Source: an uncultured Clostridia bacterium
GTDB taxonomy: Bacteria > Bacillota > Clostridia > TANB77 > CAG-465
Direction: 5' to 3'
Assembly: GCA_944386345.1 (NCBI GenBank)
Contig: CALXAR010000009.1
Coordinates: 1-38,540, forward strand
Length of the DNA: 38,540 bases
The notes under the pieces are model-generated. The model saw nothing but the letters and a program-made list of their open reading frames with translations. It was not told the origin of the DNA and searched no databases. This document shows positions 1 through 38,540 of the stretch, in pieces (the first letter of the stretch is position 1; every line of letters starts with the position of its first letter). A program made the position numbers and the translations under genes.

Positions 1-3000
1 AGCTCAAATTTACAATTTGGTATTGGTGTTGAATCCATTGCATCTAGTTTCTCAAATGTTACTGTTGAGTCTTTTCTAAGGTTTTCAACTACTATTTCTT
101 CTCCTGTCCACTCATAAGTTTCTTCATCATATGATGCTACAAACTCATGTGGCTCTGTATTTAGTTCATATATATCAGGTGCTTTTACTTCTGTGTATGT
201 GTATTTCTTTCCATTTTCAAATAATGATACTGGTATATATCCTACACCTTGTCCATCTGTCACTGATTTTAATAACAATTCTCCATCTTCATCTCTAATC
301 TCAAATACACAATCTTCTATTGCCTCTCCTGTAAATACGTCTATTTTTGTTAATAACGCTTCTATAACATCCTCTTCTACTAATGCTTGATATATCATTG
401 TATCTTTATTTGAAATATCAAGTGTTATCTTTGTAACTTCATCTGATAATTCATATCCATTTGGAGCTTCAATTTCCTTTATATAATATTCTCCTAATGG
501 CAAATTATCAAGTTCAATTATTCCAGTATCATCAGTTACTATTATAGCTTCTTCAAAATTTCCTGTTTCATTATTTTTTATTTTTAATGGATTTGTACAT
601 TCTTCATCAACATATATTCCATATTTAGCTCCTGAAACAAATTTTACATTATTATTTTTGAAATACTCTTTTATTTCATCTTTTGTCATGCCTTTTATAT
701 TATTAATAATATCTTGTGTTTTCTCGTCTAACTCACTAGTATCAATTTTATCTCCGTTTAATATTATATTATCAAGTGTTGTTGACGCAATTTTTAGTAA
801 AGTAATTGAAGCACTATCATATGTATTTATTAATTCTGGACCTTCTACAACAATAACTTCCTGCTCAGAGCTTTGATTATATTCTAATACAAAATCTATT
901 GTATCTTGGCTTACTGTATAAGGATATGATACATATAATTCCTTTACATAGTATGTTCCTTCAGGTAAATCTATATTACTTATAGCTTCATTATTGTCAT
1001 CTGTCCATATTAAATCTACTAGTTTATTATTAGGAATTATTATTTCTCCTTTACTATTACTTATAACTTGTTTTGTATATACTCCAAATAAAGCTTTTGG
1101 TTGATTTTCATTTGAATCTGAGTATATATTTTCTTCATATTTTTTGTTAAATGTTAATTTTAGTTTTTGTCTTACATTTTCTAATTCTTTATCATATGTT
1201 TCAACAGCCACCATTTCATTGTTGTTTTCTAATATAACATTTTCTATATTTTTATCTACTAAATATCCTTCTGGAGCTGAAGTTTCAACAATTCTATATT
1301 CTCCTAAATATAATGGTTTTGTTTGTGCATATCCTTCATCATCTGTTAATATTGTATCCACTACATCTCCTGCATATACATATGTATATCTTCCATCTGG
1401 TGATAAGATATCATTTTCTGCTATTATTTGATATTCTACATCTGGTAATCCTTGTAAAGTATAAACTGGTGTAAATTTTTCTTCTTTCTCTGTAGCCCCT
1501 GAATCACTTACTTTATATTCTACGGTACTAGATGTTGCTCCTGTTAATACTTCTCCTTTTTTCTGTATATTCAATTGTGCTTTTAACACTGTATTATATA
1601 TTTCTACATCAACTGTTAAATTTAAATCTGGGTCATATATTGTTCCATCTTCTATTCCAGTTGCAATTGTATCTATTGTAACTTTTACTCCACCTTTTGT
1701 TACATCACCATAATCAGCCTCATTTTCTGGCAATCTATATGTCTCATCTAAATAATATCCTTCTGGAGCTTCAACTTCATATACTATATAATCTCCAGCA
1801 TATAATTTTTGTGGTGTATATAAATATCCCTCATCATTTGTTTCAAATACATTTATATAGTTTCCTGATGGACTTACCATTTGAGATACAAATTCTCCTG
1901 CAGTGCAATCCCATATCATATATTTTCCACCAGCTATGTGAACTTCTTCTTTGCTCTCTGAATCTTTTTTAATTATTTTTAAATATGCAGAAATTGGTTC
2001 ATCTGCAACTATTCTAAATTCTTCTTTATGATCCTTATCTATTGTTATCTGCTCAGGATTCATAAAGAAATATGTATGTGTTCCATTATTACTTGCCCTT
2101 ACTTCGTCAATTTCATACACTCCATATGGTATTGTATATTCATCATCTGGATTTAACTCTTTATATTCTTCATCTATAAATTCTGCATAACCATTTTCAT
2201 CTATTGTTGCGTAATATGTATTTCTTTCCTCTTTATCTGTTCCTATTGCAGATATCAATCTTAATCTCAATACTGCTCCAGTTGAAGGCTCCTTATCTGT
2301 ATCATTTTCAGTTTCATCATTATTTTTGTCGTTATTATATTTTACTACTCTTCCTCTACCTGTCATTCCTTCTTCTGATTGTGTTACACTTTCAAGTCCT
2401 AAATCTTCTGCATACATATCATCATTGTCATTTTCTACTTCAACATCAATTATTTCTTCATTTATATTATATCCTTCAGAAGCATATAATTCTTTCCAAT
2501 AATAACTTCCTACTGGTAGTCCATCTATTGTTTTATTTAATTGCATACTATATACTTCTTTAACTACAGGTGTATATCCATTTACATCTGTTGTTACTTC
2601 TGTAATCTTTTCTCCATTTCTAAATATTAAAGTATCTCCTTCATATATATCTTCTGCTGCATAAAGACCATATCTTGCTCCTTCTAATTTAGAATCTCCT
2701 TTTGGACTATCACCCCAATATAAATCATATTTTTTTAATTGTGTCTGTCCTCTTTTATAGTCGTTTTCTGCCTCAAATTGTATTGTATTTGTATATCCAC
2801 TCTTTACTTTATATGAAATATCTTGTGTTGAATCAGGAATGTATAAATTTCCTGGAGCATAAATTTCACTTATTGTATAATCGCCAACTCGTAAATTATC
2901 TATTTCTGCCACGCCATTATAATTAGTAGTAATTTCAAAGCTTACATTATCTGGTCCCCCAGTTACTAAAAAAGTAGCGCCTTGAACATTATTTCCATGC

Positions 3001-3857
3001 TCATCTACTTTTAGTAATTTTAAGCTTCCTACTGCAGTTAAATTAAATGTAGCTTCTGTTCCTTGTCCATATATTGTTTCCATTCTTGGTACAATTATAG
3101 TTTGTGAATCTGGTTTTCTCCACACCTCTGCAGCTCCGTATATTTGCGCACTTGTTGTACAATTTGATCTTAAAGTAAAACTAATATCTCCAGTAACAGA
3201 ATTTGCAGGTACAATAATTCTTACCCCATCATAATATGATTCAATTTTAGTTCCTGCTGGAGGGTTTACTAGCTCTGTTGTCCCATTTGAAACAATTATT
3301 TTATTTGAAACATATGCATCAAGCGATTTATTATATTTTAAGCTATAATCTCCATTTTCAACAAATATTGTTGCATTTGGAGCAACTATTCCATTATTAC
3401 AATTATTGGCTTCGTTAATTAAATTATCTAAGTCTGCCATATTTCCATGAAGAGCTTCTACTGTATTACCAGGTGTTAATTTCCAAACTGCAGCTTGCGC
3501 AAGTTCTCTAGATATCCTTCTATTTTCAGCTGCATACATAACATAGCTTAAAGCCCCAGGATTTCCAAAACCATTAGTTGTTTCTCCATTAAAGCTATAT
3601 TCACCATTATCTAACATTTTTCCAGCTTCAATACAATAAGCCCATCTACCATCCAGTAAATATTCATACGTTGTATAGTCAATTGGCACTTCACTATCAA
3701 CGCCATACCCTACAAAAAGAGAGGTATCTTTTACATAAGAAGTATCTAAATCTAGGTTTGTTATTTGTGCATACGCTGCAAAAACCTTATAATTAATACT
3801 TCCAATTAATACAAACATAACTACCAAAACTGGAATTATACTTCTTCTTTTTCTCAT
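1..3857 (-). CDS. Giant thioester-domain / Cna-B repeat surface adhesin (3' end beyond window)
   Basis: The reading frame stays open on the minus strand for 1285 codons and leaves the window at base 1, so the C-terminus and any sortase signal are not visible. The ATG at 3857 is chosen because GGAGG lies six bases upstream; an in-frame ATG at 3863 directly touches the GGAGG. Residues 1-27 form a signal peptide (basic MRKRR, hydrophobic core, cleavage near VFA). Residues about 60-130 resemble a thioester domain: Cys75 in WAYCIEAG and Gln121 in ELAQAAVWKL fit the Cys-Gln pair that makes an internal thioester for covalent host binding. After it come eight Cna-B/SpaA-like domains, each ending in an E-box such as YYIKEIEAPNGY or YIVYEVEAPEGY (near residues 330, 455, 577, 697, 857, 975, 1127, 1223) and opening with a Lys-containing strand; a ninth begins at the edge. 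Such domains normally form Lys-Asn isopeptide bonds. Likely a wall-anchored stalk or pilus-like adhesin. The family is clear; the ligand is unknown. Confidence 0.9.
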   Translation of the reverse strand, partial: MRKRRSIIPVLVVMFVLIGSINYKVFAAYAQITNLDLDTSYVKDTSLFVGYGVDSEVPIDYTTYEYLLDGRWAYCIEAGKMLDNGEYSFNGETTNGFGNPGALSYVMYAAENRRISRELAQAAVWKLTPGNTVEALHGNMADLDNLINEANNCNNGIVAPNATIFVENGDYSLKYNKSLDAYVSNKIIVSNGTTELVNPPAGTKIESYYDGVRIIVPANSVTGDISFTLRSNCTTSAQIYGAAEVWRKPDSQTIIVPRMETIYGQGTEATFNLTAVGSLKLLKVDEHGNNVQGATFLVTGGPDNVSFEITTNYNGVAEIDNLRVGDYTISEIYAPGNLYIPDSTQDISYKVKSGYTNTIQFEAENDYKRGQTQLKKYDLYWGDSPKGDSKLEGARYGLYAAEDIYEGDTLIFRNGEKITEVTTDVNGYTPVVKEVYSMQLNKTIDGLPVGSYYWKELYASEGYNINEEIIDVEVENDNDDMYAEDLGLESVTQSEEGMTGRGRVVKYNNDKNNDETENDTDKEPSTGAVLRLRLISAIGTDKEERNTYYATIDENGYAEFIDEEYKELNPDDEYTIPYGVYEIDEVRASNNGTHTYFFMNPEQITIDKDHKEEFRIVADEPISAYLKIIKKDSESKEEVHIAGGKYMIWDCTAGEFVSQMVSPSGNYINVFETNDEGYLYTPQKLYAGDYIVYEVEAPEGYYLDETYRLPENEADYGDVTKGGVKVTIDTIATGIEDGTIYDPDLNLTVDVEIYNTVLKAQLNIQKKGEVLTGATSSTVEYKVSDSGATEKEEKFTPVYTLQGLPDVEYQIIAENDILSPDGRYTYVYAGDVVDTILTDDEGYAQTKPLYLGEYRIVETSAPEGYLVDKNIENVILENNNEMVAVETYDKELENVRQKLKLTFNKKYEENIYSDSNENQPKALFGVYTKQVISNSKGEIIIPNNKLVDLIWTDDNNEAISNIDLPEGTYYVKELYVSYPYTVSQDTIDFVLEYNQSSEQEVIVVEGPELINTYDSASITLLKIASTTLDNIILNGDKIDTSELDEKTQDIINNIKGMTKDEIKEYFKNNNVKFVSGAKYGIYVDEECTNPLKIKNNETGNFEEAIIVTDDTGIIELDNLPLGEYYIKEIEAPNGYELSDEVTKITLDISNKDTMIYQALVEEDVIEALLTKIDVFTGEAIEDCVFEIRDEDGELLLKSVTDGQGVGYIPVSLFENGKKYTYTEVKAPDIYELNTEPHEFVASYDEETYEWTGEEIVVENLRKDSTVTFEKLDAMDSTPIPNCKFE

Positions 3858-4097
3858 TTCCATCCTCCATTTCCAATATATTTTTTCTAACATTATACAT
3901 TTATTATATAATTTACTATATTGTTATTAAATATTTTATGTCTATTTATATATAAAAAAGTAGTATTATTTCATTTGCTTTGCAGTTGTGTTGCGCTAGC
4001 AAAAAAAGAAAAAGACATTATTGTTACAATAAAAAAAGGCACTAATTTGTATCTACTTTCATTTTACCACTTCAACTATCTAGGGTTTTTCTATAAA
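3858..4097. other. AT-rich intergenic region upstream of the adhesin
   Basis: This is the upstream region of the adhesin gene. On the minus strand a TATAAT-like hexamer lies about 30 bases before the start codon, but no convincing -35 box sits at the right distance, so no promoter is called. Plus-strand open frames here are short, lack a ribosome binding site and resemble nothing known. I see no gene. Confidence 0.4.
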
Positions 4098-4104
4098 CAA
4101 CAAA

Positions 4105-4129
4105 AAGCAGACACAATTTGTGTCTGCTT
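4105..4129 (-). terminator. Rho-independent terminator of cassette A
   Basis: A perfect 12-base inverted repeat (AAGCAGACACAA / TTGTGTCTGCTT) begins 5 bases after the stop codon of the minus-strand ORF and is followed on that strand by a short T run. The same hairpin ends cassette B. Confidence 0.85.
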
Positions 4130-4134
4130 CTAAG

Positions 4135-4470
4135 CTAACATACAAAGATATGGTCATCCTCGCATAGTATAGCAAAATCTAGATGCTCACAAGGCATTCC
4201 CATCCTCTCGGTACGAAGAAGAAGAAACTTTTTGCCTTTAGCATCATGCGTGAGTACGACGTCTATCACAGCGTACCAATTATGTAATGGCCACGTCTTT
4301 ATCATAGCATCACGTTCTACAAATGTTGCTATGCACTTGTCAACGTGAAGAGAAACGTGCCTTAAAAGACCATGTTCATCATCCTCACTATATATGAGTG
4401 AAAAATCCAAATCAGTCTTTGTTACGGCAACATACTCTTTTCCTTGGTCGTCGTGTAATAGTTTACCCAT
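4135..4470 (-). CDS. Unknown 111-aa cassette protein A
   Basis: I do not recognise this family. The ATG has AGGAGG seven bases upstream and lies behind a perfect-consensus promoter. The protein is soluble in appearance, with no signal peptide or membrane segment, and is rich in Asp, His and Cys. Compared with the protein at 5010-5339, the N-terminus (MGKLLHD..GKEYVA.TK.DLDFS) and C-terminus (LLLRTE..G.PCE.LD.AI..DD.IFV) are conserved, while the central part (residues about 26-75) differs widely. Codon use and GC differ from the AT-rich neighbours, which points to acquisition by transfer or to unusual selection. It forms a single-gene unit with its own promoter and terminator and sits between the adhesin gene and the remnant of another surface-protein gene. 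No function can be assigned. Confidence 0.8.
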   Translation of the reverse strand: MGKLLHDDQGKEYVAVTKTDLDFSLIYSEDDEHGLLRHVSLHVDKCIATFVERDAMIKTWPLHNWYAVIDVVLTHDAKGKKFLLLRTERMGMPCEHLDFAILCEDDHIFVC

Positions 4471-4507
4471 ATTCCTCCTTTTTTATTAATTACGGGTAAG
4501 GAGTAAC

Positions 4508-4529
4508 AACTCGTCTATTAAAACAAGTT
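4508..4529 (-). promoter_or_regulatory. Leader hairpin of cassette A
   Basis: In the untranslated leader, AACTTGT can pair with ACGAGTT seven bases at a time (one G-T pair) around an eight-base loop. GGAG and CTCC segments outside it could close a longer stem. The same leader is present in cassette B. It could be an attenuator or a stability element; this is inference from base pairing only. Confidence 0.4.
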
Positions 4530-4551
4530 TTATTAAATCTCCTATGTATAA

Positions 4552-4580
4552 ATTATATCACATTTTTAATTTTATGTCAA
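4552..4580 (-). promoter_or_regulatory. Perfect consensus sigma-A promoter of cassette A
   Basis: On the minus strand TTGACA (4575-4580) and TATAAT (4552-4557) are separated by exactly 17 bases, matching the housekeeping consensus at every position. It lies about 80 bases before the start codon and predicts strong transcription. Confidence 0.9.
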
Positions 4581-4618
4581 CCTTTAGTGGCTATTTTTTA
4601 AAGCATTTTAAAAATTAA

Positions 4619-4729
4619 CTACGCTTTTTTTATTATAACAAATACTATTTCTACTGCACATATTGCTGCTACAGATGCTATAGCTATTACTACTATATCT
4701 TCTGTCTCTGGTGCTTTTTCATTTGTTAC
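4619..4729 (-). pseudogene. C-terminal sortase-type tail remnant of a surface protein
   Basis: The minus strand reads VTNEKAPETEDI, then a hydrophobic stretch of about 20 residues, then a short basic end IIKKA and a stop. This is the layout of a wall-sorting signal: an APETED motif in the LPXTG position, a membrane span and a positive tail. It has no start, and a stop codon lies directly upstream in frame, where IS200-derived sequence abuts it. It is best read as the last piece of an older adhesin gene once located upstream of the adhesin at 1-3857. The tail resembles that of the surface protein entering at the right edge. Confidence 0.65.
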
Positions 4730-4736
4730 TTATATC

Positions 4737-4838
4737 TTAATCATAAAATACTTTTCTTCTATATTTTGGTGCAAATACTATATGATACTTGCATTCTCAC
4801 GTTGTATATACTAAACTTTATGTGTATGAATTTTTCAT
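4737..4838 (-). pseudogene. IS200-type transposase (TnpA) N-terminal remnant
   Basis: Thirty-four minus-strand codons in one frame read MKNSYT-stop-SLVYTT-stop-ECKYHIVFAPKYRRKVFYD-stop. The segment YHIVFAPKYRRKVFY is the typical opening of IS200/IS605 Y1 HUH transposases. Two internal stops stand where His and Trp are expected, and about 110 downstream residues, including the HUH motif and catalytic Tyr, are missing. The gene is dead. A GGAGAG ribosome binding site is still visible upstream. Confidence 0.75.
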
Positions 4839-4845
4839 ACGAATC

Positions 4846-4904
4846 ACTCTCCTTCTAGTTAATGTTTGGTTGTCGGACCAATTACATTATACTACAAGGA
4901 GAGT
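4846..4904 (-). promoter_or_regulatory. Inverted repeat that can hide the ribosome binding site of the IS200 remnant
   Basis: ACTCTCCTT (4896-4904 read on the minus strand) pairs perfectly with AAGGAGAGT (4846-4854), which contains the ribosome binding site before the ATG at 4838. A TATAAT hexamer lies between the arms, so only transcripts entering from upstream would carry both. This matches the known IS200 arrangement in which read-through RNA cannot be translated. Confidence 0.5.
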
Positions 4905-4976
4905 TCTTTTTTTCTGCTACTTTGTGCAAAACTATAAGTTCTTTTGAACCACAGGCATGCTGAACTTGTCAACAAA

Positions 4977-5001
4977 AAGCAGACACAATTTGTGTCTGCT
5001 T
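4977..5001 (-). terminator. Rho-independent terminator of cassette B
   Basis: The same 12-base inverted repeat as at 4105-4129, followed by a T run on the minus strand, 8 bases downstream of the ORF stop. Confidence 0.85.
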
Positions 5002-5009
5002 CTGAAATG

Positions 5010-5339
5010 CTAACCGACGAAGATATAATCGTCGTATGGAATAGCAACATCCAAACGTTCACAAGGTATTCCAGCCAGCTCGGTACGAAGAAGAAGATAC
5101 TTCTCTCCATGAATATCGTATGCAACTAAGACATCTCTTACAATGTACCAAACATTTGACGGAAGCGTCTGTACTATCAGATGAGCTATACATATTTTTA
5201 TCAGCACATCTATAGGAAAAGTACAAGGATGCGTTGAAAGACCACATTCATCATCATAGAATCTGAATGAGAAATCCAAGTCCTTCTTCGTTATTGCCAC
5301 GTACTCTTTACCTTTGTTGTCGTGTAATAGTTTACCCAT
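5010..5339 (-). CDS. Unknown 109-aa cassette protein B, paralogue of protein A
   Basis: This is a divergent relative of the protein at 4135-4470; about half of the residues match, mostly in the first 25 and last 35. It starts with MGKLLHDNKGKEYVA and ends with YDDYIFVG. The ATG follows AGGAGG, and the upstream 127 bases are the same as in cassette A except for one missing base. No membrane segment, signal peptide or known catalytic motif is visible. The sampled GC of about 45 percent is far above that of the flanking genes. Codons such as GTGGCAATAACG stand where copy A has GTTGCCGTAACA, so the ORFs have diverged at synonymous sites although the flanks have not. Function unknown. Confidence 0.8.
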   Translation of the reverse strand: MGKLLHDNKGKEYVAITKKDLDFSFRFYDDECGLSTHPCTFPIDVLIKICIAHLIVQTLPSNVWYIVRDVLVAYDIHGEKYLLLRTELAGIPCERLDVAIPYDDYIFVG

Positions 5340-5375
5340 ATTCCTCCTTTTTTATTATTACGGGTAAGGAGTAAC

Positions 5376-5397
5376 AACTCGTCTATTAAAACAAGTT
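5376..5397 (-). promoter_or_regulatory. Leader hairpin of cassette B
   Basis: Same seven-base-pair hairpin as at 4508-4529, in an otherwise identical leader. Conservation of the whole leader next to diverged coding sequence is the main reason to suspect a function. Confidence 0.4.
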
Positions 5398-5419
5398 TTA
5401 TTAAATCTCCTATGTATAA

Positions 5420-5448
5420 ATTATATCACATTTTTAATTTTATGTCAA
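5420..5448 (-). promoter_or_regulatory. Perfect consensus sigma-A promoter of cassette B
   Basis: TTGACA (5443-5448) and TATAAT (5420-5425) on the minus strand with 17 bases between them, identical to the promoter of cassette A. Confidence 0.9.
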
Positions 5449-5466
5449 CCTTTAGTGGCTATTTTT

Positions 5467-6797
5467 GTGATTAATTTATGATAATGTCACTATATAAATA
5501 GTAATTTTTATTTTTCAGAAATGTCACTATAAATTATGATAAAATTAAAGAATGGAGAAATATATAATGACAAAAAAAGACTTAAAAAGATATGGAGTAA
5601 TTAATGATTTAGTAAAAGGAAATTACACAGTAGAACAAGCTTCTAAATTACTAAACATCTCTTCTAGACAAGTTTTAAGATTAAAAAAGAATTTTACTAA
5701 AAAAGGAGTTGATGGAATAATACATAAAAGTCGTGGTAAAAAGCCTAATAATTCTAAACCTGATGAACTTGTTAAAAAAATACTTGAATTAAAGAAAGAT
5801 TTTAAATATGAAAAAGCTAATTTTACTCATTTTAAGGAACTTCTAAAAGAATATGAAAATACTGATATATCTTATTCTTGTCTATATTCTATTTTAACTA
5901 AAAATGGTATTAAAAGTCCCAAAAAACATAAAAGAGTAAAACTACATCATAGACGTAAAAGAAAGGATTATTTTGGCGAATTTGTACAAACAGATGGTAC
6001 TCCTTTTGATTGGTTTGGTACTGGTAAGAAATATACAATTCATGGATATATTGATGACGCTACTGGTATTCCTCTTGCTCTTTATATGTGCGAATCTGAA
6101 TGTCTTTTAGGTTACTTAGAGATTACTAGACAAATGCTTGAAAACTATGGCATGCCCGAAACAATTTATTCAGATAGGTTTAGCGTCTTTTTTCCTCCTA
6201 GCTCTGCTAAACTAACTATTGAAGATGAACTACAGGGCTTAGAACGTCCTAAAACACAATTTTTAGTATTTTAGAATCCCTTAATATTAATTTGATTGCT
6301 GCCGGTTCTTCTCAAGCTAAAGAAGGTATACGCCAAAAAATTCGGTGTAGCTCCTCAGAAAAAAGAAAGTAAATTTGTTAAAGTTCCTAAAGATATTAAT
6401 CTTGATACTCTACTTACTACTAAATTTACGAGATGTATAGATAATTCTGGTTGCTTTTCTTTTTACAACAAAAAATTTCAAGTAATTGCAGATAATATTC
6501 CACCAAAATCTAAATTAACAGTCTTGATGAGCAAAAAAATTGGTATTAAAGCTATGTATAAAGATACACTTTACAATGTAATAACTTGTGAAGACTTACC
6601 AACGCATAATACTTCAAAAGATTTTAACAAAATATTCAAAGAAAAAGAAGTAAATAATATCACTTTTGCCACTTATATCTTATCTTTAGATGCCAAGAAA
6701 AATTCACCTTTGCTAACATCTTCTTAGTTAGCAAAAGGTGACATTTCTGAAAGTTAATTTACTACTTTTTATGTGACATTTCTGAAAATTATTGACA
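5467..6797 (+). mobile_element. Broken ISNCY/IS1202-like insertion sequence
   Basis: The element surrounds the transposase remnant at 5567-6727. Each end carries two copies of a CAGAAATGTCAC-like motif in inverted orientation: ATAATGTCAC at 5481-5490 and CAGAAATGTCAC at 5516-5527 on the left, GTGACATTTCTG at 6738-6749 and 6773-6784 on the right. The outer bases (GTGATTAATTT left, AATTATTGACAC right) are similar when one is inverted. The left end lies exactly where homology between the two upstream cassettes stops. Boundaries are approximate, and I could not identify a target duplication. Confidence 0.6.
5567..6727 (+). pseudogene. ISNCY/IS1202-like DDE transposase, frameshifted and internally deleted
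   Basis: The ATG at 5567 has GGAG at proper distance. The first part has an N-terminal helix-turn-helix (residues about 10-40, YTVEQASKLLNISSRQVLRL) and an rve-type catalytic core with QTDGTPFDWFG (first Asp) and ETIYSDRF (second Asp). The frame breaks near 6260 at a T-rich stretch and reaches a stop at 6272-6274. The sense continues one frame over as LESLNINLIAAGSSQAKEGI, and after an apparent deletion of roughly 100 codons returns as YAKKFGVAPQKKESKFV through the normal C-terminal domain to 6727. The deletion removes the region expected to hold the third catalytic acid (GRIERLW in relatives). No active transposase can be made. Confidence 0.75.
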
Positions 6798-6799
6798 CT

Positions 6800-7267
6800 T
6801 TAATATAACTTTACATCATCTATTCCTTTAAACTCTTCTACAACAATATGCTTAATTTCTTTTTTTAATTTCTCACTTAAAAGATTATAACACATATTTT
6901 CTTCACCACCTATACTACTACAGTTATCTTCAATTAGTATGTCTGGTAGCTCCTCTTTAATTAAAGTTGCATAATCTTGATTTTTTTGCCTGTATCCAAC
7001 CATTGAGCCAGTAAATCCGAGTTCATCTAAATGCTGAGCCATCTTCATAGCCCCTCTTCCTTTAAGCGATGTAAGATAAATAATTTCATATCCTTCTTCT
7101 TGCCATTTTTTTAAAGTATTAATTGCATTATCTATTGGAATATAATTTGTCATATTAATTCTAGAAAAAAAATTATTTTTATGTTTTGGCTTTAAAATAG
7201 TCCCCTCAGTAAAAATCATTATTTTTTTGTTATTATTTTTTATTTTGTCTATTATTATAAATCCCAT
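6800..7267 (-). CDS. HAD-like protein lacking the usual nucleophile
   Basis: A 155-aa protein, 9 bases downstream of uvrB and probably translated from the same mRNA; AAGGTGAT precedes the ATG. The order of elements resembles a small HAD phosphatase: motif I region IMIFTEGTI (residues 16-24), a helical cap, motif II YLTS (about 64-67), and motif IV ILIEDNCSSIGGE (about 110-122). In motif I the canonical DxDGT is FTEGT, so the nucleophile Asp and the acid Asp are replaced by Phe and Glu. From memory, related bacterial and archaeal proteins share FTEGT, so this is probably a family trait rather than decay. Activity is therefore uncertain; a binding or regulatory role is possible. Confidence 0.6.
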   Translation of the reverse strand: MGFIIIDKIKNNNKKIMIFTEGTILKPKHKNNFFSRINMTNYIPIDNAINTLKKWQEEGYEIIYLTSLKGRGAMKMAQHLDELGFTGSMVGYRQKNQDYATLIKEELPDILIEDNCSSIGGEENMCYNLLSEKLKKEIKHIVVEEFKGIDDVKLY

Positions 7268-7276
7268 AGAATCACC

Positions 7277-9232
7277 TTATTTCATATTTTTTAATTCTTC
7301 AATAAAATCTCTAATTGTTGCTGCTTTTTCAAATTCATATTTTCTTGCGTAATTCATCATTTCTTCTGTTAATCTTTCAATTGATTCTTCTATTGATTCA
7401 CCTTTTTTAACATTTATTTCTTCTTGCTCATCTTCCTCTTTAAATGTAGCTTTTACACTATCTCTTACTTCTTTTACTATTGTATGTGGAACAATACCAT
7501 GTAATTCGTTATATTTCATTTGGATCTCTCTTCTTCTGTTTGTCTCGTGTATTGCTTTCTCCATTGACTCAGTAAGTTCATCTGCATACATTATAACACT
7601 TCCATTAGAGTTTCTAGCAGCTCTACCTATTGTCTGAATTAGTGATCTCTCACTACGTAAGAAGCCTTCCTTATCAGCATCAAGAATTGTAACAAGAGAC
7701 ACTTCTGGGATATCTAAACCTTCCCTTAAAAGATTTATTCCAACTAAAACATCAAATTTCCCTAGTCTTAAATCTCTTATTATCTCAAGTCTATCAAGTG
7801 CCTCAATATCTGAGTGCATATATCGTACTCTTATATCTTTTTCAGATAAATATGCAGTAAGTTCTTCTGCCATCTTTTTAGTAAGAGTTGTAACTAAAAC
7901 TCTTTCTCCTCTTGATACTACATCATTAATATTTTGAGTCAAGTCTTCTATTTGTCCTTCTGTAGGTTTTACAATAATTTTAGGATCTAAAAGCCCGGTT
8001 GGTCTAATTATCTGTTCTGCTATAACTTCTGAATGTGCTTTTTCATAATCTGCAGGTGTTGCACTAACAAATATAACTTGTTTTACTTTTTTCTCCCACT
8101 CCTCAAATCTAAGCGGTCTATTATCAAAAGCTGAAGGTAATCTAAAACCATTTTCAACTAAAGACTCTTTTCTTGCTCTATCTCCATTATACATTCCTCT
8201 AATTTGCGGAATTGTAACATGTGATTCGTCAACAACAACTAAAAAATCGTCTCCCATATAATCAAATAGAGTGTATGGTGTAGACCCCTTTCCTCTTCCA
8301 GATAATACAGCTGAATAATTTTCTATTCCTTGACAAAAACCTGTTTCTTTTAGCATTTCAATATCAAAATTAGTTCTTTGTTCAATTCTGTATGCTTCTA
8401 CTACTTTATCTCTATCTTTAAAGTATTGTATTCTCTCTTTAAGCTCCTCTTTTATTTTATCAATTGCAGAATCAATCTTTTCTTTTTGTATTACATAGTG
8501 AGATTTTGGATATATAAACTCATGCTTAGAAGTAGCTTTCACCTTTCCAGTTATAGCTTCAATAAGACATACCCTATCAATCTCGTCTCCAAAGAACTCA
8601 AGTCTTATTGCTTCTTCTCCATTTCCAGCCGGAAAAATATCTAAAACATCTCCTTTTACTCTAAACTCACCACGTTTAAAGTCCATCTCACTTCTTGTAT
8701 ACTGCATCTCAATTAATCTTTCAAGCACTTCATCTCTATCTATTTTCATACCAGGTCTTACAGATAATACCATAGAGCTATAGTCTTCTGGAGAACCCAA
8801 AGAATAAATAGATGATACAGATGCAACAATTATAACATCCTTTCTTTCAAAAAGAGCAGCTGTTGCACTATGTCTTAACTTGTCTATCTCATCATTTATT
8901 TGACTTTCTTTTTCAATATATGTATCAGTAGATGCAATATATGCTTCTGGTTGGTAATAATCATAATAAGAAATAAAGTATTCAACTGCATTTTCTGGAA
9001 AGAACTCTTTAAGCTCACTATATAGCTGTCCTGCAAGAGTCTTGTTATGTGCCATAACTATAGTAGGCTTATTTACTTTAGCAATAACGTTTGCAATTGT
9101 AAATGTTTTACCAGAGCCAGTAACACCTAAAAGAGTCTCTCCTTTATATCCTTTTTTTATTCCATCCACTAAAGTATCTATAGCTTCTGGTTGATCGCCT
9201 GTTGGTTTATATTTAGAATGTAATTTAAACAT
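7277..9232 (-). CDS. uvrB: Excinuclease ABC subunit B
   Basis: UvrB is the damage-verifying helicase-like subunit of nucleotide excision repair; it receives damaged DNA from UvrA and recruits UvrC. The 651-aa protein has the normal length. Visible are Walker A GVTGSGKT (residues about 38-45), the beta-hairpin [10 protein letters not shown] that grips DNA, the DESH box in [11 protein letters not shown], helicase motif VI in QTIGRAARN, and a C-terminal UVR motif that contacts UvrC. The ATG at 9232 ([18 protein letters not shown]) is chosen because AGGAGG lies just upstream and the family starts here; the 27 additional upstream codons are not conserved. uvrA is not in the window. A HAD-like gene follows 9 bases downstream. 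Confidence 0.97.
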
Positions 9233-9336
9233 TTTGCCTCCTTTTGGCTTTACTTTTCGAGTTATTGTATAAATCATAATCTCAATAAATTTAAAAATAT
9301 AATAATTTAACAATAACTAATATTTTTTTCCATATA

Positions 9337-9365
9337 ATAATATCATTTTTTTTCCTAAAATACAA
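9337..9365 (-). promoter_or_regulatory. Candidate uvrB promoter
   Basis: On the minus strand TTGTAT and an extended -10 (TGA-TATTAT) are 17 bases apart, about 100 bases before the uvrB start. The -35 box is weak. No obvious LexA box was seen between it and the gene. Confidence 0.35.
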
Positions 9366-9461
9366 GAAATTATTATATCTATATATTTTTTGATTATATA
9401 AAAATAATTGTATATAATTATATTTTTTTCCATATTAAAGCTATTTACAAAAAAATAAATT

Positions 9462-9497
9462 AAAAGAAGCTAATTTATCTCTAAATTAGCTTCTTTT
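9462..9497 (-). terminator. Terminator downstream of the XRE regulator gene
   Basis: AAAAGAAGCTAATTTA and TAAATTAGCTTCTTTT form a 16-bp perfect stem around a TCTC loop, with T runs on both strands. It ends the minus-strand gene at 9547-9942. Confidence 0.85.
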
Positions 9498-9546
9498 TAA
9501 AACTTTTTATTTAAAATAAATTTAAATTATATTTACTTTTTATATT

Positions 9547-9942
9547 CTAATCATTTTTTTCATTATTATCCATTAAATACATAGCAAGACATACAAGCCC
9601 AATACCTAACATTATAATTGATGATTTTATCTCTATAGAATCTAATATATTTAGTACAACTACTGCTATCCCCATTGCAATAGCTACAGCTTTTAGTATT
9701 ACATTAATTAAATCTTTTAACTTGCTATTAGAATATTCCTTATTCTTTGCTTGTAAAAGCTCATCAACTGATGTATCAAGTACATATGCAAGTTTTGATA
9801 TTGTATTTACATCTGGACAAGAAAGATCTCTTTCCCACTTTGAAACTGCTTTATCTGTTACATTCATTTTTTCTGCAAGCTCATTTTGTGTCATACCTTT
9901 TTTCTTTCTTAAAGAAGCAATAGTCTCTCCTATACTTTTCAT
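9547..9942 (-). CDS. XRE-family transcriptional regulator with membrane-spanning C-terminus
   Basis: Residues 5-60 are a Cro/CI-type helix-turn-helix: IASLRKKKGMTQNELAEKMN, then TDKAVSKWERDLSCPD, which is the recognition-helix region of this family. After a short linker, two hydrophobic segments (about 84-103 and 108-125) look like membrane spans, so the regulator is probably tethered to the membrane. Many Clostridia encode such XRE proteins with a small membrane domain of unknown signal. The 131-aa ORF starts at the ATG with AGGAGG upstream. Its promoter carries an inverted repeat that may be its own operator. It is transcribed alone. Confidence 0.85.
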   Translation of the reverse strand: MKSIGETIASLRKKKGMTQNELAEKMNVTDKAVSKWERDLSCPDVNTISKLAYVLDTSVDELLQAKNKEYSNSKLKDLINVILKAVAIAMGIAVVVLNILDSIEIKSSIIMLGIGLVCLAMYLMDNNEKND

Positions 9943-9972
9943 TTATAATACCTCCTTATCTTTTATAAAATA

Positions 9973-10023
9973 ATTTTACCAATTTTTTTACTTAAAGTAA
10001 ACCAACAATCAGTTTAGTTTACT
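9973..10023 (-). promoter_or_regulatory. Promoter and likely operator of the XRE gene
   Basis: On the minus strand TTTACT (9996-10001) and TAAAAT (9973-9978) are 17 bases apart. An inverted repeat AGTAAAC (9996-10002) ... GTTTACT (10017-10023) overlaps the -35 box, a position suited to autorepression by the XRE protein. The operator role is inferred. Confidence 0.5.
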
Positions 10024-10126
10024 CTACTATTAGTTTATAAATAATAAAAATGTATAGTTATAGACTATTACTTTATTGAAATATATTTGCTACTTCTAGC
10101 TATAACATTAAAATCATAGCTACAGT

Positions 10127-10415
10127 TAAATTAATAATTCAAATGACTTTTTAAAATTATTTAAACATATCAAAGACAATCAAATATTTTATAAAACATA
10201 TTTTAAATTAAATAGAGATAAACATTTTATTATAAAAGAATATGATACTAATTTATCTAAAATTATGTATGACGATGAATATATAGACTACCATATGGAA
10301 TTTTCATGGCAGGATTAAATGCAATAGTAAAAAATGGCTAAACAATAATTGCAAAGAAACACCAGAAGAAATAAATAAAATACTTCAAGATGAGTATAAA
10401 ATGAAGAATATATAA
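10127..10415 (+). pseudogene. TetR-family regulator C-terminal remnant
   Basis: The plus strand reads SNDFLKLFKHIKDNQIFYKT and, further on, YHMEF / FMAGLNAIVK / KWLNNNCKETPEEI and a stop at 10413-10415. This is the ligand-domain end of TetR-family regulators (the YH-EFFMAGL-AI--KWL pattern). The frame is broken twice, once in a T run near 10303 and once in an A run near 10336; each looks like loss of one base from a homopolymer. The N-terminal DNA-binding domain is absent and no start exists, so this is a decayed fragment. Confidence 0.65.
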
Positions 10416-10440
10416 TAAAAACTACACATTCTAAAAAAAC

Positions 10441-10474
10441 AAAAATGGTAAGATATAAAATTCTTACCATTTTT
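10441..10474 (-). terminator. Terminator of the operon 12751-10485
   Basis: AAAAATGGTAAG and CTTACCATTTTT form a perfect 12-bp stem with a T-rich flank on the minus strand, 11 bases after the stop codon. Confidence 0.85.
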
Positions 10475-10484
10475 CCTTTAAATT

Positions 10485-11495
10485 TTAAGATCTTAAAAAA
10501 CCATTTTCTAAATTATCAATATTCTCTAAATTAGGTTTAACCACTATTTGTATTCCCATTTTATTTAGTAAATCTTTAACAATAGTTTTTGTTTGATTAT
10601 CTCTTACATACATTTTTTTAGGTATACCATATTCTATGAAGTAATCAATTAGTTTTTCTAACGATTCATAAATATAATCCTTTTGACTTTTATAATTTTT
10701 CTTATCACACATATCTGCAATTAATATCATTCCTGATTTTTTATCTGCTAAAATTCTTGCCAATGGATAGTAACGTCTTCCATCAGAATCTACGCTATCT
10801 CTTATATATAATGGTAAATAATTTAAAAAATCATATTCAATTTGATTTTCTGTTCTTTTTACACCTTTTAAATCATTAATAATATACTTATCTACTAAGA
10901 CTTCATCGCACATTCTTTGTGGTAAAATAAATTCCTGTATCCTCTTTATATACATATGTTTTTCTTTATCATAAAGATTTACCAGAGTATATCCTTTTTC
11001 AAAATCTACTTTTATCTTTTCTTCTACTATATCTTTTATCATTGAATAAAAAGCGTTTAATACTTCAATTAATTTATCTACTTGCTTAATATTTAGTTTA
11101 CTTGGCATATATCCTTTTTTAAAATATTCAAATGATGTCCATACTCCTCTATACTTTTTCCCAATTTCTTTAGCAATATTTAAGTTTTCTTTTAAAGTCT
11201 CTTCTCTAGTTATATAATTGCACAAAAAATAATTTTGATAATTCAAGAACATATGTGAAGGATAATTATTACTAGCATAATCAAAGAAATCATATATATC
11301 TTCACCCTCATAAATTATTATAGCGGTGTGTGTATCTTCCTTCCCAAGTACACTACAATAAAAATCAATATTATATTTTTTACTTATATATACCAAAATA
11401 TCACTTGCATACAATTTTCTCCACGGCTCTAGTAATTTTATCTTGTCTGCTATATCATATAGTTCTAACCATTTTTTTCTCTCTTTTTCATTCAT
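10485..11495 (-). CDS. Conserved hypothetical protein, DUF6930/DUF7309-like
   Basis: A 336-aa protein of unknown function. The N-terminal part (residues 1-110) has the pattern W..L...A..I....PW..LY..DI followed by FYCSVLGKEDTHTAIIIYEGEDIYDFFDY, which resembles the DUF7309/DUF6930 type seen in Bacillota. The C-terminal part ends with a helix and strand rich in charged residues (GIPKKMYVRDNQTKTIVKDL). No signal peptide or membrane span is seen. It starts at an ATG with AAGGTGA upstream, 20 bases after the NnrD-CsaA fusion gene, and shares its terminator, so the two are probably co-transcribed. The family assignment rests on memory of the pattern. Confidence 0.6.
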   Translation of the reverse strand: MNEKERKKWLELYDIADKIKLLEPWRKLYASDILVYISKKYNIDFYCSVLGKEDTHTAIIIYEGEDIYDFFDYASNNYPSHMFLNYQNYFLCNYITREETLKENLNIAKEIGKKYRGVWTSFEYFKKGYMPSKLNIKQVDKLIEVLNAFYSMIKDIVEEKIKVDFEKGYTLVNLYDKEKHMYIKRIQEFILPQRMCDEVLVDKYIINDLKGVKRTENQIEYDFLNYLPLYIRDSVDSDGRRYYPLARILADKKSGMILIADMCDKKNYKSQKDYIYESLEKLIDYFIEYGIPKKMYVRDNQTKTIVKDLLNKMGIQIVVKPNLENIDNLENGFLRS

Positions 11496-11515
11496 TTTAT
11501 TTCACCTTTTTCAAT

Positions 11516-12751
11516 TTAAAATATTTTGCTACCATTTGTGGCTTTTTTATTTGGCTCAAGTAATATTACTCCTTTTTCAGACTCTATTCCCAAAACTAGT
11601 ACTTCACTTTTTACTTGAGATATTCTTATTGGTTTAAAGTTTATTACTGCTATAATCTGTTTTCCCACTATTTCTTCCAAAGTATAAAGCTCTGTTATTT
11701 GCGCAGAAGACATTTTTACTCCAATATCTTCTCCAAAATCTATCTTAAGCTTATATGCACTCTTTTTTGCTCCCTTATTAAAACTTGCATCTATAATTGT
11801 ACCAACTCTCATATCTACTTTTTTAAAGTCTCGAATCTCAATTGTTCCTTTTTTGCTATTTCTTATATATTTAATTGCTTCTGGTATATACTCTATTGTA
11901 CTAGAAGCTGTCATTGAAATATCTGTATACTTTTCTTGCGCTAATTCTCCTGCAACGCCTGTAAGATATGCACAAGCTGCTACCGACAATACATTTGTAT
12001 TTGTGTATCCTAAAATACCAGCAAGTATTCCAGATAAAACATCTCCACTTCCTGCTGTAGCCATACCAGGACATCCACGATTTACTAAATATGTAATATT
12101 TCCATCAGTTACTATTGTTGTATTACCTTTTAAAAGTAATATAACTTGATACTTCTTAGCAAATTCTATAGCAATATTTATACTATCATTTTTTATATTC
12201 TCTACATCTATTTTACTTAATCTTTCAAACTCTTTTAAATGTGGTGTCAATACTACCTTTGCTTTTGTCTTTTTAAGTATGCTCATATCCATATTAGAAA
12301 GTGTATTAAGTCCATCTGCATCTAATATAACTGTGCCTAAAAATGATGTTAATATTTCTTCTAATATTTTTTTATTATCTTCTCCATCTCCAAGTCCCAT
12401 ACCAAAGGCTAAAGCATCTAATTTATATAATGCCTCTTTTACTTTTTCTTTATTATATATCATGTGTCCATCTTTATCTGAATCCATTAAAAATAATGTC
12501 TGTTCAAGAAGATGTGGTGCAACAGAATCTTTAATAGTACTTGGTATAATAACACGTGATATTCCACAACCAGCTCTTAGTGCACAAAAACTCATATTAG
12601 CAAGTTTTACTGCACCAGAATAATTATTGCATCCTCCCATAATACCTACAGTTCCAAAATCTCCTTTATTTGAGTTTTCATCCCTGGTGTTAAAAAATTC
12701 ATTTATGTCCTCTAACTCAATTTCAAAAATATTATCTTTTATTTTTTGCAT
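11516..12751 (-). CDS. nnrD: NAD(P)H-hydrate dehydratase fused to a CsaA-like tRNA-binding domain
   Basis: Residues about 1-290 are an ADP/ATP-dependent (S)-NAD(P)H-hydrate dehydratase, which repairs hydrated NADH/NADPH. Visible are GTVGIMGGCNNYSGAV (about 34-49), ALRAGCGISRV, TPHLKEFERL and the phosphate-binding CPGMATAGSGDVLSGILAG (about 227-245). The usual N-terminal epimerase partner domain (NnrE) is absent. Residues about 302-411 form a complete OB-fold tRNA-binding domain of the CsaA type: DFKKVDMRVGTII, KLKIDFGEDIGVKMSSAQIT, VINFKPIRISQVKSEVLVLG and NGSKIF at the end, 110 residues like free-standing CsaA. There is no stop, ATG or well-spaced ribosome binding site between the parts, so the read sequence gives one protein. 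The joint lies close to an A6 run. A DUF gene follows in the operon. Confidence 0.9.
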   Translation of the reverse strand: MQKIKDNIFEIELEDINEFFNTRDENSNKGDFGTVGIMGGCNNYSGAVKLANMSFCALRAGCGISRVIIPSTIKDSVAPHLLEQTLFLMDSDKDGHMIYNKEKVKEALYKLDALAFGMGLGDGEDNKKILEEILTSFLGTVILDADGLNTLSNMDMSILKKTKAKVVLTPHLKEFERLSKIDVENIKNDSINIAIEFAKKYQVILLLKGNTTIVTDGNITYLVNRGCPGMATAGSGDVLSGILAGILGYTNTNVLSVAACAYLTGVAGELAQEKYTDISMTASSTIEYIPEAIKYIRNSKKGTIEIRDFKKVDMRVGTIIDASFNKGAKKSAYKLKIDFGEDIGVKMSSAQITELYTLEEIVGKQIIAVINFKPIRISQVKSEVLVLGIESEKGVILLEPNKKATNGSKIF

Positions 12752-12813
12752 ATATTTTTATCTCCTATTTACTATACTACTTAATCTTTAAAAAAATTAT
12801 AACACAGAAACAA

Positions 12814-12846
12814 AAAATACTCTATACGTAACGTATAAAGTATTTT
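12814..12846 (-). terminator. Terminator after the aldo/keto reductase fragment
   Basis: AAAATACT-TATACG and CGTATA-AGTATTTT pair around a TAA loop with one internal mismatch; a T run follows on the minus strand. It also separates this unit from the nnrD promoter region. Confidence 0.7.
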
Positions 12847-12853
12847 ATTATAT

Positions 12854-13273
12854 TTATTTTAAAAAAATTTTAAAAAATTCTTCTATTTTATCAAAAGGGA
12901 TTATATCTAAGTTATCATATAAAGTTGGATATATTTTTGTGATAACAAATATTTCTTCTCTAGGTACACCTGAATCTCTAATTGCTCTTCCTATTTCTTC
13001 TTCATTGTGATACATATATGCTGTATCAATTAGTCTTACACCTGAATTTAATGCACTTATTATTGAATTATAACATTCATCTCCAGTTAAACTATATGTT
13101 CCTATACCGTTTAGTGGCATTTCATAACCACTATTTAAAGTTACTGTTCTTGTTTCAAAATTAAAAACAGGTGCTTGTGCCATATCTTGATTTTGTTCTG
13201 TATAATTTTGATTATTAACTTCTTTCATACTATTCTCCCCTCCTTTATTATTTATTATAAAATAAATTACCAT
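12854..13273 (-). pseudogene. Truncated aldo/keto reductase, probably once membrane-anchored
   Basis: The frame covers only the first third of an aldo/keto reductase: LNSGYEMPLNGIGTYSL, then GVRLIDTAYMYHNEEEIGRAI with the catalytic Asp and Tyr region, then IFVITKIYPT with the catalytic Lys. After that the sequence leaves the family pattern and stops (...IEEFFKIFLK), so the NADPH-binding second half is absent. The best present start is the ATG at 13228 behind AAAGGAGGGGAG. Upstream, the same frame encodes a strongly hydrophobic stretch (IIAIIIIILIIGMVIYFII) that lacks a start codon. One additional A in the A7 run at 13314-13320 would join it to a GTG overlapping the stop of the gene at 13323-13547. 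The gene looks decayed, or is phase-variable at that run. Confidence 0.6.
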
Positions 13274-13322
13274 TCCTATTATTAGAATAATTATTATAAT
13301 AGCAATAATTACATTTTTTTAC

Positions 13323-13547
13323 TCACTTATTCTTGTCCTCCTTTTTTAGTTTATATAAAAAGAAATCTAAATAGTCTATTTGTTTTTGAAATTTATGTAC
13401 AGACTCTAGCTTTCCTTTTCTATAATTATCCATTATCTCATAAATATAACTTATCTTTCTCTTTTCACATAGCATTAATATTTCTTCAATTTGTTCAAAG
13501 CTAAGTCCTACATCTTTTAAATTTTGAATAATTTGTTCTCTTTTCAA
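13323..13547 (-). CDS. Small helical hypothetical protein
   Basis: A 74-aa, highly charged protein. It begins at TTG with AAGGAGA upstream (no ATG is available at this place). Residues 1-30 (KREQIIQNLKDVGLSFEQIEEIL) resemble a MerR-type winged-helix opening, and the rest (YRKGKLESVHKFQKQIDYLDFFLYKL) looks like an amphipathic coiled-coil helix; together they recall the helical linker of MerR-like regulators, but no full domain is present. It lies directly before the aldo/keto reductase fragment and would be co-transcribed with it. Function not assigned. Confidence 0.5.
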   Translation of the reverse strand: MKREQIIQNLKDVGLSFEQIEEILMLCEKRKISYIYEIMDNYRKGKLESVHKFQKQIDYLDFFLYKLKKEDKNK

Positions 13548-13669
13548 ATTCTTCTCCTTATTCTTTTATCTACCTTCTAAAATAATTATATCAGTTAAAT
13601 TATACTATAGCAAATACTTATTTTGCATAGCTTGATATGCTTGGCAGCTATATCAAAATATAATAAAAT

Positions 13670-13939
13670 ATGATAAAAAAGGATATTAATAAACTTAACA
13701 TTATAGCTACATACAATCTTGTGTATAACGCATCTATTTTGGTAAATAACGGACTAGGATATGCTCTAACACTAGATAAACTTATAAATTCAGATGATTT
13801 TTCTAATTTTAGATTCAGACCATTAATGCCAAAGCTTGAAACAGAAATAAATATTATATGGAAAAAATATCAAATATTCTCTAAGCCTGCAGAGCTTTTT
13901 CTAAAAGAACTTGAAAAAGAAGTAGATACAAGTAATTAA
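13670..13939 (+). pseudogene. LysR-family regulator C-terminal remnant
   Basis: The 89 codons read like the last part of a LysR substrate-binding domain: INKLNIIATYNLVYNASILV, then GLGYALTLDKLI, FRPLMPKLETEINIIWKKYQ and a C-terminal helix. The DNA-binding half is missing upstream and no ribosome binding site stands before the ATG at 13670. The fragment lies next to the truncated aldo/keto reductase, a gene type often controlled by such regulators, so both may be leftovers of one unit. Confidence 0.6.
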
Positions 13940-13956
13940 ACTTGATACCTACTTCT
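13913..13956. terminator. Bidirectional terminator between LysR remnant and natB-like gene
   Basis: AAAGAAGTAGATACAAGT and ACTTGATACCTACTTCTTT pair with small mismatches; T runs flank both sides. It lies a few bases after the stop of the minus-strand permease gene at 13960 and overlaps the end of the LysR remnant. Confidence 0.75.
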
Positions 13957-13959
13957 TTT

Positions 13960-15108
13960 TTATTTTGCAAAAAGTACTTTTTCAGATTTATACTGTTTTA
14001 TTATATATACCAAAACAACACTTATATAAATTATCGTAGAAATTATCATAAGCAAAATATTTAATATATTAATATTACCATTATTAATATCTGTAAATAT
14101 TAAAGTAAAATTTAAAAATGGTACTATAGATAATATAGGTGTTGTTGTTACTCCAATCATAAAAGCAATCATCCCAGGAAATAATGATATAAATGTAAGT
14201 GGAGTTAGTGCACTTTGTGCCTCTTTAAATGTTTTAGAAGTGCTTGCTATTGCAATACATAGACCACTTATAAAAAAAGAGTATGCAATTATTACTAAAA
14301 CAGCAAATATAATGCTAATTGGTGAATACATTATATCTACTCCTTCATATATTGTAAACATATTTTGAGTAAATGCTAACGATATTATTGCCAAAACTAA
14401 GCTAATAATACCAGTTACTACAGATGACATTGTTACACCTAAGAATTTTCCTATAATTATATCTTTGCTCTTTATTGGGAAAGTAAGTAAAGTCTCTAAA
14501 GTTCCTCTTTCTCTTTCTCCTGCTGTTGTATCTGTTGCAGGATATGTAGCAGATACTGTTATAGCCATAATTATAAATAAAAAAGCATAATTTTTTATAT
14601 AATCTGCAAAAAAATTGTCTTGCTCTATTACATTTTCTTCTACTGTTATTATATCTAGCACTTTATTTGCATCTATGTTATTTTCAGTTAAATAAGTTTG
14701 CTGTAAATATTCCTTATATACATTAAAATATGATTCTACTAGAGCCGTTGAATAAGAGCTATTATCAGAGCCATCACTATTTATAATATATTTATTTTCA
14801 TCCTTTGTAACATACAAATCAATCTCTCCATTATCATATTTTTTTACTAATTCTTCTTCACTTTCTATCACTGCATCTATATTCATTTGATCTGCAATAC
14901 TTTTTTCCTCATCAGTCATTTGATATGCAAAACCTATTTTATTATACTCTTCTACATCTTTATTCATCTGAGATTCAAATAAAGCAGACATGCCTATAAC
15001 CAAAAGCGGTATAAAAATAGGTATTATTAGCATCATAGCAAGAGATTTTTTGTCCCTAAATACTTCTCTTATCTCTTTTTTTAATATATTAAATAAATTA
15101 TTCTTCAT
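13960..15108 (-). CDS. natB: ABC-2 type transporter permease, NatB-like
   Basis: The 382-aa membrane protein has the topology of NatB: one N-terminal span (residues about 22-45), a large external domain (about 45-175), then five spans in the second half. The signature ATDTTAGERERGTLETLLTFP (about 193-213) is typical of NatB/YhaP-type permeases. Together with the ATPase encoded just upstream it forms an exporter; the B. subtilis relative expels sodium ions, but substrates in this family vary. Its start overlaps the end of the ATPase gene by 11 bases, which implies coupled translation. Confidence 0.85.
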   Translation of the reverse strand: MKNNLFNILKKEIREVFRDKKSLAMMLIIPIFIPLLVIGMSALFESQMNKDVEEYNKIGFAYQMTDEEKSIADQMNIDAVIESEEELVKKYDNGEIDLYVTKDENKYIINSDGSDNSSYSTALVESYFNVYKEYLQQTYLTENNIDANKVLDIITVEENVIEQDNFFADYIKNYAFLFIIMAITVSATYPATDTTAGERERGTLETLLTFPIKSKDIIIGKFLGVTMSSVVTGIISLVLAIISLAFTQNMFTIYEGVDIMYSPISIIFAVLVIIAYSFFISGLCIAIASTSKTFKEAQSALTPLTFISLFPGMIAFMIGVTTTPILSIVPFLNFTLIFTDINNGNINILNILLMIISTIIYISVVLVYIIKQYKSEKVLFAK

Positions 15109-15856
15109 CTAAAGCACCTCCAATCATATAAAAGAAAGCGTCTCTTAAATTTGTAGTATTTGTATCTTCTCTTATTTGATTAGGTGTTCCAGATTTTATA
15201 ACTTCACCCTTGTTAATCATTATTACTTTATCACAAATATTTTCTGCTTCTTCCATATAATGTGTAGAATATAGTATTATTTTTCCTTTTGACTTTTCTT
15301 TTTTTATAAAATCCAATATAATTTGACTAGAAATTATATCAAGACCTGTGGTAGCTTCATCTAAAATATAGTATTTGGGATCATGTATTAAACATCTTGC
15401 AATATTTACCTTCTGCGTTTGACCTGTTGATAGATTTTCTATTTTATTGTATAAAAATTGATCCATATTTAAAACTTTAGATATCTCTTTTATTCTTTTT
15501 TCACATTCTAAGTCTGATACTCCATATATGTCACAACACATTTTTAAAAGCTCGTAACAAGACAATGTATCATATAATTTTGTGTTTCCAGATAAATATG
15601 CAATATTTCTTTTTATTTCTATTTCATTTTCTTTATAATTTAACTTATCAAAAGTAATATTACCTTCACTTGGTTCTAAAATTCCAGCAATCATTCTTAA
15701 TAATGTTGTTTTTCCAGCACCATTAGGTCCAAGTATTCCTATTATTTCGCCATCTTTTGCTTCAAAAGATATATCTTTATCTGCACAAAATTCCTCTTTT
15801 TCTCTTTTATTTTTATATCTTATAAATTTTTTGGTAACATGTTCTACTTTAATCAT
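15098..15856 (-). CDS. natA: ABC transporter ATP-binding protein, NatA-like
   Basis: A 252-aa ATPase with Walker A GPNGAGKTTL (residues about 43-52), signature motif LSTGQTQKVNIARCL (about 142-156), Walker B YYILDEATTGLD (about 161-172) and the switch His in LYSTHYMEEAE. It is preceded by AGGAGTG at good spacing and overlaps the permease gene downstream. Together they make a NatAB-type exporter. A second, different pair of the same general type lies at 26375-29528. Confidence 0.88.
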   Translation of the reverse strand: MIKVEHVTKKFIRYKNKREKEEFCADKDISFEAKDGEIIGILGPNGAGKTTLLRMIAGILEPSEGNITFDKLNYKENEIEIKRNIAYLSGNTKLYDTLSCYELLKMCCDIYGVSDLECEKRIKEISKVLNMDQFLYNKIENLSTGQTQKVNIARCLIHDPKYYILDEATTGLDIISSQIILDFIKKEKSKGKIILYSTHYMEEAENICDKVIMINKGEVIKSGTPNQIREDTNTTNLRDAFFYMIGGALDEE

Positions 15857-15910
15857 TTTTCACTCCTAAAAAAATATATTTTTCTAATTATATCAATACT
15901 AACATAAATT

Positions 15911-16222
15911 TTATATATTCTCCTTCAAATCTGTATAATATAAAATCTCTTTACCAAGAGACTTAGCATATTCAATCTCAGATTTTGTACTTTTTCCAAT
16001 ATATCCGTCTACATTTACAACAAGTATTGCATCTGATAATTTTATTTTTTCCTTATGCATTTGATCTATTATAGTAGCTTCTTCTTTTGTATATGCCTCT
16101 TTATTTTTTCTTGAAAGTTCATTAGGCATAAGCATGCAATTTCCTTTTAAAGTATAATATTCTGTAATTTTAATCATTTCTTTTTTAAATTTATAACTAC
16201 CACATACTGTTATTATTTTCAT
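15911..16222 (-). CDS. Nucleoside 2-deoxyribosyltransferase-like small protein
   Basis: The ATG at 16222 is chosen because GGAGG lies five bases upstream; a TTG four codons earlier would overlap the ribosome binding site. The 103-aa product has a Rossmann-like layout: strand and loop MKIITVCGSYKF at the N-terminus, IDQMHKEKIKLSDAILVVNVDGYIG in the middle, STKSEIEYAKSLGKEILYY at the end. The SD-A--VVN--GYIG-S---E---A---GK pattern is that of nucleoside deoxyribosyltransferase-like / DUF4406 proteins. It follows the MYG1 gene by 30 bases. The substrate is unknown. Confidence 0.6.
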   Translation of the reverse strand: MKIITVCGSYKFKKEMIKITEYYTLKGNCMLMPNELSRKNKEAYTKEEATIIDQMHKEKIKLSDAILVVNVDGYIGKSTKSEIEYAKSLGKEILYYTDLKENI

Positions 16223-16251
16223 AACTTCCTCCAAAAAAACATTACTTCTTA

Positions 16252-17190
16252 TTATTCTTTTTTATTTTTTCTTGCAATATTTGCAAGCTTTATAGCATCA
16301 TCCTTAGTTTTGGCAGTACAAATAAAGCATGCTATATGACAAAAAGCAGCTGTCTTTACACCAGTGATTTCTTGTAGTTTTTCGTCTCTAAGTCCAGCCC
16401 ACTCTTTTGGAAAATTTTTTCTATTTTCAAAACTTCCCTCTTCTTTAGGTACTGCATAAACGTTATATCCTCCTCTATTTGAAGGAAAAACAACAAATAA
16501 TATATCCTTAGCTTTTTTTAGAGTAGATTCTAGAACAAATTCTTTCCAAGGCATAAACTCATCTAAAATCATAATATTTTCTTTTGAGTTTTTTATTGCA
16601 TTTTCTACTTTAGATTTAGCTTCTAGCTTTGAGATCTCAGAGTTTATTTCATTTTCAAGAATAATTTTTGCAAAATTTACAGCCTCTATAAACTTATCAT
16701 CAGCATCATCATTTTCATTCCATCTAGGGTTAAATTGTGCAATAATATTTGCTAAATTTACATACTTATATTCTGTATCTATCTTAGGTGTAATACCATT
16801 ATCATTTGCATCAATAAATTGTATAAAGCCTTTATCAATTTGTGTTTTTAAATACTCAATATCTTCATCTTTTATTCCTAACTTTGATAAAAGCTCACTA
16901 GAATATGCATTCCAGATCAAGCCACAAGCAGCATAAGATACACCATTGGCTCTTTTTCCATTTCCTCCTACTTGATGATGATCAAATTTTCCAAGTCCGA
17001 CATCATAAATTACCACATCATCAATTTTTTCTCTCAATTCATTTACTCTTAACACTACAATATTGTCTATAATTAATGATAAAATTGCTGTAGCAAACAC
17101 TTCGTCTGCATGAAAAGTTCCACTATGTGTTATACAATTTGCTTTGTTAATATCTTTAGTTGTTTTTACACTACCAAAATTTAGTTTCAT
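16252..17190 (-). CDS. MYG1 family protein (DHH-like metal-dependent phosphoesterase)
   Basis: The 312-aa protein has the hallmarks of the MYG1/UPF0160 family: ITHSGTFHADEVFATAIL (residues about 21-38), VIYDVGLGKFDHHQVGG (about 62-78) with the DHH metal site, GVSYAACGLIW (about 83-93), and a C-terminal part with WAGLRDEKL and a Cys/His segment. Eukaryotic MYG1 is a 3'-5' RNA exonuclease; the role of bacterial members is not settled. Start at the ATG with AAAGGAAA upstream. It lies between the HU gene and the small deoxyribosyltransferase-like gene and is separated from HU by a terminator. Confidence 0.85.
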   Translation of the reverse strand: MKLNFGSVKTTKDINKANCITHSGTFHADEVFATAILSLIIDNIVVLRVNELREKIDDVVIYDVGLGKFDHHQVGGNGKRANGVSYAACGLIWNAYSSELLSKLGIKDEDIEYLKTQIDKGFIQFIDANDNGITPKIDTEYKYVNLANIIAQFNPRWNENDDADDKFIEAVNFAKIILENEINSEISKLEAKSKVENAIKNSKENIMILDEFMPWKEFVLESTLKKAKDILFVVFPSNRGGYNVYAVPKEEGSFENRKNFPKEWAGLRDEKLQEITGVKTAAFCHIACFICTAKTKDDAIKLANIARKNKKE

Positions 17191-17264
17191 ATACTACATT
17201 TCCTTTCTCTTATGATAATTATGAATATAGTATATCATTTAAAACTATCTTTGGCAACAAAAAA

Positions 17265-17289
17265 AGCTAGTACAAAATATACTAGCCTT
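17265..17289 (-). terminator. Terminator of the HU gene
   Basis: On the minus strand GGCTAGTA and TACTAGCT form an eight-base stem followed by TTTTTTT, just after the HU stop codon. Confidence 0.85.
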
Positions 17290-17294
17290 TTATA

Positions 17295-17567
17295 TTAGTT
17301 AACTTTAGCTTTTAGCTCTGTACCAGCTTTAAATGCAACTGATTTACTTGCTGGTATTTTAATAGCTTCACCAGTTCTTGGGTTTTTACCCATTCTAGCA
17401 GCTCTTTGAGAAACTCTAAAAGTTCCAAATCCAGCTACAGCAACTTTATTTCCTTTTTCAAGTTCTTCTTTAACAACTTCAAAAACTCCATTAAAAGCTC
17501 TTTCACTGTCTGCTTTTGTCATTCCAGTTTTTTCAGCTAATGCTTTTACCATTTCTGCTTTTGTCAT
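17295..17567 (-). CDS. hup: DNA-binding protein HU
   Basis: Ninety residues, the standard HU length. MTKAEMVKALAEKTGMTKAD forms the dimerising helices, VAGFGTFRV and the flexible arm RMGKNPRTGEAIKIPASKS (with the conserved Pro that inserts into DNA) follow, and FKAGTELKAKVN ends the protein. HU compacts and bends DNA. The ATG at 17567 is preferred over the GTG three codons earlier because AGGGGGTG lies seven bases upstream and the length then fits the family. It is monocistronic with a good promoter and terminator. Confidence 0.95.
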   Translation of the reverse strand: MTKAEMVKALAEKTGMTKADSERAFNGVFEVVKEELEKGNKVAVAGFGTFRVSQRAARMGKNPRTGEAIKIPASKSVAFKAGTELKAKVN

Positions 17568-17613
17568 ATATTTCACCCCCTAAAATAATAATATTCTTCA
17601 TCATTTCAAAAAG

Positions 17614-17642
17614 ATTATAGCATAATTTATATAATAACACAA
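17614..17642 (-). promoter_or_regulatory. HU gene promoter
   Basis: On the minus strand TTGTGT (17637-17642) and TATAAT (17614-17619) are 17 bases apart. The -10 is extended (TGC-TATAAT), which compensates for the moderate -35. Confidence 0.6.
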
Positions 17643-17694
17643 CAAAATTATAAGTTCAGACAATATTTTTTACCTTTATTTGGTAAATATATCA

Positions 17695-18117
17695 TTATCT
17701 TTGCCATTTCATTACATATTCATACTCATTATTTTCTTTTTCTAACATTTTTTTATATATTTTAAATCCCTCTCTTTTATAAAATTGTATGGCTCTTTTA
17801 TTTTTACAATAAACATTAAGACTTAATCTATCATATTTACCTTTACAAAAAGTAATAAGCTTCTTACCTATACCTTTAGAGCGATATTTTTCATCTACAA
17901 AGATTCCTTGAATAAATCCTTCTTCAAGTCCGATAAAGCCTACCACATTATCTTTAATTTCGTAAACATAGACCTCAGATTTTTGTATGGACTCTTTAAC
18001 AAATTCAAAATTATCATAAAAATAATTGCTATTAATAAAATTATGTGCATTAATATTAGATCTTATCCATATATCCATGATATTTATTATATCTTCTTTT
18101 TTGCTATTTCTAATCAT
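17695..18117 (-). CDS. GNAT family N-acetyltransferase
   Basis: The 140-aa product has the GNAT acetyl-CoA site GIFVDEKYRSKGIGKKLI (motif A, Q/RxxGxG/A as RSKGIG, residues about 80-97) and the C-terminal NVYCKNKRAIQFYKREGFK (about 104-122), like YjaB/RimI-type enzymes. The ATG at 18117 (MIRNSKKEDIINIMDIW) overlaps the end of the upstream acetyltransferase gene by 8 bases, with GGAGG 13 bases before it; the ORF is open further upstream but those residues are only the other gene in another frame. Substrate unknown. Operon with a second GNAT gene and ogt. Confidence 0.85.
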   Translation of the reverse strand: MIRNSKKEDIINIMDIWIRSNINAHNFINSNYFYDNFEFVKESIQKSEVYVYEIKDNVVGFIGLEEGFIQGIFVDEKYRSKGIGKKLITFCKGKYDRLSLNVYCKNKRAIQFYKREGFKIYKKMLEKENNEYEYVMKWQR

Positions 18118-18607
18118 ATATAATAATTTCCTCCATGACTCCAGGGCCCAAAATACTATTTTCAAACTCGCCAATAACTTTTCCACCCATATGAATATAA
18201 AAGTCAAGACTAGGATTTCCCTTTAAACAGTTTATACGCATTTTATTAAAGCCAATTTTATTAAGTTCCTCTCTTGCTCTTTCGAATAAAGCGCGTCCAA
18301 AGCCTTGTCCTTTAAATCCTTCCAAGATATATAAAGCTTTAATTTCTCCGTAATTTTCGTACTTTTCATCATCACATTTTCCAAAACTTACAAAGCCTAT
18401 AACTGTATTTTCTTTTTTTAAGACTATATATTCTCTTTCTGATTTAATTCTTTCTTTTATTCTAGCCTCAGAAAGAGCTATATTCTTTATTCTTTTGTCT
18501 ATAATTTTTTCATCAATAAGTCCGCTATATTGAGTCTTCCAAGTATAAACATTTACTATTGCAATACCTAGGGCATCACATTCTTTTGCCTTTTCTATAC
18601 TAAACAT
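18110..18607 (-). CDS. GNAT family N-acetyltransferase
   Basis: A 165-aa acetyltransferase. The acetyl-CoA-binding motif is IKALYILEGFKGQGFGRALF (residues about 88-107), with KGQGFG as the pyrophosphate loop, followed by MRINCLKGNPSLDFYIHMGG (motif B). The N-terminal VNVYTWKTQYSGLIDEKII is common in GNAT proteins of Bacillota. It lies 16 bases after ogt and overlaps the next GNAT gene. The acceptor substrate cannot be told from sequence. Confidence 0.87.
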   Translation of the reverse strand: MFSIEKAKECDALGIAIVNVYTWKTQYSGLIDEKIIDKRIKNIALSEARIKERIKSEREYIVLKKENTVIGFVSFGKCDDEKYENYGEIKALYILEGFKGQGFGRALFERAREELNKIGFNKMRINCLKGNPSLDFYIHMGGKVIGEFENSILGPGVMEEIIIYD

Positions 18608-18623
18608 ACACCAAAACCCTCCT

Positions 18624-19121
18624 TTAAATATTTATCCCTTCAAGTTTTAATAATTTTCTTTTTTTGTCTATTCCTCCAGCATATCCTGTTAACTCTCCAT
18701 TTGATCCTATTACTCTATGACAAGGTACTATTATAGATATAGGGTTATGTCCAACTGCATTTCCAACGGCTTGAGATGACATGCTCTTTATATTTCTTTT
18801 TTTAGCTAAAATTTTGGATATTTCACCATAAGTAATTGTTTTTCCATAAGGAATATCTACTAATATTTTCCATACACTTTTTTGAAATGGTGTTCCAATA
18901 AAAGAAATACTCAAGTCAAAATCTGGTTTAACTCCACTAAAATATATGTCAAGCCATTTTTTTGTTTCTTTAAAAATTTCTAATTCCTTCTTCTCAAACT
19001 CTTCATTTAGTGTTGATGCAAAATACTTTTGCCACTTAAACCATAACCCAATCAAACTATTCCCGTCACTTGCCATAAGCATATCTCCTAAAATAGAATT
19101 ATATTCACTTACATAAAGCAT
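18624..19121 (-). CDS. ogt: Methylated-DNA-[protein]-cysteine S-methyltransferase
   Basis: Ogt removes O6-alkyl groups from guanine by moving them to its own cysteine. The 165-aa protein has FQKSVWKILVDIPYGKTITYGEI (residues about 80-102; Tyr and helix-turn-helix of the DNA-binding domain), AVGNAVGHNPISIIVPCHRVIG (about 118-139; PCHR holds the acceptor Cys) and GYAGG near the end. The ATG follows AAGGAGAAAAGGTA. It is the first gene of a three-gene operon with two acetyltransferases. Confidence 0.93.
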   Translation of the reverse strand: MLYVSEYNSILGDMLMASDGNSLIGLWFKWQKYFASTLNEEFEKKELEIFKETKKWLDIYFSGVKPDFDLSISFIGTPFQKSVWKILVDIPYGKTITYGEISKILAKKRNIKSMSSQAVGNAVGHNPISIIVPCHRVIGSNGELTGYAGGIDKKRKLLKLEGINI

Positions 19122-19165
19122 TACCTTTTCTCCTTATTTTACACAGATTATATCATAAAGTCATA

Positions 19166-19192
19166 AAAAAAGCACTCCATTTAGGAGTACTT
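19166..19192 (-). terminator. Terminator of the EamA transporter gene
   Basis: On the minus strand AGTACTCC and GGAGTGCT pair (one G-T) around TAAAT, followed by TTTTTTT, directly after the stop codon at 19198. Confidence 0.8.
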
Positions 19193-19197
19193 ATAGT

Positions 19198-20079
19198 TTA
19201 CTCAAACGATAATATAAACATTGCTATTAAGACTACTCCAATTATTGCGTATTGTATCTTTGTTAATTTTTCCTTTAAAAATATTCTAGAAAGAAGAATT
19301 GATACAATACTGTATGTTCCTATTAACGGAGCTGCAATAGCTGGAGCTTTAGCTAAAGCAAAAACATATGTAATCTGTCCCAAAGCCTCACCTATTGACT
19401 GAAAACAGAACCACTTATTCGAAAATAAATTATATACTTTCTTTTCTCTTATACTTACATATATCCACGCTAATATGCCAACAACAAAAAATGTTAGAAA
19501 ATAACATACAGTGACTTCATTTTCAGTCATTATACTATCATTTAAATACATTGCATCTAAAAAAGAACCAATTCCATCTAATATACAATATAGCAAAGGA
19601 AAAGACAATGCTACCAGACTCTTAGTATACTTCTTATCTGCATTCTTTTGCTCATCCTTATCTACAAAAGTATAACCCAAAAGTATAATTCCTAAAACAA
19701 TACTTATAACGGCAACAATTTGAAGCGGAGTTAATATCTGATCTAGAAATATTACACAAAGAATAGAAGTAATACCACATGAAGCATTTGAAATTGGTGA
19801 AGATATAGATAACATTATGTATCTTAATCCCACATATCCAAAAATCATTGATACAATATAACATAATGAAATAGGTAAATATGAAATTATATTTGAAATA
19901 GAAACATCTGTATGTAAAACAAATATATATACTAGAGCTAGCATTCCCATTGCAAAACCTACGCAAGAAGTAATTTTCCAATGACTTAGCTTATCACTTG
20001 TATCTTTTGAGCCTATTTTACCAAATAGCTCAGTACATGCCCACGCAATTACTGTAAAAAGACAAAAAAATGTCCACAT
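19198..20079 (-). CDS. EamA / DMT superfamily transporter
   Basis: A 293-aa membrane protein with about ten hydrophobic spans in two halves, the EamA layout. It begins MWTFFCLFTVIAWACTELFGK; the second half contains YVFALAKAPAIAAPLIGTYSIVSILLSRIFLKE, a typical EamA end. Family members carry metabolites or drugs out of the cell; the substrate is unknown. The ATG at 20079 is chosen because AAGGAGGAA lies upstream; eight codons further upstream are in frame but sit before that site. It is transcribed alone from a promoter divergent from the next gene. Confidence 0.85.
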   Translation of the reverse strand: MWTFFCLFTVIAWACTELFGKIGSKDTSDKLSHWKITSCVGFAMGMLALVYIFVLHTDVSISNIISYLPISLCYIVSMIFGYVGLRYIMLSISSPISNASCGITSILCVIFLDQILTPLQIVAVISIVLGIILLGYTFVDKDEQKNADKKYTKSLVALSFPLLYCILDGIGSFLDAMYLNDSIMTENEVTVCYFLTFFVVGILAWIYVSIREKKVYNLFSNKWFCFQSIGEALGQITYVFALAKAPAIAAPLIGTYSIVSILLSRIFLKEKLTKIQYAIIGVVLIAMFILSFE

Positions 20080-20105
20080 AAAAAAATTCCTCCTTAAACA
20101 CAAAA

Positions 20106-20134
20106 ATTATAACATTAATTATCATTTTTTGCAA
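20106..20134 (-). promoter_or_regulatory. Promoter of the EamA transporter gene
   Basis: On the minus strand TTGCAA (20129-20134) and TATAAT (20106-20111) with a 17-base spacer, about 30 bases before the start codon. Confidence 0.6.
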
Positions 20135-20150
20135 ATTAATAAATATTATA

Positions 20151-20179
20151 TTTACACATATAAATTTTTGTGTTAGAAT
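20151..20179 (+). promoter_or_regulatory. Promoter of the transglutaminase-like gene
   Basis: TTTACA (20151-20156) and TAGAAT (20174-20179) are 17 bases apart; each differs from consensus at one position. It lies about 35 bases before the ATG at 20215 and is divergent from the EamA promoter. Confidence 0.6.
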
Positions 20180-20214
20180 TAATCTCCTAAATATTTATAA
20201 AGGAAGTGATACTA

Positions 20215-20703
20215 ATGATACCTTCTAAGTTTTTACGATTAATTATATCTAAAAGTCACAAATTAAAATTAGGGAATTTGGCTTGGAGCAAAGAATTTGA
20301 AGAAAAAATATTCAAGATTAAATTTATAGATGGCCATAAAGAACTAACTCTAAAGACTATATTCAAAGACGGATATAACATTGGGAATTGTCTTTTAACT
20401 TCATTCTATGTATCATCTATACTAGAAAATCCTCTAATATGTACAGGAAAAGTAGAAATACTTAAAGGAACAAAAAATAGTCCATCTGGGGATCATGTTT
20501 GGATAGAATCAGATAATAACATAATTGATACAACACTTATGATAATAATGCCCAAAACTCATCCATATGTAAAATACTATAAAAAGGACTCTGATATATC
20601 TCCACATTTTTCTCCAGAAGATATAAACTATCAAAATGATATCTATCAAAGAAAGAATAACTTTAATGAGTACTATATAAACCTGTATAAAATAAACTTC
20701 TAA
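20215..20703 (+). CDS. Small transglutaminase-like (papain-fold) protein
   Basis: The 162-aa product has no signal peptide or membrane span. Three segments fit the Cys-His-Asp triad of transglutaminase-like cysteine enzymes: GNCLLTSFYVSS (Cys near residue 62, start of a helix), SGDHVWIES (His near 97) and NNIIDTTLMI (Asp near 107). The H-[VA]-W-[IV]-E ... D-x-T spacing is that of the fold. The ATG at 20215 (MIPSKFLRL) follows AAAGGAAG at good spacing; a GTG three codons earlier is less likely. It is the only intact plus-strand gene in the middle of the window, and it has its own promoter and terminator. The substrate is unknown and could be a peptide or a toxin target. Confidence 0.55.
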   Translation: MIPSKFLRLIISKSHKLKLGNLAWSKEFEEKIFKIKFIDGHKELTLKTIFKDGYNIGNCLLTSFYVSSILENPLICTGKVEILKGTKNSPSGDHVWIESDNNIIDTTLMIIMPKTHPYVKYYKKDSDISPHFSPEDINYQNDIYQRKNNFNEYYINLYKINF

Positions 20704-20706
20704 AAA

Positions 20707-20736
20707 TACGAAGAACCTTTACATAGATTCTTCGTA
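20707..20736. terminator. Bidirectional terminator between the transglutaminase-like gene and folD
   Basis: TACGAAGAA and TTCTTCGTA form a perfect nine-base stem with ATTTTTTT on the plus side and TTTTTA on the minus side, between two convergent genes. Confidence 0.85.
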
Positions 20737-20742
20737 ATTTTT

Positions 20743-21597
20743 TTATTTTATATTGTTTTGTTCAATTGTAGCTTGTACAACATTTTCAAGCAAAGATAAA
20801 ACTGTAGTAAGTCCCACCCCACCTGGTACAGGAGTAATTTTACTACAAACTTTTAGTGAATTATCTGTATCTACATCTCCTATAATTTTTCCATTTACTC
20901 TATTGATACCAACATCTACTACTATCGCTCCTGGCTTTATCATATCTTTAGTTACAATATGTGGTTTTCCAACAGCAACAACAAGAATATCTGCTTGTCT
21001 TGTATAGATAGAAATATCCTGTGTCTTAGAATGACAAATTGTAACCGTAGCTCCTCTTTTTAAAAGTATTTGAGATATAGGTTTTCCTACAATTCTACTT
21101 CTTCCAACTATTACAGCATGTTTTCCTTCATAATCTGTGCCTATGTCATCAAGTATTGTCATAATACCTTTTGGCGTACATGGAATAAAAGTTTCTTTCT
21201 CTCCAATAAATAGTTTACCAAGTGTTAGAGGATGAAAGCCATCTACATCCTTTTTATCAGATATAGTATCTAGTATCTTGTCCATATCTAAATGCTTAAA
21301 AAGAGGTAATTGAACTAATATACCATTGACACTATTATCTTGATTTAGTTTTTCTACTATATCTACCACTTTTTCTGTAGTAACACTACTATCAAAAATA
21401 TATTCTTCTTGCTCTATTCCAAGCTCTTCACACATTTTTCTCTTTTTACCAACATAAATTTTAGATGCCTCATCTTCACTTGCTAACACTACTGCAAGTT
21501 TAGGTTGAATCCCTAACTTTTTTAGAGATTCAACTTTATCTTTTAATTCTTCTTTCTTTCTTCTTACAATATCTTTAACATTAATCTTTTCTCCCAT
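20743..21597 (-). CDS. folD: Bifunctional methylenetetrahydrofolate dehydrogenase / cyclohydrolase
   Basis: FolD interconverts 5,10-methylene-, methenyl- and 10-formyl-tetrahydrofolate. The 284-aa protein has the family length and motifs: ASKIYVGKKRKMCEELGIE (catalytic Lys near residue 53), GILVQLPLFKHLD (about 95-107), KDVDGFHPLTLGKL (about 119-132), GRSRIVGKPISQILL (NADP site, about 165-179) and PVPGGVGLTTV near the end. AGGAGAGG precedes the ATG, inside the last codons of dpaA; the two genes overlap by 17 bases, so translation is coupled. Confidence 0.96.
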   Translation of the reverse strand: MGEKINVKDIVRRKKEELKDKVESLKKLGIQPKLAVVLASEDEASKIYVGKKRKMCEELGIEQEEYIFDSSVTTEKVVDIVEKLNQDNSVNGILVQLPLFKHLDMDKILDTISDKKDVDGFHPLTLGKLFIGEKETFIPCTPKGIMTILDDIGTDYEGKHAVIVGRSRIVGKPISQILLKRGATVTICHSKTQDISIYTRQADILVVAVGKPHIVTKDMIKPGAIVVDVGINRVNGKIIGDVDTDNSLKVCSKITPVPGGVGLTTVLSLLENVVQATIEQNNIK

Positions 21598-22375
21598 TAT
21601 CGTCCTCTCCTAAAATATTCTCTAAAGTTTCTTTAATATAAAGAGCTGCTGTATATGGTGAGTCTTTTGAAGGTATTGCTAAATACCAACTAGTATTAAT
21701 TCTCTTTTGATATAAATACTCAAAATCTACTCCGCCAGGTGCAGATGCCAAATCTATAACACATACGCTTTTTTTTAATAAGTCTATTTTTTCTTTATCT
21801 AAAATAATTGATGGAACTGTATTAAAAATAATATCCATTTTAGGTAAAATACTCTTTATATCTTTCAATTCTACATCATTATATCCCATAGTTCTAATTA
21901 ATGCAATATCTCTTTTTTTCCTTGCCTCACAATATATATTAGCTCCAAACCCGCTTAAATTTCTTGCTAAACACTTACCAATTCTGCCAAATCCAAGTAT
22001 TAAAATATTGGAATTATTAAGTGTAAAATCTGTCATCTCAATTGCTTTTTTTATAGCTCCTTCACTTGTTGCTGCTGCATTTTTTATACTAAACTCCTCA
22101 TAATTCATTAAATCTATTACATCTATATTATTTTCTTTTAACTTCTCCATTACATCTTTTCTTATAGCTCCTGAAACCAAAATTTTATTTGTTCCTTTTA
22201 TACTTTCTATAAGACTATCAACATATACATTAGAGTTGTTTATAATATTACCATTTTTAGAAAAGGGAATTGGACAAATAACAACATTTGCTTCACTTAA
22301 ATCTACACTTTCATTTTGATATATCTCTCTTAAATTTTGAGTTCTTTTATCTTCACCTATAATATATACTTTCAT
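21581..22375 (-). CDS. dpaA: Dipicolinate synthase subunit A
   Basis: DpaA (SpoVFA) makes dipicolinic acid of the spore core. The 264-aa protein has a Rossmann NAD(P) site ILILGFGRIGKCLARNL (residues about 124-140), then MDIIFNTVPSIILD (about 176-189), and VIDLASAPGGVDFEYL (about 202-217), all typical of the family. It is somewhat short compared with B. subtilis (about 297 aa) because the N-terminal domain is compact. The normal partner dpaB (spoVFB, flavoprotein) is not adjacent; folD follows instead with overlapping reading frames. Its presence suggests a spore-forming host. Confidence 0.85.
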   Translation of the reverse strand: MKVYIIGEDKRTQNLREIYQNESVDLSEANVVICPIPFSKNGNIINNSNVYVDSLIESIKGTNKILVSGAIRKDVMEKLKENNIDVIDLMNYEEFSIKNAAATSEGAIKKAIEMTDFTLNNSNILILGFGRIGKCLARNLSGFGANIYCEARKKRDIALIRTMGYNDVELKDIKSILPKMDIIFNTVPSIILDKEKIDLLKKSVCVIDLASAPGGVDFEYLYQKRINTSWYLAIPSKDSPYTAALYIKETLENILGEDDNGRKD

Positions 22376-22405
22376 AATAATTCATCACCAATAAATTATA
22401 TAAAA

Positions 22406-22432
22406 AAAGAAGATAAATTATTCATCTTCTTT
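22406..22432 (-). terminator. Terminator overlapping the patatin stop codon
   Basis: On the minus strand AAAGAAGAT (coding for the last residues) and ATCTTCTTT form a perfect nine-base stem around a loop that contains the stop codon, followed by a T run. It closes the six-gene operon that starts with queA. Confidence 0.8.
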
Positions 22433-23599
22433 AATATTTTTTATTAAATAATATACTGCGCTTTCTATTCCTTTTGCTTTTTTCTCTCTTTTTGACACTA
22501 TTTTTTGAGCTCTAATAATTAAATCATCAAATGTATATATTTTATTTTTAGAGACATTTCCTTGCTCTGCTATATATTCAATTATACTAACAATTTGCTT
22601 TTTAAAAGATTTAGTATTAACTCCACATACTGCCCTGCATAATTTATTTAATGCTCTATTTAATGCAACATCAATAATATTATCACCTATTTTATATGAT
22701 GTCTTACAAAGCTTTACAAAATTTAAAGAAAAACTTGGTGTAAATAGCTCTTTTATATTTTTAAGTCTTTCCTCATCAATATTATATATTGCATATTTAT
22801 ATCCATCAAGCTTATCTATCTGTTTTATTGTATCTATATAGCCATATTTTAAAATCTTATTTAATGTCTTAGTCTCAAAGTTTAAAATAAAAGGTAATTC
22901 TTCACTAGGTACAATAATCTTTAAATTTAAGTCTTGTTTTTTAGATAGTTTATAATAATTTCTTATTCTTTTTCTTCTTTTAAATAGCTTTATTGCAATT
23001 ATATTTTTATATCCTGCTTCATAAAGCATTTCGACTGAACAATTATCATATGCTCCACCATCAAGGAAGCTTTTATTGTCTATTATTTGTCTTTTAAATA
23101 CAGGAAGATTAGATGTAGCCAGTAAATAATCTACTACTTTTCCTTGTGGAATATCCTCTATAAATAACTTTTGAGGTTTCATATTTGAAAGACAATAAGT
23201 GACTAATCCAAATCTTATATTACTATTTCTTAGTTTTTCTTCATCTATGTATTTTTCTAGCAGGCTTCTAATACTACTGGTATCAATACCTTTTTCTTTA
23301 AATGCATTAAAAAACTTTCTTGCTATCTCATTTAAAATATCAGAAGAGAATTTCATGTTAGTAATACTCTCTATAAGCTCATTATTAATATCCATTAAAT
23401 CTTGAAAAGATAGAGTCTGCCATAGCTCCTCTAGTTTATTAATATCACCTTGAGCAATAAATGCAGCATTGATTGCTCCAATAGAAGTTCCGATTATAGT
23501 ATCAAATTCTATTCCTTTTTTCTTTAAGGCTTTAATAGCTCCAACTTGATAGGCGCCTTTTGCTCCTCCACCCTCAAGCACTAAAGAATATTTTTCCAT
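22418..23599 (-). CDS. Patatin-like phospholipase
   Basis: The 393-aa protein opens with LVLEGGGAKGAYQVGAIKAL (oxyanion loop, residues about 6-25), has the nucleophile elbow IIGTSIGAINA (Ser near residue 40; G-T-S-I-G) and the catalytic Asp in DGGAYDNCSVEML (near 180). These form the Ser-Asp dyad of patatin phospholipases. The C-terminal 150 residues are helical and charged and match no domain I know. It lies 12 bases after the cardiolipin synthase gene, so it may act in membrane lipid turnover. No signal peptide is seen; it likely acts inside the cell. Confidence 0.88.
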   Translation of the reverse strand: MEKYSLVLEGGGAKGAYQVGAIKALKKKGIEFDTIIGTSIGAINAAFIAQGDINKLEELWQTLSFQDLMDINNELIESITNMKFSSDILNEIARKFFNAFKEKGIDTSSIRSLLEKYIDEEKLRNSNIRFGLVTYCLSNMKPQKLFIEDIPQGKVVDYLLATSNLPVFKRQIIDNKSFLDGGAYDNCSVEMLYEAGYKNIIAIKLFKRRKRIRNYYKLSKKQDLNLKIIVPSEELPFILNFETKTLNKILKYGYIDTIKQIDKLDGYKYAIYNIDEERLKNIKELFTPSFSLNFVKLCKTSYKIGDNIIDVALNRALNKLCRAVCGVNTKSFKKQIVSIIEYIAEQGNVSKNKIYTFDDLIIRAQKIVSKREKKAKGIESAVYYLIKNIKEDE

Positions 23600-23611
23600 A
23601 AAGCTTTCCTC

Positions 23612-25201
23612 CTAAAACATTGTTGAAAAAGTTGTAAGTAACGATTCTACTATCTTTTTATAGAATGGACGCTTTATCCAATCCTTAAGTTTAACTTCAA
23701 TACAAGAATTTTCAATCATATTAATAAAATCATTCTTTATATCTTTTTCTGTTCCAGTATCATATATTAAACTAATACATTCGTAATTTAGATTCATACT
23801 CCTATAATCCATATTAGCACTTCCAACTACGCCTATTTTATCATCTGAGACAAATGTCTTAGAATGAATAAACCCTGGCTTATATTCATATACTTTTATT
23901 CCAGCTGAAAGCAATACTTCATAGTATGATCTTGTAGACATCTGAACAATCTTTTTGTCTGGGATGTGTGGAAGAATAATTCTTACATCAACTCCACCTC
24001 TTGCTGAATTTAAAAGTGATGAAAGCATTTCCTCAGAAATAGCAAAATATGGAGTAGTAATATATACATAATCTGTGGCAGTATCTATTATTTTCATATA
24101 TACTGCTTCTACAGGATTTTTTCTGTTATTTGGCCCATCAGATAAAGCCACTGCAACTCCTTTAGATATATTAGTCTCTATTTTTTGCTCTAAACTAATT
24201 TTCTTATATTTATCAAAATCTATTTTTACATTTCTATCTATTAGCCTTAAGTCTCTTAAAAACATTAGGCTAAAATTCCATGATATATCTCCTTCAAACC
24301 TTATACCAGCGTCTTTCCAATGTCCAAATTTTTCCTTTATGTTTGCGTACTCATCTGCAAGATTAAAGCCACCTGTATAAGATACCTTTCCATCTATTGC
24401 TACAATCTTTCTATGCATTCTGTTATTAAAATATGTATTTAAAAATATAGTAAGTGGATTAAAAGTGTAAACTTCTACCCCAGCTTCTATTAAATCCTCA
24501 CGCATTTTTTTGGTAAATTTTCCTATACAGCCATAAGAATCATATATTATCTTTACATCTAATCCTTCTTTTGCTTTTTGCTTTAGAATTCTAAATGTTT
24601 CCTGAGCAATTTCTCCTTTATCTATTATATAAAATTCCATAAAAATATAGTGCTTTGCTTCCATTAAATCTTTACGTAAATCAACAAAGACTTTATCTCC
24701 TAAATCATAATATTTACTTGATATATTCTCACATACAGAGTAAGATGTAATATTTTGTATATATCTTAACATATTGTATACATGTTTATCTTTATTTTTT
24801 ATCTCTTCATCTATTTTAAAAGAATTGTCCATTAAATAATTTGTATCATTTTCGATTTCTTTTATATCAACTTGCTTTTGACGTCTAAGTTTACTATTTC
24901 CCCAAAGAATAAATACACAAATACCAAGTACAGGCATAAACATGATAAATAAAATCCATGATAATTTATATACTGCAGAATCATGCTTGTATAAAATATA
25001 TACTACAGCTCCTATCCTTATTGCATTATATATGAAAAACTTTGAAGAATATACTGTTCCGGTTGCCCTCATTAAAGTTAAAAATACAATTATTTGTAGA
25101 GCCAATGCTGCTATAACAAATAAAGCTTTAAAAATTGTTCTAAATATTAAATTTTCAGACTTTCTTACATGTCTTTTAAGTTTTCTTGACTCTTTATCCA
25201 T
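23612..25201 (-). CDS. cls: Cardiolipin synthase
   Basis: The 529-aa protein joins two phosphatidylglycerol molecules into cardiolipin at the membrane. Two N-terminal spans (residues about 25-50 and 60-95, the second in the conserved PLDNc domain) are followed by two phospholipase D domains with HKD motifs HRKIVAIDG (about 264-272) and HSKTFVSDD (about 443-451), each with GGFN or GSAN type follow-ups. Length and order fit ClsA of Bacillota. It sits 26 bases after tgt and 12 bases before the patatin gene in one operon. Confidence 0.93.
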   Translation of the reverse strand: MDKESRKLKRHVRKSENLIFRTIFKALFVIAALALQIIVFLTLMRATGTVYSSKFFIYNAIRIGAVVYILYKHDSAVYKLSWILFIMFMPVLGICVFILWGNSKLRRQKQVDIKEIENDTNYLMDNSFKIDEEIKNKDKHVYNMLRYIQNITSYSVCENISSKYYDLGDKVFVDLRKDLMEAKHYIFMEFYIIDKGEIAQETFRILKQKAKEGLDVKIIYDSYGCIGKFTKKMREDLIEAGVEVYTFNPLTIFLNTYFNNRMHRKIVAIDGKVSYTGGFNLADEYANIKEKFGHWKDAGIRFEGDISWNFSLMFLRDLRLIDRNVKIDFDKYKKISLEQKIETNISKGVAVALSDGPNNRKNPVEAVYMKIIDTATDYVYITTPYFAISEEMLSSLLNSARGGVDVRIILPHIPDKKIVQMSTRSYYEVLLSAGIKVYEYKPGFIHSKTFVSDDKIGVVGSANMDYRSMNLNYECISLIYDTGTEKDIKNDFINMIENSCIEVKLKDWIKRPFYKKIVESLLTTFSTMF

Positions 25202-25227
25202 AACTATTATTTCACCTTACTTATATA

Positions 25228-28628
<3,401 letters not shown>

Positions 28629-28639
<11 letters not shown>

Positions 28640-29528
28640 ATGCAGTACCTACCTTATCTAAAAATATGTCATTTAAAGATACATTTAATACACTAAATTT
28701 AGTTATATCACTTGTATATAATAGTCTAAATACATCTCCTATTCTTTCTTTATTGGCTAAATTTACTAAATATCTATCTTTTCCTTTTTTCTCTATTTTC
28801 CCAAAAATAGCTATTTGTTTTAGTGTACTATCTGCTATCTTTCCTGTAATATCTAAAGTTTTACTTGCATATTCTTGTTTTATTTCTTCTAAATTACAAT
28901 TTAAAATAATCTTTCCTTTATCAATAATTATTACTTCCTCGCAAAGCATTTCTACTTGACTCATAATATGTGATGAGAATACAATTGTTTTTCCTTGCTC
29001 TTTTAGCTGAAGTATTATCTTTTTAAAATACTCTACACTAACTGGATCAAGTCCTGAGAAAGGCTCATCTAAAATAAGTAATTCTGGATTGTGAAGTAGT
29101 GAAATAATAAATTGTATTTTCTGCTTATTTCCTTTTGACAATTCTTTTATCTTCATATTTGCATACTCTACAATTCCAAATTGCTCTAAGAGCTCAAACA
29201 TATTATTTTTTATATCCTCAGATTTCATTGATTTCATTTTTCCATAGTACATACATTGCTCATATACTGTATATGAATCTATTAAAGAACCAACTTCTGG
29301 TAAATATCCTATCTTATCTGAAATTGAATAGTCTATTTTTTTACCATTATATAATACTTCTCCTTCATCTGGTTCAAGTATATTTAATATCATTCTAAAA
29401 ATTGTAGATTTTCCTGCACCATTTTTTCCAAGTACTCCAACAATATGTCCATCCTCTACTTTAAAAGATACATTATCTACAGCCTTTTTTATTCCAAAAT
29501 ATTTACTTAAATTTTTAATCTCTAACAT
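28629..29528 (-). CDS. ABC transporter ATP-binding protein
   Basis: The 299-aa ATPase has Walker A GKNGAGKSTIF (residues about 35-45), signature LSKGNKQKIQFI (about 136-147), Walker B LLILDEPFSGLD (about 156-167), and the switch His in FSSHIMSQVE. The C-terminal 75 residues (KIEKKGKDRYLVN...) form the accessory domain usual for NatA/EcsA-type exporters. It is encoded 13 bases after queA and overlaps the permease-protease gene, with which it must form an exporter. Confidence 0.88.
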
Positions 29529-29541
29529 ATTTTTTTCCTTT

Positions 29542-30564
29542 CTATAATATTAGCATACAATCTCCAAAACTAAAGAATCTATATCTCTCTTCAACTGCAA
29601 TCTTATATGCTTCCATTATTTTATCTTTTGTTGCAAGTGCTGAAACTAACATTATTAATGTAGATTCAGGCAAATGAAAATTAGTAAGTAAACCATCTAG
29701 CATTTTAAATTTATATCCAGGATAAATAAATATCTTTGTCTCTTCTGCACGAGGATAAATTATTCCATCATCTCCAGTTGCACTCTCTAATACTCTACAA
29801 GAAGTTGTTCCTACAGCAATTACTCTTTTTCCTTCCCTTTTTGTCTTATTTATAACGTCACACGCTTCTTTTGATATAATATAATATTCACTATGCATTT
29901 CATGCTTGGTAACATCATCTACTTTTACAGGTCTAAAAGTTCCAAGACCTACATGTAGCGTAACATATACTAAATTTACACCTTTATCTTCTAGCTGTTT
30001 TAAAACTTCTTTTGTAAAATGTAGTCCTGCAGTTGGGGCAGCTGCACTTCCTCTATTTTTGCAATAAACTGTTTGATATCTATCTTGATCGTCAAGTTTT
30101 TCTGTAATATATGGTGGTAGTGGCATAGTTCCAAGTTCATCTAAGATCTCATTAAATATACCATTGTATTTAAATTTAACAACTCTTTGCCCATCCTCTA
30201 ATATATCAATAATCTCTAAAGATAATTTGTCTGAAAACTCAATAACTGTACCTATTTTACATTTTTTACCAGGTTTTACTAAAGTCTGCCATCTATCCTC
30301 TGTAAGCTCTTTTAAAAGAAGTATCTCTATTTTTTCTTCTTTACCTGGTCTGTGCCCATATAGCCTTGCTGGTATTACTTTTGTATCATTTAATACTAAA
30401 GTATCTCCTGGGTTTATATAATCTATAATATCTTCAAAATGCTTATGCTCTACGTAATCCTTACTTCTGTCTAATACCATCATTCTAGATTTTTGTCTGT
30501 CCTTTAATGGTGTTTGAGCTATTAACTCATGAGGTAAATCATAATAAAAATCACTTGTCTTCAT
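29542..30564 (-). CDS. queA: S-adenosylmethionine:tRNA ribosyltransferase-isomerase
   Basis: QueA turns the preQ1 base in tRNA into epoxyqueuosine using the ribosyl group of S-adenosylmethionine. The 340-aa protein opens with MKTSDFYYDLPHELIAQTPL, and has TLVLNDTKVIPARLYG (residues about 49-64), APTAGLHFT (about 176-184), HVGLGTFRPV (about 205-214), HSEYY, GTTSCRVLES and LLTNFHLPESTLIMLVSA. The ATG at 30564 with GGAGAAAAGCTAAAA upstream is preferred to a start ten codons earlier that lies before this site. First gene of the six-gene operon down to 22418. Confidence 0.96.
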   Translation of the reverse strand: MKTSDFYYDLPHELIAQTPLKDRQKSRMMVLDRSKDYVEHKHFEDIIDYINPGDTLVLNDTKVIPARLYGHRPGKEEKIEILLLKELTEDRWQTLVKPGKKCKIGTVIEFSDKLSLEIIDILEDGQRVVKFKYNGIFNEILDELGTMPLPPYITEKLDDQDRYQTVYCKNRGSAAAPTAGLHFTKEVLKQLEDKGVNLVYVTLHVGLGTFRPVKVDDVTKHEMHSEYYIISKEACDVINKTKREGKRVIAVGTTSCRVLESATGDDGIIYPRAEETKIFIYPGYKFKMLDGLLTNFHLPESTLIMLVSALATKDKIMEAYKIAVEERYRFFSFGDCMLIL

Positions 30565-30617
30565 TTTTAGCTTTTCTCCTTTTTTAACTCTCACATTATA
30601 TCATAAAAGGACAAAAA

Positions 30618-30641
30618 AAGATAGGTTACGTCACCTATCTT
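30618..30641 (-). terminator. Terminator of the recJ-ATP-grasp operon
   Basis: AAGATAGGT and ACCTATCTT form a perfect nine-base stem with TTTTTTT on the minus strand; it ends the five-gene operon and separates it from queA. Confidence 0.85.
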
Positions 30642-30652
30642 AATAATTTTTA

Positions 30653-31729
30653 TTAAAATATTCCATTCTCTTTATAAAATTTTCCTATTAAGCTATTCTT
30701 AGCTGGTTCAAACATTTGAAAGAACCCAAATCCAGTTGAAGTATTTCCTTCTATTACAGTTATACCATCATCTGTTACTACTATATCCCAAGCAACAAAT
30801 TTTATATATGGAAATTTTTTTGCAACTTGTAATATTTTATTCTTTACTTCATTCCAATTTGGAACAACTACTCCGTCAATTTTAGCTCCAGTATCTGGAT
30901 GATTATAATATATATCATCTGTTAAATAGCTTTTACAAGGACCTATTTTTCCAGTTTCTATATCTATTACTGCAAATATTCCTCCACTACAAGCATTATC
31001 AACTGGCTTTGATTTTTCTGTACCAAATCTATGAAGCGCTATTGGAATAATACATTCTCCATTTTGCATTTGAGCAGTTACAATTCTTATTGTGTTTACT
31101 GAACCCGAAAATATATTTGCTGAATATTCATGCTGAAATACATATTCTGTTACAATGTCATCACACTGAGTCTTTAAAAATTCAATAGTATCCTTTTTAT
31201 CTAACTCTTTGCCATTAACATCATATTTTCCATTTTTATATATAACTACACTTACAAATTTTCCACCGCCACTATTTGTTGGTCTAAAAGCAAGTCCCTT
31301 ATATTTTTTTATATAGTCTAAAATATCTTCTACATTTATTTCTTTTTGAGTCTCATAATCAGTTATCACATTATGTTTAATATATAATACTGTTTTAGGA
31401 ATTTTTATATGAGATGAAAAAGTCTCATAAAATAGTCTTTTATCATCTAAGACAATATTATATTCTCCATTTATATCTCTAGATTTCCATCTTTGATTCT
31501 CATTTAAATAATCTTTATAATTATTTTTACTCAAATTATAGTTTACATATGCATCACTATTAAATCCATGTATATACATATTTATTCTTTTAAGTAATGG
31601 AACATCTTTATACTTTTTAGCATTTACAATACAGTACCACCAATCAGAAAAAGCCTGATGTTTGCGTAGTTTTCTTGTAAGCCTTTCCTTTCTTTTATTT
31701 ATATACGTATCAATTATATTTTTCCCCAT
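30653..31729 (-). CDS. Sugar-transfer-associated ATP-grasp family protein
   Basis: The 358-aa protein has the pattern of the ATP-grasp group found near sugar-transferase genes: AFSDWWYCIVNAKKYKDVPL at the N-terminus, FRPTNSGGGKFVSVV (residues about 147-161, nucleotide loop), TEYVFQHEYSANIFSGSVNTIRIVT (about 195-219), HRFGTEKSKPVDNACSGGIFAVID (about 230-253), and FVAWDIVVTDDGITVIEGNTSTGFGFFQ near the end, with the metal-binding Asp and Asn. Such enzymes ligate amino acids or modify sugars on the cell surface. It is the last gene of the operon after ung, an odd place because the others act on DNA and ppGpp. Role here unknown. Confidence 0.75.
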   Translation of the reverse strand: MGKNIIDTYINKRKERLTRKLRKHQAFSDWWYCIVNAKKYKDVPLLKRINMYIHGFNSDAYVNYNLSKNNYKDYLNENQRWKSRDINGEYNIVLDDKRLFYETFSSHIKIPKTVLYIKHNVITDYETQKEINVEDILDYIKKYKGLAFRPTNSGGGKFVSVVIYKNGKYDVNGKELDKKDTIEFLKTQCDDIVTEYVFQHEYSANIFSGSVNTIRIVTAQMQNGECIIPIALHRFGTEKSKPVDNACSGGIFAVIDIETGKIGPCKSYLTDDIYYNHPDTGAKIDGVVVPNWNEVKNKILQVAKKFPYIKFVAWDIVVTDDGITVIEGNTSTGFGFFQMFEPAKNSLIGKFYKENGIF

Positions 31730-31743
31730 ACAAAACTCCTATA

Positions 31744-32406
31744 TTAAATATTTTCTATTTGCCAATCAATTGGCTTAATATTATTCTTCTTTAAAAACTC
31801 ATTTGCTTTAATAAAATGATTACAACCAAAAAATCCATTTCTTGCAGAAAAAGGGCTCGGATGTGCAGCTTCTAGGACTAAATGATTAGGATTTGTAATC
31901 AAATATTTTTTAGATCTTGCAAAGTTCCCCCAAAGCATAAATACAACAGGTTGTTCCTTTTTATTTACCTCTTCAATAATTTTATCTGTAAATATCTCCC
32001 ATCCTTTTCCCCTATGAGAAGCAGGCATGTCCTTTTGTACTGTTAGCACAGAATTTAAAAGCAAAACACCTTGTCTAGACCATTTCATTAGATAGCCATT
32101 ATTTGGAATATAGCAACCAAGTTCATTATTAAGCTCTTTATATATGTTTTGAAGAGATGGTGGAATCTTTATTCCTGGACACACAGAAAATGCCATTCCA
32201 TGCGCCTCACCCAAGCCATGATAGGGATCTTGTCCTAATATTACAACCTTTACATTCTCATAAGGTGTATATCTAAGAGCTGCAAAAATATTCTTCTTTT
32301 CTGGAAAAATAGTTTTCTCATCATATTCTTTATACACAAAATCATGTAATTTTTTATAGTATTCCTTTTTACTTTCCTCTTCAATTATATCTTTAAAATG
32401 ATTCAT
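31744..32406 (-). CDS. ung: Uracil-DNA glycosylase
   Basis: Ung removes uracil from DNA. The 220-aa protein has the family 1 motifs: VVILGQDPYHGLGEAHGMAF (residues about 56-75, with the water-activating Asp of GQDPYHG), GVLLLNSVLTVQ (about 114-125), VVFMLWGNFARSK and HPSPFSARNGFFG (about 183-195, leucine-loop region HPSP). Length is standard. It follows the metallo-beta-lactamase-fold gene by 9 bases in the recJ operon. Confidence 0.97.
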   Translation of the reverse strand: MNHFKDIIEEESKKEYYKKLHDFVYKEYDEKTIFPEKKNIFAALRYTPYENVKVVILGQDPYHGLGEAHGMAFSVCPGIKIPPSLQNIYKELNNELGCYIPNNGYLMKWSRQGVLLLNSVLTVQKDMPASHRGKGWEIFTDKIIEEVNKKEQPVVFMLWGNFARSKKYLITNPNHLVLEAAHPSPFSARNGFFGCNHFIKANEFLKKNNIKPIDWQIENI

Positions 32407-32415
32407 TTTATCCTC

Positions 32416-33096
32416 CTATTTAAGTAGTTCATCTAAATTTACTCCAGCAACATGCTCTAATAGCTCTTTTATTTGTGGATATGTGTCCTTTATATTTATA
32501 TTTGTTAAATTATGACCTGGAAAAATATGTACATCATTATAATTCTTATATAAATTATATAGTGAATTTGCCATATCTTCTATACTTGCAGAGTCTAAAT
32601 CACATCTTCCAAAGCAATCTGAAAATAGTGTATCACCCGTTAAAAGAATTTTTTCATCTTCAATATAATAACATGCACTACCTTTTGTATGTCCAGGAGT
32701 ATGTATAATCTTAATATTTATATCTCCTATATTAAAACATTCACCATCATTTAATAAAATAAATCTACTTAAGTCAAAAGGAACTTGACTTAACCCAAAG
32801 ACATCAGAGCAATCATTTACTTTTCCTTCAAGCATTGGTGCTTCATCTACGCTTGCTATTACTTTAATATCATAATTTTTTAATAATTCATTAAGAGCAA
32901 TTGTATGATCCTTATGAGCATGTGTAAGCATAACATATTTTAATTTTAAGTTTAAATCTCTAATATTCTCTATAATTTTTTGAGCATCATCTGCAGGGTC
33001 TACAATTGCTGCCTCTTTAGTTTTTTCATCCCATATAATATAGCAATTAGTAACATGATAACTTCTAAGTACATTTATTTTTATAAGCTTTATCAT
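32416..33096 (-). CDS. Metallo-beta-lactamase-fold hydrolase, glyoxalase II-like
   Basis: A 226-aa protein with the metal site motif THAHKDH (residues about 58-64; HxHxDH), HTPGHTKGSACY (third His, about 131-142), LLTGDTLFSD (bridging Asp) and FPGHN near the end. This is the YcbL/YqgX type of the glyoxalase II-like group, found in many Bacillota. The start codon immediately follows the stop codon of the rel gene, so they are translationally coupled. Substrate unknown, probably a small thioester. Confidence 0.88.
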   Translation of the reverse strand: MIKLIKINVLRSYHVTNCYIIWDEKTKEAAIVDPADDAQKIIENIRDLNLKLKYVMLTHAHKDHTIALNELLKNYDIKVIASVDEAPMLEGKVNDCSDVFGLSQVPFDLSRFILLNDGECFNIGDINIKIIHTPGHTKGSACYYIEDEKILLTGDTLFSDCFGRCDLDSASIEDMANSLYNLYKNYNDVHIFPGHNLTNINIKDTYPQIKELLEHVAGVNLDELLK

Positions 33097-35259
33097 TTAT
33101 TTAATTCTCCTTACATCAAATACACTATCTATTTTTCTTAATGCTTTTATTACTGTCTGTAATGTATTTATATCTTTTATATTAGCACTTAAATTTGTTA
33201 TATTCTCTCTATCTTGAGTAACTTTTGTACTTATTTCAGTTATCTCAATTTTTAGCTCTTTCATTGTTTTTAAAATATCTGCAAGTACACCATCTCTATC
33301 ATTTGCTTTTACAACAAGTCTTGCATTAAACTCAGCATGTGTTTGCTCTTTCCATTTTACGTTTATAGTTCTTGCACTAGTATCAAGATTTTTTAGATTA
33401 GAGCAATCTTTTCTATGAATTGATATTCCATTTGCAAAAGTAATATATCCTATAATCTCATCTCCTGGTATTGGAGAACAGCATCTTGCAAATTTTACCA
33501 AACAGTTATCTATTCCCTCTACTTCAACTAAATCACTACTGTTGTTCTTTTTCTTTTTAGATACAACTTTTAATTTTAAATCTTCTGATGGAGCTAAGCT
33601 ATCCTCATATAACTCAACTATTTTGTTAACAACTTTTACTGGTGATATACTTCCAAACCCTATATTTTCATAGCAATCATCAAGTGTTTTACAATTAAAT
33701 CTTCTTAAAGCTGGTATCAAAAACTCATCTTTTAATAATTCATCTCTTGAATACTTCTGCTTTTTAAGAATTTTCTCAAATAATTCTTTACCACTTTGAA
33801 TATTTGTTTCTCTTCCTTCTTTTTTTAGAAAGCTTGTTATCTTATTTTTGGCACTAGATGTTTTTACATATTTTAGCCAATCTCTATTTGGACCTTTTGA
33901 ACTCTTACTAGTTACAATTTCAACCACATCTTTATTTTCAAGCTTAGTATTAAGTGGTACCATTCTTCCGTTTATTTTTGCTCCCACCATCTGTTCAGCA
34001 ACTTTTTGGTGTATTGAATATGCAAAATCTATAGGAGTAGAGCCCTTTGGTAAAGACTTTATTTCACCTTTTGGTGTAAATACAAATACTTCTTCACCAA
34101 AAATCTCAGTTTTTATCTTATCCATATTTTCTGTATTATCTGTTAATTCTTTTTGTATTTCAAGTGTCTTTCTAAGCCAGATTATCTTTTTATCTGCTTC
34201 AGAAATTTTTTTGTTTTTCTCTTTATATGAAAAGTGTGCAGCAATACCACGTTCTGCAACATTATGCATATCCCATGTACGTATCTGAATTTCAAAAGGT
34301 CTTCCGCCTTCACCAAAAACAGTAGTATGTAGAGATTGATACATATTAGTTTTTGGTACTGCAATATAGTCTTTAAATCTTCCAGGCATTGGCTTATACA
34401 TGTCATGAACAATTCCAAGTACACTATAACAATCTTTTATTGAGTTAACAATTACACGTATTGCAATAAGGTCAAAAAGATCATCTACATCACATGACTT
34501 TGCTTTCATCTTTTTATATATACTGTAGAAATGTTTTGGTCTACCATAAATTGTAGCCTCTATTCCTTGCTCTTTTAGCTTCTCAGATACTTCTTTGATT
34601 CTAGCATCAATGTATGCTTCTCTTTCTTCTTTCTTTTCATCAATTTTTTCTTTTATATTATGATACTCCTCTGGAAGCAATACTCTAAATGACATATCTT
34701 CAAGCTCTGATTTAACTTTAGACATACCAAGTCTATGAGCTATTGGCGCATAAATCTCTAAGCATTCTTTTGCAATCTGTTCTTTTACAGCCTTATCTAG
34801 AGATCCCATTCTTCTCATATATGATAATCTCTCTGTAATTTTTATTATTACAACTCTTATATCTTTAGCAATAGCCATAAACATATTTCTTAATGTTTCA
34901 GGATTTGTCGCAATATTTATTTTATCAGAAGGCTTATAATGTTCTTCTAATTTTTTTAATATTAAAATTAATTCTGCTGTCTCATTACTTGCAACTTCCT
35001 TTAACTCTTTCTCATCAAAATCATCATAATCAGCTATTGGATATAATAGCGCAGCATATAAAGATTTGTCATCTAGACGAAGAGTTGCAACTTCACTTGC
35101 AACTTCTGTTACAAAGTCTATTGTATCATCATCTAAAATCTTTTTCCCACTATGTTTTTTTTCTGCATAATCAACAACTCTTTTTAACTCATCTTCATTA
35201 TATTTTATATTTTCTTTTTCTAAAAGTTCTTTTATTTTATCTAAATACTTATTACTCAT
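33097..35259 (-). CDS. rel: RelA/SpoT-type (p)ppGpp synthetase with inactive hydrolase domain
   Basis: The 720-aa protein has the full-length Rel order. Hydrolase domain (residues about 20-185): the motif LLHDVVED is LLYPIADYD (H73 to Tyr, D74 to Pro), and KLADRLHNMR is KITERLSYMR, so the metal-binding His, Asp and Asp positions are lost; the earlier conserved His is also absent. Synthetase domain (about 215-370): GRPKHFYSIYKKM, DLFDLIAIRV, GRFKDYIAVPKTNMYQSLHTT and EIQIRTWDMHNVAERGIAAH are intact, including RFKD, the version seen in bifunctional enzymes. TGS (about 400-460), a zinc-finger/helical part with CLVKFARCCSPIPGDEI, and an ACT end follow. It should make but not degrade (p)ppGpp. It lies 18 bases after recJ. 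Confidence 0.92.
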   Translation of the reverse strand: MSNKYLDKIKELLEKENIKYNEDELKRVVDYAEKKHSGKKILDDDTIDFVTEVASEVATLRLDDKSLYAALLYPIADYDDFDEKELKEVASNETAELILILKKLEEHYKPSDKINIATNPETLRNMFMAIAKDIRVVIIKITERLSYMRRMGSLDKAVKEQIAKECLEIYAPIAHRLGMSKVKSELEDMSFRVLLPEEYHNIKEKIDEKKEEREAYIDARIKEVSEKLKEQGIEATIYGRPKHFYSIYKKMKAKSCDVDDLFDLIAIRVIVNSIKDCYSVLGIVHDMYKPMPGRFKDYIAVPKTNMYQSLHTTVFGEGGRPFEIQIRTWDMHNVAERGIAAHFSYKEKNKKISEADKKIIWLRKTLEIQKELTDNTENMDKIKTEIFGEEVFVFTPKGEIKSLPKGSTPIDFAYSIHQKVAEQMVGAKINGRMVPLNTKLENKDVVEIVTSKSSKGPNRDWLKYVKTSSAKNKITSFLKKEGRETNIQSGKELFEKILKKQKYSRDELLKDEFLIPALRRFNCKTLDDCYENIGFGSISPVKVVNKIVELYEDSLAPSEDLKLKVVSKKKKNNSSDLVEVEGIDNCLVKFARCCSPIPGDEIIGYITFANGISIHRKDCSNLKNLDTSARTINVKWKEQTHAEFNARLVVKANDRDGVLADILKTMKELKIEITEISTKVTQDRENITNLSANIKDINTLQTVIKALRKIDSVFDVRRIK

Positions 35260-35276
35260 TTAGCATTTCTCCTCAT

Positions 35277-36965
35277 TTAATCAACTGATTTTTTAAAATC
35301 TTGTAGGACAAACTGTATAGTCTTAGGTGTATTGTATGTATTTAACTCAATTGTCCCTACAACATCTATTTTATCTCCTATTCTAATCTCATCTCTTCTT
35401 ACCCCCATTGAAAAACCAACTGCATCAATTAAGCTTCTATCATCTTTTAAGACTAATTTTAAATGCTTTTCGTCTTTTATTGTTCTAATAGCACTAACTT
35501 TAACACCTTTATATAAAAATACTGGAACTTGATTTGACTGACCATATGGCTTCATTGCCCTAATATCTTTTATTATTTGGGCATTTAAATCTTTTCTTTC
35601 TATTTGAGCATCTACATTTATTATTTGTTCAGATATTGCTCCTACCCTTTTTTGACAAGCATTATCAAAAGCATCAATAAAACCATCTATATTTTCTTCT
35701 AAAATGCTAAGTCCGGCAGCAAGCTCATGTCCTCCGAATTGAACAATATAATCTTTACAATCCGTAAGAGCATCATAGATTGAAAATCCTGATGGACATC
35801 TTCCAGAGCCTCTAATTATTCCATGTTCCTTAGTCAAAAGAATTACTGGCTTATAATATAAATTTACAAGTCTAGAGGCAACTATTCCAATTACTCCATT
35901 ATGCCAAGAGCTATTATATAACACAATACTATTTTTTTTATCCAACTGTTTTTCTTTTATAATTTTTATTGCCTCATCAAATATTACTGATTCAACATTT
36001 TTTCTCTCCTGATTTAAATTATCAAGCTCAAGTGCTATTTGCTCAGCCATATTTTCATCTTTTTCAAGTAGCAGTTTAACAGCAGCTGAAGCATTTCCCA
36101 TTCTTCCACAAGCATTAATTCTTGGCGCCATTCCAAAAGATACCATCATACTATCTATCTCTTTTGAATTTACAAGTCTTATTAAAGCTTTAAGTCCAAT
36201 ATTTTCAGTATGTACCATCATTTTTAAGCCAAATTTAGATATTATTCTATTTTCTCCAATTAAAGGTACTATATCAGATATTGTTCCAATAGATACAATA
36301 TCAAGAAATCTCATATACTCTTTTTCTGGCAAACTATATTTTTTGGCTACAGCACAAATTGTTTTAAAAGCTACTCCAACTCCTGCTAAAAATTTAAACG
36401 AGTATGTGTCATCCTTACGTTTTGGATTTACAATTGCAATTGCATTAGGTAGTTTTTCTGCACATTCATGATGATCTGTAATACAAATATCAAGGCCAAT
36501 CTCTTTTGCATGTTCAACTTCATCTATTGCAGTAATACCACAATCTACAGTTATAACTAGCGTTACTCCTAGATTTTTTATCTCATCTAAAGCATTATTA
36601 TTTATTCCATATCCTTCAAGCAATCTATCTGGTAAATAATACATAACATCTGCACCAAGTTTAGTTAAAAATTGATACATAATAGTTATACTTGTTATGC
36701 CATCTACATCATAATCTCCGTAGATACAAATTTTTTCTTTATTTGTTATAGCTTTATCTATTCTATCTACTAATTTATCCATATCTTTTATTTTATATGG
36801 ATCTTTTAAATCTTCTAAGTTACCATTTAAGAATTCATCTATATCATCAAACTCAATATTTCTAGATATTAATAATTTTGCCATTATGTCTGAAATTTTA
36901 TATGTATCTTTTATTTTATTAACTAACTTAGGGTCATATTTTCTTAAATTCCATATTTTTTGCAT
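35277..36965 (-). CDS. recJ: Single-stranded-DNA-specific exonuclease RecJ
   Basis: RecJ degrades single-stranded DNA 5' to 3' in recombination and repair. The 562-aa protein has ICIYGDYDVDGITSITIMY (residues about 78-96, motif I), VTVDCGIT, ICITDHHECAEKLP (DHH, about 161-174), NPKRKDD, MAPRINACGRMGNA, and the DHHA1 motif IVQFGGHELAAGLSI (about 404-418), then an OB-fold. It is on the short side, like many clostridial RecJ. The ATG follows GGAGGTAAAT. First gene of the five-gene operon that continues with rel. Confidence 0.95.
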   Translation of the reverse strand: MQKIWNLRKYDPKLVNKIKDTYKISDIMAKLLISRNIEFDDIDEFLNGNLEDLKDPYKIKDMDKLVDRIDKAITNKEKICIYGDYDVDGITSITIMYQFLTKLGADVMYYLPDRLLEGYGINNNALDEIKNLGVTLVITVDCGITAIDEVEHAKEIGLDICITDHHECAEKLPNAIAIVNPKRKDDTYSFKFLAGVGVAFKTICAVAKKYSLPEKEYMRFLDIVSIGTISDIVPLIGENRIISKFGLKMMVHTENIGLKALIRLVNSKEIDSMMVSFGMAPRINACGRMGNASAAVKLLLEKDENMAEQIALELDNLNQERKNVESVIFDEAIKIIKEKQLDKKNSIVLYNSSWHNGVIGIVASRLVNLYYKPVILLTKEHGIIRGSGRCPSGFSIYDALTDCKDYIVQFGGHELAAGLSILEENIDGFIDAFDNACQKRVGAISEQIINVDAQIERKDLNAQIIKDIRAMKPYGQSNQVPVFLYKGVKVSAIRTIKDEKHLKLVLKDDRSLIDAVGFSMGVRRDEIRIGDKIDVVGTIELNTYNTPKTIQFVLQDFKKSVD

Positions 36966-37006
36966 ATTTACCTCCTTTTTTATAGTATAAATCTATTAAC
37001 ACCTAT

Positions 37007-37035
37007 ATTTTATCACAAAATAGTGTAAATTTGAA
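37007..37035 (-). promoter_or_regulatory. Candidate promoter of the recJ operon
   Basis: On the minus strand TTCAAA (37030-37035) and TAAAAT (37007-37012) with a 17-base spacer, about 40 bases before recJ. The match to consensus is moderate. The IS91-like element begins just upstream, so only this short stretch separates them. Confidence 0.4.
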
Positions 37036-37050
37036 GAAAATACAAGAAAA

Positions 37051-38413
37051 GTGAATTAAAAATTCACTCGCACTTCGTGCCTTAAATTTTAAGTCTATCT
37101 TTTTTATTGAAGGTAGGCTTATTTTTATATTAATTATATAATTTTATTGAGGTATTTTATGAATTTTTTAGATAATATTTTAGATGAACAATCTCATATC
37201 ATTGGTCATAGAAATCATATTATTCAAGATATTTTTAAAGATCATTGGGATGCATTTTTAGCTTCTACTCCCAATGTTCGTTTTGTTGTTAAAGAAGAAA
37301 TTTCTAAATTTCTTCTTTGTGGCTCAATATCCTCTGGTTACTCTGTTTATGATTGTAATGTTTGTGGTAACTATGCCTATGTTCCTTTTACTTGCAAATC
37401 TCGCTTTTGCCCTTCTTGTGGTGTGAATTCCTGTATCAACCGTTCTAACCTCATGCCTTCTAGATGTATCGATTGTCCTCATAGACATATTACTTTTACT
37501 ATTCCTTCTTCTCTTTGGCCTTTTTTTCAAAAAGATAGGTCTTTACTAAATGATCTATTTGATGCTGCTTCCTTTACTATACTTTCTTGGTTTAAGGGAA
37601 TTTCTAAAATGGATTCTTTTATTCCTGGTATTGTATGCACTTTTCATACTTTTGGTCGTGATTTAAAATGGAATCCTCATATTCACATGATTGTTACTGA
37701 AGGAGCTATGGGACGCATTACACATTGGAAATCTTTCGATTTTTTTCCTTTTGATATGCTTCGTAAAAGATTTTTGACAAAACTACTCTATAATTTATCT
37801 AAAAAAATTCTCTCTGCTGACTTTAAAAAAATTAAATCTAACCTTTACAAAGAGAACGGTAAAGGTTTTTATGTTCATGCTCCTAAAAAAACAGTTTCTA
37901 ATGTTTCCTCCATTTTAAAATATATTACTCGCTATACTGGTAGACCTGCTATGGCTGAGTCTCGTATTTTATCTTATGATGGCGATTTCGTTTCTTTTTA
38001 TTAAGACAGACATGAAGATAACCAAAGAATTGAAGAAAAAATACATGTATTTGATTTTTTCAAAAAACTTATTATTCATATTCCAGAAAAAGGTTTTCAT
38101 ATGATTAGATATTATAGCCTTTATGCTATGAAAAAATCTAAAACTAATATTCTTAAAAGGGTAAAAGAAAAACTTACCCAGCCTCTTAAATGGTTGGATA
38201 AGCTTTTCTTCCATTTCAAGTGCAACCCTTTAAAATGCACTTGCGGAAACTATTTAAAATTTCAATACGTTGTACCCGCTTCAAAAGTACAACATCTTAG
38301 CAATCTCCTCCGATTTCTAAGATACTTTTAGTTTAACATATTTTATTTTTCATGTCCTTTTTATTTTTCTGATGAACATCTTGTTCTATACTAGGAAAAG
38401 AAATTTCCTAGTA
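37051..38413 (+). mobile_element. IS91-like rolling-circle insertion sequence (approximate ends)
   Basis: The element surrounds the broken transposase gene. Its left side starts with inverted repeat GTGAATT/AATTCAC (37051-37067) and GCACTTCGTGC (37070-37080); its right side holds the 12-bp hairpin 38387-38415. TACAAGAAAA occurs just outside the left end (37041-37050) and again at the right hairpin (38414-38423). IS91 elements need a tetranucleotide such as CAAG next to one end and make no target duplication, so the CAAG at the right may be that site and the full ten-base match chance. Ends are not certain. Confidence 0.45.
37159..38331 (+). pseudogene. IS91-family HUH transposase with an in-frame stop
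   Basis: The ATG at 37159 lies behind a weak AGG ribosome binding site. A zinc-ribbon follows (YDCNVCGNYAYVPFTCKSRFCPSCG, residues about 60-85), then HIHMIVTEG with the HUH metal site (about 174-182), then the catalytic-Tyr region SSILKYITRYTGRPAM (about 252-267). At 38002-38004 a TAA replaces an expected aromatic codon (DFVSFY-stop-DRHEDNQRIEE); the same frame then continues normally through the C-terminal zinc part (CNPLKCTCG) to 38331. One substitution thus splits a 390-codon gene. Catalytic motifs lie before the stop, so the truncated product may keep part of its chemistry, but the gene is probably inactive. Confidence 0.8.
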
Positions 38414-38415
38414 TA
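38387..38415 (+). repeat. Perfect hairpin at the right end of the IS91-like element
   Basis: TATACTAGGAAA and TTTCCTAGTATA are perfectly complementary around a five-base AGAAA loop. It lies 55 bases after the transposase and may be the subterminal hairpin at one end of the element; it lacks a T run, so it is unlikely to be a terminator. Confidence 0.5.
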
Positions 38416-38423
38416 CAAGAAAA

Positions 38424-38455
38424 ATACACTCTAACATTTAAATATTAGAGTGTAT
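38424..38455 (-). terminator. Terminator of the surface-protein gene at the right edge
   Basis: On the minus strand ATACACTCTAA and TTAGAGTGTAT form an 11-base perfect stem with a ten-base loop, followed by a T run, 14 bases after the stop codon at 38469. Confidence 0.75.
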
Positions 38456-38468
38456 AGTTTGATATTAG

Positions 38469-38540
38469 CTATTCATTAGCTTTTCTTTTATTTCTTATCA
38501 TAACAAATGCTATTCCACATACTGATAGAATTGCTACTGC
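38469..38540 (-). CDS. C-terminal tail of a wall-anchored surface protein (partial)
   Basis: Only the last 23 residues are visible: a hydrophobic span AVAILSVCGIAFVMI followed by RNKRKANE and the stop codon. This is the end of a sortase-type sorting signal, with the anchoring motif beyond the right edge. It resembles the tail remnant at 4619-4729 and suggests another large adhesin encoded upstream. Nothing can be said of the rest. Confidence 0.6.
   Translation of the reverse strand, partial: AVAILSVCGIAFVMIRNKRKANE

Follow-up and report, generated by a model that had tools for sequence, protein, structure and literature searches.

Paired gene cassettes with near-identical control regions and diverged orphan genes in an uncultured Clostridia genome

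How can two neighboring transcription units keep almost the same control regions when the genes between them have diverged widely? The question is raised by two cassettes, A and B, of an uncultured, gut-type Clostridia bacterium (GCA_944386345.1), which share one orientation at a spacing of about 870 bp and are the only two copies in the genome. The window, i.e., the whole stretch of 38,540 nucleotides that was analyzed, is one contig (CALXAR010000009.1) of a 1.29-Mb draft assembly (66 contigs, 96% complete). We put at about one half the probability that the cassettes are moron-like, horizontally acquired, self-contained units that were homogenized, or exchanged alleles, via the flanks they have in common, at a site that is rearranged and rich in IS elements.

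Anatomy of the two cassettes

The presence of two like cassettes was confirmed by sequence analysis. Both are on the minus strand, and each is a monocistronic unit with a consensus extended -10 promoter, a leader, a ribosome binding site (RBS), one open reading frame (ORF), and a terminator. Cassettes A (4098..4598) and B (4970..5466) were delimited by direct repeats (4480-4598/5348-5466 and 4098-4131/4970-5003) and by alignment with one another; unit A extends from a -35 element at 4580-4575 to a terminator end near 4098, and unit B from 5448-5443 to near 4970. Promoters A (4552..4580) and B (5420..5448) both have the perfect TTGACA-17-TATAAT arrangement described in an earlier, sequence-only reading of this DNA, with an extended -10 TG besides, and are the only 12/12 consensus matches in the region. 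The leaders are about 76 nt long (A, 4471..4547; B, 5340..5415, which is leader A minus one T), and the RBS is AAGGAGG in both units. ORF A (4135..4470; ATG at 4470, stop at 4135) was called as an orphan protein of 111 amino acids and ORF B (5010..5339; ATG at 5339, stop at 5010) as one of 109. The predicted intrinsic terminator A (4103..4131) comprises a 13-bp stem and a T tract, and terminator B (4975..5003) has the same sequence within a 34-nt block identical in both copies; a common stem had been noticed before, but at 12 bp, and the 13 bp given here were listed for copy A.

In an alignment read from the promoter side, the units match exactly over 109 nt and then over 39 nt, with a single additional T in A between these runs, and again over 34 nt at the terminator. 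Exactly 22 coding bases fall within the 39-nt run; the common leader, RBS, and coding start reported earlier were found again. Between A and B there are 0 substitutions 5' of the ATG, and the previously reported one-base difference is the inserted T in A, an indel rather than a substitution.

The leader is predicted to fold more stably than almost any shuffled sequence (z about -2.8; -2.76 for leader A, for which alternative states are predicted, and -2.84 for leader B with part of the ORF). In the predicted fold, the 5' GGAG pairs with CUCC, and UUACCCGU pairs with the start-codon region; in a weaker alternative, CUCCUU pairs with the RBS (-15.2 vs -21.3 kcal/mol). Both predicted states would slow initiation. 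Two near-identical leaders permit no covariation test; therefore, a translation switch is offered here as a suggestion only. An Rfam scan of positions 3800-7300 returned nothing near gathering score. The elements would work together as a very strong sigma-A promoter driving a single small gene behind a short leader, with an intrinsic terminator after it, and the leader hairpin may gate translation.

Divergence of the flanks and the coding regions

The two ORF proteins are 56% identical (58/104 aligned residues), and 21 of the 58 identical residues are encoded by different codons, in keeping with the earlier description of ORFs that match at about half of their residues and differ at many synonymous codons. 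Indels between the ORFs are in frame in the protein alignment, and dN was 0.31 and dS 0.95 (dN/dS approximately 0.33, NG86), which together make it most likely that ORFs A and B are real genes evolving under purifying selection. They would be old relatives within one protein family, either paralogues or alleles. A dS of approximately 0.95 in the ORFs compared with zero substitutions in 127 flanking bases means that a single old duplication without later homogenization or exchange fails; flanks and ORFs cannot, on these sequences, be of one age unless constraint acts on every base of the flanks. At four-fold sites shared by the ORFs, 9 of 22 differ, whereas 0 of 127 upstream sites do (Fisher p 6e-9). 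Recombination at the common flanks, as the sequence-only reading had proposed, is well supported by this contrast. That reading had also held that an upstream block confined to this locus would indicate a plain old tandem duplication. In the collections searched, the block was found only here, but the contrast in divergence nevertheless speaks against such a duplication.

Overall GC content is 40.2% for ORF A and 38.8% for ORF B, lower than the 45% suggested earlier. Their GC3 values (0.36 and 0.35) nevertheless exceed the native maximum of 0.26, which was obtained from 1088 blocks of 110 codons in the 18 other genes of the window. With GC3 above every native block, the cassette genes look imported.

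This pattern could also come from an old tandem pair of paralogues in which intra-genomic gene conversion later homogenized the flanks alone, with no new allele imported, and we hold this explanation to be possible but tentative, at well under even odds. The shared orientation, the spacing of about 870 bp, and the presence of just two genomic copies are favorable to conversion. The identity of A and B declines gradually, not sharply, past codon 7, which would suit the end of a conversion tract and counts against allele exchange, as protein constraint could produce it too. However, conversion requires two separate tracts, upstream and at the terminator, that spared the ORF, and the foreign GC3 of both ORFs still needs import.

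It is unlikely that strong purifying selection has held the promoter, a switching leader RNA, and the terminator identical while the protein drifted or diversified. The fold score of the leader, the pairing of the start codon, and the anti-RBS segment that could pair with the RBS instead are consistent with such selection, but the 17 nt upstream of the -35 element, the promoter spacer, and the leader loops are identical in A and B too, and the sole change is an indel. Because bases upstream of the -35 element and in the spacer, which can normally vary, share this identity, selection on RNA does not explain it; exchange or conversion via the flanks is the simpler reading, and the other explanation put forward earlier, strong selection acting solely on the control RNA, became less likely. 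The contrast between upstream and four-fold sites is too extreme for selection alone, and the ORFs themselves appear to be under purifying rather than diversifying selection. An assembly artefact, in which strain variants were joined in one metagenome-derived contig, is very improbable: the draft is fragmented and the identical stretch is close to a common assembly k-mer length, but A and B are set in different unique flanks, are separated by a 371-bp spacer, and can be told apart by an indel.

Under the preferred reading, horizontally acquired units with exchange or homogenization through the flanks, the events could have run in either of two orders. The unit may have been duplicated recently, and homologous recombination in the flanks may then have put a diverged allele in place of one ORF; alternatively, two related cassettes may have exchanged or converted their flanks. 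We infer transfer and exchange from composition and divergence only, as neither a donor nor a third cassette was found. If right, the locus would be a snapshot of orphan accessory genes moving as ready-to-run units and diversifying via exchange through common control regions.

Searches for relatives and likeness to known systems

Profiles of the A/B proteins found no relative in 36 genomes of the family (own genome excluded) or in samples of 385, 391, and 398 genomes from the order, class, and phylum, respectively; a search of 338 genomes from another Clostridia family, run without a positive control, gave no match whatever. These samples overlap. Similarly, narrower searches detected no A/B protein relative, whether by tblastn of phages and plasmids, in 85,000 genome records, or by peptide patterns in IMG/VR; the pattern-based searches reach close relatives only. 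At the DNA level, the leader and terminator gave no match in the phages, plasmids, genome records, and IMG/VR sequences searched; many weak matches within the genus were just common promoter hexamers.

Protein family libraries gave nothing credible (best E value 0.06 in Pfam, 0.098 in PHROGs, and 0.22 in NCBIfam; none in PADLOC), and a PDB sequence search gave no match to the cassette proteins. Structure models built on the two sequences alone were rich in beta structure: all-beta at low confidence for ORF A (pLDDT 61) and mostly beta for ORF B (pLDDT 77, pTM 0.70, one of five models). Foldseek comparison of these models with PDB and viral models produced no E value below 0.4. The best VIA-align score, to eIF5A (Z 4.9), was within the range of unrelated models, and no fold is claimed. 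The profile and fold comparison envisaged earlier thus yielded neither a homologue in the genome samples searched nor a firm fold match.

With no third member found anywhere searched and a dN/dS that points to purifying selection, the earlier view of a diversifying family could not be demonstrated, and an undescribed system is unsupported beyond two orphan genes. Recombination is supported, but with just two members in reach a diversifying system is unproved. It is quite unlikely that the cassettes belong to an undescribed family in which small accessory genes exchange their coding cores between constant flanks and the leader, pairing with either the start codon or the RBS, acts as a translation switch.

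Phage morons are self-contained accessory genes (cf. PMC3952083). The cassettes resemble them in having a single ORF, their own predicted promoter (12/12) and intrinsic terminator, and a base composition unlike the surroundings (GC3 0.35 vs a native maximum of 0.26). They differ in that no recognizable prophage surrounds them in the available part of the contig and that two near-identical control regions surround diverged ORFs. Our best guess is that the product is a small accessory protein of phage or conjugative-element origin; the chance that any one specific role (anti-defence, for example) is right is about one in five. dif modules and integron gene cassettes also combine constant flanks with variable gene content, but here no recombination site is repeated at both cassette ends, and no direct or inverted repeat joins the two ends of a cassette. 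In the SAS/ESAS of cluster K mycobacteriophages, conserved sequence that includes the RBS is found at the translation starts of different genes (PMC3203893). The cassettes likewise have conserved sequence around the translation start, RBS included; however, SAS/ESAS are 13-bp repeats at many genes (PMC3203893), whereas the cassettes share one 148-nt block, promoter and leader included, at two genes of one family.

Mobile DNA around the cassettes and the IS1202-type element

The cassettes occupy a mobile-DNA junction. Their 371-bp spacer is made of debris, which includes an IS200/IS605-type remnant (4751..4958, minus strand) truncated on both sides. The remnant is a 92-95% match to copies in the genus, some of which carry a TnpA gene, and is without the left end present in other copies. 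Just upstream of cassette A, the spacer also holds what is left of a CnaB-type surface protein gene, its C-terminal tail (4619..4742, minus strand), recognized by translation and by a homologous full gene in sequence L061. A second CnaB-type surface-protein gene (3-3893) follows cassette A and runs off the contig, which ends 4 kb left of the cassettes. The tail and this gene flank cassette A, which suggests a decayed surface-protein array. The idea that a cassette and a surface gene together form a tandemly repeated unit was rejected, as the sequences past terminators A and B do not match.

The neighbors of the cassettes are thus a surface protein, IS remnants, and chromosomal genes on the uvrB side, and no prophage or conjugative-element gene adjoins them in the available part of the contig. 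In eight relatives, homology on the uvrB/HAD side ends at window positions 6799-6801; by this comparison, the cassette side is a rearranged segment that the eight relatives lack. DNA upstream of the surface gene gave just short, weak matches in relatives, and no exact empty site was established for cassette A. An IS91-family transposase gene (37147-38004) is located close to the contig's right-hand end.

A broken insertion sequence of the IS1202/ISNCY type occupies 5466..6797 on the plus strand. It is 1332 bp long with 18/25 terminal inverted repeats, which were compared with the values in PMC10132070. NF033594 matches it twice (2.7e-68 and 6.2e-9), and the profile assigns its transposase to the IS1202/ISNCY type; the gene is broken, and its score of 230.8 bits falls short of the cut-off of 250. 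No target site duplication was seen for the window copy, and no copy with both ends was found. The homology of A and B ends at 5466 because the element landed there, and this is not necessarily the end of the cassette; an IS insertion that had gone unrecognized in the sequence-only reading thus determines where the shared block stops on its 5' side.

The insertion is 17 nt upstream of the -35 element of promoter B, and this spacing recurs. Four genomes of the genus carry the left end of the element, at nine places in all, and at eight of these places a perfect TTGACA is located 17 nt from the IS end, with a -10 element 15-18 nt further; the background frequency of TTGACA is about 2-3 per 10,000 sites. 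The distance was tabulated as 18 nt from GTGATT, but the preceding T is present in 9/9 copies and belongs to the inverted repeat, which makes the gap 17 nt. Two of the nine sites are one locus in sister species, and two others precede weakly similar DNA, so that about six or seven of the cases are independent. In most copies only the left end survives.

These data look like insertion targeted to promoters. We found no report in the literature of promoter targeting in the IS1202 family, and the paper on the family gives dif-like sites as the only targets, with no mention of promoters (PMC10132070). For TnGBS elements, the insertion point lies 15-17 bp upstream of sigma-A promoters (PMC3942029), a distance like that seen here, but their transposase is of the Mutator type rather than the IS1202/ISNCY type. 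The apparent promoter targeting suggests that some IS1202-type elements choose their targets by sigma-A promoters, and this may be a more useful discovery than the cassettes themselves. The same solo IS left end was observed in the orthologous interval between a VanW-like gene and a gene for a 173-amino-acid protein in two sister species (L092, 4653-6098, and L097), where it has probably been kept since before the species split.
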